A stretch of DNA of 64,000 nucleotides from Geothrix limicola (GTDB taxonomy: Bacteria > Acidobacteriota > Holophagae > Holophagales > Holophagaceae), in contig NZ_BSDE01000007.1 of assembly GCF_030268085.1 (NCBI RefSeq), forward strand, positions 1 through 64,000. The letters are read 5' to 3'. The notes under the pieces are model-generated. The model worked only from the letters and a program-made list of their open reading frames with translations. It had not been told where the DNA came from and did no database searches. The translations under genes and the position numbers were made by a program. Below are positions 1 through 64,000 of this stretch, one piece after another (the stretch's first letter is position 1; the number at the start of each line of letters is the position of its first letter).

Positions 1-8
1 TAAGCCTT

Positions 9-123
9 CGTCGTGGCTTTTCCCCAAGTGTCACACCCGTTCCCATCCCGAACACGGCAGTTAAGACTTGGAGGGCCGATGATACTGCGCATCACATGCG
101 TGGAAAAGTAGGTCGCTGCGACG
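9..123 (+). rRNA. rrf: 5S ribosomal RNA
   Basis: The stretch contains the invariant 5S core CCCATCCCGAACACGG and the closing GTAGGTCGCTGCGAC. The first and last bases pair as CGTCG/CGACG, which sets the ends to within a few bases. Expected length is about 115-120 nt. It is the last gene of an rRNA operon whose 16S and 23S genes would lie left of the window. No tRNA follows it. Confidence 0.93.
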
Positions 124-132
124 TTAAATCAA

Positions 133-165
133 ACGGGTCACCCCAGACAGGTGGCCCGTTTTTTT
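133..165 (+). terminator. Rho-independent terminator of the rRNA operon
   Basis: A 10-bp stem (ACGGGTCACC / GGTGGCCCGT, one G-U pair) with a short loop is followed by seven T residues. It lies ten bases after the 5S gene, where transcription of the rRNA operon should stop. Confidence 0.85.
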
Positions 166-242
166 ACGTACCAAAACCTGTATCAATGCGGGTTTTTACG
201 CTTCGCGCCGGATACACTGATTGTTCCGCGTGGAGGATAGCA

Positions 243-2960
<2,718 letters not shown>

Positions 2961-2982
2961 TCGTCCAGATCAGGTATCCTGG

Positions 2983-3009
2983 AAAGGCCGCGCCCAGCGC
3001 GGCCTTTTT
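2983..3009 (+). terminator. Rho-independent terminator after ppdK
   Basis: A perfect 10-bp stem (AAAGGCCGCG / CGCGGCCTTT) with a 5-nt loop ends in a T run. It sits only about 13 bases before the ettA start codon, so ettA needs its own initiation very close to or inside this hairpin. Confidence 0.85.
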
Positions 3010-3022
3010 GTCGGATACCCCC

Positions 3023-4708
3023 ATGGCCAAGACTGTTAGCGACCAACCCGAGATCATCTATTCGATGATGCGGGTCAGTAAGATCTACAACAACAAGCCC
3101 GTCATCAAGGACATTTCGCTCAGCTACTTCTACGGCGCGAAGATCGGCGTGCTAGGGCTCAACGGATCCGGCAAGAGCACGGTGCTGCGCATCATGGCGG
3201 GCGTCGACCACGACTTCAACGGCGAGGCCGTGCTCAGCAAGGGTTACACCACGGGCATCCTGGATCAGGAACCCCAGCTGGATCCCAACAAGACCGTGCG
3301 TGAGATCGTCGAAGAAGGCGCCGCCGAGCAGGTGGGCTGGCTGAAGGATTACAACGCCATCAGCGATCAGTTCGCCGATCCGGACGTGGACATGGACGTG
3401 CTGCTGGCCAAGCAGGGCGAACTGCAGGAGAAGATCGACGCTCACGACTGCTGGGACCTCGATTCCCGGCTCGAGCAGGCCATGGACGCCCTGCGTTGCC
3501 CCGATCCCGACACCAAGATCAGCGTGCTGTCCGGTGGTGAGCGGCGCCGCGTGGCCCTGTGCCGCCTGCTGCTCCAGAAGCCCGACATCCTCCTGCTGGA
3601 CGAGCCCACCAACCACCTCGATGCCGAGACTGTGGCCTGGCTGGAAAAGCACCTGCAGGACTACCAGGGCACGGTCATCGCGGTTACCCACGACCGCTAC
3701 TTCCTCGATCACGTGGCGGAATGGATCCTCGAGCTGGATCGCGGCGAAGGCATCCCCTGGAAGGGCAACTACTCCAGCTGGCTCGAGCAGAAGCAGGCCC
3801 GCCTGGCGAAGGAGGAGAAGTCCGACCAGAAGCGCCAGAAGACGCTTGAGCGCGAACTGGAGTGGATCCGCATGTCGCCCAAGGGCCAGCACACCAAGAG
3901 CAAGGCCCGCATCGCCAACTTCGAAAGGCTGGCGGGCGAAGAAGGCCGCCAGAAGGAGCAGGAGCTGGAGATCTACATCCCCAGCGGCCCGCGCCTGGGC
4001 GACTTGGTGGCCGAACTGGATGGCGTCACGAAGGCCTACGGTGATCGCGTGCTCTTCGAGAACCTGACCTTCGCCATTCCGCGCGGAGGCATCCTCGGCG
4101 TCATCGGCCCCAACGGCGCCGGCAAGTCGACCCTGCTGCGCCTGCTGACGGGCCAGGAGACGCCGGATGCGGGCGGCATCCGCATCGGTGAGACCGTCCG
4201 CATGGCCTACGTGGATCAGCTCCGCGCCTCGCTGAATCCCGAAAAGACGGTCTTCGAGGCGGTGTCGGGCGGATACGAGCAGATCGAACTGGGCGGCAAG
4301 CTCATCAACGCCCGGGCCTGGCTGAGCCGCTTCGGGTTCTCCGGCGATTCCCAGCAGAAGAAGGTCTCCGAACTGAGCGGCGGCCAGCAGAACCGGCTGA
4401 ACCTGGCGCTGACGCTGAAGAGCGAATCCAACCTGCTCTTCTTCGACGAACCCACCAACGATCTCGACGTGAACACCATGCGGGCGCTGGAAGAGGCCAT
4501 CGAGTCCTTCGCGGGCAGCGCCGTGGTCGTGAGTCACGACCGCTGGTTCCTGGATCGCCTGGCCACCCACATCCTGGCCTTCGAAGGTGATTCCCAGGTG
4601 CAGTTCTTCGACGGGAACTACACCGAGTACGAGCAGTACCGGAAGGACGTGCTGGGCCTCAAGCCCTTCGATCCGCACCGCATCAAGTACCGAAAGCTGA
4701 CGCGATGA
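3023..4708 (+). CDS. ettA: Energy-dependent translational throttle protein EttA (ABC-F ATPase)
   Basis: 561 aa, matching E. coli EttA (555 aa). ABC-F proteins bind the ribosomal E site and couple translation to the ATP/ADP ratio. Seen: two ABC cassettes without membrane segments; Walker A GLNGSGKST and GPNGAGKST; signature motifs LSGGERRRVALCR and LSGGQQNRLNLAL; Walker B LLLDEPTNHLD and LFFDEPTNDLD; a charged linker between the cassettes. The segment from FYGAKIGVLGLNG onward is EttA-like rather than Uup- or YheS-like. The start at 3023 has no Shine-Dalgarno sequence and follows a terminator hairpin, so initiation may be leaderless or the true leader is unusual. Its stop overlaps the next start (ATGA). 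Confidence 0.93.
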   Translation: MAKTVSDQPEIIYSMMRVSKIYNNKPVIKDISLSYFYGAKIGVLGLNGSGKSTVLRIMAGVDHDFNGEAVLSKGYTTGILDQEPQLDPNKTVREIVEEGAAEQVGWLKDYNAISDQFADPDVDMDVLLAKQGELQEKIDAHDCWDLDSRLEQAMDALRCPDPDTKISVLSGGERRRVALCRLLLQKPDILLLDEPTNHLDAETVAWLEKHLQDYQGTVIAVTHDRYFLDHVAEWILELDRGEGIPWKGNYSSWLEQKQARLAKEEKSDQKRQKTLERELEWIRMSPKGQHTKSKARIANFERLAGEEGRQKEQELEIYIPSGPRLGDLVAELDGVTKAYGDRVLFENLTFAIPRGGILGVIGPNGAGKSTLLRLLTGQETPDAGGIRIGETVRMAYVDQLRASLNPEKTVFEAVSGGYEQIELGGKLINARAWLSRFGFSGDSQQKKVSELSGGQQNRLNLALTLKSESNLLFFDEPTNDLDVNTMRALEEAIESFAGSAVVVSHDRWFLDRLATHILAFEGDSQVQFFDGNYTEYEQYRKDVLGLKPFDPHRIKYRKLTR

Positions 4709-5325
4709 ACGCGGCCTTCCCCCGCGCAAAGCAGCTGGCCCTGGCCACGGCGTTGTTCGGCCTGTTGGTTGGAAGCTCGGCCCTGTGGATGGGGCTGAGC
4801 GAAGGGGCCCTTGCATTCTGGGGCTTTGGTGCGGCCTGTCTCCTGCAGGTGCCGCCATCCCTGGTGTTGCACGGCCGCATCCGCGAGGGCCTGGGCAACA
4901 GTGGGTTGGAACGCGAGCGCCTCACGTTGCGGACCGTGAGCTTCCTGCTGCGCCTCCTGGCCCTGGGGCTCGCCATGGCGGCGGTCTCGGCGCTGCTGGG
5001 AGAGCGGGCGCCCCATCTGGAATTCACGGCGCAAGGCTTGGCAGTCGCGGCGTTAGGGCTGCTCGCGGTGCTCTGGTACGGCAAGCAGGGCGTGAAGGGC
5101 GCCCATCCCACGTTGGAGCTGGACGCGTCGCGCAGCCTCATTCTGCTGGAACTGGCTGTGCTGCTCCTGGCGGGCAGCCTGCTGAGCCGCTGGTTTGCCT
5201 GGGCGGACGCCGTCTCGGGCCTGGCCATGGCCCTCTGGCTGTTCGTGGCGGGGAACAGCCTGGCCAAGGCCAGTTCCCTGCCACCGGCCCGCGGCGGTTG
5301 CGGGGGCAGCTGCAGCTGCGGTTGA
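4705..5325 (+). CDS. CDF-like integral membrane protein with degenerate metal site
   Basis: 206 aa, about six hydrophobic helices, overlapping ettA by 4 nt. The helix order and segments such as WADAVSGLAMALWLFVAGNS resemble the transmembrane half of cation diffusion facilitators (zinc/cobalt exporters). The paired Asp/His ligands expected in helices 2 and 5 are not recognisable: SEGALAFW and DASRSLILLE stand where D-x3-D and H-x3-D would be. The cytoplasmic C-terminal domain is replaced by a short Cys-rich tail, CGGSCSCG. Seen: hydrophobicity, tail, overlap. Inferred: CDF ancestry and loss of ordinary transport. The assignment is tentative. Confidence 0.5.
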   Translation: MNAAFPRAKQLALATALFGLLVGSSALWMGLSEGALAFWGFGAACLLQVPPSLVLHGRIREGLGNSGLERERLTLRTVSFLLRLLALGLAMAAVSALLGERAPHLEFTAQGLAVAALGLLAVLWYGKQGVKGAHPTLELDASRSLILLELAVLLLAGSLLSRWFAWADAVSGLAMALWLFVAGNSLAKASSLPPARGGCGGSCSCG

Positions 5326-6191
5326 TGCGCGTCCTGGAGCTGTTCTCGGGCCTGGGGGGCTGGCGCATGGCCCTCGAGGATCGGGGCCGTGTCGTCGCCG
5401 CCTACGATGTGAACGAGGCCGCCAACGCCACCTACGCGCTCAACCATGGTGACCTTCCCAAGGCGCGGGAACTGGCCACTCTGCCACTCTCAGAATTGGA
5501 GGCTCACGCAGCCGAGACGTGGCTGATGAGTCCGCCCTGCCAGCCCTTCTGCCGAATGGGGAACCACCAGGGGCTGGAGGATCGGCGCTCCCGCGCCTTC
5601 CTGCACCTCATGGACCTGTTTCGACAGTCGCCGCCGGAGCATCTGGTGCTGGAGAACGTGGTCGGGTTCCTGGGCTCGGATGCCCACGCCCTCTTGGCAG
5701 AGCGGCTTCGAGCTCACGGCATGCATCAGGTGGACCTTCAGGCCTGTCCCAGCGGATTTGGCCTGCCCAACCAGCGACCCCGCGTGTTCATCGTGGCCTC
5801 CCGCCGCCCCGCGATCTCGCGCCCGCTGCCTGAGCTTCCGCCGCGTCCGCTGGCGGGTTTTCTGGATGAGACCGAAGACGAGAGCCTGTATCTGCGTCCC
5901 GAGGTGCTCGCGCGCCACCACTTCGGCCTCGACCTAGTGATGGCCGAGGATCGTCGCAGCACCTGCTTCATCGGCGGCTACGGGCGACGCCTCGTGGGCA
6001 GTGGCTCCTTTCTGAAGACCGGGCGCGGCATCCGCCGCTTCTCGCCCGGCGAGGTGGCCCGGCTTCACGGGCTGCCCGAAGGATTCCGCTTTCCTGAAGC
6101 GCTTTCCCTCGAAGCGCGGTACAAGCTGCTGGGCAACGGCCTGTCCATTCCCGTCGCGGCCTGGGCGCTGGATCACCTCTTCGACCGCTAG
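5325..6191 (+). CDS. Dnmt2/TRDMT1-type cytosine-C5 methyltransferase (probable tRNA C38 methylase)
   Basis: 288 aa. It starts at the ATG overlapping the previous stop by one base. Seen: motif I LELFSGLGGWRMAL (SAM binding); motif IV MSPPCQPF with the catalytic Cys at residue 72; motif VI LENVVGF; motif VIII RPRVFIVA; and the C-terminal CFIGGYG followed by GSGS and YKLLGNGL. The CFT-x2-YG block and the very short target-recognition region are hallmarks of Dnmt2, which methylates C38 of a tRNA anticodon loop rather than DNA. A bacterial homologue from Geobacter has been studied as a tRNA enzyme. Here Ile replaces the Thr of CFT. Its place behind ettA supports a translation role. No restriction endonuclease is adjacent. 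A DNA methylase remains possible. Confidence 0.82.
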   Translation: MRVLELFSGLGGWRMALEDRGRVVAAYDVNEAANATYALNHGDLPKARELATLPLSELEAHAAETWLMSPPCQPFCRMGNHQGLEDRRSRAFLHLMDLFRQSPPEHLVLENVVGFLGSDAHALLAERLRAHGMHQVDLQACPSGFGLPNQRPRVFIVASRRPAISRPLPELPPRPLAGFLDETEDESLYLRPEVLARHHFGLDLVMAEDRRSTCFIGGYGRRLVGSGSFLKTGRGIRRFSPGEVARLHGLPEGFRFPEALSLEARYKLLGNGLSIPVAAWALDHLFDR

Positions 6192-6194
6192 AAT

Positions 6195-6469
6195 CTAGGA
6201 GCGTATCCAAGTAATCGATAGGGGCTGCATTGATGGCAAAGGGTGTTCAGGCAAGGAAGCGGGCGCAGGGCGGTGCGGGTTCACCGTTCAAGCCCGGTGA
6301 CGCGGCATGGACGCCCTTTGCCATCAACCCTCCGGGCTGGTGCGGCAGCCGTCGGGATGCCGCGTCAGGCTCCTCGACCTTGGACTTGCCAGGGCCTTCG
6401 TCGCCTTCCTTGCCTCCCTCGGCTGGCACACCAGTGCAGCCCCCACCCATGACTTGGATACGCTCCTAG
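6195..6469. mobile_element. MITE-like non-coding element with 18-bp terminal inverted repeats
   Basis: The 18 bp at 6195-6212 (CTAGGAGCGTATCCAAGT) are the exact reverse complement of 6452-6469. If CTAG is a 4-bp target duplication, the element is 6199-6465 with 14-bp terminal repeats. Further inverted pairs lie inside: 6221-6229 with 6435-6443, 6231-6243 with 6314-6326, and a TGACGCGGCAT/ATGCCGCGTCA pair near 6299 and 6357. No transposase is encoded. The element fills the whole gap between the Dnmt2 stop (6191) and the next ATG (6471). CTAG-type duplications are known for IS5-family elements; that assignment is inference. Confidence 0.65.
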
Positions 6470-6470
6470 C

Positions 6471-7052
6471 ATGCGTCTCCTGCTTTCCGCCTTCGCGCCC
6501 GAACTCGGCCCCCTCGCCGGGGCCCCGCCCGCGGGCTGGGAGACGGCCACGGTGGGCGTCGGTGCCGTCACCGCCGCGGCGGCCACGGCTCGCCTGCTGG
6601 CGGAACACAGGCCCGAGGCCGTGCTGTTCCTCGGCACCTGCGGGCGCTACGACGAGCGCCTCGCGCTGTTCGAGTGCCTGTGGGCCTCTGAAGCCATCGC
6701 CACCTCACTGGAGGAGGTTCGCGGAGGCGCCTACCGGCCTGGCATCGAAAAGGTCGGCTGGGCCTCGACGCTGGCGGGACCTCTGCCAGCACAGGCCGTG
6801 GCCGTGCCGCCCGCCATCACCTGCACGGTGGAGGGCGCCTCCCTGCTGGCTTCGGTGGCCCCGGTGGAGCACCTGGAACTGACGGGCGTGTTCGCGGCCT
6901 GCCACCAGGCGGGCGTGCCCTGCGGCGGCGCGCTGGTGGTGGTCAACGACGTGGGGCCCGACGCGCAGGCCCAGTGGAAGGCCAACCACGCCGAGGGCAG
7001 CCGCCGGCTGGTGGAATCACTCAGGGCCGCGGGCTGTTTCGAAGGGGCGTGA
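6471..7052 (+). CDS. Phosphorylase-superfamily nucleosidase-like protein
   Basis: 193 aa. The order of short beta strands (MRLLLSAFAPEL, EAVLFLGTCG) and the C-terminal segment ELTGVFAACHQAGVPCGGALVVVNDVG resemble the PNP/MTA-nucleosidase fold, in which the ELTGVFAACHQAG region corresponds to the substrate-binding N-M-E-G-A helix. The Glu is placed differently, so catalysis is uncertain. Futalosine hydrolase (menaquinone pathway) is a possible identity because its C terminus has a similar N-x-V-G pattern. The ATG lies one base after the inverted-repeat element and lacks a ribosome-binding site, so expression may depend on that element. The 3' end overlaps comEC by 32 nt on the opposite strand. 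Confidence 0.5.
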   Translation: MRLLLSAFAPELGPLAGAPPAGWETATVGVGAVTAAAATARLLAEHRPEAVLFLGTCGRYDERLALFECLWASEAIATSLEEVRGGAYRPGIEKVGWASTLAGPLPAQAVAVPPAITCTVEGASLLASVAPVEHLELTGVFAACHQAGVPCGGALVVVNDVGPDAQAQWKANHAEGSRRLVESLRAAGCFEGA

Positions 7053-9348
7053 AGGCCGCGCCTCCGTCCCCGGTTTCGATCCGCCACCCTCCCTCCACAG
7101 AAGAGACGCGCACGCCGCCGGAGGACCCCGTGATCCAGGGCCTCACACCCTGGCGCAGGAAGGTCTCCTGTGTTTCAGGGTGGGGATGGTCGAAGCGGTT
7201 CCGGAAACCCGCTGGGATGATCACGACTTCGGGGTCGAGGGCCGCGACCCAGCCGGGATCCGACGCATTCCGGCTGCCGTGATGGCCCGCCTTCAGCAGC
7301 CGGTGCTGGAAGGGCCCCGGATCGCCGAGGGCCATCAGATCCCGCTCCTGGATGCCCAGGGCATCACCCATGAGCCACAGCTCCCGATCGCGCCAGGCCA
7401 CGCGAAGCACCAGCGAAACCATGTTGGCATCGGGCAGGGCGAAGGGGTTGGGAGGCCAGCGCACGCTGAAGGCGGCGCCACCACGAGCCCAGGCGTCGCC
7501 CCGCAGCAGGCCGTTGGGATCCACCTCCGCAGGGCGGTAGAGGGCCCAGGGATCTTCCTCGTCGGCGGTGGTGGGCACGGCGGTGCTGGCGAGCGGCCAG
7601 AGCCGGGAAAGCGTGGCCCAGCCGCCGGCGTGATCGCCGTGGGGGTGCGTGAGGATGAGGTGGACGGGCTCACGCACGCCACGCCGGCTCAGCACCCGCG
7701 CGAGGCGGCGGCCCGTCCAGGGGCTCGGCCCCGTGTCGATCAGAGTGGCGTCGCCGCCGGGCACGCGCAGCAGAAGGGCGTCGCCCTGGCCGACGTCCAC
7801 GGCTTCGAGCGAAAGCGTCGTCGGCGCGCGGCCCGTGCCGTGGAAGACGAGGAGACCCAGCGACAGGGCGACCATTCCCACCACCAGCGCGCGGGTCCGC
7901 TTCTGTCTTCCCTGCCGGTGGGCCAGGGCCAGCCATCCGAGGGTCAACAGCAGCCAGGGCCAGAGCAGGCCGGTGGCCAGGGGCGCCATGCCCGTCAGGG
8001 CCGGCACGAGGCGGTCGCCCATCCAGGTCAGCACCAGGCCCGCGCCCTGGGTGAGACCCGGAAGGGGCAGCAGGATCAGGGCCAGGCAAAGCGGGGTGAG
8101 GAAGGCCACGAGGGGCAGCACGAGCAGGTTGGCGAGGATGCCCCACCAAGGCGCGCCACCGTGGAGCAGCGCGAGCAGGGGCAGGGTCGAGAGCCAGGGC
8201 GCGGCCAGGCGCGCGAAGGGAAGGGCCAGGCGGCCCAGCAGGGGCGACAGGAGGCCCGCGAGCGGCTCGGCGCCCCAGAGCAGGCCCAGCAGGGCCCACC
8301 AGGCCAGCAGGAAGCCCGGTTCCACGCCCGCGGCCGGGTGTCCCAGCCACCAGAGCAGCAGGGCTCCGTGGAGGCCCGCCACCGGCGGCAGCTTCCAGCC
8401 CGTGGCGCGCCCCAGCGCCCAGGCGATACCCATGAAGAGGCCCCGCCACACGGGTGCGGAAAAGCCCACGAGGGCCGAGTAGAGCAGGCCCGCAGTGATC
8501 GACCCGGCAGCGGTGCCGCGCAGCCGCAGGCGGCGCAGCAGGGCCTCCACGGCCGCCATGATCAGGGTGACCTGCAGACCGGAGACCACGAGGATGTGGA
8601 TGGTGCCGCTTTCGGCGAAGACGCTGAAGTGGGCTTCATCCACCGGCGGGATGCCCAGGGCGAGGGCGCCCCACAGATCCTTGGCGGTGGGGCCGAGGGG
8701 CAGGGCCTCGAAGCGGCGCCGGGCGAAGGTCTGCAGGCGAAGCAGCCAGGAAGGCCGGGCGGGGCCCAGGACCTCCAGCAATTGGGAGGAGGCCACCTGG
8801 ATGCGCCGCGGTGATTCGTTGCTGCGGGCCCGCCAGAGGGGGCGCTCCACGAGGAAGATGGGCGCGGGTTGGATGGGCCGCAATTCGGCGCGCAGGCGGA
8901 CCGGCGTGCCGGGCGCGGGTGGTGCCTGTTCGCCCTCGGCGGGCAGGCTCAGGGGCAGGCTGAGGCCCTTCATGGATTCGGGGGAGACCAGGTCGATCTG
9001 GCTGCATAGCCTTTCACCCTGAAGGGTCCAGGGCGCGGCGATCCGGCCTTCCACGGTCTGGAAGCCCATGGGCAGAGCGCTCTCCCACCGGGCTCTGCGA
9101 GCCAGGCCCAGGGCGGTCAAGGCCGCCATGCCGAGCGCCAGGGGCACGAGGAACCAGCGGCGGAACCGCAGCAGGGGCAGGGAGGCCAGGAAGAGAGGTC
9201 CGCCGATGAGCAGCCAGCGGGCGGGGATCTGGCCCTCCCACCGCTCGGGCAGAAGCCAGGGCACGGCGCAGGCGGCGGCCAAGCCCCAGGCCAGGGGCCA
9301 GAGCGAAGCCCCGGACAGACGTTGCCACAGGCTGGATCTGGAAAGCAT
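7021..9348 (-). CDS. comEC: ComEC/Rec2 family DNA-uptake channel
   Basis: 775 aa with the full three-part ComEC layout. An N-terminal membrane hairpin is followed by an OB-like DUF4131 region (about 50-190). The central Competence domain (about 215-480) has many hydrophobic helices and the motif FAESGTIHILVVSGLQVTL. A C-terminal metallo-beta-lactamase-like domain contains TLIDTGP, THPHGDHAGG and KAGHHGSRNASDP. The protein forms the inner-membrane pore for single-stranded DNA import in natural transformation, and the hydrolase domain is thought to degrade the other strand. No other competence genes are nearby. It is convergent with the preceding gene. Confidence 0.93.
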   Translation of the reverse strand: MLSRSSLWQRLSGASLWPLAWGLAAACAVPWLLPERWEGQIPARWLLIGGPLFLASLPLLRFRRWFLVPLALGMAALTALGLARRARWESALPMGFQTVEGRIAAPWTLQGERLCSQIDLVSPESMKGLSLPLSLPAEGEQAPPAPGTPVRLRAELRPIQPAPIFLVERPLWRARSNESPRRIQVASSQLLEVLGPARPSWLLRLQTFARRRFEALPLGPTAKDLWGALALGIPPVDEAHFSVFAESGTIHILVVSGLQVTLIMAAVEALLRRLRLRGTAAGSITAGLLYSALVGFSAPVWRGLFMGIAWALGRATGWKLPPVAGLHGALLLWWLGHPAAGVEPGFLLAWWALLGLLWGAEPLAGLLSPLLGRLALPFARLAAPWLSTLPLLALLHGGAPWWGILANLLVLPLVAFLTPLCLALILLPLPGLTQGAGLVLTWMGDRLVPALTGMAPLATGLLWPWLLLTLGWLALAHRQGRQKRTRALVVGMVALSLGLLVFHGTGRAPTTLSLEAVDVGQGDALLLRVPGGDATLIDTGPSPWTGRRLARVLSRRGVREPVHLILTHPHGDHAGGWATLSRLWPLASTAVPTTADEEDPWALYRPAEVDPNGLLRGDAWARGGAAFSVRWPPNPFALPDANMVSLVLRVAWRDRELWLMGDALGIQERDLMALGDPGPFQHRLLKAGHHGSRNASDPGWVAALDPEVVIIPAGFRNRFDHPHPETQETFLRQGVRPWITGSSGGVRVSSVEGGWRIETGDGGAAFTPLRNSPRP

Positions 9349-9419
9349 CCGAAGAGTCTAGCGGATCCACACCCTGTCCAAACCTTGACAGGGGCCCCCG
9401 GGCTGGGGACCCTTGGGGT

Positions 9420-10832
9420 ATGAACCCAGCAAGGGCCCTCCTGGTGGACGACGACCCCACCATCCTCGAGGTGGTTGGTTCGCTGCTGTCACGCCACGGG
9501 CACGAGGTGGTGGGGACGGGCTCGGGCCTGCGCGGGGCCCAGTGCCTCCGGGGCGAGCATTTCGACCTGGCCGTGGTGGACCTCATGCTGCCGGATCTGA
9601 GCGGCCTCGAACTGGCTCGCCAGGCCGTGGCCAAGCCCGATACGGTGGTGGTGGTGCTGTCGGGGTCGACCTCGGTGGAGACGGCCCTCCAGGCCATGAA
9701 GATGGGCATCTACGACTACGTGCCCAAGCCCTTCCGCGCCGAGGAGCTGGAACACACGCTGCTGCGCGCCATCGAGAAGTCCCAACTGAACCAGGAGAAC
9801 AAGCGCCTGCGGGAACAGATCCAGGGCCAGACGCCGGGGCCCCAGATGGTGGGCCGTTCGGAGATCTGGCAGAACCTCCAGGCCCTTCTTCGCCGGGTGG
9901 CGCCTTCGCCGTCCACGGTGCTCATCACGGGGCCTTCGGGCACGGGCAAGGAACTGGCCGCCAAGGCCATCCACCAGTGGAGTCCGCGAGCCCAGGGGCC
10001 CTTCGTGCCCATCCACTGCGGCGCCATTCCGGAAAACCTGCTGGAGGACGAGTTGTTCGGCCACGTGCGCGGGGCCTACACGGATGCCCGCACGGACCGC
10101 CCCGGCCGTTTCCAGCAGGCCGAAGGTGGCACGCTCTTCCTCGACGAAATCGGCACCATGCCCCTGAACCTCCAAGTGAAGCTGCTGCGCGTCATCCAGG
10201 AGCGGGAATTCACGCCCCTCGGGTCCTCCCGCACGCTGAAGGCCGATTTCCGGCTGCTGGCGGCCACGAATGAAGATCTTGAAAGCCTCGTGGAGCAGAA
10301 GCGCTTCCGCGAGGACCTGTTCTACCGCCTGAACGTGATCCCCATCCAGTTGCATCCCCTGCGGGATCACCCACAGGACATCCCCGTCCTGGTCGCCCAC
10401 TTCGCGCGGAAATTCTCGCGGGAGCTGGGGCTTCCCCTCAAGCAGGTCGAACCGGCCGCCCTGCAGGCGTTGGAAGCCTATGGGTGGCCCGGCAACGTGC
10501 GAGAGCTGGAAAACGCCGTGGAAAGGGCCATGGCGCTGGGATCGGATCCCGAACGGTTGCTGCTCCAGGACCTGCCCGCGACCATCGCCGGCGTGCTGCC
10601 TTCCGTGGTCTTCCCGAGGTTGCCACAGCATCAGGATCTGGGCCGCTTCCTGGAAGACCTGGAACGCCATCTGATTCTGGAAGCGCTGCAGGCGACGGGC
10701 TGGAACAAGAGCGAATCGGCGCGCCGCCTCGGCATGCGCCGGACCACGCTGCTGCACCGGCTCCGGGCCCTGGACATTCCCATGGACCCCATGGGTGAAG
10801 CCGAATCCGCCCTGGCCCGGGAGGCTCCTTGA
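9420..10832 (+). CDS. Sigma-54-dependent response regulator (NtrC family)
   Basis: 470 aa. The receiver domain (1-120) has the acidic pocket DDD at 10-12, phospho-acceptor D54 in VVDLMLPD and the lysine in VPKPF. The AAA+ domain (about 140-380) has Walker A GPSGTGKE, a GAFTGA-type sigma-54 loop written GAYTDA, Walker B GGTLFLDEIG and the arginine-finger region FREDLFYRLNV. A C-terminal Fis-type helix-turn-helix reads NKSESARRLGMRRTTLLHRL. When phosphorylated it should open sigma-54 promoters. No partner histidine kinase is adjacent. The Thr of the sigma-54 loop is kept, so it is probably active. It overlaps the downstream gene by 4 nt. Confidence 0.93.
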   Translation: MNPARALLVDDDPTILEVVGSLLSRHGHEVVGTGSGLRGAQCLRGEHFDLAVVDLMLPDLSGLELARQAVAKPDTVVVVLSGSTSVETALQAMKMGIYDYVPKPFRAEELEHTLLRAIEKSQLNQENKRLREQIQGQTPGPQMVGRSEIWQNLQALLRRVAPSPSTVLITGPSGTGKELAAKAIHQWSPRAQGPFVPIHCGAIPENLLEDELFGHVRGAYTDARTDRPGRFQQAEGGTLFLDEIGTMPLNLQVKLLRVIQEREFTPLGSSRTLKADFRLLAATNEDLESLVEQKRFREDLFYRLNVIPIQLHPLRDHPQDIPVLVAHFARKFSRELGLPLKQVEPAALQALEAYGWPGNVRELENAVERAMALGSDPERLLLQDLPATIAGVLPSVVFPRLPQHQDLGRFLEDLERHLILEALQATGWNKSESARRLGMRRTTLLHRLRALDIPMDPMGEAESALAREAP

Positions 10833-11500
10833 ATCTGGTTTCCACGCGTTCGATGTTGATGCTCCTGCTGGCCTGCGGCTCGGCCCAGGCCTGGTCGCCC
10901 AAGGTCCACGAGGCCCAGACGGCCAAGGCCATCCGGTTGTTGCCGCGCCGCATGGCGGCCCTTCTGCGGGCCCATCCCCAGGAGCTTCTGGAAGGCGCCC
11001 GCGGCGTGGCCAATGATCAGCCCCCCACGGTGGAGCAGGTGGAGGCGCAGTTCCGCACCGTCCTGCGCCTCAGCGATGAACGCCGTCGCCCCGAAGAGAT
11101 CGTCCGCGACCTCGGCGTGCTGGCCCACCAGGTTCAGATGCTGACGGATCCATCGGCCATGGAGGGGGTGAGCCCCCTGCGGGAGAGCTTCGAGGCCTAC
11201 GCCGATGATCACCTGCCCCACCTGCTGGTGACCCAGGAACCCTACTGGGCCATCAAGGGCAGCTTGGATCCGGGACCGCCCCTGCGGGGGTTCATGGCGG
11301 CCAAGCAGGAGCGCAACCGGCGCTTGAGGGAGTGTTTCGACGAGGGGACCGGACGGCGGATCGGCCCCTGGGATGACCTCTCGATTCCCTTCGCCCAGAT
11401 GCAACTGGCCTTTTCCAGCGGCGTCCACGCCACGGCCAACGTATGGATCCTGATCTGGCGGGCCGCTGGCGATCAGTGGGAACTTCCGGCTGGGCCCTGA
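10829..11500 (+). CDS. Secreted S1/P1 nuclease- or phospholipase C-like protein
   Basis: 223 aa. The TTG start overlaps the previous stop (TTGA) and is supported by GGGAGG five bases upstream; an ATG at 10853 would still keep a signal peptide. Seen: a short signal peptide ending at AQA, then mature WSPKVHEAQTAKAIRLLP. An N-terminal Trp followed by a nearby His is typical of zinc-dependent phospholipase C and S1/P1 nucleases, whose N terminus binds zinc. Further His and Asp residues (LGVLAHQVQMLTD, YADDHLPH) could supply the other ligands. Co-translation with the sigma-54 regulator suggests a link. The substrate is unknown. Confidence 0.55.
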   Translation: MNLVSTRSMLMLLLACGSAQAWSPKVHEAQTAKAIRLLPRRMAALLRAHPQELLEGARGVANDQPPTVEQVEAQFRTVLRLSDERRRPEEIVRDLGVLAHQVQMLTDPSAMEGVSPLRESFEAYADDHLPHLLVTQEPYWAIKGSLDPGPPLRGFMAAKQERNRRLRECFDEGTGRRIGPWDDLSIPFAQMQLAFSSGVHATANVWILIWRAAGDQWELPAGP

Positions 11501-11587
11501 TCAAGCTTTCATCTGGTGGTTTGAGCGGCTACTAGGCGAAACACGACTTTCAAGCTATCTTTCCAAGCATTCCCTTTGGAGATGGAC

Positions 11588-13396
11588 ATGGGCACCTATA
11601 CCCGCCTCGGGTCCTACCTGCTGGCTTCTGAGCTGGCCAGCGACCCCTTTGGGTCTGTGCATCGCGCGGTCATCATCGCCGGCAACGGCTTTGATCGCCA
11701 TGTGCTGGTCCGGACCTTTTCGGAAGAGTGCTTCCAGGCCGGCATGAATACCCGCCTGGCCGAGGCCGGTCGAGTGGTTCCCCTGCTCGGGGGCGCGCGG
11801 ATCTTCGGCGTGGGCTACCGCATTGAAAGCGGCAAGACCCCCCACGTCGCATGGGATTACGTGCCGGGCCGCAGCCTCGCCCAGCTCATCGAGAAGGCCA
11901 AGCAGGAACAGATCCCCTTCGGTGTGGATCATGCCCTCACGGTGATCCAGGGCGTGGCCCAGGGCATCGTGCAGATGCAGGCGAAGGGTGTGAGCCATGG
12001 CGTGCTCAGCCCGCACAGCGTGTGGGTCAGTTTCGAAGGCGCCACCCAGATCGTGGATGCGCCCTACGCCGCGCTTCTCAAGAGCCTGCTCTCGAAGGCG
12101 CCCGCCGCGAACCAGAAGCTGACGCCCTACCTCCAGAGCCCCGAAGGCAATGCGCTCCAGCAGGATCTCTTCGCCCTGGGCGCCATGCTTTACGAACTGC
12201 TCACCTTCGAACGCCTGCCTGCGGGTGGGGACCTCCAGTCCGTGCTGGAGCAGGCCACCCTCAAGGCCGCTCAGGAGGAAGCGCCGCTGCCGGCGGAAAT
12301 CCGCGCCTTCCTCGGCCGCCTGCTGCTGGGACGTCAACCCTTCGCCACGGTGGAGGCCTTCAGCACCGAGCTCGAGCGCGTGCTTTACGACGGGGAATAC
12401 AGCCCCACGACCTTCAACATGGCCTTCTTCATGCACACGCTGTTCCGGGAAGAGAACGACCGGGACGCCACCGCGATGAAGGCCGAACAGGCCGACAACT
12501 ACATGGCCTACACCGCCGCAGGCGAAACGCTGCGCAGCGGCGCCACGCGGGTCGAGCATATCGATGGCCACGCCGAGGCGCAGGTCAGCCAGAAGAATTC
12601 CACCCTGCTCATCGGCGGCGGACTCGCGGCCGTCGTGGTCCTGGGGCTCGGCTACATGTTCTTCGGCCGATCCAAGGTCGATCCCGCCATGCAGAAGCAG
12701 CTTGCGGAACTGCAGCTGCTGAAGGTGCAGATCGAGCAGCAGAAATCGGACCTGGATGCCCGCGCCAAGGCCGAAGCCGACAAGACGGCCCAACTCCAGA
12801 AGCAGCTCTCCGAGACCAAGTCCGCCGAAGAGAAGGCGAGGATCCAGAAGCAGCTGGAAGAAGCGCAGCAGCGCAAGCTGGAGCTGGAGAAGCAGCAGAA
12901 GGCGACCGAGCAGAGGCTGGCCGAACAGAAACAGAACGAACAGAAACTGGCCGAGCAGAAGAAGGCTGCAGAAACCAAGGTCGCCGCCGCGCTGCCTCCG
13001 CCGCCGGCTCCCGAGATCCCCAAGCCCCAGCCCATGCAGGAAGCGCCCAAGCCCGTCGTTCCGACGCCCAGTGCGCCGCAGGCGGCCACGAGCTCGGTGG
13101 CGCTGCCCAACGAGCCCGCCCGGATCGTGACCCAGAGCCCCCTGACTTATCCCATCCGCGCCATCCAGATGGGCCGGGCCAAGACGGATCAGGTCGTGAA
13201 GCTGAAGGTCTTCGTGGGCGAGCAGGGACAGCCTCTGAAGGTCTCCGTGGTCGAAGGCGTGCCCGGCCCTTTCGGGTTCGACGAGGCCGCCATCGAGGCC
13301 GCGAACAAGTCCACCTACAGCCCCGCCATTCGGGATGGCAAGCCGGTGCGGGGATGGACCGCCGAGATCTCGTACAAGTTCCAAAAGCGGCACTGA
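11588..13396 (+). CDS. Pseudokinase - transmembrane - coiled coil - TonB C-terminal fusion
   Basis: 602 aa from the ATG at 11588, chosen because GGAG lies six bases upstream; ATG 11582 is an alternative. Residues 5-270 have a Ser/Thr kinase fold with the C-lobe pattern QQDLFALGAMLYELLTFERLP. The VAIK lysine is Arg (VLVRTF), the HRD-x4-N loop is HGVLSPHSVWV and DFG is VDAP, so ATP catalysis looks lost. One membrane helix lies at about 339-359. A long Gln/Glu/Lys coiled coil spans about 365-460, then a Pro-rich linker. A TonB/TolA C-terminal domain (about 515-600) ends TYSPAIRDGKPVRGWTAEISYKF. The kinase part would be cytoplasmic and the TonB domain periplasmic. The role is inferred: envelope energy coupling or structure controlled by a pseudokinase. 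Confidence 0.82.
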   Translation: MGTYTRLGSYLLASELASDPFGSVHRAVIIAGNGFDRHVLVRTFSEECFQAGMNTRLAEAGRVVPLLGGARIFGVGYRIESGKTPHVAWDYVPGRSLAQLIEKAKQEQIPFGVDHALTVIQGVAQGIVQMQAKGVSHGVLSPHSVWVSFEGATQIVDAPYAALLKSLLSKAPAANQKLTPYLQSPEGNALQQDLFALGAMLYELLTFERLPAGGDLQSVLEQATLKAAQEEAPLPAEIRAFLGRLLLGRQPFATVEAFSTELERVLYDGEYSPTTFNMAFFMHTLFREENDRDATAMKAEQADNYMAYTAAGETLRSGATRVEHIDGHAEAQVSQKNSTLLIGGGLAAVVVLGLGYMFFGRSKVDPAMQKQLAELQLLKVQIEQQKSDLDARAKAEADKTAQLQKQLSETKSAEEKARIQKQLEEAQQRKLELEKQQKATEQRLAEQKQNEQKLAEQKKAAETKVAAALPPPPAPEIPKPQPMQEAPKPVVPTPSAPQAATSSVALPNEPARIVTQSPLTYPIRAIQMGRAKTDQVVKLKVFVGEQGQPLKVSVVEGVPGPFGFDEAAIEAANKSTYSPAIRDGKPVRGWTAEISYKFQKRH

Positions 13397-13409
13397 GTCC
13401 CACCGCTTC

Positions 13410-13433
13410 AGGGGCCCCTACGGGGGCCCTTTT
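13410..13433. terminator. Probable terminator between convergent genes
   Basis: An interrupted GC hairpin (AGGG-G-CCCC / GGGG-G-CCCT, 3-nt loop) is followed by four T residues. It sits between the pseudokinase-TonB gene and rnhA, which converge, and may serve both. Confidence 0.5.
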
Positions 13434-13437
13434 CGTT

Positions 13438-13878
13438 TCAGGCCCGCTGCGCCGCCTCGTTGGCGAGGCGGTCCACGCGCTCGTTTTCCGGATGTCCCGC
13501 GTGCCCCTTCACCCAGCGGGCCTCCACATGGTGGCGCGCGAGCTGGGCGTCCAGCGCCTGCCACAGCTCAGCGTTCAGTACGGGCTTGCCGTCGGCCTTC
13601 TTCCAGCCGCGCCGCTTCCAGTCCTTCAGCCAGGAGGTGATCCCCTTCACCACGTACTGGCTGTCGCTCTGGAGCAGCACCTGGCAGGGCTTCGTGAGGG
13701 CCTCCAGCCCGCGGATGGCGGCCATGAGCTCCATGCGGTTGTTGGTGGTGTCGGCTTCCGGTCCCGAGCCTTCCTTTTCCTGGATGCCCGTAGCCAGGTG
13801 CACCCGGAGCAGGTACCCCCAGCCACCCGGGCCGGGGTTCCCTAGACACGCGCCATCGCAGTAGAGTTCGATCTTCAT
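13438..13878 (-). CDS. rnhA: Ribonuclease HI
   Basis: 146 aa, typical length. It cleaves the RNA strand of RNA-DNA hybrids. All four acidic catalytic positions are visible: D in [12 protein letters not shown] in NNRMELMA, D in LQSDSQYVV and D in NERVDRLAN, plus the flexible-loop His in [10 protein letters not shown]. Its start overlaps the stop of the upstream lysine aminotransferase gene by 4 nt, so the two are co-translated. Confidence 0.97.
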
Positions 13879-15215
13879 TCCACCAGGGTAGGCGAAGTGG
13901 CCGCGACTTCGGCCATGGCCTTGCGGAGCAGCTCCACGCCCAGGTCCAGATCCTCCGTGCGGAGGTTCATGGCGGGGCGGAAGCGCAGGCCGTTCACGCC
14001 CGAAGAAAGGATCATCATGCCCAGCTCGTGGCCCTTGGCGACCACGGCGTTGCGCAGCTCCGGCGTGGCGAGGTCCATGGCGCAGAAGAGGCCGCGGCCG
14101 CGGGGGTTCGCGGTGAACTCGGGGAAGTCGCGATGGATCTCCTGCAGGCCCTTGAGCAGGCGCTCGCCCTGTTTTACGCCGTGATCCAGCAGGTTCTCCT
14201 CGCGGATGACGTCGATGATGCGCGTGCCGCGCACCATGTCGACGAGGTTGCCGCCCCAGGTGCTGTTGATGCGGCTAGGCACCTTGAAGACGCCCTCCAC
14301 CTCGTCCAGGCGCCGGCCCGCGGCGATGCCGCAGGTCTGGCTCTTCTTGCCAAAGGCGATGATGTCGGGCTGCACATCGAACCACTGATGACCCCACCAC
14401 TTGCCCGTGGCGCCAAAGCCCGTCTGCACCTCGTCGAAGATGAGCAGGAATTCGTGACGATCCGCCAGTTCCCGCAGCTTGCGCAGGAACTCGCCGCGGA
14501 AGTGGTTGTCGCCGCCCTCGCCCTGGATGGGTTCGATGATGAGGCAGGCGATGTCATCGGGATTCTGGGCCACAGCGGCTTCGATGGCGGCGATGGATTC
14601 GGCTTCCGCCGCCTCGATCTTGGCGAGGTCCACGGGGAAGCTGAGCTTGGGGTTCGGCACGCGGGGCCAGGGGAACTTGGGGAAGTACTGATGCTTGCGG
14701 GGATCCGCGGTGTTCGTGAGGCTCAGGGTGTAGCCGCTGCGGCCGTGGAAGGCTTCGCGGAAGTGGATCACCTGAGTTCCCTTCTCGCCCTTGCCCGCCG
14801 CCAGGTTCTTGCGCACCTTCCAGTCGAAGGCCGCTTTCAGGGCGTTTTCCACCGCCAGGGTGCCGCCGTCGATCCAGAAAAGGTGGGGCAGGTAGTCCGG
14901 TGCCGCGTGGGTGCCGAAGGCCTCCACCCACTCCGCGAAGGCCGTGGTGTAGATGTCCGAGTTGGCGGGCTTGTTGACGGCGATCTCGCCGAGCTGGCGC
15001 ACGAAATCGGGTTCCCGCAGACGGGGATGATTGTGCCCCAGGGGCGCGGTGGCGAAGAAGGTGTAGAAATCGAGGTATTTCCGGCCGTCCCGGGCATCCA
15101 CGATCCAGGATCCGTGGGACTTCTCCAGATCCATGACCAGGTGGAACCCGTCTACCAGCATGTGGCGGCCGAGGGTGTCGAAAACGGCGTTCGGATCGAT
15201 GTGCGGAGTAGCCAT
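13875..15215 (-). CDS. lat: L-lysine 6-aminotransferase
   Basis: 446 aa class III PLP aminotransferase. The family transfers the epsilon-amino group of lysine to 2-oxoglutarate, giving the semialdehyde that cyclises to piperideine-6-carboxylate (lysine catabolism or osmolyte and secondary pathways). Seen: [60 protein letters not shown] and the PLP lysine in [11 protein letters not shown]; the KKSQ-C context is that of Lat rather than ornithine or GABA enzymes. GAGG precedes the ATG. The next enzyme of lysine catabolism is not nearby, so its pathway role here is open. It is divergent from moaE, 55 bp away. Confidence 0.9.
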
Positions 15216-15270
15216 GTTGGACCTCTGGATTGCCGATCAGTGTATGGTTGGGGCTGATGTGGAGACAGGC

Positions 15271-15705
15271 ATGATTCCCTGGATAGCCGTTCAGGAAGCG
15301 CCTCTGGATGCGATGGCTTTACGAACTGTCATGGAAGACCCCCATGCTGGAGCCCTCGTCCTGTTTGAAGGTCGAGCCCGGGATCATCACGAAGGCCGGC
15401 CAGTGCTGCAATTGGCCTACGAAGCTTACGTCCCCATGGCGGAGAAGGAATTGGGCCTTTTGCGGGAAAAAGCCATCGAGCGCTACGGCCTGACCCGTTG
15501 TGCGGTCCATCACCGCATTGGCGTGGTGCCCCTCACCGAAGCCGCCGTCATTGTCGCCACCAGCAGCGCCCACCGCGCCGAAAGCTTCCAGGCCGCCGCC
15601 TGGATCATGGACGAGATCAAGCAGCGGGTGCCCATCTGGAAGCGCGAGAAGTACCGAGATGGCTCCGAGAGCTGGGTGGAGTGCACGCACCGGTTCCAGA
15701 TGTAG
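15271..15705 (+). CDS. moaE: Molybdopterin synthase catalytic subunit MoaE
   Basis: 144 aa. MoaE with thiocarboxylated MoaD converts cyclic pyranopterin monophosphate to molybdopterin. Seen: GALVLFEGRARDHHEGR, LAYEAYVPMAEKEL, VHHRIGVVPLTEAAVIVATSSAHR and the active-site lysines in VPIWKREKY. The frame is open upstream to 15133, but the ATG at 15271 has GGAG at the right distance and matches the usual start. MoaD and other cofactor genes are not in the window. Confidence 0.93.
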   Translation: MIPWIAVQEAPLDAMALRTVMEDPHAGALVLFEGRARDHHEGRPVLQLAYEAYVPMAEKELGLLREKAIERYGLTRCAVHHRIGVVPLTEAAVIVATSSAHRAESFQAAAWIMDEIKQRVPIWKREKYRDGSESWVECTHRFQM

Positions 15706-15713
15706 GTAATTCC

Positions 15714-15765
15714 TAACGCGAATCGCTTTCACGATTCGCGTTAACGCGCGAGCGGAGCTCGCGCG
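15714..15765. repeat. Two tandem perfect hairpins after moaE
   Basis: A 12-bp perfect stem with a 6-nt loop (15714-15743) is followed one base later by a 9-bp perfect stem with a 3-nt loop (15745-15765, CGCGCGAGC / GCTCGCGCG). Neither is followed by a T run. The layout resembles paired REP/BIME-type units; it could also protect the moaE 3' end. Confidence 0.6.
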
Positions 15766-15778
15766 CCCCGGGAGTTGG

Positions 15779-15791
15779 AACCTCGAAGGTT
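15779..15791. promoter_or_regulatory. Candidate operator upstream of imuB-dnaE2
   Basis: A perfect palindrome AACCT-CGA-AGGTT lies 48 bases before the imuB start, next to an AT-rich stretch (TTGATTTTCGCTAAAAT). imuB-dnaE2 cassettes are usually repressed by LexA, and a short palindrome in the promoter is where LexA would bind. The motif is not one of the well-known LexA boxes, so this is inference. Confidence 0.35.
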
Positions 15792-15839
15792 GATTTTCGC
15801 TAAAATTTCGTTACATTGGGATCCCCTCTGGAGGTTCTG

Positions 15840-16970
15840 GTGCTGGCGATGTGGGTTCCCGAACTGCCCTTCCAGCTGGCCTGCGGCCGGGACGGGGCGC
15901 TGCGGGACCGGCCTCTGGCCTTCCTTAATCCCGAAAGTCCGCGGTCGCCCAGCCTCTGGTTCGTGAATCGCCTGGGCCGGGCCGAGGGGCTGGTGCCGGG
16001 GCTGCCCATGGACCAGGCCCTGCGGATGGCACCGGGCCTGCGGGTGCTGGATCCGGCCCCCCAGATCTGGTGGGAGGCCCAGGGCAGCCTGGGGGACTTC
16101 CTGCAGCACTGGACGCCCCAGGGGCAGCTGCTGCGCCTGGGCGAGGCCCTGGTGGAGCTGCAGGGCACCCAGCGGATCTTCGGGCCCCTGGTGGACACTG
16201 CCGAGCGTATGCGCCGGGAACTGGCCGTCCGGCATGGCTGGGCCAGCCACGGGGGGCTCTCCCAGAGCGCCACCGCCGCCCAGATCGCCGCCCACGTCGA
16301 GCACTGCCTGGAAACGGTGGAAGAGGGCGCCGAGGCCACCTTCCTGGCCCCTCAACCCCTGCGGCGGCTGCCGGACCTGGCGCCGCGTCTGCGCGAGCGC
16401 TTCCACCGCCTGGGACTGCGCGCCTTCGGCGATCTCCAGCCCGTGCCCCTGCCCATGCTGGTGGAGCTCACCAACCCCAAGCTGGCGCCGGATCTGCGGG
16501 CCCGGGTGCGGGGCGAGGACCGGCCGAAACTGCCCCTGCTGGCCGAGCGCCCCGGCCACGCGCGCCACGGCTGGCGCCTCCAGCCGCCCCGCTTGCCGGA
16601 AGAGGTGGCCCTGGCGGCCCGCTGCCTGGACTGGCTCTGGTCCGATCCCCGCCATCCGCGTCGACTGGCGCTGCACTGGTGGGATGTGGATGGCGAGCCC
16701 CACGGCTGGCGGGCCACGCCGGAGGATCTGACGGCCCCGCCCCTGGTCCTGGCGCGGCGCATCCAACAGGCCTTCCTGGCGGGTGCCACGCGCCGCCTCC
16801 TCGTGCGCGAAGTGGAGCTGCGCCTGGCCTGGGGCCTGGGCCGTGAACGGGCCCTCTTCGAGGATCCCCGCAACCAGAAGCTGGAGCGCCTCGAACCCAC
16901 CCTGGCCCGGCTGCGTCGCCGTTTCCCCGATCGCTCCGTCCTGCCGGGGTGGATGGGGCAGGGGGCGTGA
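15840..16970 (+). CDS. imuB: ImuB-like Y-family polymerase homologue
   Basis: 376 aa from a GTG start with GGAGG five bases upstream; the open frame begins at 15816 with a TTG lacking such a site. The fold order is that of Y-family polymerases (palm, fingers, thumb, little finger). The catalytic pair (SIDE in active enzymes) is replaced by RLGEALVEL, as expected for ImuB, which has no polymerase activity and acts as a clamp-binding adaptor for DnaE2. The C-terminal half has the RRLLVREVELRLAW pattern. dnaE2 follows 6 bases later, supporting the call. No imuA gene is adjacent. A clamp-binding motif was not clearly identified. Confidence 0.78.
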   Translation: MLAMWVPELPFQLACGRDGALRDRPLAFLNPESPRSPSLWFVNRLGRAEGLVPGLPMDQALRMAPGLRVLDPAPQIWWEAQGSLGDFLQHWTPQGQLLRLGEALVELQGTQRIFGPLVDTAERMRRELAVRHGWASHGGLSQSATAAQIAAHVEHCLETVEEGAEATFLAPQPLRRLPDLAPRLRERFHRLGLRAFGDLQPVPLPMLVELTNPKLAPDLRARVRGEDRPKLPLLAERPGHARHGWRLQPPRLPEEVALAARCLDWLWSDPRHPRRLALHWWDVDGEPHGWRATPEDLTAPPLVLARRIQQAFLAGATRRLLVREVELRLAWGLGRERALFEDPRNQKLERLEPTLARLRRRFPDRSVLPGWMGQGA

Positions 16971-16976
16971 ACCCCC

Positions 16977-19952
16977 ATGTTCGCCCTCGGCATTTCCGAT
17001 TTCTCAGTGGGTGAAGGCGTCTACCCGGCGGCCCAGCTGCTGCGGGTGGCCCGGGGCCTCGGCTACCGCGATCTGGTCTGCTGGGACCGGGGCGTGGCGG
17101 GCTATCCGAAGCTGCGCGACACCCTGGAATGGATCCACAAGGCGCGGGAACTGGAAGGCCTGCCGCCGGATCCGCAATGGACGGATTTCCGCATCCACCT
17201 GGGCTGCCGCTTCAGCTGGCGGGGTCACGGCTATGGTGCGCTGCCCTTCAGCGACGCGGGGTATGCCGCCCTGAACCGCCTGCTCTCGGCCCAGGCCCAT
17301 GATGCGGCGCCGGGTCCCGACATTCCGGGCCTGGGGGCACCCGAGCCGCCACAGAACTGCGTGCTGCTGGCCGAGGATCTCTCCGGCCTGGATGTCCTGC
17401 TGCGTGAGGGTTTCTACGCCGCGCTGCTGGCCCATCCCAGGCGTGTGCAGGAGGCCCGGAAGGCGCTGGCGGCGGGGCTTCCCGTGGTGGCGCCCCAGGT
17501 GCTGCGCTTCCGCACGGCCGAGGGGCTGGAGATGCACCGGCTCAAGCGGGCCATCGCACAACAGTCCACGCTGATCCGCACGGAGGCCCTGTGGGATGTG
17601 GCCGAAGCTTCCGTGCCCCGCGCCGAATGGGAGGTGCGCTTCCCCTTCGCCGAACCCGCCGTCCAGAAGGCCACAGCCGCCGTGTTGGAGCGCATCGGTG
17701 ACTGGCGGATCCACTGGGGCGGGTGGGTGCTGCCCAGGCCCCTGGGCCAGGAAGAGGCCGATCTCGACGCCCTCCTGCGAGAGCGGGTGCGGGCGGGCGT
17801 GGCGGCGAAGTTCGAGCACCCGGAGGGCGAGGTGCTGGCGCGCATGGAGCGGGAGCTGGAACTCATCTCGCAGATGAACTTCGCCCGCTACTTTCTGCTG
17901 GTGCAGGACATCGTTCAGGCACTGACGCACAAGGGGCTGCCGAATCGCATCTGCGGTCGGGGCAGCGGCGCGGCGTCCCTCGTGAGCTATGCGCTGGATC
18001 TCAGCAACGTCGATCCCGTGGACACGAACCTGATGTTCGAGCGTTTTCTCACGAAGGAACGCAAGGATCCGCCGGACATGGATATCGATTTCGCGTGGGA
18101 CGAACGCGATGCGGTCATCCAGGCCGTCTTCGAACGCTACGGCCGACATCGCGTGGCCATGGTGGCCAACCACGCCTTCTTCAAGCCCAAGGGCGCCCTG
18201 CGGGCCGTGGCCCAGGCCCACGGGCGGCCCGACAGCGAGCTGAAGCAGCTGGCCCGCTACGTGCGCGGCTGGGAAGGGGGTCTGGCGCGTGCCTCGGAGA
18301 ACCCCGCCTGGGACGTGATCCTGCGCCAGGCGGCAGCCCTGGAGGGCCACTTCCACCAGTTCTCCGTGCATCCCGGAGGCACCATCGTCACGCCCGGGCC
18401 CATGTGGGAGCACGCCGCCTTCCAGCCCGCGCCCGCCAAAGAAAAGGTGTCCACCACCACCTGGGACAAGGACGGCGTGGAGAACTATGGGCTCGTGAAG
18501 ATCGACCTGCTCGGCAACCGCAGCCTCGCCGTCATCCGCGACGCCTACGCCGTGCTGGGGGACCGTGTGGCGACCGATCCAGGCACCCACTCGCGCAAGG
18601 ACCCCGACACCCAGGCTCTGCTGGCGCGGGGCGACAGCATCGGCGTCTTCTACGTGGAAAGCCCCGCCACACGCCAGCTTCAGCAGCGGGTGAAGAAGGG
18701 CGACTTCGAAACCCTGGTGATCCATAGCAGCCTCATCCGCCCCGCCGCCTACCGCTGGGTGGACCGCTATGTGAAGCGCAGCCGTGGCGAGGAGGTCTGG
18801 GAGCCCAGTGATCCGGTGTTCAACGAACTGCTGTCCGAGAGCTACGGCGTGCTCGTCTACCAGGAGGATGTCATCAAGGTCTGCGTGGCGCTGGCGGGCT
18901 GGAGCCACTACGAGGCCGACCTGCTCCGCAAACTGCTGGGCAAGCCCGATTGCGAAAAGAAGCTGCCCTACTTCGAGGCGCGCTTCCGGCGCGGCTGCGC
19001 GGCCCGCGGCGTGCGCCAGGCCACGGTGGATGAATCCTGGGACATGATCCGCACCTTCCAGGGCTACTCCTTCTGCAAGCCGCATTCGGCGAGCTACGCC
19101 CAGGTGAGCTTCGAAAGCGCCTGGATCAAGGCGCATCACCCGGCCGTCTTCTTCGCATCGGTCATTACCAACCAGGGCGGCTACTACCCCGCCATCGCCT
19201 ACCTGGGCGACGCGCGGCGCCACCGCCTGGTGGTGCGCGGCCCCGATGCCAACGCCTCCGCCTGGGCCTTCACGGCCGAGGGCGAACAGGCTCTGCGCGT
19301 GGGCCTCATGCAGGTGCAGGGTGCGATTCAAAAGGAGATCCACGAGCTTCTGGAGGAGCGGGAGCGCCATGGACCCTTCGACACGCTGGACGAGCTGCTG
19401 GGCCGGGCGAAGCTGTCCGTCACGACGGCGGAGGCCCTTTGCGCGGCGGGCGCCTTCGACCGCTGGGCGCCGGACGGCGATCGCACGCGCCTGATGTGGG
19501 CTCGCCTGGGCGGCGTGCCTCCGGGCGTGCGCCCGCGCCCCACGGACCCCTTCGACCGCGCCGATCTGGAGATGGAGACGATGGATCTCACGCTGGAGAT
19601 GCACCCTGCCGCCCTCGCCCGCGTGCGCAAGGGCGGCGGCCCCGATCGCGTGGCGGATGCGGGGTACAGCACAAACCTCGACGCAGCTCCGCGCAGCGAA
19701 GCGAAGCGCGGAACCTCCGGACGAAACCATCTGCGCTTCTGGGCCCTCGTGGTGGCCGACAAGGAGGTGGCCACCGAAAAGGGCGAGCGCATGCAGTTCG
19801 TCACCTTCGAAGATGAGACCGGCCTATGCGAGGCCGTGGCCTTCCCCGACGCCATCCGGCGGCGTCAGCGGCCCTTCCGCGTGGGCGAGATCGTGTCCAT
19901 CAGCGGCAAGACCACCCTTCAGGATGGCCTCGCCGTGTTCGAAGTTGCTTGA
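16977..19952 (+). CDS. dnaE2: Error-prone DNA polymerase III alpha subunit DnaE2
   Basis: 991 aa, near the 1000-1080 aa typical of DnaE2/ImuC. Seen: a degenerate N-terminal PHP domain (about 1-230); the polymerase core with ICGRGSGAASLVSYALD and catalytic PDMDIDF (about 360); HPGGTIV and DLLGNRSLAVI; a tandem HhH region; and a C-terminal OB domain (LRFWALVVADKEV onward). It performs translesion synthesis and drives SOS mutagenesis with ImuB. A 14-residue Ala/Arg/Ser-rich segment (DAAPRSEAKRGTSG) between HhH and OB domains is encoded by a palindromic repeat, see 19681-19720. The start is weakly supported (no clear Shine-Dalgarno). Confidence 0.92.
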   Translation: MFALGISDFSVGEGVYPAAQLLRVARGLGYRDLVCWDRGVAGYPKLRDTLEWIHKARELEGLPPDPQWTDFRIHLGCRFSWRGHGYGALPFSDAGYAALNRLLSAQAHDAAPGPDIPGLGAPEPPQNCVLLAEDLSGLDVLLREGFYAALLAHPRRVQEARKALAAGLPVVAPQVLRFRTAEGLEMHRLKRAIAQQSTLIRTEALWDVAEASVPRAEWEVRFPFAEPAVQKATAAVLERIGDWRIHWGGWVLPRPLGQEEADLDALLRERVRAGVAAKFEHPEGEVLARMERELELISQMNFARYFLLVQDIVQALTHKGLPNRICGRGSGAASLVSYALDLSNVDPVDTNLMFERFLTKERKDPPDMDIDFAWDERDAVIQAVFERYGRHRVAMVANHAFFKPKGALRAVAQAHGRPDSELKQLARYVRGWEGGLARASENPAWDVILRQAAALEGHFHQFSVHPGGTIVTPGPMWEHAAFQPAPAKEKVSTTTWDKDGVENYGLVKIDLLGNRSLAVIRDAYAVLGDRVATDPGTHSRKDPDTQALLARGDSIGVFYVESPATRQLQQRVKKGDFETLVIHSSLIRPAAYRWVDRYVKRSRGEEVWEPSDPVFNELLSESYGVLVYQEDVIKVCVALAGWSHYEADLLRKLLGKPDCEKKLPYFEARFRRGCAARGVRQATVDESWDMIRTFQGYSFCKPHSASYAQVSFESAWIKAHHPAVFFASVITNQGGYYPAIAYLGDARRHRLVVRGPDANASAWAFTAEGEQALRVGLMQVQGAIQKEIHELLEERERHGPFDTLDELLGRAKLSVTTAEALCAAGAFDRWAPDGDRTRLMWARLGGVPPGVRPRPTDPFDRADLEMETMDLTLEMHPAALARVRKGGGPDRVADAGYSTNLDAAPRSEAKRGTSGRNHLRFWALVVADKEVATEKGERMQFVTFEDETGLCEAVAFPDAIRRRQRPFRVGEIVSISGKTTLQDGLAVFEVA
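19681..19720. repeat. Palindromic repeat inserted in frame in dnaE2
   Basis: TCCGCGC (19688-19694) pairs with GCGCGGA (19706-19712). The 20 bases at 19701-19720 match, as reverse complement and with one difference, 46624-46643 beyond the cold-shock gene. The insertion keeps the dnaE2 frame and encodes a linker unlike the flanking conserved domains. Confidence 0.6.
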
Positions 19953-19965
19953 AAGGAGGGACCGT

Positions 19966-21948
19966 TCAGAACCGGTAGCGCGCGTTGACGAACCAGGTGC
20001 GGCCCGGCATGGGGAATCCGGTCTGCAGCGCGTAGTTGCGATCCAGCACGTTGTTGAAGCCCCCGTCGAAGGAGAGATGAGGGTTCATCTGCCAGCCGGC
20101 TGTGAGACTGGTGGTCGTGAACCCGGGCACGCGCATGGAATTGGTGTCCCACAGCGTGTCCTGGTTCGAGACGCTGGCGATGAGGTAATAGCTCGTTCCC
20201 GGCTGAACCCGCAGGTAGCCGAAGAGGCGGTTGCGGGGTGTGCCCGTGAGCTTGATGGTCGGGTCGCTGAGGTTGGTGCGGTCCAGGTACATGTAGGTCA
20301 GGCCTCCCTGGACGGGGCCCGCAGGCTTGAAGGTGGCGGCCATTTCGAAGCCCGAGTTGCGGACCCGGCCCACGTTCTGGTTCTGGCTCTGGGCCTTGTT
20401 CCCCGTTCCGAGGGTCACCTGCTGGATGAGGTCGCGGACCTCGCTCTGGAACACGGCCGATTCGAGATCCAGCCAGGAGGTGAGGCTGGCCTTGGCGCCG
20501 ACTTCGTTGTTGAGTGCGCGCTCGGGCTTCAGGTTCGGATTCTGGATGAAGTTCTGGCCCAGCGAGTAGCGGTCCTTCAGGGAGGCGAAACGGTCCTTCT
20601 GGGCGATGCTGGCGTACAGCTGGACCGTGGGCGCCACGCGCCAGAACACGCCCACCTGGCCATTCGTGAAATGCTTCGACTCGGGCAGCTTGAAGACATC
20701 CGACGTCTTGGGATTCAGCCGGTCGTAGCCCACACCCAGCGCCATGGACCAGCGTTCGCCCAACGTGATGCTGTCTTCCACGCCGATGGACTGCAGGTCG
20801 TCCTCGAAGGACTTCCAGTAGTTGCTGCCGTCATCTTCGCGGTGCACGTCGGTGCGGGTCTGGATCGAGGCCCGCAGGCTGTTCAAGGGCAGGGCCAGCG
20901 TACCGAACTCCAGGATGCCGCCCTGGGCGAAGTCGTCGTAGTACCGCCTTCCCGTGGCGCTCAGGTTCTTCGGCGTGGTGTCCAGCTTGATGAAGGTGGT
21001 GTCCGTGTAGGCCAGGGTCGCGCTGGTGTAGCCCGTGTGGTAGGCGCGGAAACGCACGTAGCTCTTGGCTCCCAGCATCGTGTTCGAGGTGAAGTAGAGG
21101 CTCTTCTTGTCGGTCTCGGGCCATTTCCAATAGCGCGCGGGCAGGCTGAGATCCGTGGCGATGGGCTGCCCCTTCTCGATGGACTGATCGAGGAAGCCCA
21201 GCGCGTATTCGTCCTGGGCGTTGGGGGTGAAGCCCACCTTCACGCCGCCGACCTTGTTCGTGAAATCCGAGTAGTCGCGCGCGCCGCCATTTTCACGCGA
21301 GGTGGGAACGAAGTCGGAGGACATCCTGAAATCGCCGGCATGCACGTAGCTGGCATCGGCCTGCACGTAGCCGTGGGCCCAGCGGGCCCCCGCGTCGGCC
21401 GTGGCCTTGCGGCCCTGGCCGTCCCAGGCGCCGAGGGAGGCGTCGCCATCGAAGGCGTTCTCGGGCCTGCGCGAGACGAGGTTGACGGCGCCGCCCAGCG
21501 TGTTGGCCCCGTAGGCCACAGAGCTGAAGCCCTTGGCCACCTGCACCTCCGCGAGGTTGAAGGTGGTGAGCCGGCCGAAGTCGCCCTGGCCTTCGAAGGG
21601 CAGGGAGAAGGGGATGCCATCCAGGAAGAGCGGCACGCTGCGCGCGTCCTGGCCGCGCACGAACATGATCTGTTCGTTGCGCTGGTTGGTGGAGAGGTTG
21701 ACGCCGGGCAGCAGGTCCAGGCTGCCGCCGAGGGTGTCCCGGTTGAAGGTCAGCATCTGCAGCTTGTCGATGCGCGTGGAAGCGAGATCCATCGCATCCT
21801 TGTGATCGGTGACGGGCACGGTCACTTCGCCGAGCTTGAAGGTGTCCTGAGTGGGCCTGGCCTGGTCGGGCTTGGCCTCCTGGGCGCCCAGGGCGCCGCT
21901 GGCGAGGATCAGGGCGAGCAGCGTGACTTCAATGGGCGCATGGCGCAT
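19966..21948 (-). CDS. TonB-dependent outer-membrane receptor
   Basis: 660 aa. The ATG at 21948 has AGGAGG eight bases upstream and starts a signal peptide ending GALGAQ; the frame is open 51 bases further. Seen: an N-terminal plug domain (about 40-160) with LFLDGIPFSLPF and VQVAKGFSSVAYGANTLGGAVNLVSRRP; a 22-strand-type beta barrel with PERALNNEVGAKAS; and a terminal aromatic residue RTWFVNARYRF. It imports a ligand using TonB energy. The substrate is not evident; siderophore, metal or cofactor uptake are all possible. It lies downstream of the TiaS-like and membrane protein genes on the same strand, 111 bp away. Confidence 0.92.
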   Translation of the reverse strand: MRHAPIEVTLLALILASGALGAQEAKPDQARPTQDTFKLGEVTVPVTDHKDAMDLASTRIDKLQMLTFNRDTLGGSLDLLPGVNLSTNQRNEQIMFVRGQDARSVPLFLDGIPFSLPFEGQGDFGRLTTFNLAEVQVAKGFSSVAYGANTLGGAVNLVSRRPENAFDGDASLGAWDGQGRKATADAGARWAHGYVQADASYVHAGDFRMSSDFVPTSRENGGARDYSDFTNKVGGVKVGFTPNAQDEYALGFLDQSIEKGQPIATDLSLPARYWKWPETDKKSLYFTSNTMLGAKSYVRFRAYHTGYTSATLAYTDTTFIKLDTTPKNLSATGRRYYDDFAQGGILEFGTLALPLNSLRASIQTRTDVHREDDGSNYWKSFEDDLQSIGVEDSITLGERWSMALGVGYDRLNPKTSDVFKLPESKHFTNGQVGVFWRVAPTVQLYASIAQKDRFASLKDRYSLGQNFIQNPNLKPERALNNEVGAKASLTSWLDLESAVFQSEVRDLIQQVTLGTGNKAQSQNQNVGRVRNSGFEMAATFKPAGPVQGGLTYMYLDRTNLSDPTIKLTGTPRNRLFGYLRVQPGTSYYLIASVSNQDTLWDTNSMRVPGFTTTSLTAGWQMNPHLSFDGGFNNVLDRNYALQTGFPMPGRTWFVNARYRF

Positions 21949-22059
21949 GGGTGCATCCTCCTGGCGCCGGGGGTCCGCCGACACGCTCGATGGTTTCAAG
22001 CGTATACAGCGATTGCCAGTCTGCGAAGAATTTTGGCCCTTGAGGTCGCTAATTGTTAC

Positions 22060-22812
22060 TTAGGTCACTTTCAGGGCCCGCCACAGCGGCGAGGGCGTGG
22101 CGTCTGACTCAGCGGCCTCGACGAAGAGCACCACGCGGCCCTGTACCATGTTGGGCCTCAGCTTCTTCCGAAGCTCCACCCAGCCCGTGGTTACGGCGAG
22201 TCCCGTGGCCCGCTCGCGCACTTCATCCACGCCCTCGGCCAGGATCTGCGGCAGCGCCACGAGGCCTCTGAGGGGATCTTCGAGCTTCCAGCCATCGAGG
22301 TGGATGACGCGCCCGTCATTGCCCCCGGAGGCATGCCCCACGGCTGCCAGAGCCCCGATGACGCCGTCTTCCGTGCCGCCCAGGCCTTCGAGGAAGAGCC
22401 CTTCGCGAGCGGCGAGTTCCCGCGCCTCCGTTTGTTTGATCACTTCGTGCTGGCAACGGAGGGCGTAGGCGTGGATGGAGTCGGGAACGGGAAGGCTGGT
22501 CACGCACAGACCGGGATCGCTGCCGGGCACGAACCAGTCCCGCATCTCCCGGCGGAAGCAGGCGACGATTTGGTCGAAGGCCCTCGCCTGGACATCGGCC
22601 TGGTCATCGGCCCAGCCATCGGTTTCGATGCGGAGGGAGGCCGAGCCGTTGTGGCTCGTGTAGGGCACCCGCGGATCGAAGAAGAGCTGGTGGCGGAGGA
22701 TGGACCGGCAGCGGAAGCCCTCGGGCAGCCGCGAGGCGATGAGCCGTGCGAGGTGGTTGGTGCCGGGCGTGTCCAGCGTATCCGTGTCGTCGATGCCAAC
22801 GAGAAAGGTCAT
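22060..22812 (-). CDS. TiaS-like kinase-domain protein
   Basis: 250 aa. The N terminus FLVGIDDTDTLDTPGTNHLARLI matches the GIDDTD motif of the kinase-like domain of archaeal TiaS, which uses ATP to attach agmatine to tRNA-Ile2 C34. Other conserved-looking blocks are YTSHNGSASL and GLGGTEDGVIGALAAVGHASGGND. The OB-fold and zinc-ribbon parts of TiaS are absent, so tRNA modification is unlikely; bacteria use TilS lysidine for this job. The start overlaps the stop of the upstream membrane protein by 4 nt. The context (membrane protein, TonB receptor) hints at cofactor or metal uptake or modification. Function unknown. Confidence 0.7.
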   Translation of the reverse strand: MTFLVGIDDTDTLDTPGTNHLARLIASRLPEGFRCRSILRHQLFFDPRVPYTSHNGSASLRIETDGWADDQADVQARAFDQIVACFRREMRDWFVPGSDPGLCVTSLPVPDSIHAYALRCQHEVIKQTEARELAAREGLFLEGLGGTEDGVIGALAAVGHASGGNDGRVIHLDGWKLEDPLRGLVALPQILAEGVDEVRERATGLAVTTGWVELRKKLRPNMVQGRVVLFVEAAESDATPSPLWRALKVT

Positions 22813-23429
22813 GACTCGGCTTCTTCGTTCCGTTCGCGCGAGTGGAACCAGATGACGGCGCAGAGCAGGCCCGCCAGCAGGCCGCAGGTGGGATAGGAGA
22901 AGGCGGCCTGCTGCCACCACTCGTGCAGCCCCCGCCCGCCGCCCATGCCGCCGAGCCCGAAGAGTTTGCCCAGTGCCCGCGCGGCCATGGCGCCCGCGTT
23001 GGCACCCAGGCCTGCCAGCGCGAAACCGAGGTAGAGGTGCCAGGGCCTGCGGGCCTTCAGCAGCGCCAGATCCAGGGCGGGGCCCGTGAGCAGCAGGCCC
23101 GTCCAGGCTCCGAGACCCATGGTTCCGAATCCCTGGAAAGCCAGGGCGCCGAGGGCGCCCGCGCCCATCAGGGTGCCGGCCGCCTTCCGTGGGACCAGGC
23201 TGAGCCCCACGGCCATGGGGAACATGCTGAAGATGATGTGGTGTCCCGGCAGGCGGAGGGAGAGGTTGACCGAGGCCACGGCCACGGCAGAGACGATCCC
23301 CATGAGCAGGAGCAGGCCCACTTCCAGGAGGCGGGGCCGCGAATCGGGTTTGGCCAGGCCGGGCAACCGGCCCGCGCCGGCCAGGGCGGAGTGGACGCTG
23401 AAGGGGCGGATCAGAACCGTGGTTGACAT
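22809..23429 (-). CDS. Polytopic membrane protein of unknown function (transporter-like)
   Basis: 206 aa from the ATG at 23429, which has GGAGG four bases upstream; the frame is open to 23507. About five or six hydrophobic helices. The core GHHIIFSMFPMAVGLSLVPR followed by GTMGLGAWTGLLLTGPALDLAL is reminiscent of substrate-binding membrane components of ECF/CbiM-like importers, but no family signature is decisive. It is translationally coupled to the TiaS-like gene. With the TonB receptor downstream it could form an inner-membrane step of an uptake route; that is inference. Confidence 0.5.
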   Translation of the reverse strand: MSTTVLIRPFSVHSALAGAGRLPGLAKPDSRPRLLEVGLLLLMGIVSAVAVASVNLSLRLPGHHIIFSMFPMAVGLSLVPRKAAGTLMGAGALGALAFQGFGTMGLGAWTGLLLTGPALDLALLKARRPWHLYLGFALAGLGANAGAMAARALGKLFGLGGMGGGRGLHEWWQQAAFSYPTCGLLAGLLCAVIWFHSRERNEEAES

Positions 23430-23678
23430 GGATCCTCCGGGAACGATCCATGTATTGTCGCGTGCATAACGCCGTTCTGCCGCATCGGATGCAGCGACGT
23501 ACGACACAAGTGGGCGGGTGGACAGGTGTCATCCAGGTCCCCAGAGCCGTCGAAGCCTCCGAGGCAAACGCCACTTTGCCCGGCGGGAATCGCGGCTTAC
23601 CCCGGAATTCGCACCGGTCGCCCCCGATTCCTTCAGGTTTCCGGCCGTTCCGGCGCAGGATGCCTGCGGAGGTGTTCC

Positions 23679-24710
23679 ATGCGTTCTGTTGCCATCCTCG
23701 GTCTGCTCGCGGCGTCGCCCCTGCTCTTCGCGCAGGCGCCCGCCCTCGTCCTTCCCGACGCCAGCCCCCTGGCCGAAGTCAGCCAGAAGGTGGGGGTGAC
23801 GGATATTGCGGTGACCTACCACCGCCCGGCGGTGAACGGGCGGAAGGTCTGGGGCGGCCTGGTGCCCTACGACAAGGTCTGGCGCGCCGGGGCCAACGAA
23901 AACACCGTCGTCACCTTCTCGACCCCCGTCCAGGTCGGCGGAACCACGCTGCCCGCGGGCCGCTACGGGATCCACATGCTGCCCACGGCCGCGGAATGGA
24001 CCGTGATCTTCAGCAGCCAGTCGCACGCCTGGGGCAGTTTCAGTTACGACCCCAAGGAGGATGTGGCCCGCGTGAAGACGACGCCCGTGGCCACCGAACC
24101 CACCGAGCGGCTCGCCTACACCTTCGATGATCCCAGCGATCATGACGTCGTCCTCTCCCTGCGTTGGGAGAAGCTGCGGGTGCCCATCAAGGTCGAGGTG
24201 GACACCAAGCCCCTGGTGGTCGCCAGCCTGCGGGATCAGCTCCGTGGCCTGCCGCGCTTCTTCGCGGAAGGCTGGAGCGGCGCGGCCGGGTGGTGCGTCC
24301 GCAACAACGTGAACCTGGACGAGGCCCAGACCTGGGTCGACCGCTCCCTGGGCATGCATGAATCCTATGCGGGCCTGCGCATCAAGGCCGCGCTGATCGA
24401 GAAGAAGGGGGATGCCAAGACGGCTGAGGCGCTGCGGGCAAAGGCCCTGACGATCGCCACAGAAGCCGAGATCAACCAGCAGGGCTACATGCTGCTGGGC
24501 CAGAACAAGGTGGACGAGGCCATCGCACTCTTCCAGCGGAACGTGAGGGAGCATCCCGATTCCTGGAACGTCTACGACAGCCTTGCCGAGGCCTATGGCA
24601 TCAAGGGCGACAAGGCCCAGGCCCTCGCGAACTACCGCAAAGCCTTCGACAAGGTGAAGCAGGAGGATCAGCGCGCCCGCATCCAGGGAGAGCTGGACCG
24701 GCTCAAGTAG
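23679..24710 (+). CDS. Secreted DUF2911 domain protein with TPR-like tail
   Basis: 343 aa. The ATG at 23679 has GGAGG seven bases upstream and opens a signal peptide (AASPLLFAQA). The DUF2911 domain (about 25-180) is clear: VTYHRPAVNGRKVWGGLVPYDKVWRAGANENT and AGRYGIHMLPTAAEWTVIFS. The C-terminal 110 residues contain two helical TPR-type repeats (GQNKVDEAIALFQRNVREHP; YDSLAEAYGIKGDKAQALAN). DUF2911 proteins are periplasmic or secreted with no known reaction. It stands alone and converges with the next gene. Confidence 0.85.
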   Translation: MRSVAILGLLAASPLLFAQAPALVLPDASPLAEVSQKVGVTDIAVTYHRPAVNGRKVWGGLVPYDKVWRAGANENTVVTFSTPVQVGGTTLPAGRYGIHMLPTAAEWTVIFSSQSHAWGSFSYDPKEDVARVKTTPVATEPTERLAYTFDDPSDHDVVLSLRWEKLRVPIKVEVDTKPLVVASLRDQLRGLPRFFAEGWSGAAGWCVRNNVNLDEAQTWVDRSLGMHESYAGLRIKAALIEKKGDAKTAEALRAKALTIATEAEINQQGYMLLGQNKVDEAIALFQRNVREHPDSWNVYDSLAEAYGIKGDKAQALANYRKAFDKVKQEDQRARIQGELDRLK

Positions 24711-24720
24711 GGCGGACCAC

Positions 24721-25176
24721 TCAGGATGATTCGGAGGCGGACTTACGCTTGAGTGATGGCTTGAGTGATGGATGGGTAGGCCCTTGCCGCTTGTCGGGAT
24801 CCAGACCTTCGACGATCCAGGCCAGGGCCATCTTTTCAAAATCGGTGGTGGTCGCGCTGAGGTAACGCTCCCATTCATAGATTCCGGTTTCCTTGGCGAT
24901 GGCCTTGAATTGCAGGGTGAGGAGCATGGAATCCAGGATCACGGCGGAACGCAGCATGCCTGCGGCCTTGTAGTGTCTCTGGCCTTCACTCATGAGGGCC
25001 CGGCTCTCGTCGGACAGGAGTTTCAGACCGCGCATGTCCACCAGGACACCGAAGGCTTTGGGAGCCTGGGCGAGGGCCGCTTGAGACGCGCTTACCCAGG
25101 CGGCCATTTCCTCCTTCGAGATCAGACCTGACAAGGTGATTCGAAAACCATGGGGCTGCCGCGCGATCTGATACAC
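24721..25176 (-). CDS. STAS/SpoIIAA-like protein
   Basis: 151 aa from a GTG at 25176, with GGAG five bases upstream; the frame is open to 25314 but the extra residues are Pro/Ser/His-rich and look non-coding. Seen: alternating strand-helix pattern VYQIARQPHGFRITLSGLISKEEMAAWV, AFGVLVDMRGLKLLSDESRALMSEGQ, SAVILDS, ERYLSATTTDFEKMALAWI. This matches small STAS-like domains seen as stand-alone signalling or lipid-binding proteins. No phosphorylatable serine can be assigned with confidence. The upstream genes are a small membrane peptide and a PAS protein, suggesting a sensory operon. Confidence 0.55.
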   Translation of the reverse strand: MYQIARQPHGFRITLSGLISKEEMAAWVSASQAALAQAPKAFGVLVDMRGLKLLSDESRALMSEGQRHYKAAGMLRSAVILDSMLLTLQFKAIAKETGIYEWERYLSATTTDFEKMALAWIVEGLDPDKRQGPTHPSLKPSLKRKSASESS

Positions 25177-25195
25177 GGGAACTCCAAGCTCCTGT

Positions 25196-25351
25196 TCAGC
25201 CTTCGGCCAGGCCGGACTCCGTCTGTGGGGAGCGCAGACCCGGCTCGGGTGAGGACTGCGTGAAGGGTGCGGCGACGACGTCTTCGGTGAACACCTGCCA
25301 CAGGTTATATCCAATGATCAGGCATGTGAGAGGGATGAGGTAGAGGGCCAT
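25196..25351 (-). CDS. Possible small single-pass membrane protein
   Basis: 51 aa. It starts MALYLIPLTCLIIGYNLWQV, one clear transmembrane helix, followed by a polar Pro/Ser tail. No good Shine-Dalgarno is seen before the ATG. An in-frame upstream ATG would add about a dozen residues. It lies in the 200-bp gap between the PAS gene and the STAS-like gene on the same strand, and its coding potential is the only thing explaining that gap. No family recognised. Confidence 0.35.
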   Translation of the reverse strand: MALYLIPLTCLIIGYNLWQVFTEDVVAAPFTQSSPEPGLRSPQTESGLAEG

Positions 25352-25397
25352 GGATGCTCGATGAGGAGAGATGAGGCGACACATTCGGAGTCTTCCA

Positions 25398-25955
25398 TCA
25401 GGGCCAAGTGGAAGCTCGTCCGTCCATGTGTGGGGAGGATACGATGGTTGTGTGGTGCACGGGATCGATGCGCAGAGCCACCAGGTCACCCACCCTGAGG
25501 GAGATGGCCCGATGGGTTGTGACGGGGAGAGCGTGGGGACTTCGCGTCTCCAACCTCGTCATGGACACCGATCCGCTCTTGCCGCTCTGGAGGGTGTGCA
25601 TCACAAGGCGTTGCAGGCCGCACTTGGAGCAGGGGCGAAGGTCGGGGCTTTCGTCCGGTTCGTGGACGCGCTCACAGTCGATGACGTCGTCGAGGCGGCG
25701 ACCCAGAAGCCACGCCCACTCGGCATGGAGGAGGTCGCAGGCCAACTGGTTCGCGGCCCTGATCCGCAGATCCTGATCAATGGCCAGCAGCACGTGCGGC
25801 AGTTCTTCCACCAGGGCCAGAAGTTCCATTCCCTGGCCGCGCTCGAGATCGCGAAGGCAGGTGAGGCAGATGCCGTGGCTGGTCGAATCCTGCGGGTGCC
25901 GCAGGGTGGAAAGCTCACCCAGCTCCGCATTGCACCATGCGCAGATGTGTTTCAC
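25398..25955 (-). CDS. Zinc-ribbon PAS domain sensor protein
   Basis: 185 aa. The N terminus has CAWC and, 26 residues on, HGICLTC, a four-Cys pair that probably binds zinc; the same ICAWC...HGIC-x2-C header is common before PAS domains. A PAS domain follows (ELLALVEELPHVLLAIDQDLRIRAAN, LLGRRLDDVIDCERVHEP), with a further C-x2-C (PCSKCGLQ) inside it. There is no kinase, GGDEF or HTH output domain, so it must act through a partner. The downstream STAS-like protein is the obvious candidate (inference). Confidence 0.7.
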   Translation of the reverse strand: MKHICAWCNAELGELSTLRHPQDSTSHGICLTCLRDLERGQGMELLALVEELPHVLLAIDQDLRIRAANQLACDLLHAEWAWLLGRRLDDVIDCERVHEPDESPDLRPCSKCGLQRLVMHTLQSGKSGSVSMTRLETRSPHALPVTTHRAISLRVGDLVALRIDPVHHTTIVSSPHMDGRASTWP

Positions 25956-25996
25956 AGAAGCCCTTTCTATGTCGAAACCGGGTGTGAAGGACTGGG

Positions 25997-26032
25997 AAAA
26001 GGCACCCTCGAAATGGGCTGAGGGTGCCTTTT
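25997..26032. terminator. Bidirectional terminator
   Basis: A perfect 13-bp stem (AAAAGGCACCCTC / GAGGGTGCCTTTT) with a 10-nt loop has A-tract and T-tract flanks, so it can work in both directions. On the minus strand it lies 17 bases after the stop of the Ig-repeat lipoprotein gene and ends the 26-41 kb minus-strand gene block. Confidence 0.85.
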
Positions 26033-26048
26033 CACGCCTTGATTCCTG

Positions 26049-29000
26049 CTATTGCAGCGTTCCGGTGAAGACGCCGTGGACGGGCGTCGTTCCCGTGGTC
26101 CTGGGGGTTTCACCACCGAACATCGTTCCCATGTAGGTCTGGTTGCCGGAAGCGTCTGACCCGTAGGAGAAGATCATGTTGTCCCAGTTGAAGGTGACCG
26201 CGAAGACCTTGCCACTCCGGTCTCGCACGATGCTGGACCCACCACTGGTGAACATCATCTGGCTCATGACGGATCGAGGCTCAGCCTGCCAATCGGCATC
26301 CGCGAAGTACCCGGTGAGCTTTCCGTAGGTCGAGGCGTTGGCCGGGTTTGTGTCCACGGTCCACGCGCTCCAGAACGTCATCCACAACATCTGGTCATTC
26401 GCATAGGTGTTGTAGAGGTGGTCCACGCCAGGCAGGGCCGAGAAGGCCAGGCTGTGGTAGCCATCCACCTGCCCAGGAACCAGATAGGCACCGTAGGCAT
26501 CGGGCACGGATTCATTGACGCTCTTGTGAGTCAGGTCGCCGGTGGAGGGATCGACGAGGTAGATGTCGATGGCCGCGTTGGTGGAGGTCATCGGGTCTGA
26601 ACCCGGCCAGTTGAAGTCGGTGCTCCGGGTGAAAAGCATGGTTCCGGCACGGTCGAACACCAGGCTGGTGGGGTTGTAGATCGTCGTGGGGCCGAGGTTG
26701 TTGTTGACGCCCGTGGCGTATTTCGGGGAGGCGTCGGTTCCGGCGGCCGTGAGGGCGCCCGTGGTGGCGTCGATTGCATAGGGCTTGATGACGCTGTGTA
26801 CGGAGTCCGTGGCATAGAGGAACTTGCCGGAGGGATGAATGACGATATCCCCCTGTCCGCGACCGCCCGCGACAACCTGCTGGATCTGGGCCGCCGCAGC
26901 CGTGAGAGCCCCGGTGCTGCCGTCGATGTTGAGGACGGCGATGCCTTCGGCGCAGCCCACGTAGAGGCGCGTGCCATCCGGTGTGCTCGCGGAGCAGTAG
27001 GGCGCGGTGAAGCCTGCGGGGAGCGCAAAGGGAGAGCCGGTGATGGCAGTCAGGACACCCGTGGTGGCGTTGGCCGTATAGGCGCTGATGGTGCCATCGG
27101 TGTTGTTGGCCACGTAGAAGTATTTCTCGTCGAGGGTGGTGGCGATGTGGATGGCGCCATTTCCAGCGGCGATGGGGCTCCCCACCGCTTCGCCGATCAG
27201 GGCGTTGGCGGGGGTGGTGCTGCCGTCGTCGTACATGTAGCCCGTCATGGCATTGCCCGAGAGCGGAGACGCGGCATTCACCGGGTACTGGTAGATGTCG
27301 TTGCTGCCGTTGTTCACCACGTAGTACCACTTGGGCGTATAGGTCTTGACCGTCACGGGAATGGAGGTAGGCGTGGTCACGCCGCCCACCGTCACGTTGA
27401 GGGTGTAGGTGATGTGGCCCGTGGGATAGGTGGTGAGGTCGGGGAAGACGGTCGAGCTGGTCGTACCCAGGACGTTGACGGGCGTGGTGCCATCCGTGAT
27501 CACGGCCGCAGTGGCGCCGGCGCTGAAGGTGTAGGTGAAGGTGACGCCCTCACCATTGGTGATGGCCGTCCGGCTGGCGTTGAAGGTCGGAACGAGGGGC
27601 GTGACCGTCAGAGTTGCAGCGGCGCTGGTGGCATTGGGCTGGGTGCCGTTGCTGACCACGCAGGTGTAGCTGGAGCCGTCATCGGCGAGCGCGACCGCGG
27701 GCGTGGTGTAGCTGGCGCTGTTCCCCCCCACGGGAGCGTTGCCCTTGTACCACTGATAGCTCAGGGTTCCGGGTCCCTTGGCCGTGACATTGAAGGTGGC
27801 CGTCTGGCCTTCCATGACCGATCGGTTGACCGGCTGAGCCGTGATGCCAGGAGAGAGCTGCACCACGACCGTCGCCACGCTGGTCGTCACGGTCGCGGGG
27901 ACCGAGGTCAGGGTGTTGGTCACGTCGCAGGTGTAGTCGCCGGCATCGCCGGCGGCGAGGCTCAGGACCGTGTAGGTCTTCAGTGTGGCCCCGGGAATGG
28001 CGGTGCCGTTCTTCTTCCACTGGTAGCTTTCGCTGCCCGTGAAGGTCGCGGTGACACCCAGATTCAACTGGTCGCCGGGGAAGAAGGTTCCGCCCACGGG
28101 CTGGGCGGTGATGATGGGGAGTCCCACCACGGTGATCTCGGCAGGGTTGCTGGTGGTGGTGGCCGTGGTCCCGTTGAGCGAACTGGTGATGGTGCAGGTG
28201 TAGCTGCCGGCATCCGTCGTTGCGAGTGAGGGAAGGGTGAAGGTGGGGGCGTTGGTTCCGACTGCGGTAGCACCCTTGTTCCACTGGTAGCTGAGGGTGC
28301 TGCCGGTGGCGTGCGTGGGGGTTCCCACGGAAAGGTTCAGGGGCTGCGTAGCCGCGATGGTGGCGTTCGCCGGCTGTGAAGCAGGCGCGATGGCCACGTA
28401 GTTCACGTGGAGGGTGGCCACGCTGCTGGAGGTGGTGCCGCCCACATTGGTCACATCCACATGGATGGCCGTTCCGTCATTGGAGGCGATGGTCGGATCG
28501 GTGGTGTAGGTGGCGCTGGTGGCAGAGGCCTCCTGGGCGGGCGTGTTCCCCTTGAACCACTGGTACGAGGCCGCATTGCTGGCGACGACGCTGAAGGTGG
28601 CCGCATTTCCTGCGACGACGGTTCGATCGGCAGGTTGCGTGGTGATGGCTGGAGCCGGGGTGATCACGGTCAGCGTTTTGGGGGTGGTGGTGGCGGAGGT
28701 GGTGGTCGTGCCCAGGGTGCTGGTCACCACGCAGGTGTAGCTGCCGCTGTCCGAGGCGCTGGCGCTGGTGAGCGGGAAGGTGGCGTTGGTGGCCCCGTTG
28801 ATGGCGGAGCCGGCCTTTTGCCACTGGTAGGTCAGGGTGCCGCTGCCGGAGGCGGCCACCGTGAAGGAGGCCGGTTGCCCCACCGTCACGGAGGCGTCCA
28901 CCGGCTGGGTGGTGATGCTCACGTAATTCACATGCAGCGTGGCATTGGTGCTGGTGACAGCCCCGCCCGCATTGGTCACCGTTACGGCGAACACGGCATT

Positions 29001-29324
29001 GTTGTCGGTCACCGCGGTGGCGGCGGTGGTGTAGGTGGCGGAAGTGCCATTGGAGGAAATGGCCGTTCCGCCCTTGGTCCACTGGTAGGTGGGCGAGCCC
29101 GTGGCAACCACCGAGAAGGTTGCAGGGTTGCCGACGACGACGGTGGCGTCCGCGGGCTGGGAGGTGATGGTCGGAGCCGGGGGGGGCGGGGCGGGCTTGC
29201 TTCCGCCGCCACCGCATGCCGCCAGGGCGGCCAGGACCAGGCCTGTTCCCGTACCCGTGAGCAGCCGCGTGGTGAGGGGTCTCCAGCCTATGTCATAGAG
29301 CATGGAAGGTGGTTTGGGGGTCAT
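26049..29324 (-). CDS. Large surface lipoprotein: Ig-like repeats plus beta-propeller
   Basis: 1091 aa from the ATG at 29324 (AGGAG upstream). The signal peptide ends in a lipobox LAALAAC, so the mature N terminus is lipidated, followed by a Gly/Pro linker. Six Ig-like domains of about 90-100 residues follow, each with a TSQPADATV-type start and a YQWxKG tryptophan strand; a seventh, PKD-like segment comes next. The C-terminal ~420 residues look like a lactonase-type seven-bladed propeller (KYFYVANNTDGTISAYTANA; FLYATDSVHSVIKPYAIDA). Likely a cell-surface adhesive or binding protein. Its own AT-rich upstream region suggests a separate promoter from the protease genes. Confidence 0.85.
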   Translation of the reverse strand: MTPKPPSMLYDIGWRPLTTRLLTGTGTGLVLAALAACGGGGSKPAPPPPAPTITSQPADATVVVGNPATFSVVATGSPTYQWTKGGTAISSNGTSATYTTAATAVTDNNAVFAVTVTNAGGAVTSTNATLHVNYVSITTQPVDASVTVGQPASFTVAASGSGTLTYQWQKAGSAINGATNATFPLTSASASDSGSYTCVVTSTLGTTTTSATTTPKTLTVITPAPAITTQPADRTVVAGNAATFSVVASNAASYQWFKGNTPAQEASATSATYTTDPTIASNDGTAIHVDVTNVGGTTSSSVATLHVNYVAIAPASQPANATIAATQPLNLSVGTPTHATGSTLSYQWNKGATAVGTNAPTFTLPSLATTDAGSYTCTITSSLNGTTATTTSNPAEITVVGLPIITAQPVGGTFFPGDQLNLGVTATFTGSESYQWKKNGTAIPGATLKTYTVLSLAAGDAGDYTCDVTNTLTSVPATVTTSVATVVVQLSPGITAQPVNRSVMEGQTATFNVTAKGPGTLSYQWYKGNAPVGGNSASYTTPAVALADDGSSYTCVVSNGTQPNATSAAATLTVTPLVPTFNASRTAITNGEGVTFTYTFSAGATAAVITDGTTPVNVLGTTSSTVFPDLTTYPTGHITYTLNVTVGGVTTPTSIPVTVKTYTPKWYYVVNNGSNDIYQYPVNAASPLSGNAMTGYMYDDGSTTPANALIGEAVGSPIAAGNGAIHIATTLDEKYFYVANNTDGTISAYTANATTGVLTAITGSPFALPAGFTAPYCSASTPDGTRLYVGCAEGIAVLNIDGSTGALTAAAAQIQQVVAGGRGQGDIVIHPSGKFLYATDSVHSVIKPYAIDATTGALTAAGTDASPKYATGVNNNLGPTTIYNPTSLVFDRAGTMLFTRSTDFNWPGSDPMTSTNAAIDIYLVDPSTGDLTHKSVNESVPDAYGAYLVPGQVDGYHSLAFSALPGVDHLYNTYANDQMLWMTFWSAWTVDTNPANASTYGKLTGYFADADWQAEPRSVMSQMMFTSGGSSIVRDRSGKVFAVTFNWDNMIFSYGSDASGNQTYMGTMFGGETPRTTGTTPVHGVFTGTLQ

Positions 29325-29583
29325 GAGCTCTCCTGTTATGTGAAGACCGGGCAAGGCCCGGAGGGAGGGGGAAGAACAAATTCGACGAAAACGTCAATGT
29401 CTAAAAAAATTCATTTAATTTTAAATATTGTTAAAATATAAATAAATATTTTCAAAAATCGACATTTTGATAATGAATTTGAAGTAGTTCTTACCCAGCT
29501 CTGCCGGTGACAAAGTGATCGGGTGCTGTTTTTTGCTGGTTACTGAGAAGGGGGAATGGGTTCGAGTCTAAGTGATTGAGCCG
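29325..29583 (-). promoter_or_regulatory. AT-rich promoter region of the Ig-repeat lipoprotein gene
   Basis: This 259-bp gap contains the most AT-rich stretch of the window (about 29400-29480). On the minus strand it holds TGTCGATTTTTGAAAATA, with TTGAAA at 29455-29450 as a possible -35 box. Nearly the same sequence lies upstream of the cold-shock gene (46275-46292). A small hairpin CCGGGC-AAG-GCCCGG near 29350 lies in the leader. No -10 box is convincing. Confidence 0.45.
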
Positions 29584-30273
29584 CTATTGGGCTTTAAGCG
29601 TTCCAACCGAGATCTGGATATCCTCCAGGCGGAATTTGTTGAGAACATCTGTCCAATCCACATTAGGTATGGTGGGGATGACGCCAATGTCCTCGGGAAT
29701 GATTCGGGCCCGGACCAGGTTCAGGGGAATGGTCGTACCTGAGGGAAGGGCTGCGGTGGCGGCGCCGAAATCAATGCCGATCTGGCATAGGGGCGCGGTG
29801 AGGGGCTGGGCAGGCTGGGCCCGGTCCTTCTGGAAGATGCCCACCGTGAGCAGCTTTCCGGCGTTCTTGGTGCCGCCGATCAGGATCACCGGCTCATAGA
29901 AATTGGGGTATTTGGTGCTATAGAGGTTGGGGGTCGCCAGCTTGAGCTGAAAGACGCCCGTGTCCTTCAGGTAGGTGCCGTCGGCATATTTGTGGAACTG
30001 GACGGATCCGTCGGAAGCCAGGTTGAAACCCACACCCCGGGCCTTGAGGCCGGCCGGGCCCACGAGGTTGAGCACCAGGTGGGTGGGGCTGCTGGAGGCG
30101 TCCTTCACCAGGGCCCATCCGGAGGTGGAGGGGTTCGTGTAGGCCAGGCCGATCGCGGCTGCGGCGGTGGCAGCCGGCGCCTCGGGAGGGGGTGTGTAGG
30201 CGCCGCCGCAGCCCGTGAAGGATCCGACAAACACCAGAAGCATCAATGGCGTGAGAATGGAATAAATGCGCAT
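29584..30273 (-). CDS. Small lipoprotein, partner of the inactive M4-like protein
   Basis: 229 aa. Lipobox VGSFTGC after a signal peptide. The mature part has no recognised domain but is clearly paralogous to the protein at 33013-33690: shared blocks are SGWxLxK, THLxLxxxGPxGxKxRGxGFNL, DTGVFxLx, KLLTVGIFQKDR, and QISVGTL near the C terminus. The gene starts 9 bases after the M4-like gene, exactly the spacing in the other copy. Likely beta-rich, possibly a chaperone, inhibitor or surface partner of its protease; function unknown. Confidence 0.75.
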   Translation of the reverse strand: MRIYSILTPLMLLVFVGSFTGCGGAYTPPPEAPAATAAAAIGLAYTNPSTSGWALVKDASSSPTHLVLNLVGPAGLKARGVGFNLASDGSVQFHKYADGTYLKDTGVFQLKLATPNLYSTKYPNFYEPVILIGGTKNAGKLLTVGIFQKDRAQPAQPLTAPLCQIGIDFGAATAALPSGTTIPLNLVRARIIPEDIGVIPTIPNVDWTDVLNKFRLEDIQISVGTLKAQ

Positions 30274-30282
30274 GGATGCTCC

Positions 30283-32964
30283 TTAATTGCCGAAGGCCGA
30301 CTTGAAGGCCGCGAGGTTCCACTGGAGCTCGCCCTCGCCGATGCCCGGGAAGCCAACCATGAGGTGGGCGTTGACGCTCAGATAGACGTCGAAAGGGACC
30401 TCGTAGGCCAGGGCCAACATGCCGTAGTCCAGCGCGTCGTTGCTGCCGTCCCCGTCGAAATCGCAGGAGAACACCAGGACCATGCCCTGGGCCCACTGCT
30501 TGGGATCCGCCTTGCTCTTGGCCTGCACGCTGTAGACGTTGAGTGTGGAATCGCGGAGCGGCGACAGGAAGACGCCCTCAGGGGAGATCTGCCCTTGAAC
30601 GCCACCGCCCAAATCCCAGTAGCCGGAGCCGTTGAAGGGGGCCGGGTTGTTGGTCCAGACGACGCCCGTATCCGAGGTGCCGGAGATGTTCACTTTCAAT
30701 TGGCTGGGTTCCCCGAGGGGGACGATGGGGTATCGGCTGCCTCGAGGATTGGGCTCGAAGGGACCGTTAATGCCCAGATCGCTGTTGTCCGGGAAGTTCT
30801 TCATGTCGAACCAGACCCGCACGGGATCGGGCTTCCCATAGGCGCCGCCAATGTTGGCGGCAGCAAAGGCGTTGGTGGTGGCGATCACTTCCGCGCTGCC
30901 GGTTCCGTAGAGATCCGTCGCGGCCTTGATGCAGGCCACGCGCATGCCGAGGCAGCTGATTTCGGCGCTGGTGATGTCTTCCGTGAGGGCCTTGAACAGA
31001 ACCTTGGCCGTCTTTTCAAGCCCGATGCCCGTCATACCCTGGGGCAGGTACTCGCTGTAGGCGGAACTGCTGGAATCGGAGGACGCGAATTCGGACATGA
31101 AGAAGAAGGCGCGATCCATGGGGCCCTCCCCATAATCAGGCCACTCATTGCCCAGAAAGCTGAGGCCGTCATGCCATCCATCGGGGGAGATGCCATCCAG
31201 GCTGGGCTGGAACATCGATGTCGCATAGCCACCATTGGCGTAGTTCTGCCCGATGGTGTAGGTGGGCATGATGACCCGCCGCTGGATCCCATGGAGGCTG
31301 CCCAGGCTCATGAAGGCCTGGCTCATGAGGTTGGCGAATCCACGCTGGACGATCTTTCCTTCAGAGATGCTGGAACTGCTCTGCCCCTGCAGGGTCCACT
31401 CCCAAAGCATGTCGCCCAGGGCCTGACCGATGAGGGTGGGTTCGGCGGCGGAGAGGACGCCATAATCCGGCAGGCCCGAGCCACAGGTGAAGCGGAACGA
31501 GGGTAGGGTTATTTGAAGGTGGGTGACTGGGTCGACACGCCATTGATCGAAGGTTTCGTGAATGACTTGGCCAAGGTAGTACCGGTCATTGACGACAGCG
31601 GTCATGGCCGTGTCCTGGCCATCCAGTCCCTTGCGGTTGAAGGCGTACTTCATGAACTCATAGGCGTTGGTCATGCCGTTCATGGCTTCGGCCGCCGCGG
31701 TCTGGCCGGATACCGAGTAGGCGCCGTGGGCTTTGGTCGCATCCGCGCTGGCCACGAAGTCGGTGCCATCGCCCCAGATGTTGTCCGTGAACGGTACGCC
31801 AGTGGTGGCGGGAACACCCGTCACGAGGTTCGCAGCGACGCCGGCGGCCGGGGTTTCGGAGCCGGAGATGGCATCCATGGTGTAGGGTGTGAAGACATCC
31901 GCCTGGTCCGTGACCACCAGGTTGCCGGAAGGGCGCTGGGTGTTGAGCTGGTAGTGGCCGAACTGGTCGTAGTACCCCATCCGGTCCTGGACGAAGTAGT
32001 TGGCGTGGCTGCCTCGGGTGGTGTCCAGTAGGCCGTAGCCTTTCAAGGCCGGGTCGTAGGTGGTGGGAATGGCCATCTGACCGCTGTACATCGTCCGGCC
32101 ATACCCGATCGCCGGGATCAGGGTGGTGGATGGCGATCCGGGGACCACGGAAGTCTGTGCGGCTTCTGGCGAGATGACGCTGGCCGAAGCGTGCGTGATC
32201 GGCGCGGCTGAACCCGTGATGCCGTGAAAGCCCTTGGCGTAGCTGAAGGGATTCTTGATGCCGGGGCCCGTGGCTTTTCGATCCAGGATGGCGCCCGTAT
32301 CGGCATCCATCATCACGGTGAGGGTGGTGTTGGGAGCACCGTCGCTGCCCAGCAGATCGCAGACGATGCGGTAGCCCCGCACGTGGGCCGTGAGGGGCTG
32401 ATAGGCCTCGGCGCTGCGTAGGGGATCCACCGCGAAGAAACCGCTGGCGGGATCCTTGGCCAGGACCATCTCTCCCATGAGTCGCGTGGGGAAGATGATG
32501 GGTTCCACGGTGGGTGCATGTCCGAACCCGACGGTGGGAGACAGCTTGGCACCGAGGATGTCCAGGGCCTGGGCGGGGCTCAGCTGGGCTTGGCCGGAAG
32601 GGAGGCTGATGCCCTTGGACAACGCGGAGACGGAGATGGACATGGTCCCCTCCGGGCTGACCTTCACCACGACCGAGGATCCCTGGACCCGCGTTCCCTG
32701 ATGAATCTGGTCGAAGCGCGCCACGCACTCGCCCTGGGTGTTGGTGAGGGAATGCCGCAGGACGAATTCATCGTCGCCGCCGAGCCCCAGGCTGGACGCC
32801 TGGCTCTTCAGATAGGCCGCGGCCTGGGCGGCCCGGGCGGTTTCCTGCTGGTTGAGGACTTCGAGCTGGGCCGCCGGCAGTTCGGGGAGGGCCTGGGCGC
32901 AAAGCGTCGCCCCGGCCAGCATCATGGCCAACGCAGTGGCTGGATAGCGCATGCGAAACATCAC
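30283..32964 (-). CDS. Catalytically dead thermolysin-like (M4) paralogue
   Basis: 893 aa with signal peptide (AGATLCAQA). It aligns along its length with the active-looking M4 protein at 33700-36441: FTP propeptide (VARFDQIHQGTRVQGSSVVV), PepSY-like part, and the thermolysin C-terminal half (PSLDGISPDGWHDG, YLPQGMTGIGLEKTAKVLFKALTE, KAATDLYG). The HEMSH zinc motif is replaced by EPTLIGQALG, the NEANSD glutamate by SEGKIVQRG, and the catalytic His region HYSMG by DYGEG. A C-terminal DFDGDGSNDALDYG repeat looks like a calcium-binding half-dockerin. A binding or regulatory role is more likely than proteolysis (inference). Confidence 0.82.
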   Translation of the reverse strand: MMFRMRYPATALAMMLAGATLCAQALPELPAAQLEVLNQQETARAAQAAAYLKSQASSLGLGGDDEFVLRHSLTNTQGECVARFDQIHQGTRVQGSSVVVKVSPEGTMSISVSALSKGISLPSGQAQLSPAQALDILGAKLSPTVGFGHAPTVEPIIFPTRLMGEMVLAKDPASGFFAVDPLRSAEAYQPLTAHVRGYRIVCDLLGSDGAPNTTLTVMMDADTGAILDRKATGPGIKNPFSYAKGFHGITGSAAPITHASASVISPEAAQTSVVPGSPSTTLIPAIGYGRTMYSGQMAIPTTYDPALKGYGLLDTTRGSHANYFVQDRMGYYDQFGHYQLNTQRPSGNLVVTDQADVFTPYTMDAISGSETPAAGVAANLVTGVPATTGVPFTDNIWGDGTDFVASADATKAHGAYSVSGQTAAAEAMNGMTNAYEFMKYAFNRKGLDGQDTAMTAVVNDRYYLGQVIHETFDQWRVDPVTHLQITLPSFRFTCGSGLPDYGVLSAAEPTLIGQALGDMLWEWTLQGQSSSSISEGKIVQRGFANLMSQAFMSLGSLHGIQRRVIMPTYTIGQNYANGGYATSMFQPSLDGISPDGWHDGLSFLGNEWPDYGEGPMDRAFFFMSEFASSDSSSSAYSEYLPQGMTGIGLEKTAKVLFKALTEDITSAEISCLGMRVACIKAATDLYGTGSAEVIATTNAFAAANIGGAYGKPDPVRVWFDMKNFPDNSDLGINGPFEPNPRGSRYPIVPLGEPSQLKVNISGTSDTGVVWTNNPAPFNGSGYWDLGGGVQGQISPEGVFLSPLRDSTLNVYSVQAKSKADPKQWAQGMVLVFSCDFDGDGSNDALDYGMLALAYEVPFDVYLSVNAHLMVGFPGIGEGELQWNLAAFKSAFGN

Positions 32965-33012
32965 GGAAACTCCTGCAGTGGATCGGAGAAAAGGGAACGG
33001 GATTCGGGCGGC

Positions 33013-33690
33013 CTACTTGGTCGTCAGGGTTCCCACCGAGATCTGGACGGGGACGAGGGATGCGCTGTAGTAGTACGCCACGCTGTTCCAGTCGGCGTTG
33101 GGGTCCGTGGGGTCCGCGGGCATGTCGCCGATGAAGGCGGGGATGGCCTTGGCCTTGGTGATGGTCAGCGGAATCACGGTGCCCGGAGGAAGGGCGGCGG
33201 TCTTGGCGGGATCGAAATCGATGGCGATCTGGCACACCGCCTGGCCCAGATCCTGGGCCGGCCAGTACCGATCCTTCTGGAAGATGCCCACCGTGAGGAG
33301 GGTGCCGTTCTTCTTCACGCCACCTGCCAGAAGCGTGGGTTCCACGGGGTAGTTGGCGAAGGTGCTCTGCAGCTTGAAGACGCCGGTGTCACGGACATAG
33401 CCCGCCGCGCTCAGTTTGGCGAAGGCGACGGTGCCATCGGACTGGAGGTTGAATCCAATGCCCCGTCCCTTGGTGCCCACGGGTCCGATCACATCCAGGA
33501 TGAGATGGGTATCCGAGGAGGCGAGGTTCTTCTGGAGGATCCATCCGGATCCGCTGGGATCCTGGTAGGTGAAGCCGGACGAAGCCGGTGCGGCTTGGGG
33601 CCCGGGGGCCGTGGCGGCTCCGCCGCAGGCCAGGAGCAGGACGAGGGACGCCGCCGGAAGGAAGGACTGACAGATCGTTCTCATGCGCAT
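33013..33690 (-). CDS. Small lipoprotein, partner of the M4 protease
   Basis: 225 aa. Lipobox SLVLLLAC, then an Ala/Pro linker. Paralogue of the protein at 29584-30273, sharing the SGWILQK, GRGIGFNLQSDGTVAF, DTGVFKLQ and LLTVGIFQKDR blocks and the C-terminal VQISVGTL. It starts 9 bases after the stop of the active M4 gene and is surely co-translated with it. No known domain. Its fixed pairing with an M4-type gene in both copies argues for a direct partner role. Confidence 0.75.
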   Translation of the reverse strand: MRMRTICQSFLPAASLVLLLACGGAATAPGPQAAPASSGFTYQDPSGSGWILQKNLASSDTHLILDVIGPVGTKGRGIGFNLQSDGTVAFAKLSAAGYVRDTGVFKLQSTFANYPVEPTLLAGGVKKNGTLLTVGIFQKDRYWPAQDLGQAVCQIAIDFDPAKTAALPPGTVIPLTITKAKAIPAFIGDMPADPTDPNADWNSVAYYYSASLVPVQISVGTLTTK

Positions 33691-33699
33691 GGAATGTCC

Positions 33700-36441
33700 T
33701 TACTGGGCGAAGGCGTTCTGGAAGGCTTCGTTGAAGGCCTGGAGCGTGTAGTCGTCGAAGGAATACCCGACGTAGTCGCCGGTGTTGTAGTCGGCCCAGA
33801 GCAGCCCCACGGGCTCGCCGCCAGGGTTCAGGTAGTACGAGACGTTGCCGGGCAGGCCGTAGCTGAGGGCGAAGGCCCCCATGTCCACGGCATCCTGCTC
33901 GCCATCACCATCGGCATCTAGGTGGGCGACGAGGGTGGGGAGGAAACCGAATTCGAGGGGGTCGGCCTTGCTGGTGGCCTGCACCATGCAGAATTTCGGC
34001 CCCTGAAGCGGCGCACGGTAGGTTCCATCGGCATCGAAGGATCCATTGGAGGCAGAGGGCCCCACGGGCTCAGAGCTGCCGTAGATGCCATCGTTGGGAT
34101 AAGGGAAGGCCAGCATGGGCCACCCGGTGGACCAGGTCACGGAGGTGTCCGCCGCATGGCTCACGTTCACGCGAAGCTTGGTGCGCTCGCCCATGGGAAC
34201 GATGGGCACGTAGTAGTAGGTGGGATCGAATCCATAGGGAGAGCCGCTGTACGAGCCCGTCGGCAGGCCGATGTTTCCCAGAGGAGAGGAAGGGTCCACG
34301 AGGTCCCTGGGGAACGTCACGAGAGGGCGCCCCTGACCGTTTGCGGCGGCCCCCACGTTGACGGCGGCCAGCGCGTTCTGCACGGCCGCGAGCTGGGGCG
34401 AGGTGGCGCCGTAGAGATCGGTGGCGGCGGCGATCAGCGGATCGCGCATGGTGAGGATCCCCGTGGAGGGAGTCATGTATTCGGACACAGCCTTGTACCA
34501 GATGCGGGCGGCGGCATCGATGCCGATGCCACTCATGCCCTGCGGCAGGTAGGGGCTGTAGTCGTTCTTGGTGCTGTCTGCGCCGGCGCCCATGCTCAGG
34601 AAGTAGAAGCAGCGGTTGGGCACGCCCATGCTGTAGTGGCCGTCCAGCTGGTTGATGCCGGAATACCAGGAATTGGGGCTGTAGCCATCCAGCGAAGGCT
34701 TGACCATGGAGCGCAGACCCTGGCCTGAAGCCGAGATTTCAGGGGCGATCACCCAGTCCGCCTTGCCCTCGGGAATCTTGTCCAGGGGGTCGGTGGCCGC
34801 GCGCTTGGAGTAGGCTTCCACGCACATGCCCATGATGTCGGAGTTGGCTTCGTTGAGCCCCATGCCTTCGCCGTAGTAGTGGACCGCGGCGGTGAAGTGC
34901 ATCTCGCCGTGGCTCATCTCGTGGCCGCCGATGGTGATGGAGGTGAACTCCTTGAAGGCGTTTGGGTCCGTGCTCCCCTGGTACCAGTTGCCGTCACCGT
35001 AGTGCATCATCAGGTCCACGTAGGAGAAGTGGGCGTTGACGATGGAACCCAGGTTGTCGTGGACCACGGAGATCATGGACGTGTTCTGGCCATCCAGCCC
35101 CAGGCGGCCCAGGACGTTCTTGTACATGTCATAGGTGACCTGCATGGCGGAGTGGGCGCCCACGGCGGCCGTCTGCCCGTTGGCGTCCCCGTAATGGAAT
35201 TCGGCTTCCGTCTTGGGGTAGCGGCTCGGGGAGTAGTTGATGAACGGCGCGTACGGCGAGTTGTAGTTCAATCCGTCGCCCCACTCGTTGGTGGGAGATC
35301 CGGCGCCGGTGGTGCCGTTGGCGCTCCAACTCGTGTCGCTCATCGAATAGGTGTTGTAGTTCGAGGCCCAGAAATAGGGGAAGACGTAGTCGTCGAGGGG
35401 AGGCTGGAAGCCGTGGTACTCGGAGGCATCCCAGAACCAGGTCTGGTTGCCCACGGTTTGGAACACGGGGTGGGGCTGGGTGGCGCGGGTGATGTCCACC
35501 AGGTCATAGCCCGTGCCCAGGGGGGACTGGATGGTGTCGAGGCTCACGAGTCCGCGGTACTGGTCGTGTCCCCAACCCTTGGCAGCCACGGGTGTCGCGC
35601 TGGCGACGAGGGGGCTCGTGATCATGGTCGCCGCACGGGGAGCCTGGAAGGAGGCCTGGGTGCTGACATGGGGCACGCTGGACCGGAGGCGTGCCATGGC
35701 CGCGTAGTCCATGGGTTTGCGAGAGATGGGGCGCTGGGCGGTGAGGCCGGCCATGTCATCCCACTTGCGCAGCACCTGGCCGGAATTCGCATCCACGATG
35801 AAGTGCATCTCCCGGTAGCCGTCCTTGTCATTGCGGAGGACGGCGTCGACCTGGTAGGCCCAGACATAGGCGCTGGTGGGCTTGGGGCCCACGAGGCTGC
35901 CCTCGCGATCAAGGCGCGGGGCGCCGGTCTTGGCATCGGCGGCCAGTTTGAACCCATGGGCGAAGACGGTGGGGAAGATGACGCGCTCGGCCTTGGGCTG
36001 ACCGGCGTAGTCGCCCTGGGGGGCCAGGTTGCGATGGGCGGCGAGGATGGCGTCCTGGTCGGTGAGTTTCACCTGATCGGCGAAACCCAGGCCGGGAGCC
36101 ACGTCGTGGGCCATGAGCGTCACCGTGCCTTCGGGATCGACCCGCACGGTCAGAGAGGTGCCGTAGACTCGGTATCCCAGGTGGGTCTGTTCGTAACGGC
36201 AGATGGTCTGCCCCTGCGCGTTGGTGATGACATTCACTTCCCGGAGCTGGTCCTGTGGCCCCAGGCCCAGGTTCTGGCTGTTCAGGAAGGCCGAGGCTTG
36301 CGCGACGCGCTGCGGCTGCAGCGCTCGATTCGCCTCTACCTGCTGAGCGGAGAGAACGGGGTGGACGATCTGGGCTTCGCCCGAGGCCTGCGCAAGGAAG
36401 AGGGCCAGGGCTGGAACGAGGGGTCTGACCTTGAAACGCAT
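33700..36441 (-). CDS. Secreted thermolysin-like (M4) metalloprotease
   Basis: 913 aa from the ATG at 36441 (GGGAG five bases upstream). Order: signal peptide (ALFLAQASGEAQ); FTP propeptide with CRYEQTHLGYRVYGTSLTV; PepSY-like AYVWAYQVDAVL; M4 catalytic domain with zinc motif HEMSH (about residue 507), third ligand in GLNEANSDIMG and catalytic His in LDGHYSMGVPNR; the helical thermolysin C domain (YLPQGMSGIG, AAATDLYG); a beta-rich region; and a C-terminal DADGDGEQDAVDMG calcium-type repeat. It should be an extracellular or surface endopeptidase. It is preceded by a beta-barrel and an Oar-like transporter in the same operon, suggesting a dedicated export path. Confidence 0.9.
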   Translation of the reverse strand: MRFKVRPLVPALALFLAQASGEAQIVHPVLSAQQVEANRALQPQRVAQASAFLNSQNLGLGPQDQLREVNVITNAQGQTICRYEQTHLGYRVYGTSLTVRVDPEGTVTLMAHDVAPGLGFADQVKLTDQDAILAAHRNLAPQGDYAGQPKAERVIFPTVFAHGFKLAADAKTGAPRLDREGSLVGPKPTSAYVWAYQVDAVLRNDKDGYREMHFIVDANSGQVLRKWDDMAGLTAQRPISRKPMDYAAMARLRSSVPHVSTQASFQAPRAATMITSPLVASATPVAAKGWGHDQYRGLVSLDTIQSPLGTGYDLVDITRATQPHPVFQTVGNQTWFWDASEYHGFQPPLDDYVFPYFWASNYNTYSMSDTSWSANGTTGAGSPTNEWGDGLNYNSPYAPFINYSPSRYPKTEAEFHYGDANGQTAAVGAHSAMQVTYDMYKNVLGRLGLDGQNTSMISVVHDNLGSIVNAHFSYVDLMMHYGDGNWYQGSTDPNAFKEFTSITIGGHEMSHGEMHFTAAVHYYGEGMGLNEANSDIMGMCVEAYSKRAATDPLDKIPEGKADWVIAPEISASGQGLRSMVKPSLDGYSPNSWYSGINQLDGHYSMGVPNRCFYFLSMGAGADSTKNDYSPYLPQGMSGIGIDAAARIWYKAVSEYMTPSTGILTMRDPLIAAATDLYGATSPQLAAVQNALAAVNVGAAANGQGRPLVTFPRDLVDPSSPLGNIGLPTGSYSGSPYGFDPTYYYVPIVPMGERTKLRVNVSHAADTSVTWSTGWPMLAFPYPNDGIYGSSEPVGPSASNGSFDADGTYRAPLQGPKFCMVQATSKADPLEFGFLPTLVAHLDADGDGEQDAVDMGAFALSYGLPGNVSYYLNPGGEPVGLLWADYNTGDYVGYSFDDYTLQAFNEAFQNAFAQ

Positions 36442-36471
36442 TGTTACTCCCAAGGAATGGAATGCCATGAG

Positions 36472-37053
36472 CTAGAAGCGATACCTGGCGCCGACCTGGA
36501 TCCAGGACGGGTTGTAGCCCTGAATGGCCTGGTTGTCGGTGCCCAGCTCGGTCATCTGCAGCATCAGGCTGGTGGAGACCCGATCACTGACCCGGAAATC
36601 GAACCCAAAGCGGGCGCCGAATTTCGCACCCTTCATGGTGCTTTTCGTGTGGTTGCTCGCATCCTGGAAGTCCCAGCGCCAGGCATTCAGCGAGAGTCCC
36701 GCGACCATGGACACCCGATTGATTCCCGTGGGGGCGAAGACATCCGCCGCGCCTTGGAATCCCAAGAGGGAGTTCTTCTGGTAGTCCACTTCCTTGCCGG
36801 GCAGATGGTTGACGGACACAGAAAGCCGAAAGGGAACGGTGGTGTTCCGGATCTGCGAGCTGTAGCCGAATTCGGCGGTGACGCCACCCAATCCCGAGGC
36901 ATGGGTGATGGTCTTCAAGGTGTCGAGGGGCATGACCACGTTGAGCCCAGCGTCGAAGGCTGAAGACGCGGGCGAAGGTGCCTGGGCGCTGAGGCAGGTG
37001 CCTCCGGCCAAGGTGAGCGCGGCCAACCTCATGAGGTGATTTCTGCTGAACAT
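36472..37053 (-). CDS. Small outer-membrane beta-barrel protein
   Basis: 193 aa. Signal peptide ending LSAQA, then alternating amphipathic strands (VTAEFGYSSQIRNTTVPFRLSVSVN; KFGARFGFDFRVSDRVSTSLMLQMTEL) and a terminal VGARYRF, the aromatic end recognised by the BAM machinery. About eight strands. It lies 30 bases before the M4 protease and 21 bases after the Oar-like transporter. Similar in type to the barrel at 40273-41007. No enzyme motif; a structural or accessory pore is likely. Confidence 0.72.
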   Translation of the reverse strand: MFSRNHLMRLAALTLAGGTCLSAQAPSPASSAFDAGLNVVMPLDTLKTITHASGLGGVTAEFGYSSQIRNTTVPFRLSVSVNHLPGKEVDYQKNSLLGFQGAADVFAPTGINRVSMVAGLSLNAWRWDFQDASNHTKSTMKGAKFGARFGFDFRVSDRVSTSLMLQMTELGTDNQAIQGYNPSWIQVGARYRF

Positions 37054-37074
37054 GATTTCTCCCGATGAGGACGA

Positions 37075-40000
37075 CTAGAACCGCATGCCCAGGCTGGCGC
37101 CCACGGATCGGCCTGCGATCCAGTAGTTGGCCTCCTTGGGATTCGCTCCGCCAAAGGTTCCGGAGGACGTGGTGTTCAAGAAGAGATGGTTCGCGCCGTA
37201 GGGCAACGAGGCTGTGGCGGTGGAGTAGGTGCCCTGTTCCATCTGGTTGAAGACGTTGTTGATTTGAAGATCGCCGATGAGCTGGAGGGTCTTGAAGCCC
37301 AGGGGAATCCGGAAGGAGACCTTCACATCCACCTGGTACTGATCGTTGTAGGTGTACTGCCCCCGGCCGCCGTAGTACTGGGTGTAGGTGGCCGGGGCCG
37401 GCGGCGCGTTGGAGATGTTGGGCATCGGCCCGCCGGCGTTCTCGCCCAGGGGAGCGGCATAGGCCGCGGACCAGTTGTTGCCGCTGTCGTAGCGCACCAG
37501 CGCGGAATAGGAGATCCTGCCCTTGTCCAGGGGCCGTTCCAGCGAGAAGTTCAGGCGGACATGATGCGTCTGATCGGAATTGAGAGGGCCGGTGGGCGCG
37601 ATGTCTTCGTTGGTCTTCCCCAGGTTCTGGATGAGGAAGGTGCGATTGCCGTAGTAGCCGGGAATGCTGTTGTCGCGGAAGGTGGAATAGGGATTGTCGC
37701 CGCCGTTGCTGTTCCCCGTGAGCCGGCCGTAGGTGTAGGTTCCGTTCAGGGTCAGGGCGGAGGTGATCCTTTGGAAGATCTCCACTTCGAGGGCCTGGTA
37801 GCGACGGATGAGATCGTCGGAGTTGAAGACGTGGACCGTCGAAGCCAGCTTGTCGGCGAGGCCAGAATGGCTGGGATCCGAAATCGTCACCAGCTGGCTC
37901 GGGGTGTAGTCGGAACTGAAGGCCCAGTCCTTCTTCCAGGCCCGGCTCACGTAGGTGAAGCGCATGTAGTTGCCGCTCGCGAAGCTGGCGCGGTAGGTCA
38001 GGGTGGCTTCGTCCAGGTAGGGGGACTTCAGGTGTGGATCGAGGATGTAGCTCTTGGAATTGTCGGAGAAGCCGTAGGCTGTCGTGGGGCCGAGGCCGTA
38101 GTTGCTCAGGTAGGTGTTGGAGGCGGTGTAATTCCTCGGATCGATGAGCTGGGCGTAGGTGAGCCAACGCACGGCGTGGGCGGGATCGGAGTAGGGGTCG
38201 GGTTGGCCCGGGATGCCGGAGAACCCGTAGCTGACTTCCTTGCTGGTGGCTTCGGTGATGAAGGCCGCCGTGAACCCGGAGGTGAAGTCGCCCTGGAACC
38301 GGGCGGCCGTGAGGGTGAACACGTGATGGCTGTCGCCCTTGACGTCCCAGCGCAGCTGGAAACGCGGGGAGAGATCGGAGGCCTTGGCCAGGGTCTTTCC
38401 CGTGGTGTCGATGACGTTGATGGCATCGAAGCGAAGCCCGACCATCATGCCCCAGTGGTTGTTGATGGTCAGGCTGTCGTTGGCATACAGGGAGGAGGTG
38501 GTGTTCTTGGTGATGCCGTCCTGGCCGAAGTACTGGAACATCGTCGGGGCCAGGCCGGTGTTGCCCGAGGAGCTCTGGCCGAGCTGGTTGTAATAGGGCC
38601 AGATGATGGCGGGGAACAGCCAATCCCGGCTGGCGGCGTTGTAGTAGGCGCCCCCCACGCGGAAGGCGCGGTTATCGGCGCCGATCTGACTCTGCGTGGT
38701 GCGGTCGGCCTGGTAGTACTCCGCGCCGAAATCGATCTCGTGCTGTCCGCCAGGAAGATCCCGGAAGAGCTTCAAGTTGAGATTTCCGCTCGTGTTGTTC
38801 CGCTTGTCGGGCCGGGGCGTGGTGCCCATGCCGAAGGGCAGGCCCACGGAGTACCAGTAGTGGTCGTTGGGGGCGATATCATCCAGCCACAGGTTCACGG
38901 GGTTGCTGCTGAACTTCGGATCGCCCGTGGGGAAGATGGCCTGCGATCGGTAGCGGTTGACGCGGCCCCCCAGGAAGGTGGCTTCGCCCAGAATGCCGCG
39001 GTAGTTGAGCCCCCAGGCGGAGCGCTTCTCTTCTTGAGTGCCCAGTGCTTCCACCCGGATCACGCCGACGCCGGGATCCACGTTGGTGATCTTGTTGCCC
39101 GAGCCGACGTAGCTGAGATCCACCGAGTGGTTCGCGTTCAGCGCGCCGGTGACCTTGGCTTCGAAGTAGTTGGAGGAATACCCCTGGGTGTAGGGCTTGG
39201 CGTCGGTGAGGAAACTTGCGAAGGCGTAACCGGACGGGACGCCATTGGCCACGGCCGCGTCGATCTGGGGATCGCCCGTCCGCATGGGGCCGCGGGCGAG
39301 GGGATAGGCCGCGCCGATCTCATTGCTGCTGGTGGCCGAAGGCGTGAGGATGGTGCCGATGGAGAACCAGATCCGATCCTTGACGATGGGGCCCGAGGCC
39401 GTGACATCGAAGGTGCGGCTGAGGTTGTCGCTGATCTGATGGGGCGTGTCCTTGGTGTAGGGATTCCTGGAATTCCAGGTGGGGCGGCTCAGATGGGCGC
39501 GGATGCTCCCTTCGAAATCATTGCCTCCGGACTTGGTCACCACGTTCACCTGGCCGCCCAGGGCCCGGCCATTGCGGGCATTCAGGGGGGAGAGCACCAC
39601 CTGGACGTCGGCGATGTTGTCTTCGATGACCCAAGTGCCTACCTGTGCGCCCTGGAGGTCATCCTTGATGTCGGTGCCGTTGATGCGGTACAGCGTGTTC
39701 TGGGTGGCACCGCCCCGCACGCTGTAGCCGCCGCCGGAAGTGCCGGCCACGCCTGCGGAGAGGTCGGCGGCGCCTTCGAAGCCGCGGTCGAGCCCCGAGA
39801 GGGTATCCAGCACTTCGGCGGAGAAGTTCATGGAGGTCTTGGTGCTGGCCTTGTCGGCCTCGGCGCCTTCAGCCACCACTTCGACCACCATGCCGGCCTT
39901 CGAGATGGGCTTGAGCACCAGGTCCTGGCGCACGGCCGTGCCGATACCTACGCGAACATCGTGGGCCTCGCTGCCCACGAACTCATCCTTAAAAACCTGA

Positions 40001-40242
40001 ACCTTGTAGTTGCCTACGGGCAGCAGGGGGGCACGCCACTCTCCGTTCGCATCCGAAAGAACGGTGCGGGGTGTGAACAACGCGGGTGAACTCAGGATCA
40101 CCTTCGCTCCGGGGATCGGTTTTCCGCTGGAATCCTTCACCTGGCCAGCCAGGGCTCCTGTCGTCGTCTGGCCCACCAGGGCGCAGCCCGCAGCAAGCGT
40201 CAGGCCCAGGGAGGACAACCGCATCGCAGATCTCATTCGCAT
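37075..40242 (-). CDS. Oar-like TonB-dependent transporter with carboxypeptidase-regulatory domain
   Basis: 1055 aa. Signal peptide, then a CarboxypepD-regulatory/Ig-like domain (GALAGQVKDSSGKPIPGAKVILSS ... LPVGNYKVQVFKDEF, about 28-110). The plug domain follows (GYSVRGGATQNTLYRINGTD; VQVVLSPLNARNGRALGGQVNVVTKSGGN, about 140-245), then a long barrel ending YWIAGRSVGASLGMRF. This is the layout of Oar proteins. In Myxococcus xanthus an Oar transporter is needed to export the protease PopC, so together with the adjacent M4 protease a role in protein export is plausible. Polymer import is the alternative. Central gene of a tightly spaced operon. Confidence 0.9.
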   Translation of the reverse strand: MRMRSAMRLSSLGLTLAAGCALVGQTTTGALAGQVKDSSGKPIPGAKVILSSPALFTPRTVLSDANGEWRAPLLPVGNYKVQVFKDEFVGSEAHDVRVGIGTAVRQDLVLKPISKAGMVVEVVAEGAEADKASTKTSMNFSAEVLDTLSGLDRGFEGAADLSAGVAGTSGGGYSVRGGATQNTLYRINGTDIKDDLQGAQVGTWVIEDNIADVQVVLSPLNARNGRALGGQVNVVTKSGGNDFEGSIRAHLSRPTWNSRNPYTKDTPHQISDNLSRTFDVTASGPIVKDRIWFSIGTILTPSATSSNEIGAAYPLARGPMRTGDPQIDAAVANGVPSGYAFASFLTDAKPYTQGYSSNYFEAKVTGALNANHSVDLSYVGSGNKITNVDPGVGVIRVEALGTQEEKRSAWGLNYRGILGEATFLGGRVNRYRSQAIFPTGDPKFSSNPVNLWLDDIAPNDHYWYSVGLPFGMGTTPRPDKRNNTSGNLNLKLFRDLPGGQHEIDFGAEYYQADRTTQSQIGADNRAFRVGGAYYNAASRDWLFPAIIWPYYNQLGQSSSGNTGLAPTMFQYFGQDGITKNTTSSLYANDSLTINNHWGMMVGLRFDAINVIDTTGKTLAKASDLSPRFQLRWDVKGDSHHVFTLTAARFQGDFTSGFTAAFITEATSKEVSYGFSGIPGQPDPYSDPAHAVRWLTYAQLIDPRNYTASNTYLSNYGLGPTTAYGFSDNSKSYILDPHLKSPYLDEATLTYRASFASGNYMRFTYVSRAWKKDWAFSSDYTPSQLVTISDPSHSGLADKLASTVHVFNSDDLIRRYQALEVEIFQRITSALTLNGTYTYGRLTGNSNGGDNPYSTFRDNSIPGYYGNRTFLIQNLGKTNEDIAPTGPLNSDQTHHVRLNFSLERPLDKGRISYSALVRYDSGNNWSAAYAAPLGENAGGPMPNISNAPPAPATYTQYYGGRGQYTYNDQYQVDVKVSFRIPLGFKTLQLIGDLQINNVFNQMEQGTYSTATASLPYGANHLFLNTTSSGTFGGANPKEANYWIAGRSVGASLGMRF

Positions 40243-40272
40243 TTCCGTGTCTCCAATTGGGTGCGGCCAGGG

Positions 40273-41007
40273 TTAGAAGCGGAGGGTGTAGCCGAACTCG
40301 AGGTGGGGGACGGAACGCTTGCGGACGATCACGCTGTCTTTCGCCGTGTGGCCACCCAGCTCGGGGGATGAAGCGGTTCCGAGCACGGTGCCGGCCACGT
40401 GCTGGTAGTTGGCGGAGGAGTACCCCAGGGAGATGACGTTCAGTTCGATGGATTGCCTGGCGTCGATGGCATAGCCCACCCCGACGAAGGGGCTGAGGGG
40501 CACGGTGGTCTTGGTGACGATGCCGTTGTAGGTGTCTTCGTAGCGGACGCCATCGGTGACATCGCCGATGTACTCCTGCCTGAACTTGGCCCCTCCTACC
40601 TGGACGCCCAGGCGCCAGGACCATTCACTGCCGGTGAGGCGGCGCTCGAAACTGGCCCTCAGGGTCAGACCACCCACCTGCGACTTGCGACTGTCCACGG
40701 ATTGGGAGGGATCCAGGGTGGCCCCCACGGCCACCGGCATGGCAGAAAGGTCCGTATTGGTCTGATTGCCGGGCTTGTATTGATAACCAAGCTCCAGCCC
40801 GAAGCGCCCGGCGGGGCTGACGTACCCGAAATCGAAGCCCAATCCCAGGGTTCTCCGATCGAGATGATCCTCCTGGTTGTTGCTGAGTCCGTAACCGGTC
40901 CTGAGCTTGAAAGCCCCATCGAACCCGGCATCCTGGGCAGCGGCAGAAGTCGCCGTAAGGGCCATGATGGCCAGCCACCTTCCCAAATCGTTACGCATGT
41001 ATGCCAT
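40273..41007 (-). CDS. Outer-membrane beta-barrel protein
   Basis: 244 aa. Signal peptide (TATSAAAQ), then regular beta strands (TLGLGFDFGYVSPAGRFGLELGYQYKPG; LTLRASFERRLTGSEWSWRLGVQVGG; HLEFGYTLRF) with a terminal Phe. Probably an 8- to 10-stranded barrel. First gene of the tight part of the operon, 30 bases before the Oar-like transporter. AGGA lies upstream of the start. No specific family recognised. Confidence 0.7.
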   Translation of the reverse strand: MAYMRNDLGRWLAIMALTATSAAAQDAGFDGAFKLRTGYGLSNNQEDHLDRRTLGLGFDFGYVSPAGRFGLELGYQYKPGNQTNTDLSAMPVAVGATLDPSQSVDSRKSQVGGLTLRASFERRLTGSEWSWRLGVQVGGAKFRQEYIGDVTDGVRYEDTYNGIVTKTTVPLSPFVGVGYAIDARQSIELNVISLGYSSANYQHVAGTVLGTASSPELGGHTAKDSVIVRKRSVPHLEFGYTLRF

Positions 41008-41101
41008 GAAGAGGGTCCTTATAGAGGGGGGGATCGTGCCTGAGGGAGGGGGATGATTGGATGGCCGTGCCCATCCCGGCCTGGGCCGGGGGGGCGAACC
41101 C

Positions 41102-41479
41102 TCAGAACTGGGAGGCCCGTCGGCCCAGCCTCAGCGAATGGAGGCGGTCCAACCCCCCCGGCAGCGTGGCGGCCGAATCGGCGGCGATGAAGCGGAACCC
41201 GGAGGGGGAGGTAAGAACGCTGGTGGCACCCAGGAGAATCCGAAAAGCCTCGGAATCCATATGGGCTTCCAGGTGGGCCAGGTCCTTCCAGACCATGAAG
41301 ATGAGGAACCGCGAATCCTCACCGATGTCCTGGCCGATGGTGCATTCCTGGCACCCGGCCTGAAGAAGGATCTCCTCCCGCAGGCTTTGAAGGGTCTGAA
41401 GGAATTCCCCCTGCTTGCCGGGTTGGGCAGTGAGAAGGGCACTCATGACCTTCACGCGACTATTGGATATGACGCTCAT
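41102..41479 (-). CDS. ABM-domain (antibiotic biosynthesis monooxygenase-like) protein
   Basis: 125 aa. The ferredoxin-like ABM pattern is visible: VKVMSALLTAQPGKQGEFLQTLQSLREEILLQAGCQECTIGQD, then FLIFMVWKDLAHLEAHMDSEAFRILLG. Members act as small dimeric monooxygenases, heme-degrading enzymes or quinol-binding proteins; none can be chosen here. It is the first gene after the sigma-54 promoter at 41517-41531 and may report the inducer for the whole operon. A 94-bp gap with a short GC hairpin separates it from the beta-barrel gene. Confidence 0.7.
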   Translation of the reverse strand: MSVISNSRVKVMSALLTAQPGKQGEFLQTLQSLREEILLQAGCQECTIGQDIGEDSRFLIFMVWKDLAHLEAHMDSEAFRILLGATSVLTSPSGFRFIAADSAATLPGGLDRLHSLRLGRRASQF

Positions 41480-41516
41480 GGGCGGGGTTTTCCTCTCGAG
41501 GTGCTAGCCTCTAAGC

Positions 41517-41531
41517 GCAAACCCGGTGCCA
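41517..41531 (-). promoter_or_regulatory. Sigma-54 (-24/-12) promoter
   Basis: On the minus strand the bases read TGGCAC-CGGGT-TTGC, an exact match to TGGCAC-N5-TTGC with GG-N10-GC spacing. Transcription should start near 41505, 26 bases before the ABM gene. The neighbouring gene upstream encodes a sigma-54 activator, which strengthens the call. Confidence 0.85.
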
Positions 41532-41628
41532 GGAAATCAGTCGACCAATCCGTGAATCTAAGTGTTTATTTAGATTGGGTTAAGATTATAGAAATCTGCG
41601 TGAAACCCCAAAAAGGCGTGCGTTTCAT

Positions 41629-41687
41629 CCACGACAGATCGTGGGCCACGGCATTTCGTGGGTAATGTCACCCGCGAAAAACCGTGA
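41629..41687. promoter_or_regulatory. Upstream activator boxes (CCACG-N6-CGTGG)
   Basis: Two perfect copies of CCACG-N6-CGTGG lie at 41629-41644 and 41646-41661, centres 17 bp apart. A degenerate third copy (CCGCG-N6-CGTGA) is at 41672-41687. They lie about 130-175 bp upstream of the predicted sigma-54 start site, the usual position of enhancer sites for such activators. The activator gene ends at 41727. Confidence 0.7.
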
Positions 41688-41726
41688 CCTGCCCCCTTCC
41701 TGGGATGAGCTGGGGGCATCTATGGA

Positions 41727-44300
41727 TTAGCCATCCCGGCGCTCGATTCCGAGCTTCTGCATCCGGGATCTCAGGGTGCTGGGGGCCAGGCCCAGGATGT
41801 CGGCGGCCCCTTGAGCACCCTCGATCTTCCAATTGGAGGCCTCCAGAACCTTCATGATGTGATCCCGTTCCACCTCGACCAGGGAGGGGAGCAGGCCGGT
41901 CATGGTCGGCCCGACCTGCATAGCCACCAGGCGGTCGGGCAGGCGGAGCATGGGCCCTTCGGAGACCAGAACCGCCTGTTCGATGAGGTTCTGCAGTTCG
42001 CGGACGTTGCCAGGCCACGCATAGGCGTGGAGAGCCTGGATGACCGACCGGGGGATTTCCAGCTGCTTGCGCCCCAATTTCTGGCAGAAGCGGTCGAGGA
42101 AGAACTGGGCCAGCATGGGGATGTCTTCCTTCCGGTGGCGCAGGGCCGGCACCGAAATGGGGAAGACATTGAGTCGGTACCAGAGGTCCTCACGGAATCT
42201 GCCCCGGGCCACCTCCTTGGCGAGGTCGCGATTGGTGGCGGCCACCACCCGCACATCGGCCTTCAGGGTCTTCGTGCCGCCCACCCGCTGGAATTGGCCG
42301 TCCTGGAGGACCCGCAGTAGCTTGGCCTGCACGTCCTGGGACAGTTCGCCCACCTCGTCCAGAAAGAGGGTCGCCCCATCGGCCAGTTCGAATCGACCTT
42401 TCCGGAGCGCCTGAGCCCCGGTGAATGCGCCTTTCTCATGGCCGAACAATTCGCTTTCGGCCAATCCCTGGGGCAGGGCCGCGCAGTTGACTTTGACGAG
42501 CGCACGATCCTTTCGCGGACCCAGTGAGTGGATGGCCTCGGCCACGAGCTCCTTGCCCGTGCCGGTTTCACCCTGGATCAGCACTGTGGTTTCCGACGGC
42601 GCCACCTGGCGGATGCGGAACAACAGATACTTGATGGGATCGCTTTGGCCCACAAGCTCGCTGGAGCCTTCCACCGCCTGGATCTGTTCGCGGTAGTAGG
42701 TGTTCTCCGCTTCGAGCTGATCCTTGAGCGTTCGGATCTCCAGATAGGCCCGGTTCAGATCGATCTCACTTTGTTTCCGGGGGGTGATGTCGCGGATGCT
42801 GCCCCGGGTTCCGGCGGACCTCCCCTCTTCGAGTCGGACTGGGTTGTTGGTCTGCTCCACCCAGCGGACTTCTTCGTTCCGGGTGTGGATTCGATACTCG
42901 ATGGAGGCGGGCTCATTCGCGGTCAGCGCCTCGGTCTGGTGCTTCTCCCAGGCTGATCGATCCTCCTCGATCACCAGGTCGGACAACAACTCCGGATGGG
43001 AACGGAACGATTCCGGGGGATGCCCACTCACCCGTTCGCAGGCAGGGGACAGATAGTCGAACCCACCGTCCGGCCGCTGCCAGAATTCCCAGTCATGGGT
43101 GAAATCGGCCACGGTCCGGTAGCGCATTTCCGCATCCGCCAGTTCCCGCTCGATCAGCTTCCTCCGGCGGAGCTGAATGACCAGTCCTGTCACCAGGAAG
43201 GTCTCCACCAGAATGACACCCACACCAAGGCTGATTTCTTTCCAATAGGCATCCCAGAGGTTCGCCCTCCTGAATTTCATGATGGTGTTGGGCGGAAGGT
43301 GGCTTTCCCGTACGCCCCATCGCTTGACCTGACGCCAATCGAAGATGGGAGCTGCTCCCGTATCCACAGCCAGGGGAATGGAGGAGGCCGTCTCCCCCTG
43401 GAGGATGCGCCTTCCCAGCTGGGCGGCGGCTTTACCTGAGAGTTCTTGACTGATAAGGACGCCCCCGAGGATGCCGTCGCCCAGATCCTCGGACAGGACG
43501 CCGAAGATCGGGCGCCGACTCGCGTTGGAGATATGGGTCAGGGCTTCATTCGTGTAGAAGTGCCGGCCAGAGGCATCCTGCATGAGGCTCCCGTACAGCA
43601 CCAGGTCCTCATCGGGAAGGGTTTTGACCTTGGCTTCGATCTGTTCGACGGTGAGGTCATTCAGGTAATCGATTTCTACCCGGCCCGCAAAGGGGCTGAA
43701 AATGACCTGGCCCATCCGCGCCTGGTTGCGTTCGTATTCGGTAGCGCCCAGCACCACGTGGATGCGCCTCGTGCGGGGGTACATGGAGATCATCAGCTCG
43801 ATGGTCTTCGGAGCGTTCTTCGCAGACAGGGCCCCCGTGAGATTGGGGCGCCGCAACCGGGCGGGTTCCACGAATCGATCGGCGGTGTAGCAGGTCACCA
43901 CCGGAACGTCGGGAAGGAACATGCGAGTGATCACGAATTCGAGAGCCGTAGGGCCCACCACCATCAAGAGGTCCACCTTCCGGGCGGCATATTTCTCGTT
44001 GTAGAGCGCCAGCAGGTTGGCCTCGTAAGTCGGACCTGTGAACTGGTCCAGTCCCGTGTACTCGCTGTAGATATCGATGGCCCCAGGAAGGTTCTTTTGC
44101 AGTTCTTCCGTAATGCCCGTGCTCAGTTCCCGCAACCCAGGCTTGTCCAGGGGAAAGGAATACAGCACCACCACGGTTTGCCTGGGACCTTTGGATGGGT
44201 TCTCCCGCTCGGGAGCGGCAACTGCAGGAAAGCAGAGCAGCACCACGACGACGGTACGCACCCAGCCCATCAGGTTGGAAAAGCGATAGTAGGAAGGCAT
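41727..44300 (-). CDS. Membrane-anchored sigma-54 activator with ABC-binding-protein-like sensor and PAS domain
   Basis: 857 aa. Order: signal-anchor ([13 protein letters not shown]); periplasmic ABC_sub_bind-like domain (about 40-340: [48 protein letters not shown]); a second membrane helix ([22 protein letters not shown]); PAS domain with a C-terminal motif; AAA+ domain with GETGTGKE, intact GAFTGA and FLDEVGEL; Fis-type HTH at the end ([20 protein letters not shown]). It would sense a small molecule outside the inner membrane and activate sigma-54 transcription directly. Start at 44300 has only a weak ribosome site. It probably controls the operon that begins at 41479. Confidence 0.9.
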
Positions 44301-44387
44301 GGTTCCGATGTTAGCCGAGGTCGATGCAGCGGGCGGCAGCGCTGTTTTCGATCCGCCGTAGAGGACTTCATTCGCTAAGCTGCCAGC

Positions 44388-45185
44388 ATGGATTTCCTCA
44401 CCATGGCCTGGAGACCGAGACCTTCTGTTGCGGTGGCGGGAGCGCTGCTGCTGGCATCGGCCTGCTCGCGGGCTCCGCGGTCGCTGCCCCTGCGGCCACC
44501 CGTGCATGCGGGTGTGGCGAAGCCGCTCCCCCGCCTGGGCTACACGCTGCAGGCGGGCGCCTTTGCGAAGGTTGAGAACGCCGCGCGATTTGCAGAGTCG
44601 CTGCAGGCCCAAGGCCTGGAGGCTGCGTACTACGGCTCGGAGGATGGTCTCTACCGTGTGCGCTTCGGGGATTTCGCCACCAAGGAAAAGGCGCGGACCA
44701 AGGGCGAAGCCCTGAAGGCCGCAGGGATCATCGAAGCATTCTGGGTGGTGGCTCCAGATGGATCCGCGCCGGCGGCCCCGGGGCCCATCCGGATTCGTCC
44801 CACAGAGGAACGTGGCCTGAGGGCCAGTCTGGTGGAATCGGCCCGGGGCTACCTGGGCCTGCCCTATCTCTTCGGCGGCACCACCGAGCAGGGCTTCGAT
44901 TGCAGCGGCCTCACGGGGGCCGTGTACCGGTTGAACGGCTTGCGTCTTCCGCGTTCTTCGCAGGCCCAATTCGACGCAGGCAGCCCCGTGGATGTGGAAG
45001 GGGCCCGGGCCGGCGATCTCGTCTTCTTCGCTACCTCGGGCCACGGGAAAGTCAGCCACGTGGGCCTGTACCTGGGGCAGGGCGCCTTCATCCACGCACC
45101 CCGATCCGGGCAGGGCATCCGGCAGGATGATCTTTCGGATCGTTACTACCGGAAGGCCTTCGTGGGGGCACGGAGCTACTTCTAG
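44388..45185 (+). CDS. SPOR - NlpC/P60 peptidoglycan hydrolase lipoprotein
   Basis: 265 aa. Lipobox LLLASAC, then an SPOR domain (about 50-125: YTLQAGAFAKVENAARFAESLQ, YRVRFGDFATKEKA) that binds denuded glycan. The NlpC/P60 domain (about 145-265) has catalytic Cys in FDCSGL, His in VSHVGLYLG and a third polar residue in FIHAPRSG. It cleaves gamma-D-Glu-mDAP-type peptide bonds in the periplasm, probably at division sites because of SPOR. Divergent from the sigma-54 activator. Confidence 0.9.
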   Translation: MDFLTMAWRPRPSVAVAGALLLASACSRAPRSLPLRPPVHAGVAKPLPRLGYTLQAGAFAKVENAARFAESLQAQGLEAAYYGSEDGLYRVRFGDFATKEKARTKGEALKAAGIIEAFWVVAPDGSAPAAPGPIRIRPTEERGLRASLVESARGYLGLPYLFGGTTEQGFDCSGLTGAVYRLNGLRLPRSSQAQFDAGSPVDVEGARAGDLVFFATSGHGKVSHVGLYLGQGAFIHAPRSGQGIRQDDLSDRYYRKAFVGARSYF

Positions 45186-45303
45186 ATCGGAGCCTCACAT
45201 CGCTTGTGTGGGCTCCCGCCGTTGACGACCATGGGAACGAGACTCATATTCGGCTTCTTGCTCTGCGAGGCACGGCAGGAATCGGGCATGAGGAGGTGTT
45301 CGC

Positions 45304-46230
45304 ATGGCCACCTATTCCTATGTGGATTGCCTTGAACGGTCGTACAAGGTGAACTGGAAGATCAAGGATGTGCTGGGGAATCAGGATTTCGACCTCAGCC
45401 GTCCCTGGCTGCCCGCCGGATTGTCGGGCGGAAGTTCCCTGTCCTTCCTGGATGAGGAGGAGAAGCGGAAGCTGACGCACGTCGAGATGGGGGCCTACGC
45501 CCACCTGTTCGGATTCGTCGAGGCCTTCATCGCCCCGGAGATGGTGGCCCTGGCGCGGGATTCCAGCCACGAGACCGCTGGGGCCTTCGAGGCGCTCACG
45601 AACTTCGCGTCGGAAGAAATCAAGCACATGCACCTCTTCCAGGAAATCCGGCGGCGGGTCGACAACAAACTTGGCTTCGAGCTGGAGCTGCTGGCGGGTC
45701 AGCAGGAGGTGGCCCAGACCGTTCTGAGCCGGCACAGGGGGGCTGTGTTGCTGCTGACGGCTGCCATCGAGTGGCTCACCCAGCACCATTACCTCAGTGC
45801 CATGCGGCATTCGGATGAGCTGGATCCCCTCACCAAGGAGATCTTCCGCTTCCACTGGATGGAGGAGGCCCAGCACGCCCAGCTGGATCACCTGGAGGCC
45901 ATGGCGCACTTCAAGTCCATGGGCGCCTCGGATCGGGATGCGGCCGTGGAGGATTTGATCTGGCTGCTCGTCGCGGTGGACGGGCTGCTTCAGCAGCAGG
46001 TCGGCCACGATGTGGTCAACGCCTCGAGATACCTGGGCCGGGTCTTCACGGCGGTGGAACGCCAGGAGGTACGGCAGGGACTGTTGAAGGCCAAGCGCCA
46101 CTGCTTCATCGAGAGCGGCGTCTCCCATCCCAATTTCCAGGAACTCTTCCTGTCGGTGACGACGCCGGATCAGCAGGCGCGGGTGCAGGATGCCCTCACC
46201 TTGATCCTGCACCGGGGTCCGGGCCACTGA
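45304..46230 (+). CDS. Ferritin-like diiron protein (AurF-type)
   Basis: 308 aa, mostly helical, with GAGGAGG upstream. Two E-x2-H-type metal motifs are visible: FASEEIKHMHLFQE and HWMEEAQHAQLDHLE, plus candidate ligands in FVEAFIAPE and TAAIEWLTQHH. This is the pattern of carboxylate-bridged diiron oxygenases such as AurF, or of ferritin-like stress proteins. No redox partner is adjacent. The substrate is unknown; an N-oxygenase role is one possibility. Confidence 0.72.
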   Translation: MATYSYVDCLERSYKVNWKIKDVLGNQDFDLSRPWLPAGLSGGSSLSFLDEEEKRKLTHVEMGAYAHLFGFVEAFIAPEMVALARDSSHETAGAFEALTNFASEEIKHMHLFQEIRRRVDNKLGFELELLAGQQEVAQTVLSRHRGAVLLLTAAIEWLTQHHYLSAMRHSDELDPLTKEIFRFHWMEEAQHAQLDHLEAMAHFKSMGASDRDAAVEDLIWLLVAVDGLLQQQVGHDVVNASRYLGRVFTAVERQEVRQGLLKAKRHCFIESGVSHPNFQELFLSVTTPDQQARVQDALTLILHRGPGH

Positions 46231-46283
46231 ATCGCCATGACTTGCGCCCTCAATGGACGGATTTACGGTGAAACGTCGATTTT

Positions 46284-46314
46284 TTGAAAATAAATATGAG
46301 AAAGGCTCTACACT
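46284..46314 (+). promoter_or_regulatory. Candidate promoter of the cold-shock gene
   Basis: TTGAAA (46284-46289) is preceded by a T-rich upstream element and followed by TACACT (46309-46314); the 19-nt spacer is longer than ideal. The predicted start leaves a leader of about 90 nt before the ATG, as is usual for cold-shock mRNAs with temperature-dependent folding. Confidence 0.45.
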
Positions 46315-46413
46315 GTGAGTTGCCCGTCTGTTGTGCGGGCAGAAAAAAGCGCTGCTGCCTCGCCTGGAAGGGACATCGCATTCATATCCAGGACGAAGAA
46401 AGCAGGAAAAATC

Positions 46414-46617
46414 ATGGCTCAAGGCACCGTCAAGTGGTTCAACGCCGAAAAGGGTTTCGGATTCATCACCCCCGACGAGGGTGGTGCGGACCTGTTCGTG
46501 CATCACTCCGCGATCGAAACCACGGGTTTCCGTACCCTGGATGAGAATCAGCGCGTCAGCTTCAACGTGGGACAGGGCCAGAAGGGCCCCCAGGCGACTA
46601 ACGTCACCAAGATCTGA
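46414..46617 (+). CDS. Cold-shock domain protein
   Basis: 67 aa, typical length. RNP1 KGFGFITP and RNP2 LFVHHSAI are intact, with the usual start [11 protein letters not shown]. It binds single-stranded RNA or DNA and melts mRNA structure, either constitutively or on cold shock. AGGA precedes the ATG; the frame is open upstream but not conserved there. A long untranslated leader and a strong terminator make it monocistronic. Confidence 0.96.
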
Positions 46618-46623
46618 CCTTCT

Positions 46624-46697
46624 CCGGGGGTTCCGCGCTTCGCGCACACCCCCGGACCCCCGCGCTCGGGCCCGGCTTTGCCGGGCCCGAGCTTTTT
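46624..46697 (+). terminator. Cold-shock gene terminator with upstream repeat hairpin
   Basis: 46664-46692 is a perfect 12-bp stem (GCTCGGGCCCGG / CCGGGCCCGAGC) with a 5-nt loop followed by five T residues. Before it, 46624-46655 forms a nested hairpin (CCGGGGG / CCCCCGG). The first 20 bases of that hairpin match the repeat inside dnaE2 with one difference. Confidence 0.88.
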
Positions 46698-46745
46698 CCG
46701 GGTACAGGCATCCGTTCTTCTTTCCAGGGTGCTCCATTTCTGTTT

Positions 46746-46760
46746 TGGCATCCCTTTGGC
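46746..46760 (+). promoter_or_regulatory. Candidate sigma-54 promoter for flgF-flgG-flgA
   Basis: TGGCATCCCTTTGGC keeps the GG-N10-GC spacing and differs from TGGCAC-N5-TTGC at one position in each box. It lies 43 bases before the flgF ATG. Sigma-54 control of rod and hook genes is common in flagellated bacteria. Confidence 0.45.
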
Positions 46761-46803
46761 GATGGTCCTCTGTCCCGGTCGCTGGCTGGGCGAGAGGTGC
46801 CCA

Positions 46804-47547
46804 ATGGATCCTGGATACTATGTCGCTGCAGGCAGCTTGAAGGCGCGAGCCTTCCAGCTCGATGTGGTGGCCAACAACCTGGCGAATGCGGCCACGGTGG
46901 GCTACAAGCCCGACCAGCCCTTCTTCGCCGTGTTCAACAAGGCCGAGGGTAGCGGGAGGAAGCTGCCTCTGACCGGCCACCTCAACGATGGGGTGGTCTT
47001 CGCGGAAACCGGCGTGGTCACCGAGCAGGGTAATCTGCGCGCCACGGGCCGGCCCCTCGACGTGGCCATCGAAGGCAATGCCTTCCTGACCGTTCAGACC
47101 CCGGCCGGGCTCCGCGTCACGCGCGATGGCCGCCTGCAGATGGGGCTGGGCGGGCAGCTCCAGGCCATGGATGGCAGTCCGGTGGTCGGCAAAAATGGCC
47201 AGCCGATCGTGCTGGATCCGAAGAACGGAACCATTTCGATCGCGAGCGATGGCACCGTCCAGCAGAAAGAGCAGACCGTGGGCCAGCTGGATCTGAAGGC
47301 CTTCGAAAAGCCCGGCGCCTTGAAACGCACGGGCGCCCTGCGCTTCGATCCCACGGGGGCGGCGGAGGCACCGGTGAAGAGCACCGTCACCCAGGGGCAC
47401 CTGGAGCAGAGCGCCGTCGATAGTGCTTCGACCATGGTCGAGATGATCCGGCTCAACCGGCTTTACGAGATGAGCCTGAAGGTGGCCTCCACCCTCACGA
47501 ACGACCTGGATTCCCGTTCCATCAACGATGTGGCCATCAGCCGCTGA
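46804..47547 (+). CDS. flgF: Flagellar proximal rod protein FlgF
   Basis: 247 aa. The N-terminal rod helix with the NNLANAATVGYK motif and the C-terminal QSAVDSASTMVEMIRLNRLYEM coiled segment are the signature of the FlgF/FlgG/FlgE family; the start DPGYYVAAGSLKARAFQLD and gene order identify FlgF. It forms part of the periplasmic rod of the basal body and is exported by the flagellar type III system, without a signal peptide. flgG follows 36 bases later. Confidence 0.93.
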   Translation: MDPGYYVAAGSLKARAFQLDVVANNLANAATVGYKPDQPFFAVFNKAEGSGRKLPLTGHLNDGVVFAETGVVTEQGNLRATGRPLDVAIEGNAFLTVQTPAGLRVTRDGRLQMGLGGQLQAMDGSPVVGKNGQPIVLDPKNGTISIASDGTVQQKEQTVGQLDLKAFEKPGALKRTGALRFDPTGAAEAPVKSTVTQGHLEQSAVDSASTMVEMIRLNRLYEMSLKVASTLTNDLDSRSINDVAISR

Positions 47548-47583
47548 TTCCTACGTCTTCACTGAAATGATCAGGAGGTTCCC

Positions 47584-48372
47584 ATGATGCGTGCGATGTG
47601 GTCGGCCGCGGCGGGCATGAATGTCCAGCAGTTCAACATGGACACGATTTCCAACAACCTGGCCAACGTGAACACCACGGGCTACAAGAAGGCCCGCGCC
47701 GAGTTCCAGGATCTGCTCTATCAGACCGTCAACCTGGCGGGCACGAGCTCCAGCAATAACAGTACGATCCCCTCGGGCATCCAGATGGGCCACGGCGCCA
47801 AGCTGCAGAGCCTCCAGCGGCAGTACACGACGGGCAACCTGAGGCAGACGGGCAACCGTTTCGACATGGCCATCGAAGGCGATGGCTTCTTCAAGGTCAC
47901 CACGCCCGATGGCACCCTGGCCTACACCCGCGATGGCAGCTTCACCACGGATCAGAATGGGGCGCTCGTGAATTCCTCGGGCTACTTGATGGATCCCCAG
48001 ATCACCATCCCCCAGGACACCCTCAGCGTGACCGTCGCGCCGGACGGCACCGTGAGCGTCACCCAGACGGGCCAGACCCAGCCCCAGGTCGTGGGCCAGA
48101 TCACCATCACCCATTTTGTGAATCCCACGGGATTGAACCAGCTGGGCCGGAACCTGATGCAGCCCACCCTGGCCAGCGGCGACGCCATCGATGGGGTTCC
48201 AGGCACCGATGGTCTGGGCACCATCAACCAGGGCTCCCTCGAAGTCTCCAACGTGGATGTGGCCGAGGAGATGGTGAACATGATCATCGGCCAGCGAGCC
48301 TACGAGGCAAACTCGAAGACCATCCAGACCGTGGACAACATGCTCAGCCTCGTGAACAACCTCAAGCGGTAG
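47584..48372 (+). CDS. flgG: Flagellar distal rod protein FlgG
   Basis: 262 aa, typical FlgG length. Seen: MRAMWSAAAGMNVQQFNMDTISNNLANVNTTGYK at the start, the long FlgG-specific insert after it, QTGNRFDMAIEGDGFFKV, and the C-terminal VDVAEEMVNMIIGQRAYEANSK. It builds the distal rod that crosses the periplasm. AGGAGG precedes the ATG. Between flgF and flgA in one operon. Confidence 0.97.
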   Translation: MMRAMWSAAAGMNVQQFNMDTISNNLANVNTTGYKKARAEFQDLLYQTVNLAGTSSSNNSTIPSGIQMGHGAKLQSLQRQYTTGNLRQTGNRFDMAIEGDGFFKVTTPDGTLAYTRDGSFTTDQNGALVNSSGYLMDPQITIPQDTLSVTVAPDGTVSVTQTGQTQPQVVGQITITHFVNPTGLNQLGRNLMQPTLASGDAIDGVPGTDGLGTINQGSLEVSNVDVAEEMVNMIIGQRAYEANSKTIQTVDNMLSLVNNLKR

Positions 48373-48376
48373 TCCG

Positions 48377-49054
48377 ATGCGCACCGCTGCCCTGTTCCTC
48401 CTCCCGGCTCTGCTCCAGGCCCAGTCGCCAGAAGCTCCCGCCGAACGTCTGGCCGAAGCGGCCCTGGCCTTCGCCAAGGCCGAGGCCAAGAAATTCGGAG
48501 GCGAGCACACCTTCAAGGTCGCCCAGCCTCCGCGCGTTCCCACGACCAGGCCCGGAAACCTCGTCTTCGAGCCCACCCACCTGAGCAAGCGGGAGCCCAT
48601 CGGACGCTTCTTCGTGGTGGTGGCCCTGAAGGTGGATGGCGAGCGGGTGGGCATGACCCGGGTCGATCTGGAGGGCAGCTGGGTGGGCATGGTGCTGCGC
48701 GCCAAGGGCGACCTGGCCCGCCAGACCGAACTCAGCGCCGAGCAGGTGGAGGCGGTGCCCTTCGAGGGCGTGCCCCCGGATGGTGCGCTCACCGAGGTGC
48801 CCGAAGGTCTGCGGCTCATGCGCGCCGTCGTTTCAGGCAAGATCCTCACCCGCGCGGATCTGGAGGCCATCCCCCTGATCCAGTCCGGCGACAAGGTGCG
48901 CCTGACGGGCAGCCACGAGGCCCTGACCGTGACCATCGACACCACGGCCCGCAGCCGGGCGGGCCTGGGCGACCGGGTGCGGCTGGAGGCACCGGGTGCC
49001 CGCCGGCAGATCACCGCCATCGTCACGGGGCCCGGAGAGGCGCGGCTGCAGTAG
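48377..49054 (+). CDS. flgA: Flagellar P-ring assembly chaperone FlgA
   Basis: 225 aa, 4 bases after flgG. Signal peptide (LFLLPALLQAQ), a variable first half, then the SAF-like domain with SGKILTRADLEAIPLIQSGDKVRL and the C-terminal LGDRVRLEAPGARRQITAIVTGPGEARL. It chaperones FlgI during P-ring assembly in the periplasm. flgH and flgI, which often follow, are absent here, so the flagellar set is split. Confidence 0.88.
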   Translation: MRTAALFLLPALLQAQSPEAPAERLAEAALAFAKAEAKKFGGEHTFKVAQPPRVPTTRPGNLVFEPTHLSKREPIGRFFVVVALKVDGERVGMTRVDLEGSWVGMVLRAKGDLARQTELSAEQVEAVPFEGVPPDGALTEVPEGLRLMRAVVSGKILTRADLEAIPLIQSGDKVRLTGSHEALTVTIDTTARSRAGLGDRVRLEAPGARRQITAIVTGPGEARLQ

Positions 49055-49075
49055 CGGCTGATTGCAGATCTTTCC

Positions 49076-49104
49076 TTGGCTGAAAAGGCTTTCGGCCGTA
49101 TTCT
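49076..49104 (+). promoter_or_regulatory. Sigma-70 type promoter of the DUF1292 gene
   Basis: TTGGCT (49076-49081) and TATTCT (49099-49104) are separated by exactly 17 bp and lie just upstream of the gene at 49129. The leader is short and includes AAGGAGG. Confidence 0.55.
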
Positions 49105-49128
49105 GGTCCTTCGCGCAAGGAGGAGCCC

Positions 49129-49476
49129 ATGGCTCACGAAGGTCACGAACACGGACCGAACTGCAACCACGATCACGACGATTCCTTCGAAATCGAAGTC
49201 GTTGAACTCGAAGACGAGAACGGCGAGAAGGAAGAGTTCGCGATCCTGGAAGAGCTCGAGTTCGAAGGCCGCAACTTCGCCATCCTGGCGCCCCTGGCCG
49301 AGCTGCAGGCCCAGGAAGAAGGCACCGCGGATCCCGAAGAGGGCCTGAGCCTGGAGATCTTCGAGGTGAAGGACGACATGTTCACCCCCCTGGAAGACGA
49401 AGAACTGGCCGAGCGCCTCATGAAGCACCTCGACGAGCAGGAAGCCAAGCTCAAGGCCGAGGAAGAGAAGGACTGA
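49129..49476 (+). CDS. DUF1292 family protein with His-rich N terminus
   Basis: 115 aa, very acidic. The first 18 residues, MAHEGHEHGPNCNHDHDD, are rich in His with one Cys and could bind zinc, nickel or copper. The rest matches DUF1292 (EIEVVELEDENGEKEEFAILEELEFEGRNFAILAPL), a small protein of unknown function common in Firmicutes. AAGGAGG upstream. Flanked by its own promoter and a palindromic terminator. The His-rich extension is unusual for the family as I know it. Confidence 0.8.
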   Translation: MAHEGHEHGPNCNHDHDDSFEIEVVELEDENGEKEEFAILEELEFEGRNFAILAPLAELQAQEEGTADPEEGLSLEIFEVKDDMFTPLEDEELAERLMKHLDEQEAKLKAEEEKD

Positions 49477-49500
49477 CGGACACGCTCCATCTGGTTCGCA

Positions 49501-49528
49501 GGGAGGCCCCCGGATCCGGGGGCCTTCC
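49501..49528 (+). terminator. Palindromic hairpin after the DUF1292 gene
   Basis: Positions 49504-49525 are a perfect 22-bp palindrome centred on GGATCC, extended by three more pairs. The following bases are only moderately T-rich, so termination strength is uncertain. Confidence 0.55.
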
Positions 49529-49633
49529 TCGTTGATGGGGTGAATCGGCCTTCTCCCTGGCCATTCGATGGGACAGGGGCGTGCAAGGCCAGCATGCCCG
49601 CTGGTCTGAAGGGAAGTTCCGCTCGCCGCTCGG

Positions 49634-50737
49634 GTGCCGAGACTTCATCATGGCTCTGTGCGAAACCCCCGTGTGAGCTGGATCCTGAGTGTCCTGATCG
49701 CCGCGGCTGCCTGCCGCGGGATTCAGGCGCAGGGTGATTTAGAGGCGCGCATCGCATCCGCCGAACAGGTCATGAACCGCTTCTACCGCGGCGAACGGAT
49801 CGAGGCGACCATCGAGCGATCGAACGCCGGCATCAAGGCCTACAACGCCCACGTCCTGAGCGTTCAGGCGGAGACCGAAAGAGAGCGCGCCAAGCTCGAC
49901 AAGCTGCTGGCGGCCATCGAGGACCTGCGCGGGAAACTCAGGGCCATGGATCTGGAAATCAAGCAGCAGCCCGCGGGCGTGGGTTACGAAGCCACCAAGC
50001 GAAAGGTGGATGCGAGGAACGCTCTCGTCCGGCAGATCAATGAAGAGACCACGGCGGCAAGACCCTTCATCGATGCCTACAACGATCTGGTGAGACGAAC
50101 GCAGCTGGCGCTCGATCAGGAACGCAAGAAAGCCATGGGCACCCAGGATGCCGTGAACGCCCGGTTGGCAGCCTATTCGGCCTTCACCAAGTCGGGTGAG
50201 GATGTGGCCTTCTTTCTCGACTTGAACCGGGTGCTGGCCGAGGCCCGGCAGGGGCTGCGTGAGCACCCGGGGGATTCCAGCCTTCAGGCGCTGGTGGATC
50301 GAGCCCGTGCATTCAGGCGGGAACTGGCGACCTGGGTGATGGAGGGCCAGGCTCTGAAACCCAACGGCCTCGTGATCGTGGAGGCTCTGGCGGGGGACGA
50401 GCCTTGCTGGTTCATCGTGGATACCGGCGCCATGGATACCATCGTGAGCGAGGAGATCCTGAAGGCCATCGGGCAGGGGCAGCAGCTTGGCAAGGAGACC
50501 TCCCTATCCGTGGTGGGCGGGATGAGGGTCACGGGCCTGGCCTGTCGCATTCCGCGCCTGTCCGTGGCGGGTCAGGCTCTCAGCGACGTGGTGGCGTCGG
50601 CGGTGCGTCCCTCAGACGTGGGCATCGACGGGCTTCTGGGGCAGAGCTTCCTCAAGCTCTTCGTCTACACCATCGACGAAAGACTTCCAGCCAAGCTGAT
50701 CCTCACGCGAAGGTCGCCTGAAAGCGGTACCCACTGA
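49634..50737 (+). CDS. Secreted coiled-coil protein with retropepsin-like aspartic protease domain
   Basis: About 367 aa from a GTG at 49634; a GTG at 49658 would give a cleaner signal peptide (ILSVLIAAAACRGIQAQ), and neither has a good ribosome site. Residues 40-210 are a charged helical coiled coil (AETERERAKLDKLLAAIEDLRGKL). The C-terminal 110 residues carry CWFIVDTGAMDTIVSEEIL and GIDGLLGQSFLKLF, the DTG and second flap/hydrophobic motif of single-domain retroviral-type aspartyl proteases, which work as dimers. The coiled coil may drive dimerisation. Substrate unknown; stand-alone gene. Confidence 0.78.
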   Translation: MPRLHHGSVRNPRVSWILSVLIAAAACRGIQAQGDLEARIASAEQVMNRFYRGERIEATIERSNAGIKAYNAHVLSVQAETERERAKLDKLLAAIEDLRGKLRAMDLEIKQQPAGVGYEATKRKVDARNALVRQINEETTAARPFIDAYNDLVRRTQLALDQERKKAMGTQDAVNARLAAYSAFTKSGEDVAFFLDLNRVLAEARQGLREHPGDSSLQALVDRARAFRRELATWVMEGQALKPNGLVIVEALAGDEPCWFIVDTGAMDTIVSEEILKAIGQGQQLGKETSLSVVGGMRVTGLACRIPRLSVAGQALSDVVASAVRPSDVGIDGLLGQSFLKLFVYTIDERLPAKLILTRRSPESGTH

Positions 50738-50800
50738 CTCGAGACACCGGCAGCTCGACGTGCTACAGTGCTGCATCACACCCAGATTCAAGGCTTAACA

Positions 50801-51673
50801 ATGACTACTCGTTGGAATGCCCGTTTACCACATGTCGTGGTCGAAGAGACGCGTGGTGAGCTTCCGCCTGGACTGCAGGTCCATCCCATCCTGAAGGCGG
50901 CCGCTCCACCGAATCGCCCCCTGTCTTTGTCGCTGTCTTGTGCGGCCATACTCCTGCTGTCAGCGGGTTCCGTTTATCTCTCTGTGCTGAGCCAGGAATA
51001 TCAACTTCGGGCTTTGCAAGACCACTCGAAAACCATTGAACTCCTCTTGGATGAGGGGGGGGATGGGCTACCGGCAGGCCCTCTCTCCAGCGGTGGAGGA
51101 ATGCCCCTGGATCAGCCCAAATCCCACGCCGTGAATGTCCCGGTCGATCTGGCCGCCCTGTCCACGCACATTGATCCTCGAGAAGACATTCCCGAGCCCA
51201 TGATTCCCCTCGAGCCTTCTTCGGAGCGGCCGCTGGAACTTCTGCACCTCCAGCCCGGCCTGCTGCCCTCCATCAATCCCGGACATGGGAATGGAATCGG
51301 GAGTGGTTTGGGGAACGAGACCGGAAACGGCCTGGGCGCGGGGCTTGGCCAAGGCCGGGGGTCCACCTGGATCCACTCCGCGCGCGGCGACGAAGAACTC
51401 AAGGTCGCCGTGAACTTCCGCGATGTGCATGACTACATTCCTCCCGAATATCCCGCGGAGGCCGTGTCTGAGCACATTTCAGGCGTGGTGATCCTTAGGG
51501 TCACCATCGATACGAAGGGCACTCCGGTCAAGTGGACCGTGATCGAGGGGCATCCCCTCCTGGTCGCGGCCACCCTGAAGGTATTCCCCCGCTGGCATTT
51601 CGTTCCGCCCGTCTACCAAGGTGAAAAGGTCGGGGCTACCTTCGAGGTCGGCATCCGCTTCACGTTGAAGTGA
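50801..51673 (+). CDS. TonB-like energy transducer with Gly-rich linker
   Basis: 290 aa from the ATG at 50801 (AAGG upstream). One membrane helix (LSLSLSCAAILLLSAGSVYL, about 40-60), a short helical region, then a periplasmic linker with a Gly/Asn run (HGNGIGSGLGNETGNGLGAG) instead of the usual Pro-Lys stretch. A TonB C-terminal domain follows (about 205-290: YPAEAVSEHISGVVILRVTIDTKGTPV, RWHFVPPVYQGEKVGATFEVGIRF). ExbB/ExbD are not adjacent. It could energise one of the receptors in this window. Confidence 0.78.
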   Translation: MTTRWNARLPHVVVEETRGELPPGLQVHPILKAAAPPNRPLSLSLSCAAILLLSAGSVYLSVLSQEYQLRALQDHSKTIELLLDEGGDGLPAGPLSSGGGMPLDQPKSHAVNVPVDLAALSTHIDPREDIPEPMIPLEPSSERPLELLHLQPGLLPSINPGHGNGIGSGLGNETGNGLGAGLGQGRGSTWIHSARGDEELKVAVNFRDVHDYIPPEYPAEAVSEHISGVVILRVTIDTKGTPVKWTVIEGHPLLVAATLKVFPRWHFVPPVYQGEKVGATFEVGIRFTLK

Positions 51674-51718
51674 CCCTGGGGCCGGTGCCGGAGCCCGCTC
51701 GTGCCTTAAGCTGGAAGG

Positions 51719-53665
51719 ATGCTGCCAGACTCACTCCGCTTCGAAGGCCGAATCCTCTTCCTGTCAGAGGATCCGGCGCAGGTCCGGCGCCAGCTCGGGG
51801 GTGAGGATCTGGATTTGGAGGCGGCGCTGCCCCTGCGCGATCAGATCAGCACGGACGAGATCACACCGGCCTTCATCTGCTACCACTACGACGAGAAGCT
51901 GGGCGACTTCCCCTACCTGGGTCTGAAGTGTGGCGAGGCGTTTCCGCTAAAGGAAGGCTCGGTGCGCGCCGGGGGATTCGCCATCAGCGTGGCGGGCAAG
52001 CGCCGGGGCAAGGGGAGCAGCCGCGAAGCCAGCCCCTACGCGGAGCAGTGCGCGGGCATCCGCCTGGTGATCGCGGAAAGCTTCGAGCGCATCTACCGCC
52101 AGAACTGCCAGAACCTGGGGCTCCTCACGAGCACGGATTTCGGATTGATCCGGCAGATCCGACGGGGCGACGCCATTCCACTGGCCGAATTCCTCGACGG
52201 GCTGGATTCCGTCACGGCCGAGATCGTGCGCCGCGGCGGGCTCTTCGCCTACAACGCCGCGCGGATGAAGGGCGAGGTGGTGCCGCCCGTGCCATCTCGC
52301 GCGTCGCGCCCCATGACCTACGCCGAGAAGTTGCTGGCACGCCACGCGGTGGTGGACGCGGCGGCAGGGCAGGTGGGCCTGTCGTCGGTGCGGCCCGGGG
52401 ACGGCCTGTTCGTGAAAGCAGACTGGCGCTTCAGCCACGAATACGTGACGCCCATGGCCGCCCGCTTCCTGGAAAAGGCGCTGGGTCCCGAGGCCGTTCT
52501 GCACGATCCCGGCAGCATCCTCGCCTTCCGGGATCACCTCACGTTCCTGTCGCACAGCATGCGTTCCGAGCATCGCGACATGGGCCTGCTGACGGTGGCC
52601 GAGCGCCTCAAGCCCGCGCAGGAGGCCTTCTGCGCGAGGCATGGCATCCGGCTCCACGGCGAACTGGACGACGCCTCGGGCAGCGAAGGCATCTGCCACG
52701 CGCTCATGGCCGAGCGCTATGCCTGTCCGGGCCAGGTTGTGGTGGGCACGGATTCCCACACGCCACACGCCGGGGCCTTGGGTTGCCTCGCCTTTGGTGT
52801 CGGCACCACGGACATCGCCTGCGCCTGGGTGACGGGGGACGTGCGCGTCACGGCCCCGCCCACCCTGCGTGTGCGCCTGCGCGGACGGCTGAGGGCTGGT
52901 GTGTCCGCCAAGGACGTTGTCCTCCACCTGCTGGCCCAGCCCCTCCTCCGCGAGGGGGGCGCCCTCGGCCACGTCGTCGAATACCAGGGCGAAGGTCTTC
53001 TGGATCTCGATACGGATGAGCGCGCGACGCTGACCAATATGGCCGCGGAAATCGGCGGCTTCACGGGCCTCATCGCGCCGGATGCCGAGACTCTGCGGTT
53101 CATCCGGGAACGCCGCGGGGTGGACCTTGCGCTGGAACCCTGGATGCGCGGAGACGAGGGGGCGGAGTACGCACAGACCCTGGACCTGGACTGCGGAACC
53201 CTGGGGCCCATGCTGGCGCGTCCGGGCGACCCCGGAAACGGCGTGGCGCTGTCGGATCTTCGCGAGGCCGTGCCCATCCACATCGCCTACCTGGGCAGCT
53301 GCACGGGGGGAAAGCGCGAAGACCTGCGCCGGGCCTTCGAGGTGATCCGACCCGCCGCGGCCGAGGGGCGCCGGGTGCCCGATGGCGTGCAGTTCTTCGT
53401 GCAGTGCGGCAGCGAGGATGTGCGACGCCATGCGGTGGCCGAGGGCTGGATCGCCGCCTTCGAGGCCGTGGGTGCCATCGTGCTGGGCAGCTCCTGCGGG
53501 GCCTGTATCAACGCGGGGCCCGGCGTGTCCACCCGGCCCGACCAGGTGACCATCAGCGCCATCAACCGGAACTTCCCGGGCCGCAGCGGCCCCGGCCAGA
53601 TGTGGCTGGCCAGCCCCGCCACCGTGGCCGCCAGCGCCCTGGCGGGACGGATCGTGTCCGCCTAG
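51719..53665 (+). CDS. Aconitase-family hydratase with permuted domains
   Basis: 648 aa. The swivel (LeuD/IPMD small-subunit-like) domain is at the N terminus (about 1-165: LRDQISTDEITPAFICY, GGFAISVAGKRRGKGSSREASPYAEQ), and the [4Fe-4S] catalytic part follows (GTDSHTPHAGALGCLAFGVG; cluster Cys in YLGSCTGGKREDL and SSCGACINAGPG). Aconitases normally have the swivel domain last, or on a separate subunit. Substrate (isopropylmalate, homoaconitate, methylcitrate or other) cannot be told from sequence. No leu or citrate genes are adjacent. It starts 45 bases after the TonB-like gene. Confidence 0.85.
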   Translation: MLPDSLRFEGRILFLSEDPAQVRRQLGGEDLDLEAALPLRDQISTDEITPAFICYHYDEKLGDFPYLGLKCGEAFPLKEGSVRAGGFAISVAGKRRGKGSSREASPYAEQCAGIRLVIAESFERIYRQNCQNLGLLTSTDFGLIRQIRRGDAIPLAEFLDGLDSVTAEIVRRGGLFAYNAARMKGEVVPPVPSRASRPMTYAEKLLARHAVVDAAAGQVGLSSVRPGDGLFVKADWRFSHEYVTPMAARFLEKALGPEAVLHDPGSILAFRDHLTFLSHSMRSEHRDMGLLTVAERLKPAQEAFCARHGIRLHGELDDASGSEGICHALMAERYACPGQVVVGTDSHTPHAGALGCLAFGVGTTDIACAWVTGDVRVTAPPTLRVRLRGRLRAGVSAKDVVLHLLAQPLLREGGALGHVVEYQGEGLLDLDTDERATLTNMAAEIGGFTGLIAPDAETLRFIRERRGVDLALEPWMRGDEGAEYAQTLDLDCGTLGPMLARPGDPGNGVALSDLREAVPIHIAYLGSCTGGKREDLRRAFEVIRPAAAEGRRVPDGVQFFVQCGSEDVRRHAVAEGWIAAFEAVGAIVLGSSCGACINAGPGVSTRPDQVTISAINRNFPGRSGPGQMWLASPATVAASALAGRIVSA

Positions 53666-53761
53666 ACCCCGGAAAGGTTGGGTGCCGTTGGACCCGGACC
53701 CGCTAAGGTAAAGGGATTGGGTCGATCACGACTGGTCGGTTCCCCAGCTTTCGTGGAGACC

Positions 53762-54667
53762 ATGCCCGACATGCGACGCCTCAGCATCTGCACCCTGGCC
53801 CTGTCATCGGTTTGGATGTTCGCGGAAGATGCCGCGCCCGCCCCGGCAAACCCGGAGCCTCGGCCCGTCGAATCGGTGTCGAAGTCTCTGGTGATAGGGC
53901 CGCTGGTGATGGACAGCCCCTCCGATCCGGATCGTTTCTCGAACCTGCCCCGCCTGGTGCTGGATGACGCGGGGCACCTCATCACGGCCCCCGCGCGCTG
54001 GGATCGGTCCGACTGGCTGATGGCCGGCGCCGGTGTGGCGCTGGTGGCGGGCACGGCCGTGACCCTCGATCGCTCGACGGCGACCTATGTGACCAATCAT
54101 GCCAACGCCTCGTCGGACCGCGTGGCCAAGGCCGTGCAGAACCTCGGCGGCGCGCCCAGCGTGCTGATCGCGGGCGGAACCTATCTCGCCGGCGTCGTCT
54201 TCAAGGATCCGGAGATCCGCGCCACGGGCATCGACACCATGGCGACGATGGGGCTCGCGCAGATCCTGATCGCCATCCCGCTGAAGGTCGCCACGGGGCG
54301 GTCCCGGCCCTCGGCGGGCCTGGGCGCCCATGACTTCCATCCCTTCAAGGGCAGCCAATCCTTTCCATCCGGACATACCACCCAGGCCTTCGCGTTGGCT
54401 TCGGTGATTTCCGAACATGCCGACCGACCCTGGGTCTCCTGCCTCTCCTACGGGCTCGCGGGCCTGGTGGGCCTGGCCCGGGTGGAGCAGCGCCAGCACT
54501 TCATGTCCGACGTGGTGGCCGGCGGGTTGATCGGCACCTTCGTCGGCAAGTCCGTGGTCTCGTACAACCAGTCCCTGCGCGCGAAGGCGAACTCGAAAGT
54601 GTCCTTCAGCTTCTCGCCCGTGGTCCAGCCCGGCGGCTACGGCTTCAGCCTGGCGATGAAGTTCTGA
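53762..54667 (+). CDS. PAP2-family phosphatase, exported
   Basis: 301 aa from ATG 53762; ATG 53771 is equally possible. Signal-like N terminus, then the PAP2 motifs: KVATGRSRPS (KX6RP), QSFPSGHTTQAF (PSGH) and ARVEQRQHFMSDV (SRX5HX3D, with Ala for Ser). Such enzymes dephosphorylate undecaprenyl-PP, phosphatidate or lipid A in the periplasm or outer membrane. The C-terminal FSFSPVVQPGGYGFSLAMKF looks like outer-membrane beta strands. It converges with and overlaps dgkA by 23 nt, so lipid phosphate turnover is a shared theme. Confidence 0.85.
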   Translation: MPDMRRLSICTLALSSVWMFAEDAAPAPANPEPRPVESVSKSLVIGPLVMDSPSDPDRFSNLPRLVLDDAGHLITAPARWDRSDWLMAGAGVALVAGTAVTLDRSTATYVTNHANASSDRVAKAVQNLGGAPSVLIAGGTYLAGVVFKDPEIRATGIDTMATMGLAQILIAIPLKVATGRSRPSAGLGAHDFHPFKGSQSFPSGHTTQAFALASVISEHADRPWVSCLSYGLAGLVGLARVEQRQHFMSDVVAGGLIGTFVGKSVVSYNQSLRAKANSKVSFSFSPVVQPGGYGFSLAMKF

Positions 54668-55016
54668 CGACCATCGACCAGAGGAACGCGAGGAAGGTGC
54701 CCACGGCGCTGAAGCTGAAGACCAGCACGGCTCCGGCGGCGCAGTCCTTCGCAACCTTGATGGCGGGATGGATCTCGGGATGCAGGTGGTCGAGGGTCTG
54801 CTCCAGGGCCGTGTTGAACAGCTCCGCGGCGAGCACCAGGCCGCAGTTCATCAGGAGCAGCGCCCACCAGATGGCCGGGGGGCGCAGGGCGATGAGCACG
54901 GCAACCACACCCAGCGCCATCCAGGCCTGGGTGCGGAAACTGGCCTCCTGCTTCCAGGCGCTGCGGATGCCCTGCAGGCTGTAGGAGAGACGCTTGTGGA
55001 ACGGCTGGTTCTTCAT
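54645..55016 (-). CDS. dgkA: Diacylglycerol kinase DgkA
   Basis: 123 aa, the same size as E. coli DgkA (122 aa), from the ATG at 55016 with AAGG upstream; longer starts exist in the frame. Three membrane helices and the family signature AAELFNTALEQTLDHLHPEIHP with VAKDCAAGAVLVF. A trimeric inner-membrane kinase that phosphorylates diacylglycerol (or undecaprenol in Gram-positives). The upstream GAF-domain gene is on the same strand, 53 bp away. Confidence 0.93.
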   Translation of the reverse strand: MKNQPFHKRLSYSLQGIRSAWKQEASFRTQAWMALGVVAVLIALRPPAIWWALLLMNCGLVLAAELFNTALEQTLDHLHPEIHPAIKVAKDCAAGAVLVFSFSAVGTFLAFLWSMVVRTSSPG

Positions 55017-55069
55017 GCAGACCTTGGCGGGAAGCCCCATTGTGCCATCGGAGCTTTCTCCCGCCGCCA

Positions 55070-55561
55070 TCAGAGCCGGGCCGAGCCCACCAGGATGGTG
55101 GCCATGCGGACCGTCAGGAGGTCCGAGGGCGACCAGGGCCGAGACTGGCCGACCTGCTCGCAGCGCAGCAGGCCCTCGACCGCGCCTTTGCGCAGGATGG
55201 CCGAATCCAGCAGGCTGTGGATGTCCCCGGGTGCGAGGTAGTCCTCATGTAGGCAGCTCGTCCCAGGGTGGGTGCGCGCCTCAGGGGCCACGATGACCCG
55301 GGATTCCTCCAGGCACCAGAAGTAGTTCGGGAACCGGGATCTGGCCAGGGCCTCGCCCTGCCGGTGCAGCCGCGGGCCCGCCAGGTAGAGGTTCTCGCAG
55401 ACCAGCTGGTCACGGGATGGGGAGAGCCTCCACACGCTGACGCGGTCACAGGTCAGTTCCCGGGCGAGCAGTTCCGTGAGGCGGGCCAGGAATTGGGGCC
55501 AATCGAGCTTGTGGCCTTGGAAATCGCTGAGATGGCTTTGGAGAGACGCGCGGACGGACAT
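55070..55561 (-). CDS. GAF-domain protein
   Basis: 163 aa, one GAF domain: WPQFLARLTELLARELTCDRVSVWRLSPSRDQLVCENLY ... LRKGAVEGLLRCEQVGQSRPWSPSDLLTVRMATILVG. A good Shine-Dalgarno (GGGAG) precedes the ATG. There is no output domain. It probably binds a small ligand or acts as a free-standing sensor; its partner may be encoded elsewhere. Confidence 0.75.
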   Translation of the reverse strand: MSVRASLQSHLSDFQGHKLDWPQFLARLTELLARELTCDRVSVWRLSPSRDQLVCENLYLAGPRLHRQGEALARSRFPNYFWCLEESRVIVAPEARTHPGTSCLHEDYLAPGDIHSLLDSAILRKGAVEGLLRCEQVGQSRPWSPSDLLTVRMATILVGSARL

Positions 55562-55673
55562 GGTTCTCCCATCGGCTGCCGGAGCTTTTGAATCAAATCC
55601 GGGGCGCCAGATTCGAGTGCGGGAGGTCCGCCGGGGCCCTCAGAATGGAGGGATGGTCAGTCCCGAGGTCCGC

Positions 55674-57608
55674 ATGTCCGATCCCGTCCACGCCGCGCGT
55701 TACAGGGCCCTGATCCTGGCGGCCTCGACCCGCCCCGGCGCGCCGGGATCAGCCCCCCGGGTCCTCGTGGTGGACGTGGCCCGTCAGCGGCTGGGCCTCA
55801 TGGAAAAGGGCCGCCTGACCTTCGAGGCGGTGGTCTCCACGGCGAAGAACGGCCTGGGTTGCGAGGAGGGTTCGTACCGCACGCCCACGGGCTGGCACCG
55901 CATCCACGCGCGCATCGGCGCGGGGGCCGAGACGGGGAGCGTCTTCCGCAACCGTGTGGCCACCGGGGACGTCTGGCGGGGCGAGACGCGCGACGAGGAC
56001 CTGATCCTTACCCGCGTGCTCACCCTCGACGGCCTTGAAGAGGGCTGGAACCGGGGCCCGGGGCGGGATTCGCTGGAGCGGTTCATCTACCTGCACGGCA
56101 CCAACCAGGAGGCCCGGCTGGGATCGCCGGTATCCCATGGCTGCGTGCGGCTGTCCAACGCGGATGTGCTCGACCTGTTCGACCGCCTCGCCGAGGGCGA
56201 TCCCCTGCTCATCGCCGAAGGGACGGAGGGCGATGGCTTGGGGCTGGGCCGTCTCCATTTCGCCGGTGTGGGCGGCAGCGGCATGAGCGCCCTGGCCCAG
56301 TTCGTCGCGATGAAAGGAGGCCGGGCCAGCGGCAGCGACCGCAGCTTCGATCGCGGCCAGCGGACCGGCTCCAGGGCCCAGCTGGAGGCCCTGGGCGTGC
56401 GGCTGTTCCCGCAGGATGGCTCGGGACTGGAGGGCGATTGCGCCGCGCTGGTGGTGTCTACGGCGGTGGAAGAGGATGTGCCGGACGTGGTGGCGGCGCG
56501 GCGCCTGGGGATGCCCGTCCTCCATCGTTCCGAGCTGCTGGCTCACCTGGTGGCGCGGTACCGCACCGTGGCGGTGACTGGCACCAGCGGCAAATCCACG
56601 ACGGTGGCCATGATCTTCGAGATCCTCCGCGGCGCGGGCCGCGATCCCTCCGTGATCACGGGCGGCGACCTGGCGGCGCTGCAGGGGGAGGGGCTCTGGG
56701 GCAATGCCTGGGCGGGAGCCTCCGACCTGCTGGTCATCGAGGCCGACGAAAGCGACGGCTCCGTGGTGCGCTACCACCCCGCGGTGGGCGTGCTGCTGAA
56801 CCTGCAGCGGGACCACAAGGAAATGGACGTGGTGGCGGACATGTTCCGTCGCTTCCAACCCCAGGTGCGGGAAGCCCTCGTGGTGGGCGACGCGGAAAAC
56901 ATGCGTGAATTCGCGACGGGCGCCACGGTCTTCGGATTTGGGCCCGAGGCCGACCTGCGGGCCGAAGAGGTGGTGCTGGATGCCGACGGTTCCACCTTCC
57001 GCGTGGGCAGCACCTCCTTCCGGCTGCCCGTGCCCGGGCGGCACAACGTGGAAAACGCCCTGGCCGCCCTGGCGGCCTGCCGGGCCCTGGGGGTGCAGCT
57101 AGAAGCCATGGCGGGGCCGCTCTCCGCGTTCCAGGGCGTGGCGCGGCGCTTCCAGGTGCTGGGCACGTGCGGGGGCGTCACCGTGGTGGACGATTTCGGC
57201 CACAACCCCGCCAAGGTGGCGGCCTCCATCCGCACCGCCCACCTGCGGGTGCGGGCCTCGGGAGGGCGCGTGCTGGCGGTCTTCCAGCCCCATGGCTTCG
57301 GCCCCCTGAAGTTCCTCCGGAGCGATTTCGTGGCGGCCTTTTCGGACGAGCTCGACCCACGGGATCGCCTGTGGTTCCTCGATGTCTTCTATGCCGGCGG
57401 CACGGCTGCCAGGGACATCAGCAGCGCGGAGGTGGTGGGCGATCTCGTGGCCCGTGGAGTGGCCGCTGAGCATGCGCCGTCACGGGGATGGCTCGTGCAG
57501 CGGCTGGCGGCCGAAGCGAAAGCGGGAGACCTCATCCTGCTCATGGGCGCGCGCGACCCTTCGCTCACGGAGCTGGCGAAAGCCATCCTCGAGGCGCTTC
57601 CGGTCTGA
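55674..57608 (+). CDS. L,D-transpeptidase (YkuD) - MurC/Mpl-like ligase fusion
   Basis: 644 aa from the ATG at 55674 (GAGG five bases upstream); ATG 55653 is possible. Residues 28-182 are a YkuD domain: VLVVDVARQRLGLME, and H141 with SHGC at 154-157 in HGTN...SPVSHGCVRLSN, the catalytic Cys site. Residues 192-640 are a Mur ligase: GVGGSGMSALAQF, P-loop VTGTSGKSTT (301-310), EADESDGS, PGRHNVENALAAL and DDFGHNPAKV, closest to MurC/Mpl. No signal peptide or membrane helix is seen, so the YkuD domain would be cytoplasmic, which is very unusual. A role in recycling murein peptides is inferred. Confidence 0.88.
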   Translation: MSDPVHAARYRALILAASTRPGAPGSAPRVLVVDVARQRLGLMEKGRLTFEAVVSTAKNGLGCEEGSYRTPTGWHRIHARIGAGAETGSVFRNRVATGDVWRGETRDEDLILTRVLTLDGLEEGWNRGPGRDSLERFIYLHGTNQEARLGSPVSHGCVRLSNADVLDLFDRLAEGDPLLIAEGTEGDGLGLGRLHFAGVGGSGMSALAQFVAMKGGRASGSDRSFDRGQRTGSRAQLEALGVRLFPQDGSGLEGDCAALVVSTAVEEDVPDVVAARRLGMPVLHRSELLAHLVARYRTVAVTGTSGKSTTVAMIFEILRGAGRDPSVITGGDLAALQGEGLWGNAWAGASDLLVIEADESDGSVVRYHPAVGVLLNLQRDHKEMDVVADMFRRFQPQVREALVVGDAENMREFATGATVFGFGPEADLRAEEVVLDADGSTFRVGSTSFRLPVPGRHNVENALAALAACRALGVQLEAMAGPLSAFQGVARRFQVLGTCGGVTVVDDFGHNPAKVAASIRTAHLRVRASGGRVLAVFQPHGFGPLKFLRSDFVAAFSDELDPRDRLWFLDVFYAGGTAARDISSAEVVGDLVARGVAAEHAPSRGWLVQRLAAEAKAGDLILLMGARDPSLTELAKAILEALPV

Positions 57609-57639
57609 ACCAGGCCCCGGTTCGCGGTACCCTCGAAGG

Positions 57640-58431
57640 ATGGAACCGACGACCCTCCGCGCTGTCATGGCCGCGCTCCGCAAGCCGGAGACGGGCTGCC
57701 CCTGGGATTTGAAGCAGGACCACCAAAGCCTGGCCCGCTACCTCCGCGAGGAGGCGGCCGAGGTGCTGGAGGCCCTGGCGGCGCTCCGACCCGGAGATCC
57801 GGCCACCGAGGCCCATCTGTGCGAGGAGCTGGGAGACCTTTGGCTGCAGGTCGCCTTCCACGCCCAGTTGGCGGCGGATCGCGGGGCCTGGGACATCCAC
57901 GACGTGGAGCGCGCCATCGTCCAGAAGCTCGTGCGGCGGCATCCCCACGTGTTCGCGGAGGTGGATGTGGAGGGCGCCGACGAGGTGCTCACCAACTGGG
58001 CCGCCATCAAGCGCGAGGAGAAGGGCCAGGCCGCGGATCATGAGCCGCGCCTGCTGGATGGCATTCCCGCCTCGCTGTCGCCCATGGATGAGGCGCTGGA
58101 GATCGGCCGCCGCTGTGCCAAGGTGGGCTTCGAATGGCCTGATCTGGAGGGCGTCCTCGACAAGGTGAAGGAGGAGGTGGGCGAACTGCAGGCCGAATCC
58201 GATCCCGTGCGTGTGGAAGAGGAATTCGGCGACGTGCTGTTCAGTCTCATGCAGTGGGCCCGTAAGAAGGGCGTGGATCCTGACGCTGCCTTGCGGCGTC
58301 AGATGATCCGCTTCAAGGGCCGTTTCGCCTCTGTGGAAGACGATGCCAGGGCCGCAGGCGGCTGGGAGCAACGCGACCTCGATCAGATGGAAGAGGCTTG
58401 GCAGGCGGCGAAGCGAAAGGGGAAGGCGTGA
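57640..58431 (+). CDS. mazG: Nucleoside triphosphate pyrophosphohydrolase MazG
   Basis: 263 aa, the two-domain form. N-terminal domain: GCPWDLKQDHQSLARYLREEAAEVLEAL and EELGDLWLQVAFHAQLA. C-terminal domain: KVKEEVGELQAESDPVRVEEEFGDVLFSLMQWAR. The E-x2-E...E-x2-D magnesium sites are intact in both. It hydrolyses non-canonical NTPs to NMP + PPi and may lower ppGpp. The stop overlaps the next start by one base. Confidence 0.95.
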   Translation: MEPTTLRAVMAALRKPETGCPWDLKQDHQSLARYLREEAAEVLEALAALRPGDPATEAHLCEELGDLWLQVAFHAQLAADRGAWDIHDVERAIVQKLVRRHPHVFAEVDVEGADEVLTNWAAIKREEKGQAADHEPRLLDGIPASLSPMDEALEIGRRCAKVGFEWPDLEGVLDKVKEEVGELQAESDPVRVEEEFGDVLFSLMQWARKKGVDPDAALRRQMIRFKGRFASVEDDARAAGGWEQRDLDQMEEAWQAAKRKGKA

Positions 58432-58949
58432 TGGCGATGCTGATGCTATTGTCTCGCCCCGCGGCCCCGCCACTTGTCTGGTTGCTGCTTTTCATTCCCG
58501 TGGTTTTTCTGGCGACGACCTGGATCACGAACCACTTCATGGGGACCTTCGCCATGTACCGGGACTGGCCTGCCGACCCCAACGATGTCATCGAGCAGAA
58601 TGCGGGCTGGCAGCAGGTCGAGTTCGGCGCCTTCCGGGGCCACTGCCCCATGTCCATCAAGTTCGGGCGGCGCTGCCTGCACCTCAAACAGCCCTTCCCG
58701 TTTCAGCCGCTCTTCTGGCTGGGGCCAGCCTCCATTCCTTGGAGCGAGGTGCTGCTGGAAAAAGAGCCGAAGGATTCCTGGTGGGCCTTCCTCAGCCCGG
58801 CCGAATTCCGTCTGGGTGCGGGTGGACGGATGATCCGATTGCGGGGGAAGGCGGCCAAAACGCTGATGGAAAAAGTGAGGGAAAAACAAGGTCAGGGGAT
58901 CGGATTACCACCCCCCATGGCAGGATCTTCACCCATCCGCCCGAAGTGA
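58431..58949 (+). CDS. Membrane-anchored protein of unknown function
   Basis: 172 aa from the ATG overlapping the mazG stop, with GGAAGG upstream. One hydrophobic helix (PLVWLLLFIPVVFLATTWI) near the N terminus, then a soluble part of about 130 residues with short strands (QQVEFGAFRGHCPMSIKFGRRCLHL, IPWSEVLLEKEPKDSW), reminiscent of a PH-like fold but without a match I trust. Co-translated with mazG. Function unknown. Confidence 0.65.
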   Translation: MAMLMLLSRPAAPPLVWLLLFIPVVFLATTWITNHFMGTFAMYRDWPADPNDVIEQNAGWQQVEFGAFRGHCPMSIKFGRRCLHLKQPFPFQPLFWLGPASIPWSEVLLEKEPKDSWWAFLSPAEFRLGAGGRMIRLRGKAAKTLMEKVREKQGQGIGLPPPMAGSSPIRPK

Positions 58950-58994
58950 ATGGACGCTTAAAAAAAAGAATTGAATAAGCGGAGGTTCGCGGAG

Positions 58995-59080
58995 AAGCGG
59001 AGGAGAGCGGAGAAAAAGCAAAAGGCATCAGGCCGTTTTCAGTTCTCTGCTTTCCTCAGCCCCTCCGTTCTCCTCCGCTT
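58995..59080. repeat. Long inverted repeat built from CCGC/GCGG units
   Basis: 18 bp at 58995-59012 (AAGCGGAGGAGAGCGGAG) pair with 59063-59080 with a single G-T difference. Inside, AAAGCA and TGCTTT can also pair. Related GCGGAG units repeat just to the left (58979-58994). It lies between convergent genes and lacks a T run. Likely a dispersed intergenic repeat rather than a plain terminator. Confidence 0.6.
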
Positions 59081-59125
59081 TAGAGATTCCTTTCCATCGT
59101 TGAGCCAGGGCGCTGCTTCAAAGCC

Positions 59126-60460
59126 TCAGGCGAACAGCTTCGACAATCCGAAGGCGACCACAGTGGAGACGCCCACGCCGATGAGGCCGGGGATCATGAA
59201 GCTATGGTTGAGGAGGTACTTGCCGATGCGCGTGGTGCCGGTGCGATCCATGTTGATGGCGGCCAAGTCGCTGGGATAGAAGGCGAAGAAGAAGTAGGCG
59301 TAGCTGGCGGGAATGAGGCCCAGCAGCAGGGGTGTGGGCAGGCCCAGGGCGTAGCCGAAGGGCAGCATGATGGTGAGCGTGGCTGCCTGGCTCTTCACGA
59401 AGGCCGAGACGCAGAACATGGCGATGGCAAAGGTCCAGGGCGCCACCTGCACCATGGCCTTGATGTTGGCGATGAGGTAGCCCTCGTTGGCCTTGATGAA
59501 GGTCTCGCTCATCCACGCGATGCCGAAGATCGATACCACGGCGATCATGCCCGCGATGAACACGCTGGATCGGGCGATCTCGGCGGCCTTCACCTTGGTG
59601 GCGAAGAGGATGAACGATCCGAAGGCCAGCATGATGATTTGCACGACGGTGGTCATGGGCACGGGCTTGCCGGCCACGAGGGGCAGCAGGGCTGGTTTCA
59701 GGGCGATGATGACGATGCTGATGACGCCCGCGAAGAAGAGACCCACGGACAGCTTGGCCGAGAAGGGAATCACCTTGTCCAGCGTCGTGACGTTGGCATC
59801 CAGGGCCTTGGCGAATTCGGGATCCTTCATGCGCTCGAGGAATTCGGGGTCCTGGTCCAGCTCTTTGCCGCGGTTGTAGCTCCAGGCCGCGGCGGCCAGC
59901 ACGCCGATGAGGCCCGCGGGCATGGTGACGCGGATGATGTCGAAGAGGCCCACCGGATGGCCGTTCTTGGCGGCCATAGCCAGGAAGGTGGTGACGGCGG
60001 CGGCCACGGGGCTGGCCGTGATGCCCATCTGCGAAGCCACGCTCGATATCGCCATGGGCCGCTCGGGGCGGATGCGCGTCTTCAGGGCCACGTCGGAAAT
60101 GACCGGCAGCAGCGCGTAGACTGCATGCCCCGTGCCCACGCAGACCGTGAGCAGGAAGGTGGACAGGGGCGCCAGGATGGTCACGTATTTCGGATTGGCC
60201 CGAAGCACGCGCTCCGTGAGTTGCACCAGGTAGTCGAGACCTCCTGCCACCTGCAACGTGGCCGAAGCCGTCACCACCGCGAGGATGATGAGCATCACGT
60301 CGATGGGCGGCGTCCCGGGCGCCACGCGGAAACCCAGCACCAGCACGGCCACGCCCAGACCGCCGATGAGGCCCAGGGCCACGCCGCCCTTGCGGATGCC
60401 GATGAGGATGGCGCCCAGCACGAGGACGAATTGAATCCAGAACATCAGAGCAGGCGACAT
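59126..60460 (-). CDS. dcuB: Anaerobic C4-dicarboxylate transporter DcuB
   Basis: 444 aa from the ATG at 60460 (AGGAG upstream), about 12 membrane helices. Seen: GGLDYLVQLTERVLRANPKYVTILAPLSTFLLT and the C-terminal YPSDLAAINMDRTGTTRIGKYLLNHSFMIPGLIGVGVS, which is closer to DcuB than DcuA. It exchanges fumarate and succinate during fumarate respiration, in the inner membrane. A Crp-like palindrome lies about 105-120 bases upstream of the start. Divergent from aroDE. Confidence 0.93.
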   Translation of the reverse strand: MSPALMFWIQFVLVLGAILIGIRKGGVALGLIGGLGVAVLVLGFRVAPGTPPIDVMLIILAVVTASATLQVAGGLDYLVQLTERVLRANPKYVTILAPLSTFLLTVCVGTGHAVYALLPVISDVALKTRIRPERPMAISSVASQMGITASPVAAAVTTFLAMAAKNGHPVGLFDIIRVTMPAGLIGVLAAAAWSYNRGKELDQDPEFLERMKDPEFAKALDANVTTLDKVIPFSAKLSVGLFFAGVISIVIIALKPALLPLVAGKPVPMTTVVQIIMLAFGSFILFATKVKAAEIARSSVFIAGMIAVVSIFGIAWMSETFIKANEGYLIANIKAMVQVAPWTFAIAMFCVSAFVKSQAATLTIMLPFGYALGLPTPLLLGLIPASYAYFFFAFYPSDLAAINMDRTGTTRIGKYLLNHSFMIPGLIGVGVSTVVAFGLSKLFA

Positions 60461-60564
60461 GTCTGTTTCTCCTGGGTGGGATTGGGTGGTCAGACCGCGC
60501 GGTTCACGTTGGGCGAAATAGTAGCAGATGGGTAGGTCGTTAAATATCGGTGGCAGATGGTGAT

Positions 60565-60580
60565 TGTGAGACGTATCACC
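60565..60580. promoter_or_regulatory. Crp/Fnr-family binding site
   Basis: TGTGA-GACGTA-TCACC matches the Crp consensus TGTGA-N6-TCACA with one difference. It lies between divergent dcuB and aroDE. On the minus strand an AT-rich TATTTA box follows about 20 bases downstream, compatible with activation of dcuB. Confidence 0.6.
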
Positions 60581-60680
60581 GCTCATAAAAGGCCTCCATC
60601 ATGAAAGCGAATGCTCTCAATCCTTTCCGGATGGTCGGAGGGAGGCGCGGGAGGTAGGATGGCGGAACCTGGATCTTGCC

Positions 60681-62048
60681 GTGAGCCCACTCCCCTTCCA
60701 TCTGGTTACTCTGACCCACCCCGAGTGGGAGCAGGCCCTCGTCTGCGCCAAGCGCCTGGGGGAGGACGCCCTCCCCGAACTGCGGCTGGACCTGTTTCCA
60801 GAAGCCGATCCCGAGGCCCTGGTGGATGCGCTGAGGCGCCGCTGCCTCGTGACCTGCCGGCGTGCCTCCGAAGGCGGGCGCTGGCCGGACGAGGACGAGG
60901 CGGGCCGCATCGCCCACCTGATGCGCGCGCTCAAGGGCCGACCCGCCTGGATGGATCTGGAATGGGACCTGCCCATTCCGCCCGAGCTCCAGCTCGCGCG
61001 CACCCACGTGCGGCTGCTCCGATCCATCCACGTCCAGCCAGGCACCTTCGATCTGGAAGCCCGCCTGCAGGCCCTGCCCGAAGGGGAGGCCTTCAAGTGG
61101 GTCGGCTGGGCCGGGCGCCTGGGTGACAACGGCCGCCTGCGGAAGCCCCTGGCCTGGGCCCGGGATCACGGCATTCGCCTCTCGGCCTTCCTCATGGGCC
61201 CCAAGGGCCTGCCCAGCCGCGCCATGCAGGCCGTCTGGGGCGGCGCCTTCACCTACGCGGCTCCCGACGATGGCCCCCCCGCCGCGCCGGGGCAGCTGCC
61301 GCTGTCGACCCTGCGCGCCTGGCGCAGCGCCCGGCTCCTCGTCGGTCACGGCCTGTGCGGTGTCATCGGCGATCCCGTGCTGCATTCCCGTGGGCCGGCC
61401 TTTCACAATCCGCGCTTCCAGGCTGCCTACAAGGATCTGATCTACCTGCCCCTCGCCTGCGCCGAGGCAGAGGAGGCCGTGGAGGCTCTCCAGGCCCTCG
61501 ACGTGCTGGGGCTCAGCATCACCGCGCCGCTGAAGCTGTCGTTGCCCGAGGCGCTGGGCCTGAAGGGTCCGCTGAACACGCTCTGGCGCCGGTCTCCCGG
61601 CGCAGGTTGGCAGGGCGCCAACACCGATGCCGAGGCCTTTGAACAATCATTGTCCAATCTGGCCCCGGGCCCGGTCCTGCTGCTCGGCGAAGGCGGCGTC
61701 GCCCAGACCAGCCGCGCGGTGCTCGAAGCCGCGGGCAGGGCCTTCCTCCAGGTTTCACGGCGGTGGCCCGCTTCCGTGGAGGCCGTTTCGGCCCTGGCGC
61801 CCGTGGGTGTGGTTCAAGCCACCAGCCTGGGCATGTCCCCCGAGGATCCCGCGCCCTTTCCCGAGTTGCTGGAAGCGACCCGCGCCAGCGCCGCCTGGGC
61901 GGTGGAGTGGATCTACAAGGAGGACACGGCCTTCGCCCTCTGGGCCCGGGAAGGGGGCCTGCACCTGGTGCCCGGCACGGCCCTCTTCGAGGCCCAGGCC
62001 CTGGCCCAGAGCCGCAGGTTCATCGAAGGCTGCGGGGGCGAAGGCTAG
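60681..62048 (+). CDS. aroDE: Bifunctional 3-dehydroquinate dehydratase / shikimate dehydrogenase
   Basis: 455 aa, GTG start. Residues 1-205 are a type I dehydroquinase (LRLDLFPEADPEAL, active His in LRSIHVQPGTFD, Schiff-base Lys in AFKWVGWAG). Residues 220-455 are an AroE-type shikimate dehydrogenase (GVIGDPVLHSRGPAFHN, catalytic Lys in SITAPLKLSL, ANTDAEAF, and a nucleotide-binding LLLGEGGVAQTSRAVL). It does two successive shikimate pathway steps. The fusion is usual in plants and known in some bacteria. The Ser at the second position of the HSxSP motif is Gly. The sigma-54-type regulator follows 19 bp later. Confidence 0.9.
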   Translation: MSPLPFHLVTLTHPEWEQALVCAKRLGEDALPELRLDLFPEADPEALVDALRRRCLVTCRRASEGGRWPDEDEAGRIAHLMRALKGRPAWMDLEWDLPIPPELQLARTHVRLLRSIHVQPGTFDLEARLQALPEGEAFKWVGWAGRLGDNGRLRKPLAWARDHGIRLSAFLMGPKGLPSRAMQAVWGGAFTYAAPDDGPPAAPGQLPLSTLRAWRSARLLVGHGLCGVIGDPVLHSRGPAFHNPRFQAAYKDLIYLPLACAEAEEAVEALQALDVLGLSITAPLKLSLPEALGLKGPLNTLWRRSPGAGWQGANTDAEAFEQSLSNLAPGPVLLLGEGGVAQTSRAVLEAAGRAFLQVSRRWPASVEAVSALAPVGVVQATSLGMSPEDPAPFPELLEATRASAAWAVEWIYKEDTAFALWAREGGLHLVPGTALFEAQALAQSRRFIEGCGGEG

Positions 62049-62067
62049 TCCTGCTAACGTGCCATTC

Positions 62068-63348
62068 ATGGACCTCCTGCTGGTCGAGGACAAGGACAGC
62101 TTCCGGCGCCTGCTGAGCCAGGCGCTGGCGGGATCGCTCTGGAAGGTCCAGGCCGTGGCGGATCCGCAGGAGGCACTGCGGGCCCTGGAATCCCAGCCCT
62201 TCCACGTGCTCGTCACGGATCTGCGCCTGCCGGGCATGAGCGGCCTTGAGCTGATCCGCCGCGCGCGGCGCCTGCATCCGGGCCTGCGCGTGGTGCTCAT
62301 GTCCGCCTTCGGTGAGCCCAGAGACATCGTGGAAGCCATGCGGCTGGGGGCGGACGATTTCCTGCCCAAGCCCTTCGACCTCGATGCCTTCCTCGCCCTG
62401 CTGGACCGCCTGCGGGCCCTCGTCGGCGCGCCGCCGCCGGATCCGACCGAACCCTGGATCGCACACAGCCCGGCCATGCAGGCCCTGGAGGCGGCACTCC
62501 GCCAGGCGGCCGCCTCCACCCTGCCCGTGGTGTTCCGCGGCGAGCGGGGTTCCGGTCGCGAGCGTTGCGCCCGGCGGCTGCACGCGCTCCGGCATCCGGC
62601 GGCCCCCTACCTGAGCCTGCCCGCGGCCACCCTGGGGCCCGAGGGGCCCGATCCCCGGACGCTCCAGCTGCTGGAGGGCGGAAGCCTCTACCTGGGCGGT
62701 CTGGAGCATCTGACCACCGCCGCGGCGGGAGCCCTGGCCCGGGCCATGGAAGGCGAGGCCGGACGCCGCCTGGCCTGGATGGGGGGCGTGGACGCCGAGG
62801 CCCCCCTGGACCCCGGCATCGCCCAGCGCCTGGGATCCCTGGAACTGCGCGTGCCCGCCCTCCGGGAGCGCCGCGAGGATCTGCTGGCCCTGGCGCGCCT
62901 GCTGCTGGAACAGGCGGCACGGCGCGAAGGCCGGCCTTCCCCATGGCTGGAGCGGAGCGCCGAGCGGCAGCTGCTCGAGCATGACTGGCCCGGCAACGTG
63001 CGCGAGCTGGAGGTGCTCGTGGGCCGCACCCTCCTCTTCGCCGAAGGCCACGCCGTCCGCCGGTTTCCGGACCTCGGCCTGGGCCAGGAAGCTCCACTCT
63101 GCCTGCCCTGGCCGGAGCCGGGCCCCCTGGAGGGTATGCTGAAGGCCGTGGCCCGGTCCGCCGAGGCGCAGCTGCTGAGGCGGGGGCTGGCCGAGGCCGA
63201 AGGGGACCTGCCACGGGCCGCGGAGGCTCTCGGCCTGACGGTGCGGACCCTCGCTCAACGCTTGCGGGATCATGGCATCCCTCTGGAAGATAGAGCATCG
63301 AGTCCCATCGCTGAGGGAGGCTCCGCGCCCCCCCGAAAGGCACCATGA
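62068..63348 (+). CDS. Degenerate sigma-54-type response regulator
   Basis: 426 aa. The receiver domain (1-118) is normal: EDKD, phospho-acceptor D51 in VTDLRLPGMSG and KPF. The central domain is AAA+ in shape but lost its working parts: Walker A is GERGSGRERC (Lys to Arg), the GAFTGA loop is missing from a shortened region, and Walker B is GGSLYLGGLEHL instead of GGTLFLDE. The later [18 protein letters not shown] segment and a Fis-type HTH (GDLPRAAEALGLTVRTLAQRL) remain. It probably binds DNA without activating sigma-54. Overlaps moxR by 4 nt. Confidence 0.85.
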   Translation: MDLLLVEDKDSFRRLLSQALAGSLWKVQAVADPQEALRALESQPFHVLVTDLRLPGMSGLELIRRARRLHPGLRVVLMSAFGEPRDIVEAMRLGADDFLPKPFDLDAFLALLDRLRALVGAPPPDPTEPWIAHSPAMQALEAALRQAAASTLPVVFRGERGSGRERCARRLHALRHPAAPYLSLPAATLGPEGPDPRTLQLLEGGSLYLGGLEHLTTAAAGALARAMEGEAGRRLAWMGGVDAEAPLDPGIAQRLGSLELRVPALRERREDLLALARLLLEQAARREGRPSPWLERSAERQLLEHDWPGNVRELEVLVGRTLLFAEGHAVRRFPDLGLGQEAPLCLPWPEPGPLEGMLKAVARSAEAQLLRRGLAEAEGDLPRAAEALGLTVRTLAQRLRDHGIPLEDRASSPIAEGGSAPPRKAP

Positions 63349-64000
63349 CCCAGGCCCCTCCCGTCCTCATTCCCCCGGTCCGCATTCCGGAGGGGATCCG
63401 TCCCGCGGCGCGGGCCGGGTTGGCGGCGCTGCAGGCGGTGGTGGTGGGCAAGGAGATCCAGGTTCGGCGGGCCTTCGCGACCATGCTGGCCGGGGGACAC
63501 GTGCTGCTGGAGGACCTCCCGGGCGTGGGGAAGACCACCCTCGCCAAGGGCCTGTCGCGCATCCTCGGCGGCAGCTTCCAACGCGTGCAGGGCACCAACG
63601 ATCTGCTGCCCTCGGACCTGCTGGGCGTCCACCTCTGGGACGCGAAGGAGCAGGGCTTCCGCTTCCAGCCCGGACCGGTGTTCTGCCACGTGCTGCTGCT
63701 GGACGAGCTCAACCGCATCGGCCCCAAGACGCAAAGCGCCATGCTCGAGGCCATGGTGGAAGGCCAGGTCACCTTGGATCGCAGCACCCACAAGCTGCCC
63801 GAGCCTTTCTTCGTCATCGCCACGCAGAATCCGCTGGATCACGCCGGCACCTTCCCCCTGCCCGAAAGCCAGCTGGACCGGTTCTCCTGCACGATCCACA
63901 TGGGCTATCCGGACCGGGCCGCGGAGCGGCGCATCCTCATGGGCGAGGCGGGCGCCGACAAGCTGGACGATCTCGTGCCCGTGCTGGATCTGGACGGCTG
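63345..64000 (+). CDS. MoxR-family AAA+ ATPase (partial, runs off the window)
   Basis: The first 218 codons are seen. Walker A GVGKTTLAKG, the GTNDLLPSDLLGV segment, Walker B LLLDELNR, and FFVIATQNPLDHAGTFPLPESQLDRF (sensor 1 and the MoxR signature). MoxR ATPases act as chaperones for metal or complex assembly, usually with a DUF58/VWA protein encoded next. The ATG overlaps the previous stop (ATGA), so it is co-translated with the degenerate regulator. Confidence 0.92.
   Translation, partial: MTQAPPVLIPPVRIPEGIRPAARAGLAALQAVVVGKEIQVRRAFATMLAGGHVLLEDLPGVGKTTLAKGLSRILGGSFQRVQGTNDLLPSDLLGVHLWDAKEQGFRFQPGPVFCHVLLLDELNRIGPKTQSAMLEAMVEGQVTLDRSTHKLPEPFFVIATQNPLDHAGTFPLPESQLDRFSCTIHMGYPDRAAERRILMGEAGADKLDDLVPVLDLDG

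Follow-up and report, generated by a model that had tools for sequence, protein, structure and literature searches.

A thermolysin-family (M4) homologue without zinc or catalytic residues beside its active sister in Geothrix limicola, each paired with a predicted cohesin lipoprotein

A 64,000-nucleotide stretch of the genome of Geothrix limicola, a bacterium of the Holophagaceae in the Acidobacteriota (contig NZ_BSDE01000007.1, positions 1 to 64,000, hereafter the window) encodes on its minus strand an 893-residue M4 homologue (30283..32964, hereafter the dead copy), recognised by profile, alignment and model, in whose sequence all zinc and catalytic positions are replaced. The gene of a 229-residue lipoprotein with a predicted cohesin fold (29584..30273, minus strand) starts 9 bp downstream of it. 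Two further genes of the same strand encode an active M4 paralogue of 922 residues with the motifs HEMSH and NEANSD, an Ig-like domain and a dockerin-like tail (33700..36468), and, following it, a cohesin-type lipoprotein of 225 residues (33013..33690). Because the two M4 proteins are 30% identical and the two lipoproteins 48% identical, the pair formed by an M4 protein and a lipoprotein is present in two copies. The explanation to which we give an even chance is that the dead copy is a pseudopeptidase issued from a tandem duplication and kept beside its active sister as a surface-tethered, non-catalytic binding subunit.

The dead-copy frame is open over its 893 codons without any stop, as had been noticed from the sequence alone; it starts with GTG, preceded by AGGAG (a strong Shine-Dalgarno), and its GC3 of 0.82 is normal and coding-like. 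It aligns end to end with the active copy (30% identity, 917 columns, 290 bits). Using Pfam, Peptidase_M4_C passed the cut-off (9e-10), Peptidase_M4 (9e-4) and FTP remaining both under it. A profile of the active family scored the annotated frame at E 5e-137 and the next forward frame at 0.6; as neither of the other two forward frames matches the family, a compensated frameshift behind the changed core was ruled out. The protein comprises an N-terminal signal peptide, an FTP/PepSY propeptide (residues about 30-232), a linker (233-280), a thermolysin-fold domain devoid of zinc ligands and catalytic residues (281-706) and an Ig-like domain (713-833), the latter two delineated on the model, and a dockerin-like tail (835-893, DNA 30283..30483, minus strand). 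The propeptide, with 16/18 conserved positions kept, and the C-terminal domain are retained, as the sequence-only reading had it.

Residues were compared in alignments of the dead and active copies with up to 24 homologues (thermolysin numbering in brackets). At the zinc and catalytic HExxH motif, H516 (H142), E517 (E143) and H520 (H146) of the active copy are replaced by Q514, A515 and D518, GHEMSHG being aligned with GQALGDM. The zinc-binding Glu E540 (E166) is replaced by R541 and D544 (D170) by N545, with NEANSD opposite IVQRGFAN. Y531 (Y157) has become a serine and H611 (H231) faces E607 in a region where LDGHYSMG sits opposite NEWPDYGEG, the exact partner being uncertain at a 3-residue insertion. 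The equivalents of N112, A113, R203 and D226 are lost too (H482, L483, T582 and G605). The loss of every catalytic residue, first proposed from an alignment by eye, is thus real, and the motif partners given at that time are corrected to those listed here. Zinc ligands located elsewhere in the protein had been named beforehand as the observation that would speak against the proposal; a scan of the whole protein found no HExxH, HxxEH, HxxH or HxxxH, and no alternative zinc motif. The sole HE, at H469 (HETFD), belongs to a low-confidence loop with a pLDDT below 50. Judged from these alignments, the dead copy is outside the active M4 peptidases, all its zinc and catalytic positions being replaced; by its family profile and thermolysin fold, it is an M4 homologue of the non-peptidase kind.

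An AlphaFold2 model of the dead copy was computed from 22 family sequences (mean pLDDT 69.5, pTM 0.79). Its domain 281-706 matched thermolysin 4tnl with a Z of 22.4 and an rmsd of 2.1 over 296 residues, and thermolysin and other M4 enzymes over 296-307 residues at Z 22. The comparison with thermolysin that had been called for therefore predicts a retained thermolysin fold, although the model shows compatibility with this fold rather than proof of it because the underlying alignment includes active relatives. The model retains the helices on which HExxH and the zinc Glu would sit (509-525 and 535-555), so that a core swapped for an unrelated domain is not supported.

HExxH and the zinc Glu are present in each of the 51 other distinct homologues, from the family and its surroundings, whose core could be assessed, and the dead copy is the sole dead member among the homologues examined; the few other ORFs without HExxH are partial or split. 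Some M4 homologues are split into two ORFs with an intact HExxH part (L035:759-3130, L068:907-3439 and L093:1206-3691), possibly through frameshifts or assembly errors. No orthologue of the dead copy was detected in the family (77 genomes), the class (93) or a sample of the phylum (396), and a contig search with its sequence returned no relative. The M4-cohesin unit itself, often as tandem pairs, is found in further species of the genus and of the family, and both copies are active in every other tandem pair found. The tree suggests several independent origins of such pairs (L036:8809-14987, L097:5279-12717, L031-L034). The M4-dockerin and cohesin-lipoprotein unit is also carried by a few MAGs whose labels assign them to Myxococcaceae or Proteobacteria (Beta- and Gammaproteobacteria; loci L092, L093, L094, L097 and L098), by horizontal transfer or in mis-binned contigs.

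The tree groups the two window copies, dead and active, as sisters with a support of 98/96, a placement that carries a long-branch caution, the dead row having the longest end branch (1.33 vs 0.72 for the active copy). Their sister relationship is backed by a linker of about 45 residues following the propeptide (residues 233-280 in the dead copy, 246-295 in the active copy), which is common to both and absent from the other rows, and by the lipoprotein pair, whose tree agrees with weak support. Third-base identity between the two copies is 47% vs 44% expected; synonymous sites are too saturated for a dN/dS between them. The duplication is thus lineage-specific, since the window copies are sisters, but old, since their synonymous sites are saturated.

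An intact frame by itself does not prove selection; the sequence-only reading had taken it, with the loss of all sites, to point to a selected non-enzymatic role. Regional constraint was calculated on the positions at which 90% or more of the active proteins agree. The dead copy keeps 21/48 of them in the catalytic core vs 50/59 (85%) elsewhere (Fisher p = 1.1e-5), core retention being 0.86 or higher in every other member. Branch lengths for the dead and active copies are respectively 1.28 and 0.68 in the N-terminal part, 2.17 and 0.76 in the core, 0.77 and 0.47 at the end of the helical domain, and 1.47 and 0.93 in the Ig and dockerin domains. All regions are accelerated and, as the dead branch is 1.6-1.9 times longer than that of the active copy even outside the core, relaxation contributes and may be ongoing. 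The cohesin gene of the dead copy is not accelerated, the end branches of the two cohesins being 0.50 and 0.51. Random mutation of the dead-copy gene yielded 0.03-0.05 nonsense per missense change, so that the dead branch, with an excess of ~480 replacements (0.61 x 782 columns), would have acquired about 15-23 stops if unconstrained; 0 are observed. Frame, regional constraint and GC3 favour a maintained protein. A pseudopeptidase is defined by catalytic residues lost from a maintained gene; here the loss is shown, and maintenance is supported by these features in place of a dN/dS, since the dead copy is orthologue-free in the genomes searched. The view that the gene encodes a dead homologue rather than a pseudogene is supported. 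Selection for a non-enzymatic role holds in part: fold, propeptide, Ig domain, first calcium loop and cohesin partner are kept against a selective loss of the core, with a share of relaxation.

What had been described as a calcium-type repeat is, according to profile comparisons, a dockerin. The tails of 20 family members, taken as a profile, matched the Pfam-recognised dockerins at E 9.4e-7 over 54 columns, with a score of 35, whereas 50 column-shuffled controls reached 16 at most. In the PDB, the sequence that this profile matches best is that of a genuine dockerin (2vn5_B, E 0.0012). Searching the window proteins themselves with Pfam Dockerin_1 gave no match at E up to 1. The first calcium loop of the dead copy is intact (D835, D837, D839, D843 and D846) and its region keeps 7/7 conserved positions; the second loop is degenerate throughout the family and further eroded in the dead copy (GEGEL). 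The mean identity of the dockerin region to other members is 0.26 for the dead copy vs 0.40 for the active copy.

The lipoproteins matched no Pfam family and no PDB sequence in profile searches. The lipoprotein model (pLDDT 82), searched with Foldseek and VIA-align, retrieved cohesins as 49 of the 50 best entries, the best cohesin match having a Z of 11.7 over 142 residues with an rmsd of 2.9; the neighbouring lipoprotein is thus predicted to adopt the cohesin jelly-roll fold. Each lipoprotein carries one cohesin, and not the several per protein that characterise a scaffoldin; three such lipoprotein genes are present in the host genome. At other Holophagaceae loci, all of the tested large proteins beside such lipoproteins (7/7) carry Pfam Dockerin_1, 6 of them above the cut-off. 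The tail profile, the cohesin fold and these Dockerin_1 neighbours together define a unit made of a secreted dockerin-bearing protein and its own single-cohesin lipoprotein. From homology and gene pairing, we infer that the cohesin binds the dockerin. Pfam-unrecognised single-cohesin lipoproteins (29584-30273, 33013-33690 and G000:C2:160347-160916), each adjoining a dockerin-bearing secreted protein, occur across Holophagaceae; their partners are M4 proteases, BNR/sortilin-like proteins and NPCBM proteins, and they apparently form with them a one-to-one tethering system.

The two units belong to a same-strand run of seven genes (41007 -> 29584) with intergenic gaps of 3-48 bp. Its first gene encodes an outer-membrane protein (40273-41007, minus strand), followed by an Oar-like TonB-dependent receptor with CarboxypepD_reg and plug domains (37075..40242, minus strand) and, after a 21 bp gap, by a small outer-membrane-type protein (36472..37053, minus strand) lying 3 bp upstream of the active M4 gene. 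A scan for promoters and terminators between 29000 and 41300 found sites no more frequent than in shuffled sequence, and the operon structure is consequently read from gene spacing. The receptor is a possible operon member, and the small outer-membrane-type protein possibly another. In other genomes, neither the TonB receptor nor the outer-membrane-type protein is conserved beside the M4-cohesin unit; they were ruled out as parts of the module, whose neighbourhood elsewhere does without them. The receptor and the two outer-membrane-type proteins (36472-41007), spaced by 3-30 bp directly upstream of the protease genes, could be an export or uptake partner. On the other side of the run, 229 bp downstream and on the same strand, 26049-29354 encodes a big putative lipoprotein, in which six Ig domains are combined with a lactonase-like beta-propeller.

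In the explanation that we favour, an ancestral unit composed of an M4 protease with Ig and dockerin domains and of a cohesin lipoprotein underwent a tandem duplication in this lineage. One duplicate remained an active protease; the other lost its whole zinc site and the chemistry of its catalytic cleft and would have stayed a folded, secreted pseudopeptidase. It is likely that the cell still produces the dead copy and anchors it to its surface, where it would serve a non-enzymatic purpose. Its dockerin would dock onto the lipid-anchored cohesin at the outer membrane, beside the active copy, as homology to dockerins and cohesins and the gene pairing suggest. The remodelled cleft would most likely bind a protein or peptide, either a captured substrate or a partner, without cutting it, since pseudopeptidases generally behave so.

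It is possible, though doubtful, that the dead copy is instead a redundant duplicate under relaxed selection, which lost its activity and is heading to a pseudogene, its frame being still open either through chance or owing to a recent loss. The longer dead branch (1.33 vs 0.72 overall, and also outside the core), the degenerate second dockerin loop and the absence of the dead copy from every other genome searched would fit such a fate. However, a core so heavily changed means that activity was not lost recently, and despite this the frame has stayed open; a gene so abandoned is difficult to reconcile with the 85% of conserved non-core positions kept, the coding-like GC3 and the unaccelerated cohesin gene. 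A remodelled cleft with a new enzymatic activity receives hardly any credit from us: the cleft diverged far beyond the rest of the protein, which positive selection could also cause, but it displays no recognisable metal or catalytic motif and no homologue has such an activity. Nor is it at all likely that the dead copy serves as a decoy, whether it draws off protease inhibitors or proteins that target the surface protease. A surface-anchored homologue of retained overall fold would suit this role, but the cleft surface seen by inhibitors should then stay, and the changes at N112, A113, Y157, R203 and H231 affect substrate-contact residues too, making a cleft-mimicking decoy less likely.

The most interesting alternative, which we nevertheless regard as unlikely, is a regulator of the active copy. 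The dead propeptide and pseudo-catalytic domain would pair with the active protease and control its maturation or activity, acting as a chaperone, a propeptide titrator or a hetero-complex partner as alpha-MPP does for beta-MPP. Inactive and active M16B homologues from a prokaryotic two-gene operon are on record (PMC11266112). In the window, the gene pair lies within a single same-strand run with 9-48 bp gaps, and the propeptide keeps its 16/18 positions. Against a regulator, all the other tandem pairs found are made up of two active genes, and no M4 protease is known to require a partner. More specific, and improbable, is an obligate partnership in which an active and an inactive M4 protein, each on one of two neighbouring cohesin lipoproteins in the outer membrane, work together, the inactive one handing substrate to its live sister or controlling it; if true, dockerin-cohesin tethering would have produced at the surface a counterpart of the alpha/beta mitochondrial processing peptidase.

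Compared with thermolysin family M4 peptidases having an FTP/PepSY propeptide, of which its sister is a normal member, the dead copy shares the full fold, the propeptide and the C-terminal helical domain, but lacks zinc ligands and catalytic residues and bears Ig-like and dockerin-like C-terminal domains. A 2024 review of pseudometallopeptidases covers, in its available text, cases from M1, M12, M13, M14, M15, M16, M24 and M41; this text does not mention thermolysin and contains no M4 case (PMC11266112). Among those it describes (M12 ADAMs, M14, M13 Goe, M16B alpha-MPP), the fold is kept, the catalytic residues are lost and a protein-binding role is probable, as for the dead copy, and M16B likewise pairs an inactive homologue with an active one; unlike them, the dead copy is secreted and probably dockerin-tethered, and its role is a prediction (PMC11266112). 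A literature search combining 'pseudoprotease' and 'thermolysin' found no paper, nor did one combining cohesin, dockerin, Acidobacteria and protease. These negatives bound the novelty of an M4 pseudopeptidase but do not prove it, since for many families unstudied non-peptidase homologues are on file in peptidase databases.

Cohesin and dockerin modules also exist outside cellulosomes (Peer et al. 2009, cited in PMC9012536) and, as in the window, associate a secreted dockerin protein with a cohesin on another protein outside cellulose degradation. The window unit differs by its one cohesin per lipoprotein, encoded next to the dockerin protein and too divergent for Pfam, and by the absence of a scaffoldin. 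The locus also recalls the Oar-PopC protease export of Myxococcus (PMC6434023), an Oar-like TonB-dependent receptor being located upstream of a secreted protease. In contrast, the window receptor is not conserved beside the M4-cohesin unit elsewhere, and the resemblance therefore shows no functional link. PopC is not known as an M4 enzyme.

Good documentation exists for pseudopeptidases of eukaryotic families; the window gives a clear M4 case next to an active sister, and the adjoining of the sister copies makes dead and active proteins directly comparable. The locus also exposes a probable cohesin-dockerin tethering pair, whose lipoproteins escape Pfam, in bacteria that are not known to make cellulosomes. 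Such a pair would offer a simple way of anchoring proteases, among other proteins, to the surface of a Gram-negative cell, and the tethering makes the function of the dead copy testable by pull-down.
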